From NCBI GenBank assembly GCA_016234115.1, contig JACRHD010000008.1, forward strand, positions 1 through 64,000: a DNA stretch of 64,000 nt, read 5' to 3'. The notes below the pieces were generated by a model. It saw nothing but the letters and a program-made list of their open reading frames with translations, was not told where the DNA came from and searched no databases. Made by a program: the position numbers and the translations under genes. The stretch is from Nitrospirota bacterium. GTDB lineage: Bacteria; Nitrospirota; Thermodesulfovibrionia; UBA6902. Positions 1 through 64,000 of the stretch are shown one piece after another; position 1 is the stretch's first letter, and each line of letters begins with the position of its first letter.

Positions 1-180
1 CTATAGGGGGTGCCTTTATATGATTATCAAACCTTCAAATGTCATTTTGAATTGCGGGTTAAAGGCAGTGATTAGGAAAAAACATTGAACCTTTCTGTCA
101 GAGAGGATGATAAATGAATTTTGAAGGTTTGACCCCATGCGCTCTGACAATCAAGGCAGGCTACGGTGAGGGGGAAATCA

Positions 181-1863
181 TCAAGCCATCCCGATTTTCT
201 TTGCAAGATGGAGAGCAAAAGGATGATCAGGCTCTAACTGCAGCAGCGCGTTTATCCTCTTTGCAGCCGCCTTCTTTTTGCCTTCGCTATAGAGTTCTGA
301 CGCTTCAAAGTACAGGTCGTCAATTTTACTCTTTCTGTATCCTTTAAAGTGTTCCCGGACTGCAAAGGTATCCGCAGAATTCTCTTCCTCCTTAAGGATC
401 ATTACGAGTGGTATATTTCCTTCGGTGTCATCGAGAGGTGTAACCATCCATTCACTCTGAAATCTTTTGTAATCCTCCATGGTTCTTTCCATACCCCGAT
501 CTTCCTTGCCGGCAAGCGTCCGCTCAAAGTCCCTGAACATGTTCTGAAGAAGAACGAGTTGCATCTGGGGTCTCGGTATGTCAACAGGCCTCAGTCCGTC
601 GAGCGTATCATGATAGGCCTCATTCCATTTTGTTGTCTCGACGTCGAGTTTCTTCTGAAGGTCGGGGAGGGTGGGCGTCTCCTGCATCGTTTCCTGGAAT
701 TTCACATATTCACCGGTCCTCTGGCCTAAAAGGGCGGTGGGTTTCTGTTCGTCCGATATGAAAATATTCTCGCCCTCGTCAAGAAGCCTCAGCCCTGTCT
801 GTATCTCATCATGCCATAATGAATCCCGAAGTTTTCCAGATACGATATTTAAAACCTCCTGCTGAAAGCCCATATCTTTCCCTTCATGCAGCAGACGGAT
901 AAAGACAGGCGCAGCCCGCCTGTCGGCAAGGGAAATAAGCCAATCAGTAATCTTCCCGTAAAATTCCAGCGCCGCTTCTTCGTCTCCTTTTTGAGGATCA
1001 TCATTCCAGTAGGTTCTATTGATGAATTCCCGCCTCAGATAATAAAAAACCTTTGGCTCAGGTACGGATACAAGAAATTCATAAAGCATCCATCTGTCGA
1101 AAAACTCCGTATCCTTCGCGTCGAGCATGTTGTAAATGTGGATGGACAGAAGCGGGAACATTCCGACAAGGTGGGGCCTTAAGCGGTTGACCTCATCATC
1201 ATTTATTCCAAAGTCCAGAAGGACATCAAGCAGCAGTTTTGCAGTCCTGTGACAAGGTATCCTGGCTGCCGCTTCCAGCCAGTTCTCTATCCCTTCATCT
1301 TCAGCTTCTTTGTCAAATATTGCATATCCGATTTCCCCGATGGCTTTCTCTCCGTAGGATGCTAACTTTATTATATTATCCTCTGAGGGTTCCTTCCTGA
1401 TCTTTTCTACAAGTTCCTGAAGTTCAGATACCTCTTCACCCTCAAGACGAAGGCGTTCAGAAGCCCTTTCAAAAACATGCCGGTTGTAAAGCTCAAGCAC
1501 GATACCTATAAGCCCCGGATGGATGCCTTCGTCTGCAAGCGCCATGCGAGCGGTCTTTATCCTTGCCCTGTCCCTGCCGCCTGCTTTCTTATACATGGTC
1601 CCAAGCGCGCTGAATATTTCATACCTTGCTTTCCGGGTAACGTGCCGGTTAACACCCCTTGTCAATATTGAGTAATAGCGGCTGTCACTGTAAAGCTTCT
1701 CCGGGTCTTCGTCGAAATGCTGATGAACCATGTCCATCATATCTTCGACTACAGGATCATAAAGGTCGACGCCGAAGTCATATCCTTTGCGGAAATACCT
1801 GATGAGCTTCCCTGTTTTTTCCAGGGCATCATAAAATTCTTCTTCCATTGTTTCGTCAATCAT
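181..1863 (-). CDS. conserved hypothetical protein, helical/TPR-like C-terminus
   Basis: 560 aa ORF; C-terminus '..KKKAAAKRINALLQLEPDHPFALHLAKKIG' resembles a TPR unit; no family recognised. Confidence 0.6.
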   Translation of the reverse strand: MIDETMEEEFYDALEKTGKLIRYFRKGYDFGVDLYDPVVEDMMDMVHQHFDEDPEKLYSDSRYYSILTRGVNRHVTRKARYEIFSALGTMYKKAGGRDRARIKTARMALADEGIHPGLIGIVLELYNRHVFERASERLRLEGEEVSELQELVEKIRKEPSEDNIIKLASYGEKAIGEIGYAIFDKEAEDEGIENWLEAAARIPCHRTAKLLLDVLLDFGINDDEVNRLRPHLVGMFPLLSIHIYNMLDAKDTEFFDRWMLYEFLVSVPEPKVFYYLRREFINRTYWNDDPQKGDEEAALEFYGKITDWLISLADRRAAPVFIRLLHEGKDMGFQQEVLNIVSGKLRDSLWHDEIQTGLRLLDEGENIFISDEQKPTALLGQRTGEYVKFQETMQETPTLPDLQKKLDVETTKWNEAYHDTLDGLRPVDIPRPQMQLVLLQNMFRDFERTLAGKEDRGMERTMEDYKRFQSEWMVTPLDDTEGNIPLVMILKEEENSADTFAVREHFKGYRKSKIDDLYFEASELYSEGKKKAAAKRINALLQLEPDHPFALHLAKKIGMA

Positions 1864-1991
1864 GATTATTCACCTTAATGGTAGAGCGAGTTCAAGGATA
1901 ACAGATTTTGCTTTAGGTTTGCAGGTAATTTCTCTTGATTCACGGTAACTAATATTACGAGAAGTTTCAAGGCATCAAATACGTGATTACT

Positions 1992-2190
1992 CACCCTTCA
2001 GTGACGGGTGGCGTATTTTAATTCCCCTCTTTGGAAAAGACCAACAGTAGGCGCCTTAAGCAGGGGTCAGGGGAGATTTTCTGATGAATATTTTTATTAC
2101 AAAATCCCCCTACACCCTTTTCCAAAGGGGGAATTAACGTTGTCCTGCCTATTAAAGAGAGGGTAACTTCCACCCTTCACTGAAGGGTTA
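1992..2190. repeat. family A long palindrome bracketed by CACCCTTCA hairpins
   Basis: 'attcccctctttgg..ggggtcaggggagatttt...aaaatccccctacacccttttccaaagggggaatt' flanked by 'cacccttcagtgacgggtg' and 'cacccttcactgaagggt'. Confidence 0.75.
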
Positions 2191-2221
2191 ACGCAGCAAA
2201 ATTCCAGTTATTGTCCAATAG

Positions 2222-2530
2222 TTACTTTCCCTGTTTTCTGACAGGCATCCCCTCCTGCTGTATGCAGGTCAGCATGACCTGGTAGCTCCCGCCGGTGGAT
2301 TCGGACAGGCGGCGGCAGCGTTTTTCGATAAGCGGGGGAATGGTCATCCCCGCGAGTTCGTCCTTCGCGCTGCGTTCCTGGCGCATACAGATGCTCATGG
2401 ATTCAGCGTCTTCGCCGGACACCTTCCGGCAATATTGTTCAATTTCGGAAGCAACGATCACTGCCTTCCGGATTTGGGCGCAGCCGGAGAGGGAAAATAT
2501 GATGAGTATGAAAAAAAGCTTGCTTCTCAT
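2222..2530 (-). CDS. small putative lipoprotein
   Basis: N-terminal 'MRSKLFFILIIFSLSGCAQ' signal with lipobox LSGC. Confidence 0.6.
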   Translation of the reverse strand: MRSKLFFILIIFSLSGCAQIRKAVIVASEIEQYCRKVSGEDAESMSICMRQERSAKDELAGMTIPPLIEKRCRRLSESTGGSYQVMLTCIQQEGMPVRKQGK

Positions 2531-2643
2531 TTTTACAAAATCTTTACTTATCGTCCGGCTTATGGTTGGATAGTGTATCAGTATACTTGATTTATCACCA
2601 TACGTTTCATTTAAATATAACTAATCCCTAAGATCAATAAAAC

Positions 2644-4089
2644 ATGAACAAGATTACATACTACCTGCTGAAGCCTTCATTAAACAAGAGACTGATCGCG
2701 ATGATGCTCTTTCTGAGCATGAGCCTGATCTCCATGCTCCTCTTTCTTTATTACCATACGGAGAAGGCCCTGTATAACGAATTCGAGCGCCAGACGTATG
2801 AGCTTTCAAAGGCCATACAGATCGGGCTTGAAGAGGTCGGGGGGGCGGGCCTTTCCGAGAAGCGTCTTGAAAATTACCTGAAAAAGATCAATACAAAAGG
2901 GGTGAAGGAGATCCAGATAATCAGCGCCTCGGACAAGATAATAGCCAGCACAAACTCGAAGGACATCGGCAAATGGATATCAAAGAGCAAAAAGACCCTG
3001 ATGGTCAAGGCCGATATCGGGCAGCCCGTGACGGGGGAGGGACAGGTCTACAATGTCATGATACCGGTGGTTTCCGGAGAGAAACACCTGGGGTACATCA
3101 ACCTCACTCTCAATACTGAAGACTTTTCGGTATTTCTGCATACGAGCGCGATGCGCAGGATTGTGGCGGCCCTGCTGATATTCGGCATCGGCATCGTGCT
3201 GGCAATATTTCTTGCGACGAGGTATACGAAACCCATCGATGCGGTTGTGGAGGCCGCCAGGCAGGTGGCCGCGGGCAACCTGGACCAGCAGCTCGATACG
3301 AAAAGAAAGGACGAGATAGGCGTTCTCGCGCGCAGCTTCAACAATATGATGGGGAAACTAAGGGAGGAAAGGGAGCTCAGGGAAAAACTCAGGAAGGCGG
3401 AGCATCTCGCGGGCATCGGGCAGGTGGCCCAGAATATCGCCCACGAGATCAAGAACCCGCTGAATTTCATCAGCCTTTCCATTGACCATATGAAAGAACA
3501 TTACAAACCCGTCGATCCGGCCGACGCCCGGAAGTTCGGGTCCCTTGTGGAGAATATGAAAGGGGAGATACAGAGGCTGAGCAAATTCGCGGAGAGTTTT
3601 TTGGGTTACGGAAAACCGATCGGACTTAACCTTCAGAACGCCGGCATCGGCAAGATAATCGATGACGTCCTTGAGATAGTCTCCGCAAGGGCTCGGGAGT
3701 GCAATATATATATTAAAAGAGAATATACGACCCTCCCGGAGCTTTTTATAGACCCGGAGTTTATTAAAACATGCATATACAATCTCGTCATCAATGCCTT
3801 TGAGGCCATGCCTCGTGGGGGAGACCTTTCAGTCATTGCGGAGGCTTCCTCATCCAGGCTTTCCCTCTCCATAGATGACACCGGCACCGGCGTCTCCGAA
3901 GAGCAGGTATCAAAGATATTTGAACCCTTTTTCACGACAAAGAGCAGGGGGCTGGGGCTGGGGCTTTCGTTTACGAAGAGGATCATAGAAGAGCACGGCG
4001 GAAAGATATCGTTTGAACGCAAGGACACGAAAGGCAGCAGGGTGACTATTATTTTGCCCGTTGAAAAGGAGAAGAAGCAATGCCGGTAA
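2644..4089 (+). CDS. sensor histidine kinase (TM, HAMP, HisKA, HATPase)
   Basis: HAMP region, 'IAHEIKNPLNFI' H-box, 'DTGTGV...GLGLGLSF' G boxes; overlaps the next gene by 10 bp. Confidence 0.92.
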   Translation: MNKITYYLLKPSLNKRLIAMMLFLSMSLISMLLFLYYHTEKALYNEFERQTYELSKAIQIGLEEVGGAGLSEKRLENYLKKINTKGVKEIQIISASDKIIASTNSKDIGKWISKSKKTLMVKADIGQPVTGEGQVYNVMIPVVSGEKHLGYINLTLNTEDFSVFLHTSAMRRIVAALLIFGIGIVLAIFLATRYTKPIDAVVEAARQVAAGNLDQQLDTKRKDEIGVLARSFNNMMGKLREERELREKLRKAEHLAGIGQVAQNIAHEIKNPLNFISLSIDHMKEHYKPVDPADARKFGSLVENMKGEIQRLSKFAESFLGYGKPIGLNLQNAGIGKIIDDVLEIVSARARECNIYIKREYTTLPELFIDPEFIKTCIYNLVINAFEAMPRGGDLSVIAEASSSRLSLSIDDTGTGVSEEQVSKIFEPFFTTKSRGLGLGLSFTKRIIEEHGGKISFERKDTKGSRVTIILPVEKEKKQCR

Positions 4090-5444
4090 TCCTTGTTGTA
4101 GACGACGAGCCCCTCCAGAGGGACATCCTCAAGACAATCCTCGACTCCGAGGGGTATGAGACACATACCGCCGCGTCAGGCGAAGAGGCCCTGACCGTCC
4201 TGAAAAATTTGCATCCCGACGTCATCCTGTCCGATCTCAGGATGGAGGGCATGGGCGGCATCGAGCTGCTTGAGGCCATCCCCAAACAACCCTTTGAGCC
4301 TTCCATTATCATTATAACGGCGCACGGAACGATATCATCAGCGGTAGAAGCGGTAAAAAAGGGCGCGTTTGATTATCTTACAAAACCCCTCAATAAAGAC
4401 ACGCTCCTTCTGAATGTACACAGGGCGGTTGAACGCGCCTCTCTCCTGAGGGAAAACATTCAACTGCAGAAAGAGCTTTTCAGGAAGTTCAACATCGAGG
4501 GCATTATCGGCAAGTCGGCCAGGATGCAGAAGACCATCGACATTCTGAAAAAGGTCTCGCCGGCAGCGGTCACCGTGCTCATTACAGGCGAAAGCGGAAC
4601 CGGCAAGGAGCTTGTCGCCCGCGCGATCCACTACAACAGCCCGAGGCGCACTAAACCCTTTACCGCCCTCAATTGCGCGGCCATCCCGGACAACCTTTTC
4701 GAGAGCGAGTTGTTCGGACACGAGGCAGGAGCGTTCACGGGCGCGACAACTAAAAAAGAAGGGCTCTTCAGGGTGACGGACGGCGGCACCCTTTTCCTGG
4801 ATGAAATCGGGGAGCTTTCCCTGGCCATGCAGTCAAAACTGCTGAGGGTGCTGCAGGACAAGGAGATCAGGAGGGTCGGCGGAAAAGAGGCGATAAAGGT
4901 CGATGTAAGGATCATCACCGCAACCAACAAGGACCTTGAGAAAGAACTGGCTGAAGGACATTTCAGGGACGATCTTTATTACAGGCTCAAAGTCGTCAAA
5001 ATCGAACTCCCACCCCTGCGCGAAAGGACAGAGGACATCCCGGAGCTGGCGCAATTCTTCCTTAACAAATATAACAGGGAATTCGGCAGGCGGATAAAGG
5101 CCATCGAACCCGAGGCCGTAAAATTGTTGAGCGAATATCACTGGCCCGGCAATATCCGGCAGCTCGAAACCGTCATAGAGCGGGCCATACTGATGAATGA
5201 CAGAGACTTGATAACAGTGGACGATATAAAAAACGAGCTCTGGACCGGCAGGGCGAAGACATCGTTTGATTTTGAGATCCCCGATTCCGGAATAGATTTT
5301 GAAAGTCTTGAAAAGGAGCTCCTCCAGAAGGCGCTGGCCAAGTCGGGCGGCGTGGCCTCAAAGGCGGCAAAGTTTTTAGGCATGAGTTACAAGACCTTCC
5401 TGTACAGGCTTGAGAAATTCAACCTCACCGGCCCTTCAAAGTGA
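4080..5444 (+). CDS. sigma-54 dependent NtrC-family response regulator
   Basis: REC domain 'VDDEPLQRDILKTIL', 'GESGTGKE', 'GAFTGA', C-terminal HTH. Confidence 0.95.
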   Translation: MPVILVVDDEPLQRDILKTILDSEGYETHTAASGEEALTVLKNLHPDVILSDLRMEGMGGIELLEAIPKQPFEPSIIIITAHGTISSAVEAVKKGAFDYLTKPLNKDTLLLNVHRAVERASLLRENIQLQKELFRKFNIEGIIGKSARMQKTIDILKKVSPAAVTVLITGESGTGKELVARAIHYNSPRRTKPFTALNCAAIPDNLFESELFGHEAGAFTGATTKKEGLFRVTDGGTLFLDEIGELSLAMQSKLLRVLQDKEIRRVGGKEAIKVDVRIITATNKDLEKELAEGHFRDDLYYRLKVVKIELPPLRERTEDIPELAQFFLNKYNREFGRRIKAIEPEAVKLLSEYHWPGNIRQLETVIERAILMNDRDLITVDDIKNELWTGRAKTSFDFEIPDSGIDFESLEKELLQKALAKSGGVASKAAKFLGMSYKTFLYRLEKFNLTGPSK

Positions 5445-5613
5445 CCCTGTAATCCATAGGTCAAAGCCGGGCAGGGCATGAAGGTTCCCGGCCCATTGCA
5501 ATGGGCTCCCGCCAGGACTGAGCAACTGCTCTTTTCTCGTGAACGCGAAAGACCTGCCTGTTCCCTGCCTAACACAACCTCTTTTAAGTATAATATCTCA
5601 GACAAAAACAACC

Positions 5614-5730
5614 ATGATTATCATTCACAAAATAGACGACTTCCTTTTCAATCTGTTCCCAGCCACAAGGCCGGACTATGCGAGTCATGACTTACGGGAG
5701 GAGCGGAAAGCGGTGAGAAAGCCTACCTAA
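5614..5730 (+). CDS. short ORF directly upstream of hsdM (leader peptide or 5' gene remnant)
   Basis: MIIIHKIDDFLFNLFPATRPDYASHDLREERKAVRKPT; stop codon 1 bp before the hsdM ATG. Confidence 0.35.
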   Translation: MIIIHKIDDFLFNLFPATRPDYASHDLREERKAVRKPT

Positions 5731-5731
5731 T

Positions 5732-7840
5732 ATGCAAAACATTGAAAAAATAGAAAGCTCCCTCTGGGAGGCGGCAGATAATCTTCGCGCCAATTCAAAG
5801 CTGACCTCAAGCGATTACTTTATGCCGGTGCTGGGGGTGATATTCCTTCGCCATGCGGCGAACCGTTTTGATGCTGCAACGCGGCTGATTGAAGAAGACA
5901 AGGCAAGCGGCAAGATGCCTAAAAGAAAAGTATTGCCTGAGGATTATGTTCGGCGTCGCGCGCTCTGGCTGCCTCAGAATGCGAGGTACGATTGGATAAT
6001 GGAACAGGCCGCTACAAGCGGCACCGATTTACCTCAACTTGTTGTCAATGCAATGACCGCGATCGAGGCTGCATTTCCACCGCTTCAAGGGGTCCTGCCA
6101 AAAGACTATGGCATCTTCGAGACTAAGGTACTTGAAGACCTGATGCGTCTGTTCAATAGCGAAGAGATAAAACGGGCCACGGGTGATGTCTTCGGCAAAA
6201 TTTATGAATACTTTCTCGCCAAGTTTTCGATCCAGAAGGCCCATGACAACGGCGAGTTCTTCACGCCTTTTTCGATCGTTCAGACTATTGTTAATGTCAT
6301 AGAGCCTGAGCATGGCGCCATCTTTGACCCTGCCACCGGCTCAGCAGGAATGTTTGTTCAGAGCAGTCATTTCATAGAGCAGACTGGCGGTGACACAGGC
6401 AAGAAAGTCGTCTTCTACGGTCAGGAGAAGAACCGGGACACTATACGTATCGCAAAGATGAATCTCGCAGTTCACGGCCTTGAGGGCAAGATCGCCGAGG
6501 CTATCACTTATTATCAGGATGAGCACAATCTGGCTGGTAAGTGCGATTTTGTTATGGCCAATCCGCCTTTCAATGTGGACCTGGTAGACGCCGAGCGCAT
6601 AAAGGTCGATCCGCGTTTGCCTTTCGGACTGCCGGGAGTGAACAAGCAGAAGAAGGTATCCAATGGGAATTATCTCTGGATATCCTACTTCTGGAGCTAC
6701 CTGAACAACAAAGGCAGAGCCGGCTTTGTGATGTCTTCTCAGGCCTCCAGCGCCGGGCATGGGGAAAAAGATGTTCGCCGGAAGATCGTTGAAACGGAAA
6801 CCGTAGACGTGATGATTGCTATCCGGCCAAACTTCTTCTACACTCGCTCCGTGCCCTGCGAGCTGTGGTTCTTTGACAAAGGAAAGCCGGAACCCCTTCG
6901 AGACAAGGTATTGATGATCGATGCGCGGAACATCTATCGCAAGGTCACCCGGAAGATCTTCGACTTCTCACCCGAGCAGCTCTCCAATTTGAGCGCCATT
7001 GTCTGGCTTTATCACGGCAAACAGGAGCAGTTCCTCGGTCTCATAAGGAAATACTTCGGTTCAATGTGTGACGAGAGCGCATTGATTAAAGAAAAACTGT
7101 CCGTATTTGAGGAGACGCTGAAAACTATCCGGAGATCCTTTGATGCATTTGCGAAGGAGATGGAAAAGATAGATGACCTCGATGAGGATAAACGGAAAGG
7201 CTTTATAGATGCTGCTATAGAACTGAATGACTTATTGAAGCCCTACGAGGCAGACCGTAAAAGGCTTATTGATGAAATTGAGAAGTTCCGCAGCAGCGCA
7301 TGCAAAATGCTTCCTGATGACAATAGGAAACAGCACGTAGCGCGCAAGGCATTTGAGCCTGCTGTTGATCACATCAAGGGGCTTATCAAACAGGTGGACC
7401 TTCTCTATAAAATTGATTCACGTATGGGGGACATCGCCTCTGAGCTTGCAAGCGTCGAGGCCGTTGCTGAGATTTATGACCGCCGGACTGTCGGAAGGCT
7501 TATCAAGCAGCTTGACGAACAGCGCAAGGATGCGGTTGAGCAGTTGAAGCAGACAACCTATTTCTACAAGCAGATCGTCTGGCTGCAGGAGCGTTTCCCT
7601 GATGCCGTATTGCGGGATGTACCGGGACTCGTCAAGCTCGTTGATAAGGAAGACATTAAGTCCGCCGACTGGAGTCTTACACCCGGACGCTATGTCGGCG
7701 TTGCGCCGGCTGAAATTGATGAAGATTTCGATTTTGAACAGGCGCTTCGGGATATTCACGTTGAGCTGTCAGACCTTAACAAAGAAGCGGCAGAACTGGC
7801 GGCGAAGGTTCAGGAGAATTTTGAGGAGCTGGGGATATGA
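5732..7840 (+). CDS. hsdM: type I restriction-modification DNA methyltransferase subunit M
   Basis: 'DPATGSAGMFV', 'NPPFN', HsdM N-terminal domain 'SSDYFMPVLGVIFLRHA'. Confidence 0.95.
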   Translation: MQNIEKIESSLWEAADNLRANSKLTSSDYFMPVLGVIFLRHAANRFDAATRLIEEDKASGKMPKRKVLPEDYVRRRALWLPQNARYDWIMEQAATSGTDLPQLVVNAMTAIEAAFPPLQGVLPKDYGIFETKVLEDLMRLFNSEEIKRATGDVFGKIYEYFLAKFSIQKAHDNGEFFTPFSIVQTIVNVIEPEHGAIFDPATGSAGMFVQSSHFIEQTGGDTGKKVVFYGQEKNRDTIRIAKMNLAVHGLEGKIAEAITYYQDEHNLAGKCDFVMANPPFNVDLVDAERIKVDPRLPFGLPGVNKQKKVSNGNYLWISYFWSYLNNKGRAGFVMSSQASSAGHGEKDVRRKIVETETVDVMIAIRPNFFYTRSVPCELWFFDKGKPEPLRDKVLMIDARNIYRKVTRKIFDFSPEQLSNLSAIVWLYHGKQEQFLGLIRKYFGSMCDESALIKEKLSVFEETLKTIRRSFDAFAKEMEKIDDLDEDKRKGFIDAAIELNDLLKPYEADRKRLIDEIEKFRSSACKMLPDDNRKQHVARKAFEPAVDHIKGLIKQVDLLYKIDSRMGDIASELASVEAVAEIYDRRTVGRLIKQLDEQRKDAVEQLKQTTYFYKQIVWLQERFPDAVLRDVPGLVKLVDKEDIKSADWSLTPGRYVGVAPAEIDEDFDFEQALRDIHVELSDLNKEAAELAAKVQENFEELGI

Positions 7841-9057
7841 AGCTATGTGAGCGCCATCCTTATAAGCTATCAGAAGTTGTCTTTTTTCAGGAAGGGCCGG
7901 GACTTCGGTCGTACCAGTGGTCCGCGGAGGGGATGAAAGTCATTAACGTCACAAACATTATTACGGATGGCTCTATCGACATATCGAACACGGACAAATA
8001 CATAACAATGACAGAGTTTGATAGCCGCTATTCACATTTTGCTATAGAGGAAAATGATATAGTTGTTGCAAGCTCAGGTAATACTTATGGGAAGGTTGGT
8101 CGCATTCGCAGTGAGCATTTGCCTCTAATGATGAACACCAGCGTGATTCGTTTTCACAGTGCCAATCGTGCAGTGCTTCATGAAGATTATCTCTATGCTT
8201 TCCTTCGGTCACCAGATTTCCAGAGTCAGATCGAGGCGTTTGTAACAGGGGGCGCTCAGCCGAACTTTGGGCCAAGTCACCTAAAGCAAATGACGATTAC
8301 GCTTCCATCGTTTGACGAACAACAAAGAGTCGCAAAGACACTCTCCGCCTACGACGACTTGATCGAAAACAACAACCGCCGGATCACGCTTCTGGAGGAA
8401 TCGGCGAGGCTGTTGTATCAGGAGTGGTTCGTCCGCCTCCGCTTCCCCGGCTATGAACACACGCGAATTGTTGACGGTGTGCTGGAGGGGTGGGAGAAGA
8501 AGGCACTGAGTAAACTGGCTGACGTGAACAGGGCAACCATGTCAAGTAGCTTTGACGGTGACATAGAGTACGTGGACATTTCTTCTGTAGTGACCGGACA
8601 GATTACAGAAACAACCACCTACGCTTTTCGCGACGCTCCAAGTCGAGCGCGCCGTATCGTACAACATGGTGACATTATCTGGTCATGCGTTCGCCCGAAC
8701 CGTCGGTCATATGCTGTCATTTGGAATCCGATACCGAACTTGATATCATCAACAGGATTTGCAGTACTGACCCCCATCAGTGTGCCTACAAGCTTTCTAT
8801 ACTTTGCGACAACTACGGATGCCTTCGTTGGCTACTTGACGAATCATGCTCGGGGGGCAGCCTATCCTGCAGTGGTAGCATCTGATTTTGAACGTGCTGA
8901 ATTACTTATTCCGCCGAAGGTCATTCTCAATAGCTTCAATGATTTTGTCGAACCGACGTTTTCGCAAATCAACAACGTAAGCATTCAAAACCAAAAACTC
9001 AAAGCCGCCCGCGACCTTCTGCTCCCGAAGCTGATGAGCGGGGAGATTGCGGTATGA
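7837..9057 (+). CDS. hsdS: type I restriction-modification specificity subunit S
   Basis: two TRD-type repeats, 'LPSFDEQQRVAKTLSAYDDLIENNNRRI', '..LLLPKLMSGEI'; 4-bp overlap with hsdM. Confidence 0.93.
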   Translation: MKLCERHPYKLSEVVFFQEGPGLRSYQWSAEGMKVINVTNIITDGSIDISNTDKYITMTEFDSRYSHFAIEENDIVVASSGNTYGKVGRIRSEHLPLMMNTSVIRFHSANRAVLHEDYLYAFLRSPDFQSQIEAFVTGGAQPNFGPSHLKQMTITLPSFDEQQRVAKTLSAYDDLIENNNRRITLLEESARLLYQEWFVRLRFPGYEHTRIVDGVLEGWEKKALSKLADVNRATMSSSFDGDIEYVDISSVVTGQITETTTYAFRDAPSRARRIVQHGDIIWSCVRPNRRSYAVIWNPIPNLISSTGFAVLTPISVPTSFLYFATTTDAFVGYLTNHARGAAYPAVVASDFERAELLIPPKVILNSFNDFVEPTFSQINNVSIQNQKLKAARDLLLPKLMSGEIAV

Positions 9058-9080
9058 ATTCGAAAAGGCTATTATAGGCT

Positions 9081-9974
9081 ATGCTTTTTGACCGGCAAAA
9101 AAAGCTGCTTGCGCTGGTGGATGCGCTCGGGGGGGAAATCAGCAGTATGGATTTTCAGAAGCTGCTACTCCTCTATTGCCATGATGCTGAAGAATCCCCT
9201 TCATATGAATTTGTTCCCTATAAATACGGGGCTTTTTCCTTCACGTCCTATGCCGACAAACGGAAACTGATCGAAAAGGGTCTGCTCGCGGATGAAGACC
9301 GGGAATGGAAACTCACAACTGAAGGAAAAGCTGCGGCTACCCCACGTGCAAACGGATTAGCGTTTGATAATTTTGCCGAAAAGTATTCCGGCCTGCGTGG
9401 TGATGAACTTGTAGCAGAAACGTACAGGCGTTATCCATATTACGCGATTCGAAGTGAAATAATTGATAGAGTGTTTGCCGATGATGTAGCAGCCAGACGC
9501 TCGATTGATGCAGTTCGTCCCGATATCAGCAAGGCAGGTCTTTGTTCCATCGGGTATGAAGGCAGGTCTTTGGAGGACTTCCTGAATACCCTTATCAGAG
9601 ATGGGGTTACTCTTCTTTGCGATGTGCGCCGTAATCCGCTGAGCCGCAAGTACGGATTTTCAAAAGTTACTTTATCAAGAAGTTGTGAGAGGGTGGGTAT
9701 CAGATATGAACACCTTCCTGAACTGGGCATAGCGTCTGAAGACAGAAAAGAACTACATACTCAGGATGATTACTTTGCATTATTTGCTGTGTACAAACAT
9801 GATAGTCTACCGAAGCAGATCACTACGCTGAACAAGATAAAAAGATGGATCGAAAATGGCCAAAGAGTGGCGCTTGCGTGCTATGAACAACTGCCGGAGC
9901 ATTGTCATCGCGGTTGCGTAGCGGAAGCGCTTGAACATCAATTCGGAACACTCTGCGCGCCACGGCATTTGTGA
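9081..9974 (+). CDS. DUF488-domain protein with N-terminal winged-helix-like region
   Basis: 'SIGYEGRSLEDFLNTLIRDGVTLLCDVRRNPLSRKYGFSK' and 'LACYEQLPEHCHRG' are DUF488 signatures. Confidence 0.85.
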   Translation: MLFDRQKKLLALVDALGGEISSMDFQKLLLLYCHDAEESPSYEFVPYKYGAFSFTSYADKRKLIEKGLLADEDREWKLTTEGKAAATPRANGLAFDNFAEKYSGLRGDELVAETYRRYPYYAIRSEIIDRVFADDVAARRSIDAVRPDISKAGLCSIGYEGRSLEDFLNTLIRDGVTLLCDVRRNPLSRKYGFSKVTLSRSCERVGIRYEHLPELGIASEDRKELHTQDDYFALFAVYKHDSLPKQITTLNKIKRWIENGQRVALACYEQLPEHCHRGCVAEALEHQFGTLCAPRHL

Positions 9975-9980
9975 GGGGCT

Positions 9981-10802
9981 GTGGCGAAGGAACGCATTCT
10001 TGTAACTGTCAAGACATATCCGACTCTTTCCCGGAAATATGGTGAGACGGTATGCACCGCCGGCCTGCGCGAGGACGGCTCATGGGTGAGAATATATCCT
10101 GTGCCTTTCCGCAGGTTGGGAGAAACAGAGCAGTACAGCAAGTTTGACTGGCTTGAATGTGATTTGCTCAAAAACCCCAGTGATCCACGACCTGAATCTT
10201 TCCGCCCTGCAGATATTACTCAATTATATCCGGTAGCTCATTTAGATACACATGCTGACTGGCGGGAGAGGCGGCGGTTAATATTACAGAATTCCAGGGT
10301 CTATACACAGCTTCAACCCTTGCTTGACGGCGCTAAGGCAAATACTCTGTCGCTTGCACCCTTCAAGCCGACACGAATTCTGGATTTCATTTGGGAGGCG
10401 GAAGACATGGAATGGGATCAGGCAAAGGTAGATGAGATGCGAGATCGTTCAAAGCAGGGAGTTCTCTTCGAGGAAGAGGCGTGGCGGCAGACATTTAAGT
10501 TAATCAATAAACTTCCGTACAGTTTTTCTTACCGCTTCGAGGATGCCGATGGCAAAACAAGCGAAATGCAGATTTTAGACTGGGAAATAGGCCAACTTTA
10601 CTGGAACTGTCTGAAGCAATGCAACAATGAGGAACCTGCCGCATTGGCAAAGATCAAAGAGAAGTACTTCGGAGAGTTTCTGAAAAGAGACTTGCACTTT
10701 TTTCTCGGCACAACACAACAGTTCCACGGCTGGGCTACGAATCCGTGGGTCATAATCGGCGTATTTCCAATCCCGTATGAGCGGCAAATAGGGCTTTTTT
10801 GA
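9981..10802 (+). CDS. conserved hypothetical protein in type I R-M operon
   Basis: GTG start; 'KTYPTLSRKYGETVCTAG..WVRIYPVPFR' and 'FFLGTTQQFHGWATNPWVIIGVFPIP'; lies between DUF488 gene and hsdR. Confidence 0.7.
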   Translation: MAKERILVTVKTYPTLSRKYGETVCTAGLREDGSWVRIYPVPFRRLGETEQYSKFDWLECDLLKNPSDPRPESFRPADITQLYPVAHLDTHADWRERRRLILQNSRVYTQLQPLLDGAKANTLSLAPFKPTRILDFIWEAEDMEWDQAKVDEMRDRSKQGVLFEEEAWRQTFKLINKLPYSFSYRFEDADGKTSEMQILDWEIGQLYWNCLKQCNNEEPAALAKIKEKYFGEFLKRDLHFFLGTTQQFHGWATNPWVIIGVFPIPYERQIGLF

Positions 10803-10806
10803 AAAT

Positions 10807-13800
10807 ATGATAACCGACATCAACAGTGAAGACCGCTTGGTGCAGGAGACGTTTGCAAATTACCTCCGCGACAGGCTCGGATGGGAAAGCATCTATGCCT
10901 ACAACAATGAAACATTCGGGCCGAACAGTACACTTGGCCGGGCAAGCGAGCGTGAGACCGTATTAGTTCGCGATCTACATGCAGCGCTTGTAAGACTTAA
11001 CCGGTCTCTTCCGGCAGAAGCCATTGACAAGGCCGCTCAGACCCTCATTCGCTTTGACTTTTCCCGCTCTATGCTGCAACACAACCTCGACTTCTATCGC
11101 TATATCCGTGACGGCGTACCGGTAAGCTATCGTGATGAACAGGGACAGCTCAGGCATGCCCATGCGCGGGTGATTGATTTCCGGAACGAGACCGATATCG
11201 ACGGCATTCCCAATAACCGCTTTTTGGCTGTGCGCGAGCTGAAGATTCAGGGGCTGCGCGTCCCTCATTACAACAGACGTGCTGATATAGTGTGCTTTAT
11301 AAATGGATTTCCAGTTGTTTTTCTTGAATTAAAGGCTGTCTACAAGAACATTCGCCTCGGTTTTGACGGTAATCTTACAGACTATATGACAGAGCAGGTG
11401 GTCCCTCATGCCTTTTACCATAATGCATTCCTTGTGGTCAGTAACGGAGACCGCGCGAGGTATGGCTCGATCACCAGCAAATGGGACCATTTTGCAGAGT
11501 GGAAAAGGAATGATGAGCATGATAAAGGTACTCTTGAGGCGCGCGCATTGCTTCATGGCATGCTTGCCAAAGAGCGGCTGCTCGACATTATCGAAAACTT
11601 TATCCTCTTTGATGACAGCAAGCCAGGGGGCACAAGAAAGATCGTTGCCCGAAATCACCAGGTCCTGGGTGTAAACAACGCCGTTGAGTCTGTAGTCCAT
11701 CAGGAAGACCTGAAAATCCAGTTTCCCCAAACTGAACGTTTTATTCAGTACGAGTATAAAACAGAACTATTGGATGCCGCGGAAGATTCATTAGCGCCTG
11801 TCACAAACATTGAGTCAGTGCCTTTGATAAAACGCGCTCATCCTGATCTGGGACGACTCGGCGTTTTCTGGCATACACAGGGCAGCGGAAAATCCTACTC
11901 AATGGCCTTTTTTGCAGAAAAGGTCCGCCGCCGGGTGCCGGGGAACTTCACCTTTGTCATCATGACCGACCGGGAGGACCTGGATGATCAGATTTATAAA
12001 AGCTTTGTCGGCTGCGGCATAGCTGATGCAAAAACCACGCCCCGCGCCGGGTCGGCCAAAATTCTGGAGACTCTGCTTAAGGAGAACCACAGGTTTATCT
12101 TTACGCTTATACAGAAATTCCGGCGCGAGGAACCACCCAAAGAGCCATACAGTCTGCGAGACGATATTATCGTGATCTCAGATGAGGCCCACCGCACCCA
12201 GGCGGGTAAGCTTGCGCGCAATATGAGACTTGCTCTGCCGCATGCCTCATTCATAGGCTTTACCGGGACCCCTCTTTTCAAATACGATCAACTGACAAAA
12301 AGGATATTCGGCAGCTATGTCTCACGCTACGACTTCAAACGGTCTGAAGAAGACCGCTCGACCGTCAAGCTCATTTACGAGAACAGGGGAGAGAAACTTG
12401 GGATTGCCCGGCTTGATCTGAACGACCGCATCGCCACGAAGATTGAAGAGGCGGAGCTTGAAGCTGATCAGATAACCCTCCTTGAAAAACTTCTTGGAAA
12501 AGATTACGAAGTTATCACTGCCGACGAACGACTCGATAAGGTTGCTGACGATTTTGTGGAATACTGTTCAGTACACTGGGAATCGGGTAAATCCATGATT
12601 GTTTGTATAGACAAAGTAACCTGCGCGCGGATGCATCAGAGGATTGTACCACGATGGCAGGCCAGGATTTCTCAGTTAAGAGCGGAACTGCCGGGCCGCG
12701 AGGCCGCCCTTGCAAATGCCGGAGATGATGAAAAAGAAACAAGGCAAAAGGAGTTCGATAAACTCAAGGGCAGGATTGCATGGATGGAGAGCTCTTTGAT
12801 AGCGATTATTATCAGCGAAGCACAGAATGAAGTAAAGGAGTTCGCAAAGTGGGATTTTGATATCGTGCCTCACCGTGACCTGATCAAGCGGGGTTTCGAA
12901 ACACCGGATGGCCGGCGCATAGACGTTGAAACCGCATTTAAGGAACCTGAACATCCCTTCCGCATTGCTATTGTCTGCGCCATGTGGATGACGGGTTTTG
13001 ATGTAGAGTGCCTGTCAACGATGTATATCGATAAACCCATGAAGGCACATACACTCATGCAGGCCATTGCACGCCCTAACCGTGTTTATCCCGGCAAAGA
13101 CTGTGGTTTAATTGTCGACTATAACGGGATGCTTAAAAGCCTTCGTGAGGCATTGGCTCAATATGCGGTAGGCAATGGTGGTGAGGAAGATGGCAATGAG
13201 ATAGTCGCACCGATTGAGGAATTGGTGAAAGCGCTTGTGCAGTCAATAGAGGCTGCTGAGAATCATCTCCGAAATCTCGGCTTCGAGCCTGGCAGGCTGA
13301 TAGGAGCCAGAGGTTTTGATCGGATTCAGGCCTTTCGCGATGCAGTAGAAGCGCTTTACACGTCTGATGAATCAAAACGCCGCTACGAAATTATTGCGCG
13401 TCAGGTCTTTGAGCGATTCAAGGCCCTTTTGATGGAACCGTCTGTATTTCAATTTGCCGAAAGGCATGACAATATTGAGGCAATTTACAAGAAACTTGAG
13501 GAACGACGGGATACGGCCGATATCACGGAGGTCTTAAAGGAGTTACATCGCATCGTTAATGAGGCGATACGCACAACCGGGGATGGCGGAGACCAGACCG
13601 AAGGTATGACTATTGATCTTAGCCGCATAGATTTTGCCAAATTGCGTGATGAGTTTGCAAAGAAGGTCAGAAGGAAGCATTCGGCCTTGAAAGATATACG
13701 GGATATTATTGAAAAGAAGCTTCAGCAAATGCTTGCAAACAATCCTCATCGCATGGACTACTACAAGAAATATCAGGAAATCATTGCGGAGTATAATCGC

Positions 13801-14214
13801 GAGAAAGATCGCACAACCGTCGAGGAGACCTTCGCACGGCTCACAGAACTGGCAAATAGCCTTGACGCCGAGCAGCGCCGGGCAGTTGAGGAAGGGCTTA
13901 CTGAGAATGAACTTGCCCTTTTCGATCTTCTCTGCAAGGAAAACATCAGCAAAAAAGATCGTGAATCTCTCAAACAGGCCAGTCGCGGACTGCTCGCATC
14001 CCTGAGAGAGCTGGTGAAACCGATCGAGAGCTGGACAGAGAAAGCGCAGACCACCGCTTTAGTTGAAACCTTTATTCTTGACCGTCTTTATGAAACCCTG
14101 CCCCAGCCTCCGTATACGCCTGAGGACGCCGATGCCGCTGCAAAACTGGTCTATGAGTATATTTGGCAAAGAAGCGCAGTGGGGCAACCCCTTTGGGCTG
14201 ACAAGGCTGCGTAA
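10807..14214 (+). CDS. hsdR: type I restriction endonuclease subunit R
   Basis: 'FWHTQGSGKSYSMAFF', 'SDEAHRTQ', 'GFTGTPLF'; PD-(D/E)XK-like N-terminus. Confidence 0.95.
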   Translation: MITDINSEDRLVQETFANYLRDRLGWESIYAYNNETFGPNSTLGRASERETVLVRDLHAALVRLNRSLPAEAIDKAAQTLIRFDFSRSMLQHNLDFYRYIRDGVPVSYRDEQGQLRHAHARVIDFRNETDIDGIPNNRFLAVRELKIQGLRVPHYNRRADIVCFINGFPVVFLELKAVYKNIRLGFDGNLTDYMTEQVVPHAFYHNAFLVVSNGDRARYGSITSKWDHFAEWKRNDEHDKGTLEARALLHGMLAKERLLDIIENFILFDDSKPGGTRKIVARNHQVLGVNNAVESVVHQEDLKIQFPQTERFIQYEYKTELLDAAEDSLAPVTNIESVPLIKRAHPDLGRLGVFWHTQGSGKSYSMAFFAEKVRRRVPGNFTFVIMTDREDLDDQIYKSFVGCGIADAKTTPRAGSAKILETLLKENHRFIFTLIQKFRREEPPKEPYSLRDDIIVISDEAHRTQAGKLARNMRLALPHASFIGFTGTPLFKYDQLTKRIFGSYVSRYDFKRSEEDRSTVKLIYENRGEKLGIARLDLNDRIATKIEEAELEADQITLLEKLLGKDYEVITADERLDKVADDFVEYCSVHWESGKSMIVCIDKVTCARMHQRIVPRWQARISQLRAELPGREAALANAGDDEKETRQKEFDKLKGRIAWMESSLIAIIISEAQNEVKEFAKWDFDIVPHRDLIKRGFETPDGRRIDVETAFKEPEHPFRIAIVCAMWMTGFDVECLSTMYIDKPMKAHTLMQAIARPNRVYPGKDCGLIVDYNGMLKSLREALAQYAVGNGGEEDGNEIVAPIEELVKALVQSIEAAENHLRNLGFEPGRLIGARGFDRIQAFRDAVEALYTSDESKRRYEIIARQVFERFKALLMEPSVFQFAERHDNIEAIYKKLEERRDTADITEVLKELHRIVNEAIRTTGDGGDQTEGMTIDLSRIDFAKLRDEFAKKVRRKHSALKDIRDIIEKKLQQMLANNPHRMDYYKKYQEIIAEYNREKDRTTVEETFARLTELANSLDAEQRRAVEEGLTENELALFDLLCKENISKKDRESLKQASRGLLASLRELVKPIESWTEKAQTTALVETFILDRLYETLPQPPYTPEDADAAAKLVYEYIWQRSAVGQPLWADKAA

Positions 14215-14215
14215 T

Positions 14216-14566
14216 ATGAATCTCCCCGACCTCCAGCAACGACTCCGCACCTTCGCCCAGGCCCGCAACTGGGACCAGTTTCACAGCCCCAAAAACCTCT
14301 CCATGGCCCTTGCGGCAGAGGCGGCTGAACTGCTCGAAATATTTCAATGGCTCACTGAAGAGCAGTCGAGGCATATCACCAATTCGGAGAAAGACCTCGC
14401 CCAGGTCAAAAAAGAGATCGCCGACGTTTTTATTTATCTGGTACGTCTTGCCGACAAACTGGACATCGATATCGAAAAAGAAGTCCTCGCCAAAATCGAC
14501 CTCAATGAAAAGAAGTATCCGGTTGAACTTTCAAGAGATAACGCAGTCAAGTACAACAAGCGATAA
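14216..14566 (+). CDS. MazG-like nucleotide pyrophosphohydrolase, copy 1
   Basis: 'HSPKNLSMALAAEAAELLEIFQWL..EEIADVFIYLVRLAD' EEXXE...D MazG-like motif. Confidence 0.88.
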   Translation: MNLPDLQQRLRTFAQARNWDQFHSPKNLSMALAAEAAELLEIFQWLTEEQSRHITNSEKDLAQVKKEIADVFIYLVRLADKLDIDIEKEVLAKIDLNEKKYPVELSRDNAVKYNKR

Positions 14567-14724
14567 AATTTTTCGATCCTTAATAGACTGATTTATGCAA
14601 TTCTGCTAAATTTGGTTAAACTGGGAGCAGTTTCACAGTTCGAAGAACCCTCAATGACTTTTGCCGCCAATCCTGAAAATCCCCTCATATGGTAAACTAT
14701 TTCAAAAAAGAGGAGGTGTTATCG

Positions 14725-15015
14725 ATGCGTACTATATCTTTAAAAAGCAATTCGCCTGATATGGCTATCCCCCTTTTAATGAACGCTATAGACAGAGAAA
14801 AGCGCATTCTCATAGAAACTCTCAGAAAGACAAGAGAGAAGATCAACAAGCTGGCAGAAAATCTTGGTGTTGATGTTGACAAGCTCATGAAGGGTGAGGT
14901 CGAACATACAGAAGCTAACGACATGCAGCTTATCGAACTTGAAGGCGAGATAGAAATTTTAAAACATATTGAAGCTGAACTCACAGAACTTGAATCAGTA
15001 GAGATATGCAAATAA
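14725..15015 (+). CDS. putative antitoxin-like partner upstream of TumE-like protein
   Basis: AGGAGGT RBS before ATG 14725; coiled-coil 96 aa; overlaps the next start by 10 bp. Confidence 0.5.
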   Translation: MRTISLKSNSPDMAIPLLMNAIDREKRILIETLRKTREKINKLAENLGVDVDKLMKGEVEHTEANDMQLIELEGEIEILKHIEAELTELESVEICK

Positions 15016-15491
15016 CGGATTATGTATCTGCAATTCTTGAAGTCATTTCGTCGTGCCCTTTTATTGAGTCGCAAAATCTTTCCTTTGAAGAACGCCCTCC
15101 CAACGCTGCTTTTATAACCGGAACAATTGCTTTCACAAATAACTCGAAACTACACTTTAAGGAATTTGTGGTATTTAAACCGGAAGGCATTAATATCGTG
15201 AAGTATGGTTACAGCTATTTAGATAAAAAGAGCGCTTTAATTTTTCGTTATGACAATGCCTTGGATCCAAAGACAAAAAAACTATCAACCTATCCTGAAC
15301 ATAAACATGCCTCAAAAGAATTGATGTCTGCAAAAAGACCTGCCTTAAAAGAAGTATTGGACGAGATAGCAAATCAGATTGAAGAACTCTCTGACCTGAA
15401 AGCTATTGATGATAGAATAAATGAACCTGCGGAGAGTTACGAGGCTTACAGTCAAAAGAGGACGTCTATAAAAAGATACTTAGATCGTTAG
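15006..15491 (+). CDS. TumE-like/DUF6516 family putative toxin
   Basis: 'LHFKEFVVFKPEG..KYGYSYLDKKSALIFRYDNA...YPEHKHAS' resembles TumE-family proteins. Confidence 0.55.
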   Translation: MQITDYVSAILEVISSCPFIESQNLSFEERPPNAAFITGTIAFTNNSKLHFKEFVVFKPEGINIVKYGYSYLDKKSALIFRYDNALDPKTKKLSTYPEHKHASKELMSAKRPALKEVLDEIANQIEELSDLKAIDDRINEPAESYEAYSQKRTSIKRYLDR

Positions 15492-15503
15492 CGAAAGATG
15501 AAT

Positions 15504-15854
15504 ATGAATCTCCCCGACCTCCAGCAACGACTCCGCACCTTCGCCCAGGCTCGCAACTGGGACCAGTTTCACAGCCCCAAAAACCTCTCCATGGCCCTTG
15601 CGGCAGAGGCGGCGGAGCTGCTTGAGATATTTCAATGGCTCACTGAAGAGCAGTCAAAGGATATCACTGATTCAGAGAAAGACCTCGCCCAGGTCAAAGA
15701 AGAGATCGCCGACGTTTTTATTTATCTGGTACGTCTTGCCGACAAACTGGACATCGATATCGAAAAAGAAGTCCTCGCCAAAATCGACCTCAATGAAAAG
15801 AAGTATCCGGTTGAACTTTCCAGGGATAACGCCACAAAGTACAACAGGAGATGA
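15504..15854 (+). CDS. MazG-like nucleotide pyrophosphohydrolase, copy 2
   Basis: about 6 differences in 116 aa versus the 14216-14566 product; long blocks identical at nucleotide level. Confidence 0.88.
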   Translation: MNLPDLQQRLRTFAQARNWDQFHSPKNLSMALAAEAAELLEIFQWLTEEQSKDITDSEKDLAQVKEEIADVFIYLVRLADKLDIDIEKEVLAKIDLNEKKYPVELSRDNATKYNRR

Positions 15855-15933
15855 GTTCCTGAGTTGCAATTTACATATTTGAGCTGTAGACTAAAATACA
15901 GTCTATATTAAGCCCCCCTTAAAGGAGGAACGA

Positions 15934-16218
15934 ATGAAATTAAGCACGGCCGTCAAACCTATAAGCCACATTAAATCTCACGCCTCGGAAATAATCAGCG
16001 AAATATCCGAAACCGGCAACCCTGTTGTTGTCACCGTAAACGGAGAAGCACGGGTAATAATTCAGGACTTGAAGGAATATGAAAAAGACCGCGAAAGCAT
16101 GGCTATGCTGAAGCTGATGGCAATGGGACGAAAGGACATGCTTGAAGGCAGGCATAAACCCATGCGTCAGGCTTTTTCAGAATTGAAAAAGAAGATACGC
16201 CCTGCCGGGAAACCATGA
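15934..16218 (+). CDS. Phd/YefM-family antitoxin
   Basis: 'LSTAVKPISHIKSHASEIISEISETGNPVVVTVNGEARVIIQDLKEYE'. Confidence 0.85.
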   Translation: MKLSTAVKPISHIKSHASEIISEISETGNPVVVTVNGEARVIIQDLKEYEKDRESMAMLKLMAMGRKDMLEGRHKPMRQAFSELKKKIRPAGKP

Positions 16219-16541
16219 AGTACGAAGTCCGCATTGACAATATCGCATCATTAGACCTTTATGCAATTTATCGCTATGTTGCGATTAATGATTCCCCTGA
16301 AAAGGCAGAACATCTTCTCGACAATATACAGAAGGCAATAACCTCTCTTGAAACAATGCCGGCGCGGGGCAACTTGCCGCCTGAGCTGCAGCGGTGGGGG
16401 ATATCTGATTTCCGTGAAATATTTTTTAAACCCTACCGCATCTTCTATGAAATGAGAGGTAAAACCGTTTTCATTCATGCGGTCCTTGACGGACGCCGCA
16501 ATTGCGAAGACCTTTTACAGCAGCGGCTTCTTGGGGCATAA
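16215..16541 (+). CDS. ParE/RelE-family toxin
   Basis: ParE-like 'YEVRIDNIASLDLYAIYRYVA..FREIFFKPYRIFYEM..VFIHAVLDGRRN'; 4-bp overlap with antitoxin. Confidence 0.85.
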   Translation: MKYEVRIDNIASLDLYAIYRYVAINDSPEKAEHLLDNIQKAITSLETMPARGNLPPELQRWGISDFREIFFKPYRIFYEMRGKTVFIHAVLDGRRNCEDLLQQRLLGA

Positions 16542-16668
16542 TTTAAAAGCCTTTGCTGAAGGGAGGAAGTAAGTGATTCCGGGGAGAAATATCCCGGTGG
16601 GCTTTCCAGGGGTAACGCTACCGGGAACAATATAAGATAATCCTTTGCACTATTAATAATAAAACCGT

Positions 16669-17631
16669 ATGCTTTCAATCGGCAATTTGACATTCGCTTC
16701 GCCCCTGGTCCTTGCCCCGATGTCGGGGATAAGCGACCTGCCCTTTCGCCTGATCAACCGGTCGTTCGGATGCGGACTCGCATTCACGGAAATGATCTGC
16801 GCGCGCTCCCTCTCGCACAAGAGCAAAAACAGCCTGAAAAGGCTCTCGACGACCACGGATGACAAACCCCTGGGCGTCCAGGTCCTTGGAGATGATCCGG
16901 ATGTCCTCAAAAGGGCGCTGGATATTCTGTCGAAATACCCTTTCGATATCATTGATTTCAACGCCGCCTGTCCAGCCAACAAGGTCGTATCAGGAGGGAG
17001 AGGTTCGGGGCTGCTTCGGGAGCCTGTCAGGCTGCAGGGGATCCTTGAGGTGATCGTCAAATATACGGGCTTGCCTGTGACAGTGAAGATACGCTCCGGA
17101 TGGGATGAGACCTCAGTCAATGCGGCTGAGATTGCCCTTCGCGCCCAGGATGCAGGGGTGAAGGGGCTTTTTATTCACGGAAGGACGAGGATGCAGGGAT
17201 ACAGCGGGAGTGTAGATTACAATCTGATAAGGGAAATAAAAACGGCCCTGAAAATACCCGTGATCGCAGGCGGAGACGCGTTGAGTCCCGTTCTCATCAG
17301 GAAAATATTCGATGAGACAGGGTGCGATGGTGTGACCGTTGCAAGGGGCGCGTTAGGCAATCCCTGGATATTCCGTCAGACAGCCGAATATCTGAAGAGC
17401 GGGGTAGTCCCCCCCGGTCCTGATGTTAATGAGATAGCACGCATTATGAAAAAGCACCTTGCTTCGAATATTGCATTTTACGGGGAGGAAACAGGCGTGA
17501 TCCTCTTCCGCAAATTCTTCGGGTGGTATACAAAGGGTATGGCCGTAAAAGATTTGAAAGCCAGGGCGTTCCTTGCATCGACCGGGGACGAGATGGTGCG
17601 GTTGATAGAGGGACTGGAGGAAATTACCTGA
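16669..17631 (+). CDS. dusB: tRNA-dihydrouridine synthase
   Basis: 'LAPMSGISDLPFRLI', 'IDFNAACPANKV', 'IHGRTRMQGYSG', 'VARGALGNPWIF'. Confidence 0.92.
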   Translation: MLSIGNLTFASPLVLAPMSGISDLPFRLINRSFGCGLAFTEMICARSLSHKSKNSLKRLSTTTDDKPLGVQVLGDDPDVLKRALDILSKYPFDIIDFNAACPANKVVSGGRGSGLLREPVRLQGILEVIVKYTGLPVTVKIRSGWDETSVNAAEIALRAQDAGVKGLFIHGRTRMQGYSGSVDYNLIREIKTALKIPVIAGGDALSPVLIRKIFDETGCDGVTVARGALGNPWIFRQTAEYLKSGVVPPGPDVNEIARIMKKHLASNIAFYGEETGVILFRKFFGWYTKGMAVKDLKARAFLASTGDEMVRLIEGLEEIT

Positions 17632-18040
17632 ATTTTTCGTGACACTGCCTGCAGCTTTCCTCTACAGAATTTGAAGCGCTTTCAGCGGCATCGGCGTCTC
17701 CGGTTTTGATTGCGTCAGTTAATTTTATTACTTCTTCTCTAAAGGCATTGGATTGTTCAATAAACTGCTGTTTGTCCCTGTTCTTGTGGAGCTTAAAGTT
17801 GTTAATGTCTGCAGATTTATTGATGATAGTATCAACCGCAATGCCGGCATCTTTAAAATTTTTCTCATCAAGGGCTTTTTTACAGACTTTCCATTGCTTG
17901 CCGATTGTCGACATTGCCAAGTGCTGCTTTTTCATTTCAGGATTTACTGAATGGACTGCATGTTTATGTGAAGATGTTCCGGCTATGACGACACTGCTGC
18001 CGAACAAAATCAAAATAATAATCAAGTTAGCCGATTTCAT
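17624..18040 (-). CDS. c-type cytochrome, cytochrome c'/c556-like
   Basis: signal peptide 'MKSANLIIILILFGSSVVIAG'; C-terminal 'CRQCH' haem motif; helical. Confidence 0.75.
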   Translation of the reverse strand: MKSANLIIILILFGSSVVIAGTSSHKHAVHSVNPEMKKQHLAMSTIGKQWKVCKKALDEKNFKDAGIAVDTIINKSADINNFKLHKNRDKQQFIEQSNAFREEVIKLTDAIKTGDADAAESASNSVEESCRQCHEKFR

Positions 18041-21000
18041 TTTTTTTAAACCTCCGTCCCTTCCAAAGCATATAAATTGCAGGGTATATGATGAGTTCAA
18101 GTATCGTCGAGGTGACGACGCCTCCGACCATCGGGGCGGCTATGCGCTTCATGACGTCGGAACCCGCGCCGTGGCTGAACATGATAGGAATAAGTCCGGC
18201 GAGGATTACGCTTACCGTCATAATCTTCGGTCTGATTCTTTTTACGGCGCCGTACATTATCGCGTCCTTCAGGTCACCTATAGTATTCAGTTTCCCTTCG
18301 GATTTCCATTTCTCATAGGCGAGCTCAAGATAAAGGAGCATTACGACACCGGTCTCTGCGTCTAATCCGGCAAGCGCAATTATGCCGACCCACACGGCAA
18401 TGCTCATATTGTAGTTGAGAAGATATAAAAACCAGAAGGAGCCGACAAGGGAAAACGGCACGGCAAGCAGGACTATCATTGTCTTTGCGACTGATTTTGT
18501 GTTGAGAAATATAAGGACGAAGATAATGAGCGCCGTTAACGGGATGACCATCTTCAGCCTTTCCTGCGTTTTGACAAGGTATTCATACTCGCCGCTCCAT
18601 TCGAGGCGGTAGCCTTCAGGCACTTTGACCGCCTGTGAAACGTGATGCTTTGCCTCCTCAACGTAACCTCCGACATCGCGTCCTGAAAAGTCAATGTAGA
18701 CGTATGCCGCCAAGAGGCCTTCTTCGCTCTTTATCGCGGTAGGACCTTTGACGATCTTTATATCGACAAGCTCGCCAAGAGGGACCTGTAACGAGTCAGG
18801 AGTTGAGAGTTGAGAGTTGAGAGTTGAAGAAGAGCCCATTCCTCCTGCCCCTTGCCCCATGACCCTTGCCCCTTGCCCCATCACCGGCACAAGGACTCTC
18901 TTTAATTTTTCTATAGTATCTCGCAGCTCTCTCGAATACCTGATATTTACCGTATATCTCTCTCTTCCTTCAATAGTGGTGGTCACCGGCATTCCGCCGA
19001 CAGCCGTCTGCACCACCTCCTGAATGTCGTCGACATTGATCCCGTATCTCGCGGCCTCTGCCCGCCTTATATTGAAATCCAGAAAATATCCTGTGGTCAC
19101 CCTTTCCGCATAGGCGCTGCGGGTGCCCTTGATGTCCTTTACAACGTTTTCAATCTCCATCCCTATCCGCTCAATCTCTTCAATATTGGGGCCCATGACC
19201 TTGATCCCGACCGGCGTCCTTATGCCTGTGGAAAGCATGTCGATGCGCGCCTTGATCGGCATAGTGAAGGAATTGGCAACGCCGGGTATGGACAAGGCAT
19301 CGTTCAATTCATTCTTCAATCCCTCTATTGTCATACCTTCACGCCATTCGGATTCAGGCTTTAAATTTATCACGGTCTCAAACATCTCAAGGGGCGCCGG
19401 GTCTGTCGCGGTCTCGGCCCTGCCCGCCTTGCCGAATACCTGCGAGACCTCGGGGACCTGCTTTATTAATTTGTCCTGAAGCTGTATAAGCTTCGATACC
19501 TCCGATATGGATGCGGCAGGCACGGTGACAGGCATGTAAAAAAGCGTCCCTTCATAGAGAGGGGGCATGAATTCGGTGCCGAGCTTTAAATACGGATAAG
19601 CGGTCAGCGCCATAATTATTATTGCAATGACAATAACAAGCTTTTTAAAGCGCAGGGCAAGAGCGGCTACAGGTCCGTATAGTTTGTGAAGGATTGTGCT
19701 GATGGGATGTCTTTCTTCCGGATATATCAGGAACAAATATTTGATGACCGGCAATTTGCTCAATACAGGTATCCTGTCATGAATAAATATTGTCATGAGG
19801 ACCGGAGTAATGGTCACCGCGAGGAATGAAGAAAAAAGCATAGCAAAGGTCTTTGTGTATGCCAGCGGCTTGAACAATCTTCCTGCCTGCGCCTGAAGAG
19901 TAAACACGGGAAGGAACCCGACTGTGATGACGAGCAGTGAAAAGAACAGTGATGGGCCGACTTCTTTCGCGGCTTCGATTATTACATCGGTGCGGTTTCC
20001 GGGTCTGCCGTCATGTTCCCATTCTTCTAATTTCTTATGCGCATTCTCAACCATTATGATTGACGCATCGACCATTGCTCCGATTGCAATAGCGATGCCG
20101 CTCAGGCTCATGATATTTGAAGTTACTCCCAGATAATACATGCATATAAACGAGATGATTATCGCTATCGGGAGTGTCAGTATGACAACAAGGGCGCTGG
20201 GTAGATGAAACAGGAAGATGATGCATACTGCGCTCACGGCGATTGAAAGCCTTATGATCTCCTCTTTGAGCGTGTCGATAGAACGGTGAATGAGATCAGA
20301 CCTGTCATAGGTCGTGACGATCTTCATTCCCTTTGGAAGGCTCGGCTCAATATCGTTTTTGATCTTCTCCTTGACCCTCTCGATAACATTGAGGACATTC
20401 TCGCCGAAACGCACAACAACGATGCCGCCTGCCACCTCGCCTTTTCCGTCAAGCTCTGCAATTCCTCTTCTTATCTCCGGGCCGATTTGCACATTGGCAA
20501 TATCTTTCAAAAAGACGGGGGTCCCGATTCCATTGGTCGCTACAGGGACATTTTTCAGGTCATCGAGTGTTTTTATATACCCTCTTCCCCTGATCATGTA
20601 CTCGATGCCGGAGAATTCCAGCACCCTTCCCTCAACGTCCCGGTTGCTCTTTTTAATCGCCTCCATGACGGTTGTTATCGGGATGTTGTAGGCAAGAAGC
20701 CTGTTGGGGTCTACGGTGACCTGATACTGCTTTACAAAGCCGCCGATGCTCGCCACCTGCGATACACCGGGGACGCTTTCGAGCGCAAGCTTTATGTTGT
20801 AGTCCTGGACCGACCTGAGATTTGAAAGGTCATACTGCCCTGTCTCGTCAACCACGGCATACGAGAAACCCCAGCCTACGCTTGTGGCGTCGGGGCCTAA
20901 CACAGGGTTTGCGTCGGCAGGGAGCTTGCTTTTTACCGCCTGAAGGTATTCCAAAACCCTGCTTCTGGCCCAGTAGATATCGGTGCCTTCCTCAAATATC

Positions 21001-21284
21001 GCATAAATAAAAGAAGTGCCCAAGAAGGAAAAGCCGCGTACGACCTGGACCTTCGGCGCCGCGAGGAGGGTCGATGTTATAGGATAGGTTATCTGGTCTT
21101 CAATAAGGTCAGGGCTTCTGCCGGGCCATTCCGTAAAGATAATTACCTGCGTGTCGCTAAGGTCGGGGATGGCGTCAAGCGGAGTTTGCTTTAATGCCCA
21201 GTATCCCCAAATGCAAAGAAACCCGACAAGCAGAAAAATTATAAACTTGTTCCTTGCGCTGTATTCGATTATTTTGGCTATCAT
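18027..21284 (-). CDS. CusA/CzcA-type heavy metal RND efflux permease
   Basis: 1085 aa; 'AKIIEYSARNKFIIFLLV', 'DLSDTQVIIFTEWPGRSP', RND TM motifs; contains in-frame repeat insertion. Confidence 0.95.
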   Translation of the reverse strand: MIAKIIEYSARNKFIIFLLVGFLCIWGYWALKQTPLDAIPDLSDTQVIIFTEWPGRSPDLIEDQITYPITSTLLAAPKVQVVRGFSFLGTSFIYAIFEEGTDIYWARSRVLEYLQAVKSKLPADANPVLGPDATSVGWGFSYAVVDETGQYDLSNLRSVQDYNIKLALESVPGVSQVASIGGFVKQYQVTVDPNRLLAYNIPITTVMEAIKKSNRDVEGRVLEFSGIEYMIRGRGYIKTLDDLKNVPVATNGIGTPVFLKDIANVQIGPEIRRGIAELDGKGEVAGGIVVVRFGENVLNVIERVKEKIKNDIEPSLPKGMKIVTTYDRSDLIHRSIDTLKEEIIRLSIAVSAVCIIFLFHLPSALVVILTLPIAIIISFICMYYLGVTSNIMSLSGIAIAIGAMVDASIIMVENAHKKLEEWEHDGRPGNRTDVIIEAAKEVGPSLFFSLLVITVGFLPVFTLQAQAGRLFKPLAYTKTFAMLFSSFLAVTITPVLMTIFIHDRIPVLSKLPVIKYLFLIYPEERHPISTILHKLYGPVAALALRFKKLVIVIAIIIMALTAYPYLKLGTEFMPPLYEGTLFYMPVTVPAASISEVSKLIQLQDKLIKQVPEVSQVFGKAGRAETATDPAPLEMFETVINLKPESEWREGMTIEGLKNELNDALSIPGVANSFTMPIKARIDMLSTGIRTPVGIKVMGPNIEEIERIGMEIENVVKDIKGTRSAYAERVTTGYFLDFNIRRAEAARYGINVDDIQEVVQTAVGGMPVTTTIEGRERYTVNIRYSRELRDTIEKLKRVLVPVMGQGARVMGQGAGGMGSSSTLNSQLSTPDSLQVPLGELVDIKIVKGPTAIKSEEGLLAAYVYIDFSGRDVGGYVEEAKHHVSQAVKVPEGYRLEWSGEYEYLVKTQERLKMVIPLTALIIFVLIFLNTKSVAKTMIVLLAVPFSLVGSFWFLYLLNYNMSIAVWVGIIALAGLDAETGVVMLLYLELAYEKWKSEGKLNTIGDLKDAIMYGAVKRIRPKIMTVSVILAGLIPIMFSHGAGSDVMKRIAAPMVGGVVTSTILELIIYPAIYMLWKGRRFKKNEIG
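18793..18886. repeat. family C heptamer array inside cusA-like CDS
   Basis: gagtcag(gagttga)x4 then ctgcccc ttgcccc atgaccc ttgcccc ttgcccc atcaccg, period 7. Confidence 0.9.
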
Positions 21285-21296
21285 GCTTTATTGTGC

Positions 21297-21322
21297 AGGG
21301 CGGGTTTAAGCCCCGCCCCTAC
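21297..21322. repeat. family D GC hairpin between cusA and cusB
   Basis: 'gggcgggtttaagccccgcccctacc'. Confidence 0.6.
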
Positions 21323-21326
21323 CGGT

Positions 21327-22577
21327 TTAATGCTTATGCCCAAGCGGCTTAACTCCCTTCAACTGAGCCTCTGAATCAATGAGGAATGTGCCGGAAAAGG
21401 CCACCTTTTCGCCGGCCTTCAGCCCTTGAATGACTTCTGTCATTCCATCAGCCCTCAGTCCGGGCATAACTTCTCTCGGCTCAAAATAGCCTTCGCCTTT
21501 GTCCACATAAATTATCTGCCTTGTGCCGGTGTCGATTACCGCCTCATCGGGGATTACCAGTTTTTTGCCCATGTCGATCTTTATTTCTACATTTGTAAAC
21601 ATCTGCGGTTTAAGCTGCTCTGACGGATTGCGGAGAATGAACCTGACCTTTGCGGTCCTTGTCTCACCTGAAAGAGAAGGATAGATATAATCGATAGACG
21701 ACGGGAAGACTTTTCCTGAGAAATAGCTAAGGCTGATATTTGCCGCCTGTCCGACCTTTATAAAAGGCAGCTCGTACTCATAAATGTCGGCAATGACCCA
21801 GACAGTCGACAGATCGGCAAGGTCAAATAATTTTTCTCCGGGCATCACCTTCATACCCTGCACCGCCATCTTCTGAACAACGTATCCGCTCACGGGGCTG
21901 TATATTGTCAAGGTCCTTGCCGGGGTTGCTGTTTCTTCCATCTTTTTTATCTGTTCATCCGTAATGTCCCATAATTTCAGTCTCTGCCTCGCGGCCTCAA
22001 CCATTCTCCCGGCATCCCCGGAAAGCATAGCGCTGAGTGATTTATCGGAAAATCCCCCTGCTTCCCCCTTCTTTAAAGGGGGACTTAATTCCCCTCTATC
22101 AAGAGGGGTTAGGGGGGTGTCTTGTTTCGCCCACTTCAGAACATTTAAAAATTCCTGCTGAGTTGCCACAAGTTCGGGGCTGTATATCTCTGCGAGAGGC
22201 TCTCCCTTTTTCACATACCTGCCGGTGTAATCAACATGGAGCTTTTCAATCCACCCTTCAAATTTTGTATTGACAGTGGCAAGTCGTCTCTCATCATATT
22301 CAATACGCCCCACGGTCCTGATGATTTTTTGCATGGGCTTTGACGCAGCCTCGACCGTTTTAACGCCGATCAACTGCTGCTGCGCAGGTTCAATCTCCAC
22401 GGTAGGTGCCTCCTCCGCAGACTCCTCCTGCACGGCTTCAGGCTCCGCCTGTTTCTGCGACTTGGGGGTTTCTTTTACAGGGGCCTCATGCTGATGGACC
22501 TGAGAGTATGATGGTGTTTTAAGAAATAGAGACACACACATTACGAGTCCGAGAATTATTATTGTCCTGGTTTTCAT
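21327..22577 (-). CDS. RND efflux periplasmic adaptor subunit (CusB type)
   Basis: 'VGRIEYDERRLATVNTKFEGWIEKLHVDYTGRYVKKGEPLAEIYSPEL' adaptor signature; in-frame repeat insertion. Confidence 0.93.
   Translation of the reverse strand: MKTRTIIILGLVMCVSLFLKTPSYSQVHQHEAPVKETPKSQKQAEPEAVQEESAEEAPTVEIEPAQQQLIGVKTVEAASKPMQKIIRTVGRIEYDERRLATVNTKFEGWIEKLHVDYTGRYVKKGEPLAEIYSPELVATQQEFLNVLKWAKQDTPLTPLDRGELSPPLKKGEAGGFSDKSLSAMLSGDAGRMVEAARQRLKLWDITDEQIKKMEETATPARTLTIYSPVSGYVVQKMAVQGMKVMPGEKLFDLADLSTVWVIADIYEYELPFIKVGQAANISLSYFSGKVFPSSIDYIYPSLSGETRTAKVRFILRNPSEQLKPQMFTNVEIKIDMGKKLVIPDEAVIDTGTRQIIYVDKGEGYFEPREVMPGLRADGMTEVIQGLKAGEKVAFSGTFLIDSEAQLKGVKPLGHKH
22049..22124. repeat. family A palindrome inside cusB-like CDS
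   Basis: 'ggaaaatccccctgcttcccccttctttaaagggggacttaattcccctctatcaagaggggttaggggggtgtcttg'. Confidence 0.9.
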
Positions 22578-22626
22578 TTCTCCTTTTCTCCTTGCCCTCT
22601 GATCGTTTTCAGCCATTGTAGCGCCC

Positions 22627-24030
22627 TCATTTATTGGGGGCGGATTTTTCGTCAGGGTTTAACCCTGACGCTACGTTCACTGCCCCTACCGTCGTCAATG
22701 CTTCAAGCCGCGCAATCGCCTTTTCCCTCTCGGTAAACTGCTGCCAGTATAACAGCTCGAAATCAAGAAGAGCTTTCAGCCGGTTTATAACGGTCAGCGC
22801 TTCGATCTTCCCCACGACATAACCGGACAGCGCTGCCTCGAAGTCCTGATATGTCTTGGGAATCAAGGCATCCTTATACAACGGCATCAGTCTTTCGGAG
22901 ACCCTGAGCATGGAATAATTATCTTTGATTGCGGATGAAAGCATTAATTTCATCGATTGCAGTTCATGCTCCGCCTCTGAAAGCATGGATTTAGCTTCAA
23001 GAACGGCCTGGCGCTGTTTTGTTTTATAAAAGATTGGTACGTTAACAGTTGTTGTCAGTCCCCACATATCTTCAAAGAACCTGTTTTTTGCGAAGTAACT
23101 TGCGGTCACCGTGAAATCCGGGTAATATTCCTTCTCCATCATCCTGACCTTTGTCTCTGCTGAGTCGATCATCGCTTTCTGGGCCTTTATATCGGGAGAA
23201 TTTTCAGTTGCCGTTATGATCAATTCCTCCATATTACGGTCATATGATGACTGAGAGATATCCTGCGGTCTTCCGAGAGGGGAAGCCGCGTCCCTCCCGA
23301 CGGTTGCATTGAGCATTGCCTCCAGAGATTGAATCTTCTGTCTGAGCATCTCCTCTTTCTCGAGGAGCATGTATTTTTCCGTCTGGGCCATCAATACTTC
23401 CTGCTGCGGGGCCATCCCTGTTGAATACCTTGAAAGGGCGGCCTCTTCAATCCTTGAAAACAGCGCGACTCTGTCTTTTACAATATCCAGGTTTTTATAT
23501 GCAAAAAGCATATCATAATAGAACTCCTTGACTCTTGCAGTGGTCTTGAGCCTCAGAGCTTCGGTCATAGCCTTTACGCTCCCCGCATCCGTTGCGGCCA
23601 TCCGGGCTTTTAAGGGTAATTTGCCGGGAAAAGGGAACATCTGTGAAACAGAGAACATGAACTGTGAGTCCTGGGCCATTTCCTCATCAAAAGTGAACAG
23701 GTCCTTTACCCCGTCATTTTCATATCCGAACATGAACATAGGGTCAGGAAGGCTCTGCGCCTGAGGAATTCTGTATGCGGCGGACTTCTCTTTTGTCTCG
23801 GAAACAATGACGGCCTGATTGTTCCTCAGCGCCTCGTCAATAAGCTCCTGAAGCTTTAATTCATCGGCAAAGGAAGGAGCAGCAGAAAGTAAGCAGTAGA
23901 CAGTAAACAGCAGACAGTAAACGGCGCGTAATACAAAAATCCCCCGTGGTCCCCTTTTTTCAAAAGGGGACCACGGGGGATTCATTCTGACTCCTGACTC
24001 CTGACTCATGACTCCTGATTTATTGCGCAT
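22627..24030 (-). CDS. TolC-family outer membrane efflux protein (CusC type)
   Basis: OEP-type helices '..FSVSQMFPFPGKL..', '..YYPDFTVTASY..'; start overlaps upstream stop; N- and C-termini encoded by repeats. Confidence 0.9.
   Translation of the reverse strand: MRNKSGVMSQESGVRMNPPWSPFEKRGPRGIFVLRAVYCLLFTVYCLLSAAPSFADELKLQELIDEALRNNQAVIVSETKEKSAAYRIPQAQSLPDPMFMFGYENDGVKDLFTFDEEMAQDSQFMFSVSQMFPFPGKLPLKARMAATDAGSVKAMTEALRLKTTARVKEFYYDMLFAYKNLDIVKDRVALFSRIEEAALSRYSTGMAPQQEVLMAQTEKYMLLEKEEMLRQKIQSLEAMLNATVGRDAASPLGRPQDISQSSYDRNMEELIITATENSPDIKAQKAMIDSAETKVRMMEKEYYPDFTVTASYFAKNRFFEDMWGLTTTVNVPIFYKTKQRQAVLEAKSMLSEAEHELQSMKLMLSSAIKDNYSMLRVSERLMPLYKDALIPKTYQDFEAALSGYVVGKIEALTVINRLKALLDFELLYWQQFTEREKAIARLEALTTVGAVNVASGLNPDEKSAPNK
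22651..22674. repeat. family D hairpin in 3' end of tolC-like CDS
   Basis: 'gtcagggtttaaccctgacgctac'. Confidence 0.65.
23888..23922. repeat. family C heptamer array in tolC-like signal peptide
   Basis: agtaagc agtagac agtaaac agcagac agtaaac. Confidence 0.9.
23939..23983. repeat. family A-like perfect hairpin in tolC-like 5' coding region
   Basis: 'atcccccgtggtccccttttttcaaaaggggaccacgggggat'. Confidence 0.9.
23987..24021. repeat. family C heptamer array at tolC-like start
   Basis: ctgactc x3, atgactc, ctgattt. Confidence 0.9.
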
Positions 24031-24412
24031 CTACGCTGAATTTCATCTTTGACGTCTTATCGGCTTTTGTTATCTTTACCTCAATACTCCATGAGCCCGA
24101 CATTGACAGGTTCATCTTACCTTTGTACTCGTTGCCATCAAGTGAGGTTTTTGCCTTGTAATTCATTGCAGGCATTCCGGGCATGGCGGGCATTGTATAT
24201 TCCACAACAACCTTTGCATCGGTCACATAGCCGCCTTTTGCGTCCTTGATCTCTACCACGATATTGTTATCGCCTACAACAGGCGGGTTCCTGTCAATCT
24301 TCACCGTCACGTCATAATCACCGGCCTTTTTCTTCACCTCGTAATCCTTTGCATAGGCGCTGCCGGTTATCAACAGGACTACTGATGCTGCAATTGCAAT
24401 CCATTTAATCAT
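24020..24412 (-). CDS. FixH/YtkA-like periplasmic protein
   Basis: signal peptide; 'GDYDVTVKIDRNPPVVGDNNIVVEIKDAKGGYVTDAKVVVEYTMPAMPGMPAM' YtkA-like. Confidence 0.8.
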   Translation of the reverse strand: MIKWIAIAASVVLLITGSAYAKDYEVKKKAGDYDVTVKIDRNPPVVGDNNIVVEIKDAKGGYVTDAKVVVEYTMPAMPGMPAMNYKAKTSLDGNEYKGKMNLSMSGSWSIEVKITKADKTSKMKFSVDAQ

Positions 24413-24694
24413 CTTGTTCCTCCTTGCTTGTCGCAGTTTTGTGTTAATTTTATAACATACTTTTTAATACAGTACAAGAAATATGTGAAAAAAATGTGAA
24501 CCGGGAAGCCGCATCATTCAAGAGTCCACCAACCCGTGCAGGCATTGCCCGGGAATCGTGGACGTAACCGTTAACGTGAATTTTATTGCACAATATGTCT
24601 ATTTATCATAACTGCCAAAGAGCTTCGGTATGTTAAAGTTGTTGTTTATTCATACCGATACGTATGTAACTCATAATTTGATAGGGAGCGTCGA

Positions 24695-26236
24695 ATGAAA
24701 ATTGTTACCTCGTTGAAAATCAGTATGGCTGTCCTTTTACTTTTTGCCTTGTCGAGTGCGGGGTCGGTATTTTTTCAGTTAAACCGGATGAAGCACGACA
24801 GTGTGATCGTCGATTATGCGGGCCGGCAGCAGGCCCTGTCGCAGAGGATAGCCGCCCTTTCTTCCCTGAAATATCAGGGCATCGATTCACAGGCAGAAAT
24901 GAACGAAAGCATAAAGACGCTCGATAAAATAATCGGCGGACTTATAAAGGGGGACCCGGAACTCCATCTGCCGAAGGTTACAAATGATGATTTTTCCAGT
25001 AAGATGACGGAGATCAACGGCTTATGGATCAAGTATAAGGAGACCGTCGGTAAGGCAATCGAGGGAGAGAACGTGCTTAACGACCTGTATTCGGACAGCC
25101 AGAATTTTCTTAAGGCAGCCGATGCGTCCGTCCTCATTGCGACTAAAATTATGGAAAAGAACGTAGGGACTTTAAAAATGATACAGGTCATAATTGTTCT
25201 TTTAAATCTGGGCCTGCTGGCAGCCATATTATTTAAAAGCCGGAAAAAGATCGCCGCCCCTTTATCGGAGCTTACCGAGAAGGTTGACATGATAGCTACC
25301 GGAAATTTGAAAATAGAAATAAAGGACAACGGAAATGACGAAATCGGTATTCTTGCAAAGGACATGAATAAAATGGTCGGTTCTTTCGGGCAAATGATAG
25401 GGGGGATTCTGACTTCCGCAGACATTGTTGTTTCGACAATGGACTCCTTGCAGAAAAATGCGGAAAAGGCGTCCGAAGGCGCCAAGAGCCAGTCAATGCA
25501 GGCAGAGCAGATAGCTGCAGCGGCGGAAGAAATGAGCCAGACGATAACAGGCATAGCGAGAAACGCGTCCGTCGCATCAGATACCTCTGCCGAAACCCTT
25601 CAGGCGGCTGAGGCCGGGAAGGAAATCGCCCAGGGAGCTGTTGATACCGTAGGCAAAGTTTTTTCTTCGACGCTTGAGCTTGCGGAAATGATAAAAAAAC
25701 TCAACAGCCGGACCTCCGAGATCGGTGATATAGTAACTGTTATTAACGAGATAGCGGACCAGACAAATCTCCTTGCGTTAAACGCCGCGATAGAAGCCGC
25801 CAGGGCCGGCGAGCAGGGAAGGGGGTTTGCGGTAGTGGCCGACGAAGTGAGAAAGCTTGCTGAAAAGACCATAAAAGCGACCTCCGAGATATCTGATAAA
25901 ATAGGCGCCGTACAATCGGAATCCGAGCAGACCATGCAGTCGATGGGAGAGGCCTCAGCGGAAGTAACAAAAGCGACTGATTACATCAGGGAAGTGGGAA
26001 ACTCCTTAAACCGCATCGTGGAGGCGGTCCAGGGGGTCAGGGACCAGATAACCCAGATTGCCGCTGCTGTGGAAGAACAGTCCGCGGCGTCGGAAGATGT
26101 CGCGCGGAACATTGAAAATACGTCAGGCATCGCAAAAGAGATGGAAAAGATGTCCGATGAGGTGATGTCCGAGGTAAATGCGTTGACCGCCGTAGCCGGG
26201 GAGCTGCGGAAATCAACGAGCGGGTTTAAGATATAA
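24695..26236 (+). CDS. methyl-accepting chemotaxis protein with PilJ-type N-terminal domain
   Basis: '[13 protein letters not shown]' type IV pili MCP N-term; HAMP; signalling hairpin '[38 protein letters not shown]'. Confidence 0.93.
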
Positions 26237-26264
26237 ACGGGGTTCAATCTCGCTCATAAACAAC

Positions 26265-26451
26265 GTCATTCCCTCAGTCAGTAAGCGGGAATCCAGCATT
26301 TTTAAGGCGCAACTGCTTCCGGATTCCCGCTCGTTTATTACTCCCTTCTTCGTAAGCTTTGCCCGGCGAGGACGCAATAATATAAACTGCTCTTTTGCAG
26401 GAGAATTATTTATATGCTCTGGATTCCCGCTCAACAGACCGCGGGAATGAC
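26265..26451. repeat. family B double-hairpin element B1 (with internal insertion)
   Basis: 'gtcattccctcagtcagtaagcgggaatccag...ctggattcccgctcaacagaccgcgggaatgac'. Confidence 0.8.
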
Positions 26452-26583
26452 GCCTTCCGTGAACTCCTTTCAGAATCTTCAGTCTTACCGGGAATCTGCC
26501 GAATAGATACTGGATAAACTCAGGTATTATTGCGCTTCCTTGCGCAGGTAATACATGGAAAAGAAATATAAGACCGGGATAAT

Positions 26584-28296
26584 ATGGCGCCGAAGATAGG
26601 ACAGTTGCTTGTCACGCATAAGATTATTTCTGAAGAACAGCTTCTTAAGGCAATTGAACTGCAGAAAAAAGAAGGCGGCCGCATCGGCGCCAACCTCATC
26701 AAGCTTGGTTTCATAACCGACGAAAACCTGGTGCAGTTTCTCAGCAGGCAATACGGCGTGCCCGCCGTCAATCCGGCAACCGAACAAATCGACCCCTCCG
26801 TCATCAGGTTTATTCCATATGAGGTGGCCTATAAATACCAGATATTCGCCCTCTCAAAAAACGGCGCCTCCCTGACGCTCGCCATGGCCGACCCGTCCAA
26901 TGTCTTCGCCATCGACGATATAAAATTCATGACCGGCTATAACGTGAAACCCGTTGTGGCTTCGGAGACTTCCATAAAAGAGACGATAGCCAGGTACTAT
27001 CAGCAGCAGGCGCCGTCGGACGCGCTGCAGGACGTAATGGAAAGTATGGGGGATTTCGGAGACCAGGGGCTGGACCTGGTCCATGAGACGGAAGATGATG
27101 TCGATATCTCCGCGTTAAAGACGGCCCTGGAAGAGGCCCCTGTCGTAAAACTTGTAAACCTGATACTCGGGGAGGCGATAGGAAGGGGGGCCAGCGATAT
27201 TCACCTCGAACCGTATGAAAAGAGCCTGAGGGTGCGCTACAGGATAGACGGCATGCTCTATGACGTCATGCAGCCGCCCTATAAATTAAAGGCGGCGCTT
27301 TCATCCAGGATCAAGATTATGTCGGAGCTCGATATCGCGGAGAGAAGGCTCCCCCAGGACGGCAGGATCAAATTAAAAGTGAAAGACCGCGCAGTAGACC
27401 TTCGTGTTTCGACCCTGCCCACTCTCTTCGGGGAAAAAATCGTCATGAGGATACTCGACAAAAGCAGCCTGACGCTCGAGCTGACAAAGCTGGGCTTTGA
27501 AGAGAATGCCCTGAAGGACTTCAGCGAGTCGATCCGTTCTCCTTACGGCATGGTGCTGGTGACGGGGCCTACGGGAAGCGGCAAGACGACGACCCTGTAT
27601 TCCGCCCTCAGCACGGTGAACAATGTGGACGTAAACATCATGACCGCGGAGGACCCCGTCGAATACAACCTCATGGGCGTCAACCAGGTCCATGTGAGGG
27701 AAGAAATCGGACTGACTTTTGCGGCGGCCCTCCGGTCCTTCCTGAGACAGGACCCCGACATTATCATGGTCGGCGAAATCAGGGACTTCGAGACGGCCGA
27801 GATCGCCGTAAAGGCGGCGCTGACGGGGCATCTGGTGCTGAGCACCCTTCATACGAATGACGCGCCCAGCACTATATCAAGGATGCTGAACATGGGGGTA
27901 GAGCCGTTCCTGGTGTCCGCTTCAGTCCTTTTGATACTTGCGCAGAGGCTCTGCAGGAAGGTCTGCGAAAAGTGCAAGACAGAAGAGCACGTGCCTGAGG
28001 CCTCCCTTCTGGAGGTGGGATTCTCGAAAGACGAGGTAAATACCTTTACATGCTTTAAAGGCAAAGGCTGTCCGGCGTGCAACGGGACCGGATACAAGGG
28101 AAGGATCGCAATGTATGAAGTAATGCCGGTAAAGGAAGAGATAAAGGAGATGATCCTCAAAGGCGGTTCGGCCACGGACATAAAGAAACAGGCCGTAAAG
28201 CTCGGGATGAAGACCCTGAGGATGAGCGGTTTGTCGAAGATAAAAGAAGGAATAACCTCCATAGAGGAAGTATTACGGGTGACCTTCGGAGATTGA
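26584..28296 (+). CDS. pilB: type IV pilus assembly ATPase PilB
   Basis: 'GPTGSGKTTTLYSALS', T2SSE N-terminal domain, CxxC...CxxC zinc motif. Confidence 0.95.
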   Translation: MAPKIGQLLVTHKIISEEQLLKAIELQKKEGGRIGANLIKLGFITDENLVQFLSRQYGVPAVNPATEQIDPSVIRFIPYEVAYKYQIFALSKNGASLTLAMADPSNVFAIDDIKFMTGYNVKPVVASETSIKETIARYYQQQAPSDALQDVMESMGDFGDQGLDLVHETEDDVDISALKTALEEAPVVKLVNLILGEAIGRGASDIHLEPYEKSLRVRYRIDGMLYDVMQPPYKLKAALSSRIKIMSELDIAERRLPQDGRIKLKVKDRAVDLRVSTLPTLFGEKIVMRILDKSSLTLELTKLGFEENALKDFSESIRSPYGMVLVTGPTGSGKTTTLYSALSTVNNVDVNIMTAEDPVEYNLMGVNQVHVREEIGLTFAAALRSFLRQDPDIIMVGEIRDFETAEIAVKAALTGHLVLSTLHTNDAPSTISRMLNMGVEPFLVSASVLLILAQRLCRKVCEKCKTEEHVPEASLLEVGFSKDEVNTFTCFKGKGCPACNGTGYKGRIAMYEVMPVKEEIKEMILKGGSATDIKKQAVKLGMKTLRMSGLSKIKEGITSIEEVLRVTFGD

Positions 28297-28427
28297 GGAA
28301 ACTATCGCGGCGGTTAAGGATTATTCCTGATTCTGCCGAATACAGTGAATAGGAAACTGACTCGGACACTTCATAAATGCAGTGTATTCGATCACATATT
28401 TTTCAGGAGTCATGATTTAAATTAGAT

Positions 28428-29504
28428 ATGTTGACACTATATGATTTATTAAAAATTATGATTGACAAAGGCGCTTCCGATCTGCATATCAGCACCGGCA
28501 CCCCCCCCCGCATAAGAGTGGACGGGCGACTCGCCCCGCTCGAAGGGGAACCCCTCGGGTCCGCAGACACGAAGGCGCTGTGCTACAGCATACTTACGGA
28601 CACCCAGAAGCATAAATTTGAAGAGAACAACGAGCTGGACCTTTCCTTCGGAATGAAGGGGCTGAGCCGCTTCAGGGCCAACATATTCATGCAGAGAGGG
28701 GCGGTGGCCGGGGCATTCAGGATGATCCCTTACAACGTAAGGACGTTCGGGGAGCTGGGGCTTCCCGCCATCATCAGCGAGCTTACCAGAAAACCGAGAG
28801 GGCTCATACTGGTGACGGGCCCTACCGGCTGCGGGAAGTCCTCGACACTCGCGGCGATGATAGACAAGATCAACAAGGAACGGCAGGAGCATATCATAAC
28901 CATAGAGGACCCGATTGAATATCTCCACTCCCACAGGAGTTGCCTGATAAACCAGAGAGAAGTGAATTCGGACACGGCTTCATTCAAGGACGCGCTCCGG
29001 TACGTCCTGAGGCAAGACCCTGATATCGTGCTTATCGGAGAAATGAGAGACCTGGAAACCATAGAAGCCGCGCTGACCGTATCAGAGACAGGGCACCTGA
29101 CCTTCGCGTCGCTCCATACGAATAACGCCATACAGACGATAAACCGCGTCATAGACGTATTCCCCGCGCACCAGCAGGAACAGATCAGGGTGCAGTTGTC
29201 TTTTGTCCTTGAAGGGATCATTTCCCAGCAGCTTATCCCTAAAAAGGGAGGCGGAAGGGCGCTGGCAGTGGAGATCTTTATCCCTACCCCGGCGATCAGA
29301 AACCTGATCAGGGAAGACAAGACGCACCAGATATATTCAATGATGCAGACGGGGCAGGCAAAATTCGGGATGCAGACGATGAACCAGTCCCTCTTTGAGC
29401 TTTATAAAAAGGGCCTGATAACACATGATGACGCGCTCGCGAAAGCCACCATTCCCGATGAATTGTTAAACATGATGCAAAGGTCTTCTTTGGGGAAAGG
29501 ATGA
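28428..29504 (+). CDS. pilT: twitching motility ATPase PilT
   Basis: 'GPTGCGKSSTLAAMID', 'IEDPIEYLH', AIRNLIRE-type motif. Confidence 0.95.
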   Translation: MLTLYDLLKIMIDKGASDLHISTGTPPRIRVDGRLAPLEGEPLGSADTKALCYSILTDTQKHKFEENNELDLSFGMKGLSRFRANIFMQRGAVAGAFRMIPYNVRTFGELGLPAIISELTRKPRGLILVTGPTGCGKSSTLAAMIDKINKERQEHIITIEDPIEYLHSHRSCLINQREVNSDTASFKDALRYVLRQDPDIVLIGEMRDLETIEAALTVSETGHLTFASLHTNNAIQTINRVIDVFPAHQQEQIRVQLSFVLEGIISQQLIPKKGGGRALAVEIFIPTPAIRNLIREDKTHQIYSMMQTGQAKFGMQTMNQSLFELYKKGLITHDDALAKATIPDELLNMMQRSSLGKG

Positions 29505-29507
29505 TAT

Positions 29508-30713
29508 ATGGCGACAGTATTTAAATGGACCGGCAAGTCCCAGCAGGGGGCGACCCTGCAGGGCGAACTGACGGCGGGTTCGAAAAACGAAGTCCAGACG
29601 TACCTTCGCAGGCAGCGCATCTCTCCCATAAGTATCTCGCCGAAGGCAAAACCGCTCTTCGGGTCCATGCGCGGGAAGGTGAAAGATAAGGACATCGTCG
29701 TGTTTACGAGGCAGTTTGCAACAATGATCGGGGCGGGACTGCCCCTTGTCCAGGCGCTGGATATCCTGTCCAAACAGACTGAAAATCCGGCCTTTGCAAA
29801 GACCATCGGCGACATAAAAGCCGATGTCGAAGGAGGCGCTACGTTTGCCGACGCCCTGAAGAAATTTCCGAGGATCTTTTCGGACCTTTATGCCAACATG
29901 GTGGCCGCGGGAGAGGCCGGCGGCATACTCGACACCATCCTTGTGCGCCTTGCCGCGTACATAGAAAAAGCCCAGAGGCTTATAAGGAAAGTGAAAGGCG
30001 CCATGGTTTACCCTTCCGTGGTCATAACAGTCGCCGTCATGGTCATTGTCATTATCATGGTCTTCGTCGTCCCCACTTTCGCCAAAATGTTCACCCAGCT
30101 CGGAGGGACCCTGCCGATGCCTACGCAGATCATAATCAGCCTGAGTAATTTCCTTGGCGGACCCGGAGGAGTGATAATTCTTGCCGGCATCATAGCTTTC
30201 ATAGTATTCATTGTGCAGTTCAGAAGGACTGAAGCGGGGAAATTAATTACCGACAGGATACTGTTAAGGCTGCCCATAGTCGGCGTGCTTTTCAGGAAAG
30301 TCGCGGTCGCAAAATTCACCCGGACGCTCGGGACCCTGGTAAGCAGCGGGGTCCCCATCCTTGACGGCCTGAATATAACAGCCAGGACAGCAGGCAATAA
30401 GGTAATCGAACGGGCGGTACAGGACGTGCGGCAGGGGGTCTCAGAGGGCAAAACCATAGCCGAACCCTTGTCCCAGTCAAAGGTCTTTCCCCCTATGGTC
30501 ACGCAGATGATCGCGGTCGGCGAATCTACCGGGGCGCTGGACAACATGCTCGGGAAGATCGCGGATTTCTATGATGAAGAAGTCGACCAGGCGGTCGCAA
30601 ACCTCACTTCGATGATAGAGCCTGTGCTCATGATCTTCCTCGGCGGCACTATCGGCTTCATAGTCGTTGCCATGTATCTGCCCATATTCAAGCTGATTAC
30701 GCTCGTCAAGTAA
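29508..30713 (+). CDS. pilC: type IV pilus inner membrane protein PilC
   Basis: T2SSF domains, 'FTRQFATMIGAGLPLVQALDIL', 'MIEPVLMIFLGGTIGFIVVAMYLPIF'. Confidence 0.95.
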   Translation: MATVFKWTGKSQQGATLQGELTAGSKNEVQTYLRRQRISPISISPKAKPLFGSMRGKVKDKDIVVFTRQFATMIGAGLPLVQALDILSKQTENPAFAKTIGDIKADVEGGATFADALKKFPRIFSDLYANMVAAGEAGGILDTILVRLAAYIEKAQRLIRKVKGAMVYPSVVITVAVMVIVIIMVFVVPTFAKMFTQLGGTLPMPTQIIISLSNFLGGPGGVIILAGIIAFIVFIVQFRRTEAGKLITDRILLRLPIVGVLFRKVAVAKFTRTLGTLVSSGVPILDGLNITARTAGNKVIERAVQDVRQGVSEGKTIAEPLSQSKVFPPMVTQMIAVGESTGALDNMLGKIADFYDEEVDQAVANLTSMIEPVLMIFLGGTIGFIVVAMYLPIFKLITLVK

Positions 30714-30718
30714 AGAAA

Positions 30719-30746
30719 GAGTTATGAGTCAAGAGTTATGAGTTAA
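30719..30746. repeat. family C heptamer array, pilC-pilS intergenic
   Basis: gagttat gagtcaa gagttat gagttaa. Confidence 0.85.
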
Positions 30747-30835
30747 GTGGAATATCCATCCCCTTGACCCTGTGTCACTGCCTTTCCTTGCGCGGATATG
30801 AAAAAAAACTTTTTTCAGTTACTATTTAAACGGCC

Positions 30836-32422
30836 ATGAACCAGGATATCGCCAAGCGGGTAAGCGCTCTCATTTTTATAAGGGCGCTTGTCGTGACCCT
30901 TCTGCTGGGCTCTTTTTTCATCTTCAGGATCGGGTATGGCAGGCCGTCTTATCCGGCGGTTTTCTCCTCCTTCATCATTCTGCTTTATATTTTGACAATT
31001 TGTTATGCGCTTGTTCTGCGCCTGATCAGGGGGCCCTCGGCGTTCACGCTTTTTGCGTATGTCCAGGTAGTAACGGACGTGATCGCGGAGAGTTTTCTCA
31101 TCTATATTACAGGCGGGATCGGGAGTATGTTTTCATTTATGTTCCCGCTGAGCATCATCTCGGCAGGCATTGTGCTGGACCGGCGGGCCTGCTATATAAT
31201 CGCCACGCTGAGCAGCCTCTCTTACGGGATTCTCCTGGACCTCCAGTATTACGGGGTAATAATTCCGGGCGCCGGTTTCTTGTCGGCAAACGATTACTTC
31301 TATAATATCTTCGCCCATTTTGTCGCCTTCTATCTTGTCGCCTTTCTCAGCGGGTATCTCTCCAATAAACTTCATAAGGCGGCGCAAAGCCTGCAGGAAA
31401 GGGACACGGTCCTTAGCGATTTAAAGGCCTTCAGCAGGTATATCATAGAGAGCATGCCGAGCGGCGTCTTTACGACCGATTTAAACAGGAGAATCGTCAC
31501 CTTCAACAGCTCCGCCCAGGAGATAACTCAACTGCCCCTCAGCCGGGTCACAGGGAAGCTTCATGACGAGGTCTTCCCGTTTCTCAGGGATTCAAAAGAA
31601 CCCCTCGACCGGATAGAAGGGGAGATGCAGCGAAACGGGGAAACATTCTCCATCGGGATGAGGCTTTCGACACTGAAGGACGGCGCCGGGAAACCCATAG
31701 GACTGATCGGGGTATTCCAGGATTTGACGGAGTTAAAGGCGATGGAGGCCGAGGTGAAGAGAAAGGAGAAATGGGCCTTTATCGGAGAGCTTTCCGCGTC
31801 CATCGCGCATGAGCTGAGAAACCCCCTTGCTTCGCTGAAGGCATCGGTGGAGATGCTCAGCGAAAAGAAGGTCTCGGGTGAGCACGCCGACCGTCTCATG
31901 AAGATAGCGCTTTCCGAGATGGACCGGCTCAACGGCATTATTACGGATTTCCTTCTCTATGCCCGCCCCAAGAAGCTCGAAATGGAACCGTTTGACCTCC
32001 ACGGCTCTCTCCGCGACGTAGTTACGCTCCTTCAGGGCGCTGAAACACAGGATAAAAATGTTACAATAACAGCAAAACTGGAGGGAAGCCTCTTAATTAC
32101 CGGAGACGCCAGACAGATGCAGCAGGTATTCTGGAACCTCGGAATTAACGCGGTCGATGCGATTTCCGGAGATGGGAACGTCGATATTTATACTGTCAGA
32201 AAGAACAACAGGGTTGAAATTGTCTTCAGGGACACAGGCTCGGGAATAAACGCGACCGATATGGATAAAATCTTTTATCCCTTTTTTACTACAAAGGAAA
32301 AAGGAACGGGCCTCGGACTTTCCATTGCCCATAAAATTACCGAAGAGCACGGCGGCAATATAATGGTCGAATCAAAGGGCAGCGGGACCGGCGCGACGTT
32401 CAGGGTCATATTACCGACATGA
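30836..32422 (+). CDS. pilS: PilS-type sensor histidine kinase
   Basis: multi-TM N-terminus, PAS, 'SIAHELRNPLASLKASVEML'; ATGA overlap with pilR. Confidence 0.9.
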   Translation: MNQDIAKRVSALIFIRALVVTLLLGSFFIFRIGYGRPSYPAVFSSFIILLYILTICYALVLRLIRGPSAFTLFAYVQVVTDVIAESFLIYITGGIGSMFSFMFPLSIISAGIVLDRRACYIIATLSSLSYGILLDLQYYGVIIPGAGFLSANDYFYNIFAHFVAFYLVAFLSGYLSNKLHKAAQSLQERDTVLSDLKAFSRYIIESMPSGVFTTDLNRRIVTFNSSAQEITQLPLSRVTGKLHDEVFPFLRDSKEPLDRIEGEMQRNGETFSIGMRLSTLKDGAGKPIGLIGVFQDLTELKAMEAEVKRKEKWAFIGELSASIAHELRNPLASLKASVEMLSEKKVSGEHADRLMKIALSEMDRLNGIITDFLLYARPKKLEMEPFDLHGSLRDVVTLLQGAETQDKNVTITAKLEGSLLITGDARQMQQVFWNLGINAVDAISGDGNVDIYTVRKNNRVEIVFRDTGSGINATDMDKIFYPFFTTKEKGTGLGLSIAHKITEEHGGNIMVESKGSGTGATFRVILPT

Positions 32423-33795
32423 AAAAAACCAAGGGCAGGATATTAGTCGTAGACGATGAAAGGAGCATGAGGGAGATACTGGATATCTTCTTCAGAAACG
32501 AGGGCTACAGTGTGGCTGTCGCCGACAACGGCGCGGCCGCCCTGGAAATCATGAAGAATGACTTCTTCGACCTCGTCGTCACCGACATGAAGATGCCGAA
32601 AGTCAGCGGGCTGGAGCTGCTGAAGAACGTCAGGGAAATATCCCCGGACACACTTGTGGTGATAATTACCGCCTTCGGCACGACCGAGTCCGCCGTAGAG
32701 GCCATGAAGCTTGGGGCCTTCGATTACATTGCCAAGCCGTTTCAGATGGACGACATCAGGCTGGTAGTAAAAAACGCCCTCGAGAAGCAGAAGCTCCAGC
32801 AGGACGTATCCATCCTGAAGAAGCAGTTGAAAACCCCGTCGCTTGATAATATTATCGGGCAAAGTCCCGCCATGAGAGAGCTCTTTTCGATTATAACCAA
32901 GACAGCCGAAAGCAATGCCAACGTGCTTGTCACCGGCGAGAGCGGGACAGGTAAAGAGCTCGTGGCAAAGGCCATCCATAGTCTCAGTCCGAGAAAAGAC
33001 CATCACTTTGTGGCCATTAATTGCGCGGCCATCCCGGAAGGGCTCCTTGAGAGCGAGCTTTTCGGGCACATGAAAGGCTCCTTTACCGGCGCGGCCTCGA
33101 ACAAGCAGGGGTTGTTTGAGTTGGCCAATGACGGGACCCTCTTTCTTGACGAAATAGCGGAAATGCCCATGAACCTGCAGGCCAAACTGCTGCGGGTTAT
33201 AGAAGACGGCACCTTCCGCAGGGTCGGCGGGATATCGGACATCAAGGTAGACACAAGGGTCATTTCCGCCACAAACAAGGAAATCAGGGACAGCATCGAG
33301 AAAGGCCTGTTCAGGGAGGACCTCTATTTCAGGCTCAATGTGCTGAGCGTCAAGATCCCGCCGCTGCGGGAACGCAGGGACGATATAGCCCTACTGGTAG
33401 GGCACTTCCTGAAAAAATTCGCGGGAGAAAGGAAGAAATTCTCCAGGGAAGCATTGGAGACTCTCAGGAATTATCACTGGAAAGGCAATGTAAGGGAACT
33501 GGAAAATATTATTGAAAGGGTGGTCCTGCTCAGCGACAGGGAAATAATCGATGTGGAGCACCTGCCCGAAGAAATAAGGTCCGTTCCCGCCAGGGTCAAA
33601 GTAGCTGCCGTACCTCCGGGGGGGATATATTTCGAGAAGATTATCGAAGACATGGAAAAGGCCTATCTGATGAAGGCCCTCGAACAGACAAACGGCGTGA
33701 AGACCGAGGCCGCAAAACTCCTCAACCTTACCTTCAGGTCCTTCAGGCACAAGCTTAAAAAGTACGGGATAGAGAAGAAGATAATTACGGACTGA
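32419..33795 (+). CDS. pilR: PilR-type sigma-54 response regulator
   Basis: REC, 'GESGTGKE', 'GSFTGA', Fis-type HTH. Confidence 0.92.
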   Translation: MKKTKGRILVVDDERSMREILDIFFRNEGYSVAVADNGAAALEIMKNDFFDLVVTDMKMPKVSGLELLKNVREISPDTLVVIITAFGTTESAVEAMKLGAFDYIAKPFQMDDIRLVVKNALEKQKLQQDVSILKKQLKTPSLDNIIGQSPAMRELFSIITKTAESNANVLVTGESGTGKELVAKAIHSLSPRKDHHFVAINCAAIPEGLLESELFGHMKGSFTGAASNKQGLFELANDGTLFLDEIAEMPMNLQAKLLRVIEDGTFRRVGGISDIKVDTRVISATNKEIRDSIEKGLFREDLYFRLNVLSVKIPPLRERRDDIALLVGHFLKKFAGERKKFSREALETLRNYHWKGNVRELENIIERVVLLSDREIIDVEHLPEEIRSVPARVKVAAVPPGGIYFEKIIEDMEKAYLMKALEQTNGVKTEAAKLLNLTFRSFRHKLKKYGIEKKIITD

Positions 33796-33850
33796 TTTAT
33801 CTTGCGTCCCCGCCCTTGCCCTTTCCCCTCCCTTTACGCTATATTATCTC

Positions 33851-34522
33851 ATGCTTAAAACAATGAGCACAAACAAGATGTTCACCCTGGTCATCCTTTC
33901 CGCCGTGACGGTGATGATAATAATTACGTTTATCTTCTGGGGCATAGGGCCGAGGGACAACCCTACTACTGCCGTCCTGGCGGAGGTCGCAAAAGAAAAG
34001 GTCACGGTCGAAGAGTTCTGGCGCACCTATGACAATGAATATAAGCGCATTAGAGAGACCGTGGGCAGTGATGAAGAAATGAAAAAGCTCAACCTCAAGG
34101 AGCGTGTCCTCAACTCGCTTGTTGACAGGAAAGTCCTCCTTGTCGCGGCGCAGGAAGCCGGAATAACAGTGACCGATAAAGAGCTGCAGAAGGAAATAAT
34201 CGGCACGCCGTATTTCCAGAGAAACGGGGTGTTCGATAGAGAAGTCTATGAAAGGGCCCTCAAGCTGAACCATCTGACGACCCAAGCGTATGAGGGCATG
34301 CTGAAGAACGACCTTGTGGTCCTCAAGATGACCCGTCTTATCGGGGAGACCGCCGAACTTTCTCCCGATGAGATGAAGATCCTCGATTCAATGTCCGGGG
34401 CAAATCAGGAACAGATGCTTGAGGTCTTTCGTTCAAGCAAGAGCAACATGTCGGTCAAGGCTTATATTGAAGGCTTTAAAAAGCAGCTCGACATAAAAAT
34501 CAACAGCGACCTTATTTCCTGA
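33851..34522 (+). CDS. SurA N-terminal-domain-like membrane-anchored protein without PPIase domain
   Basis: single TM then SurA_N-like helices 'LNSLVDRKVLLVAAQEAGITVTDKELQKEI'. Confidence 0.7.
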   Translation: MLKTMSTNKMFTLVILSAVTVMIIITFIFWGIGPRDNPTTAVLAEVAKEKVTVEEFWRTYDNEYKRIRETVGSDEEMKKLNLKERVLNSLVDRKVLLVAAQEAGITVTDKELQKEIIGTPYFQRNGVFDREVYERALKLNHLTTQAYEGMLKNDLVVLKMTRLIGETAELSPDEMKILDSMSGANQEQMLEVFRSSKSNMSVKAYIEGFKKQLDIKINSDLIS

Positions 34523-34880
34523 GCGTCCGTCCCGCGGCGTAACATCCCACAAACACCCCGATAAAATCAGCGACCGCGTCGCTTGCAGCGGCAACTCTGC
34601 CGGGCACAAAGGACTGATGTATTTCGTCGGAAACCCCGTATATCCCTCCTATGACCAGTGAGACCGCAAAGAGGTATTTCTTTAAGCCGCTTCGTTCAAA
34701 GGAAAGGAAAAGCAGCAGGCCGAGGGGGATGTACATTATCAGATGGATGATCTTGTCCGAATTTGAAGGCAGCTTCGGCAGGATGAACGTAATGGAAGAA
34801 AGGAAGAATATCGTCCCCATATACGCGACGGTGACGAGCCAAAAGGCAACGGCCGTCCTGATGTTTATTTTATTCGTCAT
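34512..34880 (-). CDS. VanZ-like family membrane protein
   Basis: 'SDKIIHLIMYIPLGLLLFLSF..YGVSDEIHQSFVPGR'. Confidence 0.85.
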   Translation of the reverse strand: MTNKINIRTAVAFWLVTVAYMGTIFFLSSITFILPKLPSNSDKIIHLIMYIPLGLLLFLSFERSGLKKYLFAVSLVIGGIYGVSDEIHQSFVPGRVAAASDAVADFIGVFVGCYAAGRTLRK

Positions 34881-34936
34881 ACCCTAATTCTGAGAGCAAG
34901 CCCGAACTGTCATTGGCCCCAAATACTTTTAGAGCT

Positions 34937-35018
34937 GTCGTTCCGGCAGTCTTTAAGCCGGAATCCGGCTTCTTATTGAAACATTCCGGATTCCCGCTCA
35001 ACAGACTGCGGGAATGAC
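34937..35018. repeat. family B double-hairpin element B2
   Basis: 'gtcgttccggcagtctttaagccggaatccgg...ccggattcccgctcaacagactgcgggaatgac'. Confidence 0.8.
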
Positions 35019-35087
35019 GGCATTTCATGCTCCATTTCTTACTGTGAGATATGGATAAGCCCGGTATCGCAGAAACCGATTTAATCT

Positions 35088-37064
35088 TCATTGAAACACA
35101 TTCATCCATATCAGTGCCCTGTGCAGCACTCCTCCGACCAGGACCGCAAACGGGAATACGAACGCGGCAATAGCCATGGCCGTCTTCATACCCCTCTCCT
35201 TTATCATCATGAAAAGGTTGGCGATGCAGGGGATGAACAGCGTAATTGTTACAAGGCTGACCACTACCTGTTCCGTGTTTAGAAGGCCCTTTTCCTGCAA
35301 TGCAAAAAGTCCGGCAGCCCCGTAATCGCGTCTCAGAAAACCCATTATAAACGATGACGCCGTCTCAGGCGGCAGACCGAGGATGCCGACCACGATGGGA
35401 GACATGGCGTCCTGCAACAGAGGGATGAGCTTTAATTTGTCCGCGGTAAACAATATCAGCGTGCCGAGGATAAAGAGGGGGACGGCCTCTTTGAGGTACC
35501 ATTCTATACGGCTTAATGTTTTAATCAGGACATTTGAGAATTGAGGGGTCCTTATGGGCGGCAGCTCAAGCATGAAGTCGGTCCTCTGACCGGGGATGAG
35601 CTTTGAGGCGGCAAACCCTACAAGCAATATTACTATTGCCAGCATGAATATCCAGATCAGGAGGGCCCCCACAGGCTGCTTGCCGAACATCCCTAATATG
35701 ACCCCGATCTGGGCCGAGCACGGCACGCCGAGGGCCAGAAGGAGCGTGACGATCACCCTTTCCTTCTTTGTATCGAGAATCCTTGTCGTCAGCGTGGCCA
35801 TTGTGTCGCAGCCCAATCCGAGGACCATGGGAAGCACCGCCTTGCCGTTGAGGCCCATGGTCTGGAAAAGCTTGTTCAGCATTGCGGCGAGGCGCGGCAG
35901 GTATCCCGAGTCCTCCATTATTGAGAAGGCGATGAAAAAGGTCGCCGTAATCGGCAGTATGATTGCTATAGCATACGTGAGGGCCATAGTAATAATGCCG
36001 TAAGGCCCGATAATAAGCTCCTGCAGAAATTGCACTGGGATGAAGGACATCACTATCTTCTCCGCCCAGGGATTGAGATATTCCCCGAATATGACTTCCT
36101 CGAAAAAATCCACCAGCACCCCGGCCCCGAATACCCCGACAAATTCATACAGGACATAGATGACGAACATGAGAAACGGGAGTCCCCACACGGGATGCAT
36201 TGTGATGTCGCCCAAAAACCTTGAGACCCCTCTTTCGCCCAGTCCTGTTTTCGTCTGTACCTTATCGACAATGCCGTCGACCACTTTGAGCCTCTGCTGG
36301 CTGATTACATAGCTCAAAGGCGTCGGGTACTTCGCCGCCGCCTGGTCCCTCATGGACTCGATCAGGTTTATTGTCTCCGGCGACAGGTTTTTCAACAGCC
36401 ACTCCTTTAACGTCTTGTCCCCTGAAAGCACCATTACCGCAGTGGAGCGCCGGGATATGCAGGATTCAGGCAGAAGCTGCCCGATCTTTGAAATATACTC
36501 CTCGATATCGGAATCATAGGAAAAGGAGAATTTCGATACGGTATGCAGAGGCACGGCCTTTTTAAGAGAAGAAATCCCCTTCTTCTGGACGGCGATCGTT
36601 GATACTACTTCTGTTCCGAAAATGTCCCGGAGCGCGCCTTCATCGATTTCTATCCCCCTGTCCGACGCCTCATCCTTCATGTTCAGGTCGATAACAAGGG
36701 GCACACCCATCTCGGTAAGCTGCAGCGTCAGAAAGAGCGACCTTTTGATGTTCTTTGTGTCGATGACATGTATGACCGCCTCCGGGCTTTCCTCAAGGAG
36801 AATGTCCCTCGTGACTTTTTCATCCTCACTCATGGGCGTGAGGCTGTTTACCCCGGGGGTGTCGACGACGAGAAACTTCTCCCTGTGTATGGCGGTTTCA
36901 CCTCTCGTCACTTCAACCGTCGTTCCGGGGTAGTTTGAAACCGTCACATATTTACCGGTCAGCAGGCCGAATATCGCGCTCTTTCCCACATTGGGATTGC
37001 CGACGAGAAATATCTTCCGGGCGTCGATTTTTATAGTTGTCTTCTTGTCAGGATGATCATGCAT
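35088..37064 (-). CDS. feoB: ferrous iron transport protein B
   Basis: 'GNPNVGKSAIFGLLTGKYVTVSNYPGTTVE' G1/G2, FeoB gate motifs. Confidence 0.95.
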   Translation of the reverse strand: MHDHPDKKTTIKIDARKIFLVGNPNVGKSAIFGLLTGKYVTVSNYPGTTVEVTRGETAIHREKFLVVDTPGVNSLTPMSEDEKVTRDILLEESPEAVIHVIDTKNIKRSLFLTLQLTEMGVPLVIDLNMKDEASDRGIEIDEGALRDIFGTEVVSTIAVQKKGISSLKKAVPLHTVSKFSFSYDSDIEEYISKIGQLLPESCISRRSTAVMVLSGDKTLKEWLLKNLSPETINLIESMRDQAAAKYPTPLSYVISQQRLKVVDGIVDKVQTKTGLGERGVSRFLGDITMHPVWGLPFLMFVIYVLYEFVGVFGAGVLVDFFEEVIFGEYLNPWAEKIVMSFIPVQFLQELIIGPYGIITMALTYAIAIILPITATFFIAFSIMEDSGYLPRLAAMLNKLFQTMGLNGKAVLPMVLGLGCDTMATLTTRILDTKKERVIVTLLLALGVPCSAQIGVILGMFGKQPVGALLIWIFMLAIVILLVGFAASKLIPGQRTDFMLELPPIRTPQFSNVLIKTLSRIEWYLKEAVPLFILGTLILFTADKLKLIPLLQDAMSPIVVGILGLPPETASSFIMGFLRRDYGAAGLFALQEKGLLNTEQVVVSLVTITLFIPCIANLFMMIKERGMKTAMAIAAFVFPFAVLVGGVLHRALIWMNVFQ

Positions 37065-37113
37065 TTGTCTATATCTCTTAGCTTACCCGGGAGTTATAAG
37101 TAAGGCCTCAAGC

Positions 37114-37190
37114 TGTCATTCCCGCAGTCAGTAAGCGGGAATCCAGAAAGTTGAAGAACTGGATGCCCGATTAAGAATTTCGGGCATGAC
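37114..37190. repeat. family B double-hairpin element B3
   Basis: 'gtcattcccgcagtcagtaagcgggaatccag...ctggatgcccgattaagaatttcgggcatgac'. Confidence 0.85.
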
Positions 37191-37315
37191 AACGAATTTA
37201 TGTTTCTTTACTTATGAACCCTGGTAACTCGTCTTTTTTGCGGCCTCTGTGATTTTCATTCCGGTCAAGATGCTTTGGACGGCAGGGAAAATTAATCCGC
37301 TTCATGACAGTTATT

Positions 37316-37654
37316 TTACATAAGGTCATAGCGTTCCCGCAAGGATTTGAACCTGAAGACGAGGGTCGAGCAGATTGTAAACAGCGCCACTGCTCCGAGG
37401 ACCACGACAAGGCGTATCCACGGCCCTCCCGTATCATGACGCATCTTCGCAAGAACAAAAAGGGTCCTGGTCCACTCAACCCCTCCGAGCACAAGCCCTG
37501 TCTGGACCGCCCTGGCGGCCCAGCGCCGGCGGACGAACAACAGCAGCAATATCGCCGCCGAAGCAAAGACCAGCGCCGTATGGCCCGCCCTGAAGAAGTG
37601 CGCTGCAAGGAGCAGCATGCCCAGGACCGCCGGCAGCAATTTTATTATGTTCAT
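37316..37654 (-). CDS. small hypothetical membrane protein
   Basis: 112 aa, three hydrophobic segments, overlaps glnE stop by 4 bp. Confidence 0.65.
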   Translation of the reverse strand: MNIIKLLPAVLGMLLLAAHFFRAGHTALVFASAAILLLLFVRRRWAARAVQTGLVLGGVEWTRTLFVLAKMRHDTGGPWIRLVVVLGAVALFTICSTLVFRFKSLRERYDLM

Positions 37655-40467
37655 TTTATGACCTCCAGTACATTATTTCTTACAGCCTTCAGGTGCGCGA
37701 GAAATTCATCCCTGTTTTTATGTCCCATAAAAATTCCGGCAGCGCCCGTGAGCTCCGAGTCCGGGGTCACGACCTGTTCTTCATTCAGGCGCATAAAGGT
37801 CCGGAGCGTTCCGAGGTAGCCGTAAGCATTCAGAAGGTCCTTTCCGTCCCGCTCCTTCAGAAGGCCCTTCCCGACAAGGCGTCGTATCGCGGAAACCGTG
37901 TCCTGCGTCAGGATTTCAGGGAATTCCCCGCCGTTATTGAGCTGCAGCCACTGGATGAAAAACTCTATCTCCTCCATCCCCCCCGGGCCGAGTTTTACAT
38001 CCGTCCCTTTTGATTCGTGAGACAGTTCTCTTATTATCCTCTCCCTCATCGACCTCACATCGTCTCTTGTCAGCTCCCGGCCTCGCCTTGCGACGACTTC
38101 CTTTGCCATGCTCATAAAAGACCTCGCAAGAGCGGCGTCTCCCGCGACCGGCCTCGCCTTCAGGAGCGCCTGCATTTCCCATGGATGCGCGTTCCCGAGA
38201 TAATAATTCCTGAAACCCGCAAGGTCGTTTAAAAGCGCCCCCCTGGAGCCGTCGGGTCTGAGCCTCGTGTCCACGCTGTAAATGACGCCCCGGTCGGTGT
38301 AGGCGGTCAGCGCCTTTAGAATTTTCTCCGCTGTCTTCAGATCGTCCGGCATTTCAGAGAGGAAGATGATGTCGATGTCCGAGCCGAAGGTGATCTCCCG
38401 GCCGCCCAACTTCCCCATCCCGATAACGCAGAGACCGGATGATCGCCGATCATGCAGGGGGAAACGGCCGTTCGCCCCTGCGGCCGGCAATAACGTACCG
38501 ATTACCGCGTCCGCAAGATGGGACAGGCTCCTGTGCAGATAATCAGTCTGAATGACGCGCATCAGGAAGAAGCTGCCGAGGCGGAGCTCTTCTACATTCT
38601 TGTATTCGGCGATCCCCGTCTCAAAATGTTCACCGGAGAAACACCTTTCCAGCTCTTCCCTTGTCCTTCTTAACGTCTTCCTGATGGTGCTGCCTTCAAG
38701 GAGAAGGCCGAGGTACCGGGGGCTGCTCAGGAAGACCCTCGTGAGGTATGTGCTCAGGGAGAATATCTTCAGGACCCCTTCCTGTAATTCCTTCCGCTCG
38801 AGAAAACCGGTGAGATGCGTCTCCCTGACGCCGATCGTCGAGAAAAAACTGTCGAGTCCTTTGAGCGTCCTGTCGGGGTCCTCCTCATTCAGCGCCTTTT
38901 CAATGAGAAGGGGAATGACCTTTCTCATCAGGGCTCGCTCCCTCTGGGTCTTGAAAAGCTCGAACTGGTCTCTTATCCCCTTGAGGTCCATGAGGCCCGA
39001 CAGGGGGGTTTTCAGTCCCCTGAAGGAAAGGTACTCCGCAAGCTCATCGTCGCTCAGGTCCCCCTCAAGGAGCGTAAGCGCCTCCGCGTGCACGTCTTCT
39101 TCCGTTCCGAGGAGAGAGTTGTACATATTCCTTATCTTCATTCTGCGGACCCTCAGGTCGGAAATAAAACCGCTCGCTGAACAGAAACCCGCCTGAACGG
39201 CGAGAGCGTTCATGTCGCCCTCGGATGAAGGCAGGGAATGGGTCTGGAGGTCGTCTTTCATCTGCAGGAGGTGCTCGACCTTCCTGAAGTAAAGGTAATT
39301 GTTCCACAGTGTGATGAGGTCCTCTTCCGGGGCCACGCCGATCCACCTCAGCGATTGAACGGCGTTGAGGAGCCGGTGCGTCCTGAGGCCCCCATGCTCT
39401 TTCCCGTAAATGAGCTGGAAGGTCTGGATAAAAAATTCCGCCTCCCGTATCCCCCCGTAACCGCGCTTTATGTCGTCCTTTGAAAAGGCGGAATCTATTT
39501 TTTTCTTCATCGCCTTTATTTCTTCGAGGTCCGAATAATCCATTGCCCTGTTCCAGACAAAAGACCGGGCAATCTCCATGAAAGACCTGCCGAGCCGCGC
39601 GCTGCCGGCAACGGGTCTGGCCCGAACCAGCGCCATACGCTCCCACGTGCGTCCCCACGCCTCATAATAGGTCCGGTAAGACTGAAGGGGAAGCGCGACC
39701 TCCCCTTTTTCTCCCTGCGGCCTCAGCCTGAGGTCTACCCTGTAGGCTATGCCGTCCTCCGTATTTTTCGACAGGAGCATGTTGAAAATCTCCATGACCT
39801 TGAAATAGAACTCGCCGCCGCTGATCCTGTTTATCCTTACGCCGGAGGGGCCCAGGAGTCCGGAGGTCTGTCCTTCTTCGTCAGGATAAACCGCCATAAG
39901 ATCGACGTCCGAGCTGTAATTGAGCTCCTCGCCTCCCAGCTTGCCCAGGGCCATGAGGGCAAATTCCCCTCCCGACGCCGGCTCCCCGAATTTACGGGAA
40001 TTGATCTTTAACGACAGCCGGAGGGCAAAATCAATGACGGCCTCCGCGAGATACGTCAGCTCGTCCATTGCGGTAAGAGTGTCCGTCACTCCCGTGATGT
40101 CTCTCAGCGTGATCCCGAGGAGGTGTCGTTTCCTGAATGACCTTATCCTTCGCATCGCATCTTTTATATCTGTTTCATCCCCCGGCGCAAGCTCCTCGGC
40201 GGCCCTTGCTGAAAGGAGCTTCCTTGTGAAAGGCCCTTTCATTTCTCTTAACGCGCGCAGCAGCTCATCGGGATTGGAGATGCAGTAATTGGCAAGGAAG
40301 CGGCTCAGGGAAAAGAGCTTCGCGACCTCTTTCATATAAGGCAGGAAACGGTCCGTTTCGGACGCGGTCTCAAGAAACCTGCGCAGATTCGTCTCCGCCC
40401 TGCCGGGATCGGGGGCGGTCTGCGCAGCGTCGGCAACTATTTTCCATATTTCCTTGTCGGACGACAT
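37651..40467 (-). CDS. glnE: bifunctional glutamine synthetase adenylyltransferase
   Basis: duplicated nucleotidyltransferase modules 'GGEELNYSSDVDLM' and 'GGREITFGSDIDIIF'. Confidence 0.95.
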   Translation of the reverse strand: MSSDKEIWKIVADAAQTAPDPGRAETNLRRFLETASETDRFLPYMKEVAKLFSLSRFLANYCISNPDELLRALREMKGPFTRKLLSARAAEELAPGDETDIKDAMRRIRSFRKRHLLGITLRDITGVTDTLTAMDELTYLAEAVIDFALRLSLKINSRKFGEPASGGEFALMALGKLGGEELNYSSDVDLMAVYPDEEGQTSGLLGPSGVRINRISGGEFYFKVMEIFNMLLSKNTEDGIAYRVDLRLRPQGEKGEVALPLQSYRTYYEAWGRTWERMALVRARPVAGSARLGRSFMEIARSFVWNRAMDYSDLEEIKAMKKKIDSAFSKDDIKRGYGGIREAEFFIQTFQLIYGKEHGGLRTHRLLNAVQSLRWIGVAPEEDLITLWNNYLYFRKVEHLLQMKDDLQTHSLPSSEGDMNALAVQAGFCSASGFISDLRVRRMKIRNMYNSLLGTEEDVHAEALTLLEGDLSDDELAEYLSFRGLKTPLSGLMDLKGIRDQFELFKTQRERALMRKVIPLLIEKALNEEDPDRTLKGLDSFFSTIGVRETHLTGFLERKELQEGVLKIFSLSTYLTRVFLSSPRYLGLLLEGSTIRKTLRRTREELERCFSGEHFETGIAEYKNVEELRLGSFFLMRVIQTDYLHRSLSHLADAVIGTLLPAAGANGRFPLHDRRSSGLCVIGMGKLGGREITFGSDIDIIFLSEMPDDLKTAEKILKALTAYTDRGVIYSVDTRLRPDGSRGALLNDLAGFRNYYLGNAHPWEMQALLKARPVAGDAALARSFMSMAKEVVARRGRELTRDDVRSMRERIIRELSHESKGTDVKLGPGGMEEIEFFIQWLQLNNGGEFPEILTQDTVSAIRRLVGKGLLKERDGKDLLNAYGYLGTLRTFMRLNEEQVVTPDSELTGAAGIFMGHKNRDEFLAHLKAVRNNVLEVIK

Positions 40468-40510
40468 AAATCGAAAAATCTCTGTAGCTAAAATTATTAT
40501 TTGTATTTAG

Positions 40511-40879
<369 letters not shown>

Positions 40880-40997
40880 CCGCAGGGGCGGCAGTTAAGA
40901 GGCGGTCCTTCAGAGGGATTTTGAATGAGTTGAAAAATGATGACATCTCCTGAAAAAAGTTATACAATAAACCACGTTATAATATCAGGGGGAACGT

Positions 40998-41201
40998 ATG
41001 GACATCGAGGCGATAAGCGGACCTAAGCCGGCAGGAGCGGTCAAGCCCGCAGTCGGCGGGGACGACCCTGAACCGGTTGAGGGGACCGCGCAGCTCGTTC
41101 TTTTCAGCCTGGACATCAGGGACAGGATTACGATATCTCCCGAAGCCCGGCGGAGATACGAGGATGGGCGCAAGAAAAAGAAAGCAAGAAAAGAAGAGTA
41201 A
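40998..41201 (+). CDS. small hypothetical protein
   Basis: 67 aa; basic C-terminus; contains 'DDPEPVEGT' from a near-palindromic sequence. Confidence 0.45.
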   Translation: MDIEAISGPKPAGAVKPAVGGDDPEPVEGTAQLVLFSLDIRDRITISPEARRRYEDGRKKKKARKEE

Positions 41202-41209
41202 CTCGGTTT

Positions 41210-41290
41210 CGTAAAGCGTAATCCGTAATGCGTGACGAGTTGAGCGTTTTCCATCCGTTACCCATCACACATTACGCATAACGCTTTACG
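41210..41290. repeat. family C inverted heptamer arrays between convergent genes
   Basis: cgtaaag cgtaatc cgtaatg cgtgacg ... (reverse) cgtaaag cgttatg cgtaatg tgtgatg. Confidence 0.9.
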
Positions 41291-41293
41291 ATA

Positions 41294-43435
41294 TTATTCC
41301 CCTTCCAGAAAAGCCCCGTCCAGATACTGCATCATGTCGTCATAATCTTTTCGCGTCTTCTCGTACATGGTGGCGTTCTCTATCGCGATGCCGCACTGTT
41401 CGGCTAAAGAGGCGGAAAAGTCTATTTCCTGCTGTAAAAATTCCCTCGGTTTGCCTGTCAGAAGCCTCAATATGCCCAGGACCTTTCCTCTGGCGATTAC
41501 AGGCAGCGTGAGTATGCTCTTGATGCCTTCCTCCGCGGCCTCTTTCTGGTATTTGATCTTGGGGTCGGTCGTGACATCATAAATGGCAACGGGCTTTTCA
41601 TTGAGGGCCTCAATCACGTTTTCCTCGGTATCGACGGGCCCCCTGTTCAAATATTTTTCGCTCAGGCCGTACGCGGCCACAAGCCTGAGCTTCTTGCCGG
41701 TGTGGTCGAGCAGGCGGATGGTGGCGGCCTTCAACCCCATTACCTCCGGGATTTTTTTCACTATCAAATCCAGCACCTCTTTGACGTGCAGCGTGGAGCT
41801 GACGGCCTTGGTGATTTCCTGGAACACCTTGAGGTATTCCTTTTCCTTCGAGATCTCGGTCTCAAAATGTTTCGCGTTCACTATCGCTATCGCGGTCTGT
41901 TCCGCTATGGCAGACATGAACCTGAAGTCCTCGTCATTATACCGGACCGGCCGGCCCGAATATAACCTGAGCACCCCGATAATTTCATTCTTGAAACGCA
42001 TCGGGATGGAAAGGATATTGCGGATACCCTCTGCCACCGCCTCCCTGTGGTACAGCGCGTCCTTGTTTTCCATGACGTCGTATTCCGAAACCGCCTTTCC
42101 GGCCAGGGCGTCTTCGATGCTCTTATCATATGACACCGGCCCCTTGTTGGCATATTTCTCACTCAGCCCGTAGTGCGCAGCAAGCTCCAGTTGCTCCTTA
42201 TCCCTGTTCATAAGCCTGACCGAACTGCCTTTCAGGCCCATGACCTGAGGGATTTTTTTCACTATCATGTCAAGGACGTCCTTGAGCTGAAGGGATGAGC
42301 TCACCGTCTTTGTAATCTCCTCAAAGACCCGGAGATATTCCTTCTCCCTCGTCACTGCCTTTTCAAAGCGCCGGGCGTTCACTATCGCCGTGGCGGCCTG
42401 TTCCGCTATAGCGGTTATGAACTTCATGTCGTCATCTGTGTACATGACCGGCTCCGCTGTATACATCCTGAGCACGCCTATGACCTCTTTCTCAAAACGC
42501 AGGGGGATGGAAAGGATGCTCCTTATGCCTTCTTCCACGGCTTCATTATAATACTTCGAATCTTCGTGCTCAGTTATGTCGTATACCGACACGGGCTTGC
42601 CGGCCAGGGCATCGTCGATGCTCGCGTCGTATGCCACCGGCCCCTTGTCGGCGTACTTTTTACTCAGCCCGTAATACGCGGCGATCTCAAGTTGTTTGGT
42701 CTCCCTGTTGAGCAGCCTCAGGAGGCTCGCCTTCACGTTCATGACCTTCACTACATTTGTCACTATAAGCTGAAGTACCTCGTCAAGGGAGATACTGGCG
42801 CTGATGGATTTGCATATCTGCTGATAACTTTCGAGATATACCTTCTTTTCGAATATCTTGTCCGCGCACGAAGGGCACATCCCGTGGGTGAAAGTGCCGA
42901 ACCCCTCATTGGTAAGATACGTCTCTATCTGCTCCCAGTAGTTTCCATTGCTCCGTATTTTCTTGCACCAGCCGCATATGGGGATCAGCCTCTCCTTCAT
43001 CTCGGACCTCAACCTGGACTCTACCATTTCAATGCATTGGGTCATGTCCTTTATGGCGGCTATTACCCCCTTTATCCGGCCCCTGTAAACAAGAGGCGAG
43101 GCGATCTCCTCCACGGGTATCTTCCTGTTGTCTCTCGTCCTGAGGAAGAAATGCCTGCTGACGCTTTTCTTTTCCTGGAAACAAAGCGCTACAGGATATT
43201 CAAAGGGCTGCAAAGGGATGCCTCCCCTGTCTTCATATGTTATACTGCCGTTGAAAGGACTGCCGACCATTTCAGCGGCGGAAAGTCCGGTCAACAATTC
43301 CGCGGACCTGCTCCAGAACTGTATCTTCTGGTCGGCCCCCACAAGGTATACGCCGTACGTCATGCTGTCGAGGACCTGCCGGTATGTGTTGTCTAAAAAG
43401 TCGAACATGACGGTATCACTCTGAAACGTCTCCAC
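41294..43435 (-). CDS. PAS + Cys-rich + three tandem GAF domain sensor protein, no output domain
   Basis: PAS N-term; 'CGWCKKIRSNGNYWEQIETYL..CPSCADKIF'; three repeated GAF units ('..GLSEKYANKGPV..'). Confidence 0.85.
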   Translation of the reverse strand: METFQSDTVMFDFLDNTYRQVLDSMTYGVYLVGADQKIQFWSRSAELLTGLSAAEMVGSPFNGSITYEDRGGIPLQPFEYPVALCFQEKKSVSRHFFLRTRDNRKIPVEEIASPLVYRGRIKGVIAAIKDMTQCIEMVESRLRSEMKERLIPICGWCKKIRSNGNYWEQIETYLTNEGFGTFTHGMCPSCADKIFEKKVYLESYQQICKSISASISLDEVLQLIVTNVVKVMNVKASLLRLLNRETKQLEIAAYYGLSKKYADKGPVAYDASIDDALAGKPVSVYDITEHEDSKYYNEAVEEGIRSILSIPLRFEKEVIGVLRMYTAEPVMYTDDDMKFITAIAEQAATAIVNARRFEKAVTREKEYLRVFEEITKTVSSSLQLKDVLDMIVKKIPQVMGLKGSSVRLMNRDKEQLELAAHYGLSEKYANKGPVSYDKSIEDALAGKAVSEYDVMENKDALYHREAVAEGIRNILSIPMRFKNEIIGVLRLYSGRPVRYNDEDFRFMSAIAEQTAIAIVNAKHFETEISKEKEYLKVFQEITKAVSSTLHVKEVLDLIVKKIPEVMGLKAATIRLLDHTGKKLRLVAAYGLSEKYLNRGPVDTEENVIEALNEKPVAIYDVTTDPKIKYQKEAAEEGIKSILTLPVIARGKVLGILRLLTGKPREFLQQEIDFSASLAEQCGIAIENATMYEKTRKDYDDMMQYLDGAFLEGE

Positions 43436-43454
43436 ATCTGTTTAATTTGCTATT

Positions 43455-44306
43455 CTATGCTTTTTCAGCTACGTTATTCTCTATATATTTTTTCAGATTA
43501 TCCGCAAATGACTCGGCCTCTTCTTCACTTATAAGATCGTGGCCGCACGGCATTCTATTGAGTATATTCTGGGCCTTGGTATAAACTGATTTCACCCTTT
43601 CATCGCGAGGACTTCCAAGAAGAACCGTCAATTTAAATACTTCTTCTCCTTCAACGAGACTTTCTATTCTGCCTAACCATTTGTGGGCCTTGTCAAGTAT
43701 CTCATTAGCATCCATAAGATCGAATGAGATCGGTTCATTAACATGCCACTTCTCATTTTTCCAGCTATACTTAAATTCATAATCATAATTTCTTCCTATG
43801 ATCTGATGTGGTTTTAAATAGTTGATGACCCTCTTTTCTTCCAAAGGTTTTTTATAAACCTTCCATACATCCTCATCGGTCCTGCTGGGTCTTTCAGACT
43901 TTTTATAATATTTTTCGACATACCGATAATATAATTGTTCCAGAGTCTTTCCAGGGTCCTCAGTCAATCCGTAACCTTCGGGAGAAAATTGCAACGAAGT
44001 GTCATCAATAGGCAATATCCTTGCAGCAACTTCCTTCACATTGCCAGGCGCTGCGTCAAACTGGAGCTTATTTACTAACCCTTCACCTTCTTCTTCCAAT
44101 CGTGCCTGAATATATCTGACAACCTTGCGGAAATGCTCTCCATCCACATCGGGAAACATCTTTGATATCCGACTGTAGTGAGGAGTGCATGTCGCGTTCA
44201 AATATTTAGCCTTTGGCGCGTACAAGACGATACCCACATTAATAAACTCTCCTGTCATGACATCATGAACATATCTCAATACTGTAAAGGTATATGGTAT
44301 TTTCAT
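43455..44306 (-). CDS. DUF3037-family protein
   Basis: 'PYTFTVLRYVHDVMTGEFINVGIVLYAP' N-terminus. Confidence 0.7.
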   Translation of the reverse strand: MKIPYTFTVLRYVHDVMTGEFINVGIVLYAPKAKYLNATCTPHYSRISKMFPDVDGEHFRKVVRYIQARLEEEGEGLVNKLQFDAAPGNVKEVAARILPIDDTSLQFSPEGYGLTEDPGKTLEQLYYRYVEKYYKKSERPSRTDEDVWKVYKKPLEEKRVINYLKPHQIIGRNYDYEFKYSWKNEKWHVNEPISFDLMDANEILDKAHKWLGRIESLVEGEEVFKLTVLLGSPRDERVKSVYTKAQNILNRMPCGHDLISEEEAESFADNLKKYIENNVAEKA

Positions 44307-45085
44307 TGCAACACCCTCCTTACCTCATCAATAAAATCATTGATGTGATGTATGACTTCATTTATGTGATCTTTAAGTTTGGGAATCCGGCCATTATTCC
44401 ATTCACCGGGGATATTTAAAATCATGTCATTCACCCCTTTATTTGAGAGTGCTTCCAATGCGCCGGCGAATCTATCGAGATTTGTTTCCTTTCCCTTTAG
44501 CTGCTGATAGAACAAATGGTTTCTTAAAAAAAGTTCTTCTGATACTTGCCAGGGCTTGGACAATACGATGGCATACAAAAAAGAAAACGCCATTTCATGA
44601 TCAATAATATATAATTCATCACCCTTCCATAAAATATTTGGTTTGTTCTGATGTCTGTCCGGGTTCTGTATAAGGGCATCAAACGCAAATATTTCACACG
44701 CTGTTTGTCTGAGTGATAAGGGAATGGCCTCTCCAACAGGCCATGTTTTATACCCACCGGTGACAAATTTACTGCCAAAATTCAATCCTGCGCTTTTTCT
44801 TATAGTTGCAGCAAGCTCTTGATCGCGTATAATTTCTGCGATAGCCGGGTCTATTTCAATTATAGCAGGTTCAGGCGTTGGAATATCAAGGAAGACGGCT
44901 AATTGAGACGCCATAAGCTCCGCTGTCAGGCCGACCCGGGGATTTTCCAGGCCGGCTTTCAGTTTCACAACATATTCGTCGTTTAAGTCGCCGCTTCCAT
45001 CATCGCAAATAAAAAGACAGGGGCGAGTTCGGCCGCTCTCAAGGCGTCTCTGATATGAAGCTGCGGTTAAAGTCGGGATAGTCAT
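44303..45085 (-). CDS. HipA-like kinase family protein
   Basis: 'YVVKLKAGLENPRVGLTAELMASQLAVFLDIPTPEPAIIEI', 'FDALIQNPDRHQNKPNIL', 'IIDHEMAFSF'. Confidence 0.75.
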   Translation of the reverse strand: MTIPTLTAASYQRRLESGRTRPCLFICDDGSGDLNDEYVVKLKAGLENPRVGLTAELMASQLAVFLDIPTPEPAIIEIDPAIAEIIRDQELAATIRKSAGLNFGSKFVTGGYKTWPVGEAIPLSLRQTACEIFAFDALIQNPDRHQNKPNILWKGDELYIIDHEMAFSFLYAIVLSKPWQVSEELFLRNHLFYQQLKGKETNLDRFAGALEALSNKGVNDMILNIPGEWNNGRIPKLKDHINEVIHHINDFIDEVRRVLQ

Positions 45086-45104
45086 AAATTCATACCGGTC
45101 TTCG

Positions 45105-47260
45105 CTACCTCATTAAACTCTTCACCGTCTGCTCTTCCTTCCCCTGCTCAACCAGATAGAATTCCGCGTCTTCGTTAACCTTCGGGAATGGGAGTTTGGT
45201 CTGGTAGGTGTAAATCTTATGCTCTTTCTTCTGCTTTGTCATCAATTCAAGAACCGATTTTTTATATTGAGTGTCCGGATTTCCAGAGAGATGTTCGCCC
45301 TTGCTTTCAATTATGTAGAGAAGTTCAAATTCATCCCTGCCTTTTTTCTTTGCAGCTACAAAGTCCGGTCTTATCTTGTATTCCTTCCAGCCCTGAATTG
45401 CATACCAGCCCTTGCTCGTTTTATTTCTGAACCACCATAATATTTTCTCCTGATTGTCCAGAGTCTGTCCCACTTTCTGTTCCAGTTTGTTCATTGTTTC
45501 AACTTCTACGTCCTCAAACAGGTAGCTACTGTAAGTATTGGGTAGTCTTGAAACTGTTATGACATCGTCTTCAGGGACTTTATAACCAAGTTTTTCATCG
45601 TCTGTAACAGTAAGCATTAGCTTTTTGCTACTTAAATAATCGAGGAAGATTTGCTCTTCCTGCCTTTTCCTGTCATCGCCCAGATAGTTAACAAGCATGG
45701 AGACTATAAAGCTGAAATGCCTTTGCAGTTTTTCTTTTCCAATTTCACCTTCAACTGCCTGCAGATAGCAGTCAGTGAGTTTCCTTGAAAGGAAAGGATT
45801 TTCAACCACTTCAGAAAAACGCCTTGTGATATAGCCCGGATTAATAACTGATTCCGCATCTGTGACAGAGGTTTCCGTTTTATGAGCAACCCTGCTTTTA
45901 TCGTCCAATGTTACGGCAATTGCTTTTCTTTCCCTGTTTTCATCACTCAGTGAATTTATAAGCATCTCCAGAAATCCTTCCGACAACTCAAGGTTTAGAA
46001 AATTGAGTCGTGATTTTATGTCGAGCGCATAATTGAACCGTCTTCTTTCTTTGCCGTCGTTAACCATCAGCCACACAGGAAGATAAAATGTATTGCCATA
46101 TTTATCAGCAAACTCTTTTTTGATTCTGACTTTCTTGGGCTTATTGCCCTTATCATCGCTCAGCCGTACCTTGCCGACAAGGTCTTCAAGGCCTTCGTTC
46201 TTGAAGCCAGCCGAAACCCTGTCAAGCATCTCGCCGGTATTGCCTCTTACACAAAATATATAGCTCTCGTCCAGCTCTCTTACTCCTGTTTTTTGGGCAT
46301 TCGGCTGTCTCAATATCCTACCGACTAATTGTGTAACACCTGTATTGGAGCCGACATTCGGAATGATCCCAAGAATATAGGCAAATGAGCAGTCCCACCC
46401 ATCTCTCAGCGCTTCTTTTGTAATGATGTAACGGACAGAGCAATCTCCCGCAAAAAGGTCCATGTCTTCAATATCATTCTGCGCGCTTGTCTTGATAGCT
46501 ATCTCATCAGGATTTATGCCGAGTTCAATCAGATGCTCTTTCGCGTCAAGACTGTGGACCCTCTTGCCTTTCCTCTGATCATGCCCAGTAGCTTCCACCT
46601 GTATCAATGCAATCGGACGGATATATATGCCGTTATCCTGCTTTAAGTTCTTTGCCTTTTTCTCAAGCATTTCCCGGTGGGATTTTATCTCTCTTATCAT
46701 TGCCTTCCAGTCACTGCCCGACGGCGGGAAGATGTGCATATCGAGTTTAATCATATCTTCGTCTTTTAATTCCAGACCTGTAACACTGACAATAATATTC
46801 ATGCCTTCTTTCGGCGTTGCTGAAAGTCCAAGCACCATTTCAGGATTGAGGTTATCTATAGTATTTTTTGCCTGATCTGAAAACACCTTGTGTATCTCGT
46901 CAATGATGAAGAAGGGCTTTGACATGCGGATTGCATTCCCCATGCTTGTGCGGATTTGGGGGAATGCGGAGCTTGCATCTGAAATGACATCCAGGTTCGG
47001 CACCTGCTCCATGATCTGTTTATGGAGGTCATAGCGTGAATCCGGAGGGAAGAAGCTTTCATATCCACCGCTGTCCTGAAATACCTTCAATGCCTCTTTT
47101 GCGTTCTTGCGGATGTACTTTGGACCCAGTTCAGGGAATGTTTTAAATTCTCAGGCAGCGCCTTCCTTGCGGTCTCAATGGCGTCACTGGTTTCCCGCGC
47201 TGCCTGGAAGAACCTTTTTAATTCACCGACGACTTTTATCTGATAGTTTTTGAGGAACAT
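45105..47260 (-). pseudogene. res: type III restriction endonuclease subunit Res, internally deleted/frameshifted
   Basis: N-terminal 'MFLKNYQIKVVGELKRFFQAARETSDAIETARKALPENLKHSLNWVQS' from 47260 frameshifts; remainder (45105-47090) begins 'KEALKVFQDSGGYE' and has no Walker A. Confidence 0.75.
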
Positions 47261-47261
47261 T

Positions 47262-47693
47262 TTATGTAAGCAGATTGAAATTCACAAATTCCTTTATCCG
47301 CAAAAAGTCCTTTGTGTTATTCGTAACAACAAAGGCCCCGATTTGTCTTGCGGAAAGGGCAATAAGGATATCGTTCTGTATCTTTGATAAAAATTTATCT
47401 TCGTAGCCATGTTTTCCGCCAAGCTTTGCGATAACCTTACCGGCAGTTTGCCAGTCTGATGAGGAAGGAATGATTATCCTGTTAACGTCATGAAAAGTTT
47501 TATACAGCTTATCGAGGAGCTTAATTGTGTGGCCGTCAAATGCCCCGGCATAGAGCTCAGCGGCAACTACAGCGCTCAAGTGGAGCAGGGGTTTCCCGAT
47601 ATCAATATCCAAAACCGGATGTGCAATCCCCCGGTTGATGAAAGGGATAAGGATAGAGGTGTCCAGAATGGCTTTAATTCTTGCATCTGCCAT
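47262..47693 (-). CDS. PIN-domain (VapC-like) toxin
   Basis: 'AILDTSILIPFINRG', 'NDILIALSARQIGAFVVTNNTKDF'. Confidence 0.8.
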   Translation of the reverse strand: MADARIKAILDTSILIPFINRGIAHPVLDIDIGKPLLHLSAVVAAELYAGAFDGHTIKLLDKLYKTFHDVNRIIIPSSSDWQTAGKVIAKLGGKHGYEDKFLSKIQNDILIALSARQIGAFVVTNNTKDFLRIKEFVNFNLLT

Positions 47694-47883
47694 AGAGGTC
47701 CCTGATTTTTCCCTTGCCCTTGACTGACGTGAGGACGTTTTTAATTTCCGTGTCAGCTATGACTATATCCATAGCCTTGTCTATGGCCTCAGTATCTGTT
47801 TTTGCTTTTGTTATTTTTTTGACTGTCCTGATTTTTTCGGGATCAAGCATGAACTGTTTTCTTATCTTTAAAGCATGCGGCAT
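47674..47883 (-). CDS. VapB-like antitoxin
   Basis: 69 aa 'KIRTVKKITKAKTDTEAIDKAMDIV' upstream of and overlapping the PIN gene. Confidence 0.65.
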   Translation of the reverse strand: MPHALKIRKQFMLDPEKIRTVKKITKAKTDTEAIDKAMDIVIADTEIKNVLTSVKGKGKIRDLYGRCKN

Positions 47884-47948
47884 CTTCCATCACCTCCATA
47901 TGCAGTTTATTTTACAATCATACACGGTGAATCTATTCTACCAGAAAT

Positions 47949-49691
47949 CTATCCCTTTCTCTGAAACAAATTATACGGAATACTCACAAACTCAATCTGG
48001 TTGGCCTCCATGTACTCTTCATCCAAAAAACATGCTGGGGCATAAACAATGCGCTTTTTGTCGGGCTGGTCTGCAATGATCTTCTCCGCCATCTCAAGAT
48101 TGAGCGCCATCCGGGTCAGCGCCTCAAAGTCCTGTTTGTAAATCAGATAGATTGCATGCTTGCCGAATGTGCTGACAAAGAAGGTGCTTTCATTGATTGT
48201 GGTTTTGTTAGCAGTGTCATTCCCGTGCAAACGGGAATCCAGTTTTTTCTTCTTCTGGATTCCTGCTCCCCGATTACGACCTTCGGGGACAGGCTTCGCA
48301 GGAATGACATCTTCTTTCAGATTCTCACCCGTGCAGAGGTAGTACACATACTTTGCAAAAGACTTGTAATCGGGCAGCTTGCCTTTCAGCAAAGTCTCCG
48401 CATCCAGCGGCTGTCCCACCCGCAGATACTGAAACCCGCTGTCATAGTCATACTTCTCAATCGCCCGCTTGATGCGCTCACGTGTAATGTCTTTGCAGAT
48501 ATTTTTGTTAGGCTCTTTCTCGTTTGCTTCGTTCATCTGTACCAGTATGAACTTGCGACTGCCGCCGTCTTCCTTGTTTAAGTCCATCACTGCGTGGCCT
48601 GTCGTGCCGGAGCCGGAGAAGGAGTCTAAGGCAATTGAATTACTTTCAGTCACTTGACGAATTAGATTCTTTATCAAAGATAAAGGTTTCGGATAATCAA
48701 ATACTTTATGCCCAAATATTTCTTGTATTAGTTTTGTGCTTTCAGAATTAAGCCCTGATTCTATTTCAAATATGTCATTTTTCTTTTTGTCTGACACCTC
48801 TTTAATCCAGGTAGAAATTGGGTTTACAGATGATTTTAAATTCCTTTTATATCTCTTAAACATCGGCCTTTCATCAATGTTGTCAGGGAAAACAACATGC
48901 CCAGCCTGAATTTCAATATCCATTCTTTCAGGGATAAATGCCCAAATCCTCTGCGGGCTAGGTTTAAATTTTCTCCCTGTCTTAGGGTCAACCAAATCAT
49001 AATATTGATTAGGGCGCTGTTCTCTCGTCATACCGACGGTTAAATCTCCTAATGTCCAGTCTCCTTTAGGGTCATTGTCTCGATTCGTATAAGCGGAATA
49101 GTCCTTGGGATTACCAATAAAACCTTGAAAAGACATTTTCCCATAGCAGACAACGTATTCATGATCTTGTGAAACAAGATTCTGTGCAAGTGCAGACGAA
49201 GCCCTCCTTTTCCATGTAAATATAGCTATAAAATTCTGTTCTCCAAAAACTTCATCCATCACCATCCTCAAATGATGAACCTCATTGTCATCTATGTTTA
49301 CGAAAATCACTCCGTCGTCAGCCAGCAATTCCCTCAACAATTTCAATCTCGGCGTCATCATGCAGAGCCATTTGTCATGACGGGTGAGGTCGTCTTTGCC
49401 TACTTCTTTACCAAGCCAGTCTTTTATCAAAGGACTGTTTGCATTGTCGTTGTAAACCCATCCTTCATTGCCGGTATTGTACGGCGGGTCAATGCAGACG
49501 ACTTTAACCTTGCCTGCAAACATCGGCAGGAGGGCTTTCAATGCCAGCAAGTTATCGCCTTCAATTATGAGATTGCCGTTTGACTTGTCCGGTTGAAAGT
49601 GCAGTTTTGAAACTTCCTCCAGCGTATGATAAGGAACAGACAGATGATGATTCCAGATTATGTTCTTTCCTTTAAATTGCAGTGTAGGCAC
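47949..49691 (-). CDS. mod: type III-like site-specific DNA methyltransferase (Mod)
   Basis: 'CIDPPYNTGNEGWVYNDN' DPPY motif, 'ALDSFSGSGTTGHAVMDLN'; in-frame repeat insertion. Confidence 0.93.
   Translation of the reverse strand: MPTLQFKGKNIIWNHHLSVPYHTLEEVSKLHFQPDKSNGNLIIEGDNLLALKALLPMFAGKVKVVCIDPPYNTGNEGWVYNDNANSPLIKDWLGKEVGKDDLTRHDKWLCMMTPRLKLLRELLADDGVIFVNIDDNEVHHLRMVMDEVFGEQNFIAIFTWKRRASSALAQNLVSQDHEYVVCYGKMSFQGFIGNPKDYSAYTNRDNDPKGDWTLGDLTVGMTREQRPNQYYDLVDPKTGRKFKPSPQRIWAFIPERMDIEIQAGHVVFPDNIDERPMFKRYKRNLKSSVNPISTWIKEVSDKKKNDIFEIESGLNSESTKLIQEIFGHKVFDYPKPLSLIKNLIRQVTESNSIALDSFSGSGTTGHAVMDLNKEDGGSRKFILVQMNEANEKEPNKNICKDITRERIKRAIEKYDYDSGFQYLRVGQPLDAETLLKGKLPDYKSFAKYVYYLCTGENLKEDVIPAKPVPEGRNRGAGIQKKKKLDSRLHGNDTANKTTINESTFFVSTFGKHAIYLIYKQDFEALTRMALNLEMAEKIIADQPDKKRIVYAPACFLDEEYMEANQIEFVSIPYNLFQRKG
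48215..48309. repeat. family B element B4 inside mod CDS
   Basis: 'tgtcattcccgtgcaaacgggaatccag..ctggattcctgctccccgattacgaccttcggggacaggcttcgcaggaatgaca'. Confidence 0.9.
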
Positions 49692-49769
49692 AGATAGTTA
49701 AACCCCCTGAATGCATAATTATATTTCAACTGATATTAAAAAGGAAGGATTTATTACTGCCGGGGAGTT

Positions 49770-49868
49770 AAATCCCCCTCTTTGGCAAAGAGGGGTCAGG
49801 GGAGATTTATTGAATAATTATTTGTTTTCAAAATCCCCCTTTATCCCCCTTTTTCAAAGGGGGAATAA
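49770..49868. repeat. family A long palindrome
   Basis: 'aatccccctctttggcaaagaggggtcaggggagattt...aaaatccccctttatccccctttttcaaagggggaat'. Confidence 0.85.
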
Positions 49869-49898
49869 TCGTTTGCCATTGCAGAGGATGAAACAACT

Positions 49899-50813
49899 CT
49901 ACTCGTGCGCGAACACGACGTTCTTTGTCGAAAACTTGCCGTGAAACATCGCGTGGTCGGCGATGCTGAGCAGCTCTTCCCTGCCTTTGGCGCTGCCTGG
50001 GAAAGGGGCGACGCCGAAGCTCGCCGTTATGCGGACACGCATGCCTTCCTCTTTCAGAAATACATTTTTTTCCATCATCCTTCTCAGCCGCTCGGCCACG
50101 AAAACGCCCCCCTCTTTGGGGGTCTGGGGCAGGATTATTACAAACTCGTCGCCCCCGTAACGGAAGATCATGTCCACCTTTCTCAGGTTTTGTCTTAGTA
50201 CCTCGGCCGTCCCAATAAGCACCTTGGTCCCCGCGAGGTGGCCGTATTTTTCGTTTATTTTTTTCAGGTTGTCGATGTCCATGAATACAAGCGAGAAGAA
50301 GGTCCCGTAACGCCTGGCCCGCTCTATTTCAGTGTCAAGGCACTGGTTCATAAAACGGAAATTGTAGAGCTCGGTGAGGTCGTCGGTGATGGATATCTCT
50401 TCTATCTTTTTCTGTTTGAGCTGCAGATCCTCCCTGAGCGCCCTGTTTTCATTTTCGAGGGCTTTAATGTCCAGAAGTCTTTTTATCCAGCGAATGAGTT
50501 CTCTGCGTGATACGGGTTCGCGCAAAGGGACCGTGTGTACCTCATTGACCCAAAGGCCCTTGCCGTTCACACCTGATGGAGAAACCAATATTATCCTCGG
50601 TATGCCGGCGGCGTATTTCCGGAACCTGTCCGAATTGACAAGGGCAGGATAAACTGTATCATCAGTCAGGAGCAGATCAATGGGGGTGTTTTTCAGGCAG
50701 AGATTAGCGTCCGGGAGACCCCGCGCCTCGAACACTTCGTACTTCTTTAACAGGGATGTCTTTACATTGTGGAGAGAAGATTTGCCTTTATCTATGATGA
50801 GGATTTTATACAT
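49899..50813 (-). CDS. receiver-like + GGDEF diguanylate cyclase
   Basis: '[15 protein letters not shown]' GGDEF motif; N-terminal degenerate receiver. Confidence 0.88.
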
Positions 50814-53487
50814 TTACCCCGCAGCATTTCTTGTACTTCTTTCCGCTGCCGCATATGCACGGGTCATTCCTGCCGACCTTCTGGTCCTTGACGACAGTCT
50901 GCGGTTTGGCGTCTTCCCCTCCCCTGCCGAAGTGCATCCTCGCCGGGCGCGGCGCGAATTTTTTTACGACCGTTTCCTCGGGAGCTTCACGCGCTATCTG
51001 TATCTTCAGCAGCCGGGAGATGACTTCAGAGGCGACCCTGCCGCTGAGATCGGCAAATATGTCAAAGGCCTCTTTTTTGTATTCCACGAGAGGGTCGCGC
51101 TGGCCATAGCCCCTGAGGCCAACCCCTTCTTTAAGGTGGTCCATGCTCAGGAGATGGTCCTTCCATTGGGTGTCGAGGACCTGAAGCAGCATCATCTTTT
51201 CGAGATATCTCATGGTCCCGGGGGTGATCTCCTGCTCCTTTTTCCCGTATGTCTGTTTTATCGTCTCCAAAATATCATGACGGAGCTCCTCGAATTTTTT
51301 CACTTCGATTTCAGGGTGTATCGAGAATTGTCCGTAAAGGGCGTCTCCGAGGGCCTTTATGTCCCATTCCTCGGGATGCTTGTTTTCAGGGCAGTAAACG
51401 GCAAGCATATCATCGAGGACGTTTTCAGTCATTTCGAAAATCTTCTCTCTGTGATCGTCGGAGGAAAGTATCTCCCTCCTGAAAGAATATATCTCCGTCC
51501 GCTGCTTGTTCATGACGTCGTCGTATTCAAGGAGGTGTTTCCTGATATCGAAGTTGTGGGCCTCCACCCTCTTCTGCGAGGTCTCTATCGCCTTCGATAT
51601 CCACTTGTGCTCTATGGGCTGGGAATCGTCCATGCCCAATTTGTCCATTATCCCCGAGATCTTGTCGGAGCCGAAAATCCTCATCAGGTCGTCTTCTAAC
51701 GACAGGTAAAACCTCGAAGAGCCCGGGTCCCCCTGACGGCCTGAACGTCCCCTGAGCTGGTTGTCTATCCTGCGCGCCTCGTGCCGTTCAGTGCCGAGTA
51801 TGTGGAGCCCGCCGGCTTCTATGACTTTCTCCCGGTCCTGAATGCACATCTCCCGGGCCTTTACAACTGTGTTTTTAAATTCTTCTTCCGTATAATCCTT
51901 CCGGTCCCGGAGCATGTCCTTGGCAATGCCCTCGGGGTTGCCTCCTAACACGATGTCCGTGCCGCGCCCCGCCATATTGGTGGCGAGGGTCACTGTGCCG
52001 CTCCTTCCGGCCTGGGCCACGATCTCAGCCTCTTTTTCGTGGTACTTCGCGTTGAGCACCGAATGCGGGATTTTTCTCTTTTTCAGCAGGGAGCTGAGGA
52101 CCTCGGATTTTTCTATGGATATCGTCCCGACAAGGACAGGCTGCCCCTTTTTATGACAGTCCTCGATTTCATTGATGACGGCGTCGAATTTGCCCTTGAC
52201 GGTCTTGTAGACGATGTCAGCGTGGTCTTTCCTTACCATCGCCTTGTTCGTGGGAATTACAAGCACGTCGAGGTTATATATCTTCGCGAATTCCTCCGCC
52301 TCTGTTTCGGCTGTGCCGGTCATTCCGGCGAGCTTGTTGTACATCCTGAAATAATTCTGAAAGGTAATCGTTGCGAGGGTCTGGTTTTCGCTTGCGATCT
52401 TTACCCCTTCTTTCGCTTCCACCGCCTGGTGCAGGCCGTCGGACCAGCGCCTGCCCGGCATAAGCCTGCCCGTAAATTCATCGACAATGATGACCTCGTT
52501 GTCCTTGACGATATAATCGACGTCCGCTTTGAAGAGGACATGGGCCTTCAGCGCCTGGTTGACATGATGGACCAGCTCGATATTGGCAGGGTCATAGAGG
52601 TTGCCCGCGCCTAAGAGCCTCTCGACCTTTACGTTTCCTTCCTCGGTAAGCGTGACGCTCCTTGCCTTTTCATCGACCGTGTAATCGCTTTCCTTGCTGA
52701 GCTTGGGGATGATTTTATCGATAACGTAATATTTGTCCGTCGATTCTTCCGAGGGGCCGGATATGATGAGGGGCGTCCTCGCCTCATCGATCAGGATGCT
52801 GTCCACTTCATCTACAATCGCGAAATTAAGCTCGCGCTGCACATAATCATCGAGATGGTATCTCATGTTGTCCCTGAGATAATCAAACCCGAATTCATTA
52901 TTGGTCCCGTATGTAATGTCCGAGAGGTAAGCCTCTTTCCTGCTGATCGGCCTCAGGCTCTGCAGCCTGCTGTCTTCCGAATGATACGAGGGGTCATACT
53001 GAAACGAGCTTTCATGCTGGATAATGCCGACCGAAAGACCCAGGAAATGATATATGGGCCCCATCCACTGCGCGTCCCTTTTTGCGAGATAGTCGTTTAC
53101 GGTAACAACATGGGCGCCGTGCCCGTCAAGCGCGTTCAGATACACGGCCAGGGTCGCAACGAGGGTCTTGCCCTCGCCCGTCTTCATTTCAGCTATCTTC
53201 CCTTCGTGGAGGGTGAGTCCCCCGATAAGCTGCGCGTCAAAATGGCGCATGTTCATCACCCTGCGCGACGTCTCCCTGACAACGGAAAAGGCCTCCGGCA
53301 TGATCTTGTCCAGGTCCTCGCCGTCTTCAAGCCTCTTTCGAAACTCTCCGGTCTTCGCCTTCAACTGATCATCCGTCAGAGGGGTCATGGAAGATTCGAG
53401 CGCATTGGTCCGTTCGACGCCGGACAACAGCCGCTTGAGCTCCCGCTCATTTTTCGTGCCGATAATTTTCGTCAGAATTTTAAACAT
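50806..53487 (-). CDS. secA: protein translocase ATPase SecA
   Basis: '[20 protein letters not shown]', '[10 protein letters not shown]', C-terminal SEC-C '[16 protein letters not shown]'. Confidence 0.97.
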
Positions 53488-53513
53488 GGGTCTATTATAA
53501 CAAAAAATATTTC

Positions 53514-53542
53514 TGTAGGGGCAGGACCCCCGTGTCTGCCCT
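53514..53542. repeat. family D-like GC element upstream of secA
   Basis: 'tgtaggggcaggacccccgtgtctgccct'. Confidence 0.4.
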
Positions 53543-53664
53543 CCCTTTGTCCCCGAAGAGCTATAGTTATTGCCGATTTCATATGTTATTATGTTAAAAG
53601 TTGTTTTTTCCCTTATACTGATTGTCTGATTTTTTGCATCGCTGTTCCTTTTATGTGAGGTAAG

Positions 53665-56600
53665 ATGGAGCCAAATGATGTGACGTCTAAAGACAACGCC
53701 TCTCAGCCGTCCTTCCCTATAGTCGCCATAGGCGCCTCTGCAGGCGGGCTCAATGCTCTCCAGTGCTTCATGGCCGAGCTGCCAAAGGACTTCGGCTTTG
53801 CAATTGTCTTTATGCAGCACCTTTCACCGACCCACAAGAGCCTTCTGCCCGATCTGCTCCGCTCGGCACGGCCCGAGCTTGAGATCATTGAAATATCCGA
53901 TGGCATGGAAGTCCTTCCCGGCAGGATATATCTCTGCCCGCCGGGCAAAGAGACGAAAATCCTTAAAGGGTCCTTCCGCGTGTTCGATCTGCCTGAAGAC
54001 CATGTGCATTTGCCTATCGATGAATTCTTTATCTCTCTCGCTGAAGAGACCGGTGAACGTGTCATAGCTGTAATACTCTCCGGCGCAGGAACGGACGGGG
54101 CGCGCGGGGTGCAGGCGGTCAGGACCGGGGGAGGGACGGTCTTTGTCCAGGAACCGTCCACGGCCGAATTTGCCTCGATGCCGATTGCCGCCGTCAACAC
54201 CGGGCAGGCCGACGGCGTGCTGCCGGCCGGGGAGATCGCGGGGGAGATATTGAGGCTGCACGGCACAGTCGAGGTTGTCCCGGAAGAAGTCTTCACGCCT
54301 GAAGACTTCGATATCTTTTACCGGTTGGTCCGGGAGAAGACAGGGCTCCGCTTCGACCACTATAAAAAAAGCGTTGTAGGCAGGAGGATCAGGAGGCGGA
54401 TGTACCTCAGGGGCATTCCCGCCATTCATGATTATGCAAAGCTGATTTCAGAAAAAGATTCCGAGGCCGTCTCTCTCGCCTCGGACCTGATGATCGGGGT
54501 CACGTCATTCTTCCGTGACCGGCTGGCATGGAAGGCGCTTAAATCATCAGTCATCCGGAACCTGGCCGCGCAGGATGAGGATTCTCCGGTCCGGGTATGG
54601 ACCCCTGCTTGCGCGACCGGGGAGGAGGCGTATTCTATCGCCATGGCTCTTCATTACGAGTTCAGCCTGGCCGGCAGGAGGCGGGACATCCAGGTCTTTG
54701 CCACCGACGTCAACGACCGGGCACTCGAAAGGGCGCGCGAAGGGACGTATCCGGGAAGTATAGCCGCCGACGTGCCGTCGGATTTCATGAAAAAGTATTT
54801 CGTGTGCTCCGAAGACGGGAATTCCGTCATCATCACCAAGGAGGTCCGGGAAAAAGTTGTATTTGCAAAACAGGACCTTTTAGCCGATCCTCCTTTTTCG
54901 CGCTTAGACCTTGTCATATGCAGGAACCTCCTTATCTACCTCGAACAGAAGGCCCAGGAAAAATGTATCGCGCTTTTTCATTATGCCCTCAAGGACGGCG
55001 GATACCTGTTTATGGGCAACGCCGAATCCGTCGGCAGGAATAAAGCGCTCTTCAGGTCAATCAGCCACAAGAAGTGCCGGTTATATCAAAAGCTCGAGAC
55101 CAGGCTGTCTTTGAGGCTGCCTCTGACCTTGCCTTTTGCCAGGGAAAGGACCGCATCGCCTCCTTTGCTGCAGGCCCCCTCACCGGAGCTTACGCAGTCC
55201 GTAGCCGGGCTCGTCCAGGAGAATCTGTTAGAGGTATACGCGCCCGCTGCGGTCGCCATCAACGAGCGCTATGATATCATCTACCATAACGGCCCCACAA
55301 ACCTGTACCTGCGCCATCCCCGGGGCGCTCCCACGCAGAACCTGCTGGAGCTCATCCCGGAGACCCTGCGCAACAGGGTCCGTGGGGCGATATACAGGGC
55401 GACCCATGAGGGCAGAGACATCCCGGTCCGGGCCAATATCACCGACGATGGAGGACGGAAAAGACAGGTCACTCTCCGCATCTCGAAATTGGAGGAGAGC
55501 GTTTTTCTTGTCGTGTTGAGTGAGAAGGGCGGAATAACTGAACAGGCCGGTGAAGTTTCTCCGGAGGCCGTAGTCGACGAAACCGCGATCCGCCAGCTTG
55601 AGACCGAGCTTTCCGTAACACGCGCGGAGCTCCAGAGCAATATAGAACAGCTCAAGAGCCTCAATGAAGAGCTCCAGTCTTCCAATGAGGAGCTCCAGGC
55701 CGCTAATGAAGAGTTAGAGACCTCGAGGGAAGAGCTCCAGTCGTTAAACGAAGAGCTCATCACGGTGAATTCACAACTGCAGGGCAAGGTCGAGGAGCAG
55801 GAGGAGACCAATAACGACCTGAACAACTTCCTCACGAGCACTAACATCCCGACCGTCTTTCTTGACACCCGCTTCAGGGTGAAGCGCTTCACCCCGGCCA
55901 TGTCAAAGCTGCTTAAGCTTATCCCGTCCGACGTGGGCAGGCCGATTGCGGACATGTCGCAGGAGGCTGTCGGCCCCGATCTGATCGCCGACGCGCAGGC
56001 AGTTTTAGACCAGCTCGTGCCGGTGAAAAAAGAGATGATGATCAATCAAACGTGGTATGTGCGCTCTACTCTTCCATACAGGACCTCGGACAACCGCATA
56101 GAGGGTGTGGTCATTACATACAACGACGTCACCGAGCTTAAACTGGTCGAGGAGCGGATACGACACTTGGCCTCTTTTCCGGAAAGAAATCCGAATCCCG
56201 TTATTGAAGTCGATTCTTCCGGAAAAATCACCTTCTGTAATCCTGCCACAGAGAAGATACTGGAGAAACTCGGTATGGACAAGGGAGATATCAATGTTTT
56301 CCTCTCTGAAGATTTCGACGCAATCTTAAAAAATCTGGAGAACAAAGAGGAAGCGACCCTTTATCGCGAGCTGACCATAAAGGACAGGGTGTTCAGCTCG
56401 ACAGTTAATGTCGCTCCGTTGTTAAATGTCGTGCGCATTTATGCCTTTGATATCACCGAGCGAAAACGCGCTGAAGAGGCAATCGTCCGGGCCAAGGAAG
56501 AATGGGAGCGGACCTTCTCAAACGTGCCGGACATGATAGCGATTTTAGACAATAATCACAGGGTCATACGGGTAAATGATTCAATGGCGAAGCGTCTGGG

Positions 56601-57759
56601 ACGCAAACCCGAAGACTGTGTCGGGATGAAGTGTTATGAAGCAGTCCACGGGTCAACGGCCCCGCCTGATTTCTGCCCTCATTCCCGCACCCTTAAGGAC
56701 GGCTGTGAGCATACTGAGGAGGTGCATGAGGAGCGTCTTGGAATGGACTTGCTGGTCACCACCACCCCGCTGTTTGATGAACAGGGAAAGATGGTCGCTT
56801 CGGTCCATGTCGCTCATGACATCACCGGGCGGAAAAAGGCGGAGAACAAACTGCGCGAAAGCGCGGAGCGTCTGAACAGGGCGCAGGAGATCGCTCATCT
56901 GGGCAGTTGGGAGCTCGATCTTGTCAATAATACTCTGGCCTGGTCGGATGAGATTTACCGGATATTCGGCCTGCAGCCGCAGGAGTTCGACGCGACATAC
57001 GAAGCATTCCTGGCGAGGGTCCATCCGGACGACCGGGCTGCCGTTGATGCAGCATATTCAGGCTCAATACGCGAGGGAAAGGACTCATACGAGACCGAGC
57101 ACCGGATCGTACGTAAAGACAACGGCGAGGTCCGCGTCGTCCATGAAAAATGCGAGCACATCCGCGACGCATCCGGGAATATCATCCGGTCGTTAGGCAT
57201 GGTGCACGATATTACGGAAGTGAAGCAGGCTGGGGAAGCCGTGAAAAGGCTTGCCACTGTGCTTCAGATCTCCAACGACGCCATCACGATACAGGACTTC
57301 GATGGCAACTTCACTGCCTGGAACGACGGGGCCGGGAGGATGTTCGGCTGGACAGAGGCAGAAGCCCTTAAGATGAAAGTCCGGGACACCATACCGGCTG
57401 AGAAACTAACGGAGACGCTGGAGTATCTTGAGAAGCTGCGTCTTGGAGAGACTATGCCGTCGTTCGAGACTCAGCGCGTTACAAAGGACGGACGCATCCT
57501 CGATATCTGGCTGACAGCGACCGTGCTGAAGGATGAAGCGGGTGCGCCGGTGGCCATTGCCACGACCGAGCGAGATATCACCGAGCGTAAGCGGGCGGAT
57601 GAGGCGCTCAGGCAGCGGAATGAGGAATTGACGCGCTTCAATAGCGCTGCGGTAGGGCGTGAGCTCCGCATGATAGAATTGAAAAAAGAGGTGAACGAAC
57701 TGTGCGGAAGGGTAGGCGATTCGCCGCGCTATCCGCTCGATTTCGAGAAGGAAGAATAA
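53665..57759 (+). CDS. CheB-CheR-multi-PAS fusion protein
   Basis: CheB '[14 protein letters not shown]', CheR '[17 protein letters not shown]', coiled coil '[33 protein letters not shown]', several PAS; no kinase. Confidence 0.93.
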
Positions 57760-57836
57760 CCCCTCCCGACCTCCCCTCAACTTAAGGGGAGGAGCTAATT
57801 CCCTCCTCTTAAGATAAGAGGGGGCGAGGGGGAGTT
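57759..57836. repeat. family A palindrome occupying whole intergenic gap
   Basis: 'acccctcccgacctcccctcaacttaaggggaggagctaattccctcctcttaagataagagggggcgagggggagtt'. Confidence 0.8.
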
Positions 57837-58892
57837 ATGAAGGAATGCCTGAAGATGACAACAGGGAATAATGCATCTATTAATATAAATCGTATACTGA
57901 CACGGACACCGCTTGTCGTCGCGGCGCTGGCGATATGCCTCTGTTTCTTCGCGTGTACACAGACTGATCAACAGCCTGCCGGGCCGGCTGAAAAGGTCAC
58001 TATCGCCTATGCGACCGCGCCTTACACGGTGCTTATTGACATTGCCCAGGCCCAGGGTTATTTCCGGCAGGAAGGCCTGGAGGTGGTCCCTCAATTGCAT
58101 TCATATGGGAAACTTACCCTTGATGCCCTTCTGGCGGGTAAGGCGGACTTTGCGACTATCGGCGAAACACCTTTCATGTTTGCCGTTATGAAGGGAGAAA
58201 AGATATCGGTAATCGTGACCATTCAGAACTCCAATAAGAACAATGCCGTTATTGCAAGAAAGGACAGCGGCATTCGCGCCCCGCGTGACTTGAAAGGCAG
58301 GAGGATAGCGGTGACTTCCGGCACTATCGGTGAATTTTATATGGACACTTTTTTGGCCGCAAATGGGATTTCAAGGAAGGACGTAAAGATAGTCTTCCTG
58401 AGTCCTGCGAGAATGCTTGAGGCCCTGACAAGCGGGGAAATAGATGCCGCCTCCACATGGAACCCCGATCTGATACTTATGCAGAGAAAATTAGGCGATA
58501 AGGGGACCACATTCTACAACGAAGATATTTATACTCAGAACTTCCAGATCGTCGCATCGCAGGATTATATACGCAAGAACCCGGAGAGGGTCAGGAAGGT
58601 GCTTCGCGCCCTTGTCAGGGCAGAGGAATTTGTCGGGAAAAGTCCTGCTGAGGCACAAAAGATCGTTGCGGCTTCCCGGCAGATGGAAAGAAGCCTGCTT
58701 GGCGATATGTGGCAAGTAAGCACCTTCAACGTAAAACTTGACCAGTCGCTTGTGCTCGCACTCGAAGACGAATCACGCTGGGCAATTAAAGCCGGGCTGA
58801 CCAGGGAGACGAAGATGCCCAATTATCTCGATTTCATATACCTCGACGGTCTGACGTCGGTCAAGCCGGAAGCGGTAAGGATACTGAGATGA
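57837..58892 (+). CDS. orphan ABC-type substrate-binding lipoprotein (NrtA/SsuA/TauA-like)
   Basis: signal 'LVVAALAICLCFFAC'; 'IDIAQAQGYFRQEGLEV', 'DLKGRRIAVTSGTIGEFYMDTFLAANGI'; no permease/ATPase nearby. Confidence 0.85.
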   Translation: MKECLKMTTGNNASININRILTRTPLVVAALAICLCFFACTQTDQQPAGPAEKVTIAYATAPYTVLIDIAQAQGYFRQEGLEVVPQLHSYGKLTLDALLAGKADFATIGETPFMFAVMKGEKISVIVTIQNSNKNNAVIARKDSGIRAPRDLKGRRIAVTSGTIGEFYMDTFLAANGISRKDVKIVFLSPARMLEALTSGEIDAASTWNPDLILMQRKLGDKGTTFYNEDIYTQNFQIVASQDYIRKNPERVRKVLRALVRAEEFVGKSPAEAQKIVAASRQMERSLLGDMWQVSTFNVKLDQSLVLALEDESRWAIKAGLTRETKMPNYLDFIYLDGLTSVKPEAVRILR

Positions 58893-58900
58893 AGAAAATA

Positions 58901-59057
58901 GGGGCAAGGGACAGGGGTCATGGGGCAAGGGTTTAACGAATTAGAGGTGAACGAATATAACGAATTAGAGAGTCAAAGACAGGAAGTGGGAAGGTTATTG
59001 CGAGGTTTAATTAATTCGCTAAAGTGATTTTATCCTTGCCCCCTGCCCCTTGACCCT
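58901..59057. repeat. family C inverted heptamer arrays with internal AACGAATTAGAG repeats
   Basis: ggggcaa gggacag gggtcat ggggcaa ... ccttgcc ccctgcc ccttgac; AACGAATTAGAG at 58935 and 58959. Confidence 0.85.
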
Positions 59058-59072
59058 TTTTAAAGGTAAGCT

Positions 59073-62000
59073 ATGCAGGTTAAACAAAGACTGAAAATAA
59101 ACATTGCTGTTTCCGTGACAGCGGCCCTTATCATTCTCCTGATGCTTTCCCTTGGGCTGTACCGCGTCAACCGCGCCCTGGAGGCATCGGATATCGCCGA
59201 CGAGATAGGCAGGGGCGCATTTGAAAGAAGCACCTTCAGAGAAGATTATTTGCGGACGAACAGTGAACGGGCCAGAGATCAGTGGTTCGTCAAATACGAA
59301 CATATAGGCAAATTGCTGACGGGGGCCTCTGAAAAGTTTCAGGGTGCCGAAGACAGGAAGATCATCGAAGAGCTGATCAAAGATCATCAGGCGACCAAAA
59401 AGCTCTTCACTGCAATCGTGGAGGAACGGAATAAGAGCGGATTGACCGCAGATTCTGCCGCACTCTCGGAGGCGCTTGAAGACAGGCTCCGCACCCAGTT
59501 ACACATGAGATTATATGATAAGCTCCTGAACATACGCAATTTGCACGAGTCGGCCAGAGAAAACCTTTCCTCCTCCCTTATGTTTGCGGGCGTGGGCATC
59601 TTTGCCGCATTTGTAATCATCCTCGCGGCGACATCAATCAATTCATGGACAATGGGACGCATGATCGCAGACCGCATCCTGCGGCTCCGCGACGGCGCCT
59701 CGGTCATCGGAGGGGGAAACCTCGATTACAGGATCGACATTAAAGGCGATGACGAGTTTGCCGAGCTCTCGGATTCGTTTAATGCAATGACCGTAAAATT
59801 GAGCGGGACCAACAGCTATCTCAAAAACGAGATCGAGGAGCGCAAGCGGGCGGAGGAGGCGGTACGCGCGAGCGAAGCCAATGTCCGCAATTTCCTCAAT
59901 ACCGCCGCCATCGGACTTGTCCGCGTCAGCCGCGACCTTCATTACCTGTCCGTCAACGCGGCTTACGGCACACTTGTCGGCAGGCCCGTGGACCAGATCG
60001 TTGGACGCACTATCGGCGAGGTGCTGGGCGAACCGGCGCTGGAGAATATTCGCCCCTACATCGAGCGCGCGTTGCGCGGCGAGCGCATCGAATGCGAGAT
60101 GGAGTTGCGCATTGAGGCCACAAGGGCGCGATGGATTCACGTGATTTACTCGCCCGATCACGACGACGCCGGCGCCGTGATCGGCTTTGTCGGCTCGATT
60201 GCCGACGTCACCGAGCGCAAACAGGCCGAGGAAGCGCGCCGCGAAAGCGACCGGCGCGTCCGGGAAATTCTCGCGAGCATCACTTCGGGCTATCAGGTCA
60301 TCGACCGGCACGGGCGATACACCGAGTTCAACGACCCCGCCCAAAAAATGATCGCGGCCGGCGGACGCGATCCCGACGCGCTTCTCGGCCAACATGTGCT
60401 CGAAGCGTTCCCTGACACGCGCGACTTAGCCGGCACCCACGCCCTGCTCCGGACGCTCACCGAGCGCGTGCCGACCGAAGCGGAGAATTTTTACGAGGCG
60501 TGGCATCGCTGGTTTGCCGTTCGCAACTACCCGACGCCCGACGGCGGCGTGGCGATGTTCTTCGACGACATCACCGAGCGCAAGCTGGCGGAGGACGAAA
60601 TCAAGCGGCGCAATGCCGTTCAGAACGGTATCAACAGGATATTCAAAGAGGCGCTCACGTGTGATACGGAAGAGCAATTGGGCCGCGCATGTCTGGCGGT
60701 TGCGGAAGAGATAACCCAAAGCAGGTTCGGTTTTATTGATGAACTCAACCCTGCCACCGGCAGGCTGGACGTCCTCGCAATAAGCGACCCCGGATGGGAC
60801 CTCTGCCGCGTGGAAGACAAAATGGGCGGCCACGGAAAAGCGCCCATCTCGGTAAATATCCACGGCATTTACGGCAGGGTCTTTTTAGACGGGAAACCTC
60901 TGTTAACAAACGACCCGGCCTCGCATGAGGACAGCATCGGCATCCCGGAGGGGCATCCGCCTCTCACGGCATTTCTCGGCGTGCCCCTAATCCATGACGG
61001 GAAGACCATCGGCATAGTAGGCCTCGGTAACAGGGAAGGCGGTTATCGTCAGGAGGATCTGGAGGTGCTCGAAGCCCTCACCCCGGTCATTATTGAAGTA
61101 TTGCTGAGGGCGCGGGCCGAGGAGGCGCTGCGTAAGGCGTATGACGATCTGGAGATACGTGTCCGGGAGCGCACCAAAGAGCTCCGGGAGATCAACGAGA
61201 CCCTGGAGCTGCGCGTGGCGGAGCGCACCGCCGAGATCCAGTCAGCCAATATCTCCCTGCGCAACACGAGCAAGGCCGCCCTCAATATGATGGAAGACGC
61301 CTTCGACGCACGCCGTCAGGCCGAAGAAGCTAACGCGAAGCTGCAGATCGAGGTCGCCGGGCGCATGGAGGCCGAGGAACAGATAAGGACTCTTAACGAA
61401 CAATTGCAGCGCAAGATCGATGAGCTTATTACCTCAAACAAAGAGCTTGAGTCCTTCTCCTACTCTGTCTCTCACGACCTGCGCGCCCCCCTGCGGCACC
61501 TTACGGGGTTTGCGGAGCTGCTGAAGAAGAGGGTCGGTTCAGAGCTTGACGAAAAGAGCAGGGAATACGTCGAATTCATATCGGGCGCAGCGGTGCAGAT
61601 GGGAAAGCTGATCGACGATCTCCTTTCATTTTCGCGCGCGGGCCGAGTCGAAATGAAACTGCAGCAGATGCATCTTGATATCATGGTAAGAGGGGTCATC
61701 CGCAGTCTCGGCAGCGAGGCTGAAGGAAGGGACGTGGAGTGGAATACACAGGTCCTTCCGGAAGTCCTGGGCGACCCTTCACTCCTTAAGCTTGTATGGA
61801 CCAACCTTATTTCCAACGCCCTGAAGTTTACACGCACGAAAAAACATGCGATAATTGAGATCGGGAGTAGGGATGAAGGAAGCGAATATGTATTTTTTGT
61901 TAAAGACAACGGCGTCGGGTTCGACATGAGATTTAAAGACAAGCTCTTTTCCATATTCCAGCGCCTGCATTCGCCCACTGAGTTTGAAGGCACGGGCGTG

Positions 62001-62105
62001 GGCCTGGCAAACGTGCAGCGTATCGTCAGCCGCCACGGCGGCAGGGTATGGGCGGAGAGCGAAGTGGGAGACGGGGCGACGTTTTATTTTACGTTGCCTA
62101 AATAA
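59073..62105 (+). CDS. sensor histidine kinase (TM, HAMP, 2 PAS, GAF, HisKA, HATPase)
   Basis: 'SFSYSVSHDLRAPLRHLTGFAELL' H-box; 'DNGVGFDM', 'GTGVGLANVQRIV'. Confidence 0.93.
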   Translation: MQVKQRLKINIAVSVTAALIILLMLSLGLYRVNRALEASDIADEIGRGAFERSTFREDYLRTNSERARDQWFVKYEHIGKLLTGASEKFQGAEDRKIIEELIKDHQATKKLFTAIVEERNKSGLTADSAALSEALEDRLRTQLHMRLYDKLLNIRNLHESARENLSSSLMFAGVGIFAAFVIILAATSINSWTMGRMIADRILRLRDGASVIGGGNLDYRIDIKGDDEFAELSDSFNAMTVKLSGTNSYLKNEIEERKRAEEAVRASEANVRNFLNTAAIGLVRVSRDLHYLSVNAAYGTLVGRPVDQIVGRTIGEVLGEPALENIRPYIERALRGERIECEMELRIEATRARWIHVIYSPDHDDAGAVIGFVGSIADVTERKQAEEARRESDRRVREILASITSGYQVIDRHGRYTEFNDPAQKMIAAGGRDPDALLGQHVLEAFPDTRDLAGTHALLRTLTERVPTEAENFYEAWHRWFAVRNYPTPDGGVAMFFDDITERKLAEDEIKRRNAVQNGINRIFKEALTCDTEEQLGRACLAVAEEITQSRFGFIDELNPATGRLDVLAISDPGWDLCRVEDKMGGHGKAPISVNIHGIYGRVFLDGKPLLTNDPASHEDSIGIPEGHPPLTAFLGVPLIHDGKTIGIVGLGNREGGYRQEDLEVLEALTPVIIEVLLRARAEEALRKAYDDLEIRVRERTKELREINETLELRVAERTAEIQSANISLRNTSKAALNMMEDAFDARRQAEEANAKLQIEVAGRMEAEEQIRTLNEQLQRKIDELITSNKELESFSYSVSHDLRAPLRHLTGFAELLKKRVGSELDEKSREYVEFISGAAVQMGKLIDDLLSFSRAGRVEMKLQQMHLDIMVRGVIRSLGSEAEGRDVEWNTQVLPEVLGDPSLLKLVWTNLISNALKFTRTKKHAIIEIGSRDEGSEYVFFVKDNGVGFDMRFKDKLFSIFQRLHSPTEFEGTGVGLANVQRIVSRHGGRVWAESEVGDGATFYFTLPK

Positions 62106-62112
62106 CAGCTTT

Positions 62113-62233
62113 ATTCCCCCTTAGTAAAGGGGGGGGAAGGGGGTTGTTTTAATAAATTGTTATACCTTAGAAAAAGCAGGAGAGGGTTGATTTATTAGAA
62201 CAACCCCCCTACCCCCCTTTACTAAGGGGGAAT
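62113..62233. repeat. family A long palindrome, left flank of DUF559 gene
   Basis: 'attcccccttagtaaaggggggggaagggggttgtt...aacaacccccctaccccccctttactaagggggaat'. Confidence 0.92.
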
Positions 62234-62268
62234 AGAGTTCGCCCCCTTTTGAAAGGGGGAATTTAACA

Positions 62269-62643
62269 ATGAAAATACAATACGACCCAAAACTGAAACA
62301 TAGATCAAGAGAACTCAGGAAGCAGGGTGTTTTTTCAGAAGTTCTGCTTTGGACATATCTGAAAGGCAGACAAATGCTTGGCCATCAGTTTATGAGACAA
62401 AAGCCGGTAGGAAATTATATTGTTGATTTCTATTGCAGCAAACTGCAATTGGTTATAGAAATAGATGGAGAAAGTCATAATGGCAGATTTGATTACGATG
62501 TGGACCGGCAGCAATTCCTTGAGTCTTTGGGATTGACCGTTCTAAGATTTAACGATGTGGATGTGAAGAGGGATTTAGAAAGTGTTGTTATGGCAATCGA
62601 GAGGTGGATTGATGGAAGGGTAAACAACCCTATTCCCCCTTAG
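62269..62643 (+). CDS. DUF559 endonuclease-like (Vsr-type/PD-(D/E)XK-like) protein
   Basis: 'ARELRK..SEVLLWTYLKGRQMLGHQFMRQKPVGNYIVDFYCSKLQLVIEIDGESH' type signature; start and stop regions within repeats. Confidence 0.9.
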   Translation: MKIQYDPKLKHRSRELRKQGVFSEVLLWTYLKGRQMLGHQFMRQKPVGNYIVDFYCSKLQLVIEIDGESHNGRFDYDVDRQQFLESLGLTVLRFNDVDVKRDLESVVMAIERWIDGRVNNPIPP

Positions 62644-62731
62644 TAAAGGGGGGGAAGGGGGGTTGTTTAAATAATTACCTGAGTTGCTTTATCTAAACAA
62701 CCCCCTTGATCCCCCTTTACTAAGGGGGAAT
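62632..62731. repeat. family A long palindrome, right flank of DUF559 gene
   Basis: 'attcccccttagtaaaggggggggaaggggggttgttt...aaacaacccccttgatccccctttactaagggggaat', same orientation as left copy. Confidence 0.92.
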
Positions 62732-62812
62732 AGAGTTTGGACTTCCCCCGGTTTAACGGACACCTCGAAAGGTTAGTTGCCCCCTTTACTAAGGGGGAAT
62801 TAAAGGATCTGC

Positions 62813-63268
62813 ATGGAGCTGAAACGGATATTGCTGGTTGAGGACAACCCGCATGATGTTGAGCTGGCGCTTGTGAACCTGACCGAGTACAACATCGCCA
62901 ATGAAATAGAGGTCGTAAATGACGGGGTCGAGGCCCTCGATTACCTTTACCGGCGCGGCAGGTTCGCTGAACGCCAGGAGGGCAACCCGGCAGTGGTGCT
63001 TCTGGACCTCAAGATGCCGAAGGTAGGAGGCATCGAGTTGCTCAGGGCCATAAAGGAGGACGATAACCTGAAGTTCATACCCGTCGTGTTTCTCACCTCC
63101 TCGCGCGAGGAGTGCGACCTTGTAGAATGCTATAAGCTCGGGGCCAATGCTTACGTCGTAAAGCCGGTCGATTTTCATGAGCTTGCACACGCCATCAAGA
63201 GTCTCGGTATGTTCTGGGCGATCATCAATGAGCCTCCGCCGGGGAGTATCATTAAGCCTAAGGGTTAG
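62813..63268 (+). CDS. Rcp1-like single-domain response regulator
   Basis: 'LLVEDNPHDVELALVNL', 'VVLLDLKMPKVGGIELLRAIK', 'GANAYVVKPVDF'. Confidence 0.92.
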   Translation: MELKRILLVEDNPHDVELALVNLTEYNIANEIEVVNDGVEALDYLYRRGRFAERQEGNPAVVLLDLKMPKVGGIELLRAIKEDDNLKFIPVVFLTSSREECDLVECYKLGANAYVVKPVDFHELAHAIKSLGMFWAIINEPPPGSIIKPKG

Positions 63269-63298
63269 AAGGAGTCTATCAGCAAAGACTCTCAACGT

Positions 63299-63382
63299 GT
63301 CATTCCCGCAGTCCGTAAGCGGGAATCCAGAAGCAGTTCATATTAAAGAAACTGGATTCCCGATAAAAACCTCGGGAATGAC
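63299..63382. repeat. family B double-hairpin element B5
   Basis: 'gtcattcccgcagtccgtaagcgggaatccag...ctggattcccgataaaaacctcgggaatgac'. Confidence 0.9.
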
Positions 63383-63421
63383 AAACCGTGAGACCTCGCC
63401 TGAGAATTAATCAGAAAAGAG

Positions 63422-63604
63422 TCAACGCGGTTTCTGTTTTTTGAGTTTAAACTTGAGGCACTGTATTCCGGAGGATGCGTAGACGAGGGACGAGGGCATT
63501 TGTCTTGTCTTGAAGCCCATCGCCCTGCAGCCGCGCGGTAATTTTTCATCCCACGTAATGAAGTAATGAGCACAGTTAAAACAGTTGATCCTGTCTTCTT
63601 TCAT
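63422..63604 (-). CDS. small Cys-containing hypothetical protein
   Basis: 60 aa 'INCFNCAHYFITWDEKLPRGCRAMGFKT..GIQCLKFK'; possible metal site; upstream of ftsY-proximal repeat. Confidence 0.5.
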   Translation of the reverse strand: MKEDRINCFNCAHYFITWDEKLPRGCRAMGFKTRQMPSSLVYASSGIQCLKFKLKKQKPR

Positions 63605-63613
63605 GCTAAGAAC

Positions 63614-63715
63614 AAGTGAGAAGTAAGAAGTGGGAAGGGAGAAGTAAAAAAAAATCGCCTGACGGCGCTGTTACGATGCCTTCACTTCTCACTTCTTACT
63701 TCCCACTTCTCACTT
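63614..63715. repeat. family C inverted heptamer arrays
   Basis: aagtgag aagtaag aagtggg aagggag aagtaaa, then ttcactt ctcactt cttactt cccactt ctcactt. Confidence 0.95.
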
Positions 63716-64000
63716 TTATTCGAACAACGCCTCAATAAACTCCGCCGCGTCGAAGTCCTGCAGGTCTTCAACTGCCTCGCCTACCCCGATCAGCTTCACC
63801 GGAATGTTGAGCTCCTTGTTTATGGCCAAAATAATGCCTCCCTTTGCAGTGCCGTCGAGTTTCGTCAGGGCTATCCCCGTGACCCCTACCGCCTCATTGA
63901 ATATTTTGGCCTGGTTGATGGCGTTCTGCCCTGACGTGGCGTCAACGACGAGGAGGACTTCATGGGGCGCAGATGGAGACTCCCTGCTGATAACGCGCTT
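63716..64000 (-). CDS. ftsY: signal recognition particle receptor FtsY, C-terminal part (truncated by window edge)
   Basis: translation '..VLLVVDATSGQNAINQAKIFNEAVGVTGIALTKLDGTAKGGIILAINKELNIPVKLIGVGEAVEDLQDFDAAEFIEALFE'. Confidence 0.95.
   Translation of the reverse strand, partial: KRVISRESPSAPHEVLLVVDATSGQNAINQAKIFNEAVGVTGIALTKLDGTAKGGIILAINKELNIPVKLIGVGEAVEDLQDFDAAEFIEALFE

Follow-up and report, generated by a model that had tools for sequence, protein, structure and literature searches.

A small nuclease gene of the DUF559 family lies between tailed hairpin units in a Nitrospirota genome, and the same arrangement recurs around DUF559 genes of many bacterial phyla. Because the genomes that carry DUF559 are the ones filled with palindromes, and because the gene sits between palindromes in so many phyla, DUF559 is the probable engine of their spread. 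We favor, with a probability of roughly 0.6, the reading that the gene and its flanking units form an autonomous mobile element: the nuclease would act on the hairpins at the element's ends, and the gene-less dimers would be MITE-like derivatives. The architecture of the element, its boundaries, its generality, the correlation with repeat number, the element-specific co-divergence of nuclease and repeat, the presence and absence of copies at given sites and an internally deleted copy are shown by the data below; recognition of the hairpin, cutting and insertion are inferred.

Results

The DUF559 locus of Nitrospirota contig JACRHD010000008.1

The DNA analyzed here, referred to as the window, is a stretch of 64,000 nucleotides (positions 1 to 64,000 of the contig), and the features of the DUF559 locus are compiled in Table 1. 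The original prediction, derived from sequence alone, had placed palindromes of the same orientation on both sides of the DUF559 ORF, a hairpin just before its ATG, and its stop codon within the right palindrome, giving a protein ending in VNNPIPP. The two palindromes, the hairpin and the C-terminus held: the TAG occupies positions 62641-62643, and the right-end unit codes for the final residues NNPIPP. The claim about orientation required correction, since each palindrome consists of two inverted units around a spacer and is thus a symmetric dimer for which "same orientation" has little meaning. The inventory was also incomplete, lacking the further solo unit upstream of the response-regulator gene.

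Table 1. Coordinates of the DUF559 gene and associated palindromic features in the window
Feature	Position	Strand	Description
Left palindromic dimer	62110-62239	no strand	Hairpin + G-tail ... C-tail + hairpin; no gene inside; REPIN/MITE-like
Solo hairpin CCCCCTTTTGAAAGGGGG	62242-62259	no strand	Just 5' of the DUF559 ATG
DUF559 (PF04480) nuclease gene	62269-62643	+	124-aa ORF, Pfam match
Right-end unit of DUF559 element	62623-62652	+	Tail AACAACCC, linker, hairpin CCCCCTTAGTAAAGGGGG
Right palindromic dimer	62626-62737	no strand	First hairpin common to right-end unit
Extra solo unit GTTGCCCCCTTTACTAAGGGGGAATT	62771-62803	no strand	5' of response-regulator gene

Folded as single-stranded DNA and compared with 200 shuffles, the left and right dimers gave z scores of -9.0 and -7.4, respectively. 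The stem CCCCCTTAGTAAAGGGGG occurs five times exactly in the window and eight times when up to three mismatches are allowed, against an expectation of 0.06. The element of a congener (L128), 77% identical to the window copy over the aligned region, is a cleaner form with a single unit per side, the tails pointing inward. The window copy amounts to such an element with additional dimers as decoration. No empty site could be identified for the window element, as the kinase-regulator junction is kept in no congener. Another imperfect palindrome of unrelated sequence, with AAGTGAGAAGTAAGAAGTGGGAAGGG arms, is located in an intergenic region at 63614-63715.

The window protein matches PF04480 with an E-value of 7e-33 (113 bits; cut-off 20.6), and residues E24, D53, E64, D66 and H70 are invariant across 23 sequences, itself included. 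Its structure model (pLDDT 89.6) has as nearest folds 3HRL, a structural-genomics DUF559 protein of N. gonorrhoeae, and I-Bth0305I (3R3P), the representative of the EDxHD homing endonuclease family (PMC3943268); profile searches agree for both, the I-Bth0305I match having E-values of 2e-5 by profile and 1e-4 by fold. The fold match to Vsr (1VSR) is weaker (E=0.03).

Other DUF559 genes and repeats of the same genome

This genome contains three stand-alone DUF559 genes and one DUF559 domain within a 1172-aa ORF. All three stand-alone genes are bracketed by hairpin units that share one design but differ in their stems: CCCCCTTAGTAAAGGGGG in the window, CCCCTCTTGAGAGGGG at L003 and CCCTCCC..GGGAGGG at L001. 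The first two of these are dispersed genome-wide: the CCCCCTTAGTAAAGGGGG stem has, at up to three mismatches, 64 matches per strand versus 2-5 for reversed-pattern controls, and the CCCCTCTTGAGAGGGG stem has 45 versus 1-2. The commonest stems, CCCCCTTTGAAAAAGGGG / CCCCCTTTGTAAAAGGGG, belong to a subtype without a matching intact DUF559 gene in this genome. At L003 (positions 1358-1490; G000 contig C4), four tandem 35-nt CCCCTCTTGAGAGGGG units adjoin the right end of the DUF559 gene.

Bracketing of DUF559 genes across genomes

Two samples of DUF559 loci were compiled: 1) 90 loci from elsewhere in the phylum which, with the three of this genome, amount to 93; and 2) loci from 80 named genomes of many phyla (Pseudomonadota, Nitrospirota, Elusimicrobia, Chloroflexi, Omnitrophota, Kapabacteria and others). 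Contigs were scanned for DUF559 with a closer alignment set, the first alignment being too divergent, and hairpins were located in a neutral manner, any perfect stem of 8 bp or longer being counted. In the phylum sample hairpin density reached 7.1 per kb in the 100 bp upstream of the domain and 8.7 per kb downstream, versus about 0.4 per kb farther off, and hairpins were present on both sides of 63 of the 93 domains as compared with 1.4% of random positions. The second sample gave both-side hairpins at 59 of 80 loci and a density of 8.2 versus 0.36 per kb. Enrichment of DUF559 beside the repeats in other genomes, which had been set beforehand as the test of the original prediction, was thus found at about 20-fold in two independent samples. 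No bracketing was seen for DUF559 domains fused into large proteins (n=4) or for Vsr-like genes (n=7).

The unit is composed of a C-rich tail, a linker of 3-5 nt and a hairpin with a pyrimidine-rich 5' arm. Paired units around DUF559 are inverted, with their C-rich tails facing inward in 76 of 80 clear pairs, and gene-less dimers share this left-end/right-end design. From the end of the domain to the right unit the median distance is 23 nt. In 74 of 85 loci the reading frame runs into this unit or past it before it stops, so that many annotated DUF559 proteins have a repeat-encoded C-terminus. The DUF559 genes at L051, L059, L063 and L076 (genomes G199, G279, G173 and G187) form a separate subgroup, whose units are CACTCCCCCCTTGAGGGGGAGTCGGC. 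At L051 and L063 the domain lies inside a long open frame (745-790 aa), perhaps as an in-frame insertion, and the neighboring gene looks like one for type I restriction specificity (HsdS).

GC-rich hairpins adjoining genes could in principle be no more than transcription terminators, or hairpins formed in RNA, flanking a gene that arrived by horizontal transfer. We consider this very unlikely: the upstream and downstream copies are mutually inverted, other regions of the same loci lack hairpins, and an enrichment that is inverted, gene-specific and present on both sides is not expected of terminators. No T-tract terminators were found at the units, which gave no Rfam match at gathering score. 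A defense-system reading of DUF559 loci was also tested and received no support.

Repeat number and DUF559 presence

Repeats of one broad unit class were counted in 396 genomes with a gapped pattern and expressed as net matches. Genomes were scored for stand-alone DUF559 at a profile E-value of at most about 1e-13, a class in which the best match of some members lies in a long open frame. As the original prediction required, repeat number correlated with DUF559 presence, the median being 51.5 net matches with a stand-alone DUF559 and 0 without (p=6e-30). Counts were higher in DUF559-positive genomes in all 19 families that have both kinds and in 25 of 28 genera.

Repeat-rich genomes without DUF559, which would have refuted the prediction, are few: of the 75 near-complete genomes that reached 50 net matches, five have no DUF559 and four have weak matches only, and in the remaining 66 a stand-alone DUF559 is clear. 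Partial DUF559 stretches occur in the exception genomes G104, G158, G250, G302 and G316, although that of G302 is truncated at a contig end and carries no weight. The repeat-rich genomes G240, G358, G228 and G221 have no DUF559 match above the usual threshold; gene loss, assembly gaps or another engine are all possible. Shared horizontal transfer may also have contributed to the correlation.

Y1 genes (RAYT/IS200-type transposases) are common in this phylum and the units have a REP-like architecture, so that Y1 enzymes might mobilize the repeats with DUF559 as a mere passenger. This alternative appears highly improbable. Y1 had no effect on repeat number within either DUF559-positive or DUF559-negative genomes, and the median was still 44 in the 23 genomes that have DUF559 and lack Y1. 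Moreover, the GTAG tag is found in only 3 of 319 units and CGTC in 2 of 319.

Evidence for mobility of DUF559 elements

Genome G026 has three copies of the element, which share 87-93% identity across about 410-440 bp. Homology ends at the base of the right hairpin between two of its loci (L084/L096) as well as in the pairs L126/L129 and L065/L075. A site filled in G173 (L126) is empty and without palindrome in five congeners. Within a single genus, occupancy of the pyrG-kdsA site varies by species: one has the full element, three have only a right-end unit, one has a hairpin and one has nothing. Finally, L199 (G158) is an internally deleted copy in which both palindromic ends are kept around 37 N-terminal codons. 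In architecture this is exactly the kind of deletion that yields gene-less derivatives, the process itself being inferred. No target-site duplication was recognized at the junctions examined, where the flanks are too diverged for junctions to be resolved, and phage records contained only three matches, all distant.

DUF559 might instead be a homing parasite that cuts gene-less repeats spread by another agent, its gene entering by gene conversion. In favor of this explanation, no characterized relative is closer in sequence or in fold than the homing endonuclease I-Bth0305I, and the gene occupies the position of the spacer in a gene-less dimer. Nevertheless, we regard it as unlikely. Among genomes without DUF559 the median repeat number is 0 both with and without Y1, and therefore no other engine is evident; and as the L126 site is palindrome-free in five relatives, elements evidently reach sites that offer no repeat to home into.

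A further alternative is that DUF559 serves the host as a Vsr-like repair or repeat-maintenance enzyme, the palindromes being its substrates or regulatory sites and not mobile. The Vsr-like fold speaks for it, as does Caulobacter VsrA, a DUF559 protein that brings about DNA damage in the absence of YGCCGGCR methylation (PMC12907096). Against it stand the paralogs ending at hairpins, the patchy occupancy of orthologous sites, the deleted copy retaining both ends and the absence of bracketing around true Vsr genes, and we judge it improbable.

Co-divergence of nuclease and repeat

Distances between DUF559 proteins correlate with distances between their units (Mantel r of 0.41 for left and 0.46 for right units, p=0.0005), without correction for kinship. 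For pairs below 60% identity the coefficients were 0.25 and 0.36; related sequences are not independent here. The tail reads as the mirror image of the stem arm and co-varies with it (units of loci L001-L003 and L045-L134): it matches its own arm at 6.02 of 7 positions versus 5.33 (sd 0.06) for swapped arms, again uncorrected for kinship. Likeness as a direct repeat is weaker (5.39 own versus 5.15 swapped). A fold-back triplex or some other unusual single-strand structure would give such symmetry, a possibility that we offer as a lead only.

E. coli YcjD

YcjD of E. coli is a DUF559 protein and is encoded between sapF and fabI in 3365 of 5426 genomes. The gene is followed by a tail and hairpin unit of the same class, and the upstream palindrome differs in sequence. 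Sequences resembling the ycjD-fabI palindromes, which we take to be the "box C" repeats, occur at a median of 14 places per E. coli genome. Since ycjD is confined to one locus it looks immobile there, which counts against the mobile-element reading. In other lineages eefRABCD stands in place of ycjD (PMC12817139), so that presence or absence of ycjD does not define a clean empty site. At L143 (positions 1610-2399), ycjD and the eefRABCD efflux operon use the same intergenic site in different lineages.

Discussion

A model for the DUF559 element

In the autonomous-element reading, a DUF559 gene with an inverted hairpin unit at each end would constitute an element of about 450 bp. Its sole product, a Vsr/EDxHD-type PD-(D/E)XK-like nuclease, would probably recognize the tail-linker-hairpin unit, perhaps while this is extruded or single-stranded, and cut there or close by. 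Copying of the element to new sites would then fall to host replication or repair, and internal deletions that keep the ends would generate gene-less dimers able to spread in trans. Counting against this reading, a PD-(D/E)XK-like nuclease of 115 aa is not known to possess strand-joining chemistry.

A bolder reading, which to us seems as likely to be wrong as right, is that these elements represent a second, RAYT-independent class of palindrome mobilizers across phyla, in which DUF559 would read the tailed hairpin and drive C-rich/G-rich repeats, those linked to YcjD included. Because the tail mirrors the stem arm, a folded-back (triplex-like) single strand is then a possible DUF559 target.

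Relation to known systems

The original prediction of an element resembling RAYT-associated repeats but equipped with a Vsr-like nuclease is supported, its mobilizing or cutting activity remaining an inference. The DUF559 system shares with REP/REPIN sequences and their RAYT (TnpA-REP) short palindromes, inverted dimers, a bracketed gene, many gene-less copies and the co-divergence of nuclease and repeat. However, DUF559 is a Vsr/EDxHD PD-(D/E)XK-like protein unrelated to the Y1 HUH enzyme, it is the only protein of its element, where the RAYT-REP arrangement (REPtron) has a Y1 HUH gene, its units lack the GTAG tag by the hairpin (3/319, 5' side), and their tail mirrors the stem arm, unlike that of REPs. 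CGTC REPs, which are said to lack a dedicated transposase (PMC3733652), are likewise tailed, dimer-forming palindromes of many phyla, but only 2 of 319 DUF559 units have CGTC at their ends on each side. The DUF559 system thus works like RAYT-REP but is not one, as the lack of a Y1 gene and of both tags shows; mobilization itself is inferred.

With I-Bth0305I, DUF559 has in common a homologous catalytic domain and a selfish context. It differs in being a stand-alone protein of 115 aa without extra DNA-binding domains, and in residing outside introns, bounded by its own palindromes; the window protein, at 124 aa, is essentially the catalytic domain. Vsr endonuclease is of the same fold class, but its genes have no flanking palindromes. 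As in pairs of MITEs and autonomous elements, gene-less dimers share both ends with DUF559 elements, and L199 is internally deleted. Unlike the dispersed elements, E. coli YcjD occupies one fixed locus. No connection between DUF559 and palindromic repeats turned up in the open-access literature searched.

Conclusions

Many of the bacterial genomes studied here contain numerous dispersed C-rich palindromes, which the open-access literature searched had not connected with any enzyme. E. coli K-12, where YcjD has palindromes next to it, offers a setting for testing the claim that DUF559 is their engine. If the claim is true, DUF559, a conserved nuclease of "unknown function", would gain a role, and REP-like elements would have arisen on at least two occasions, around unrelated nucleases.
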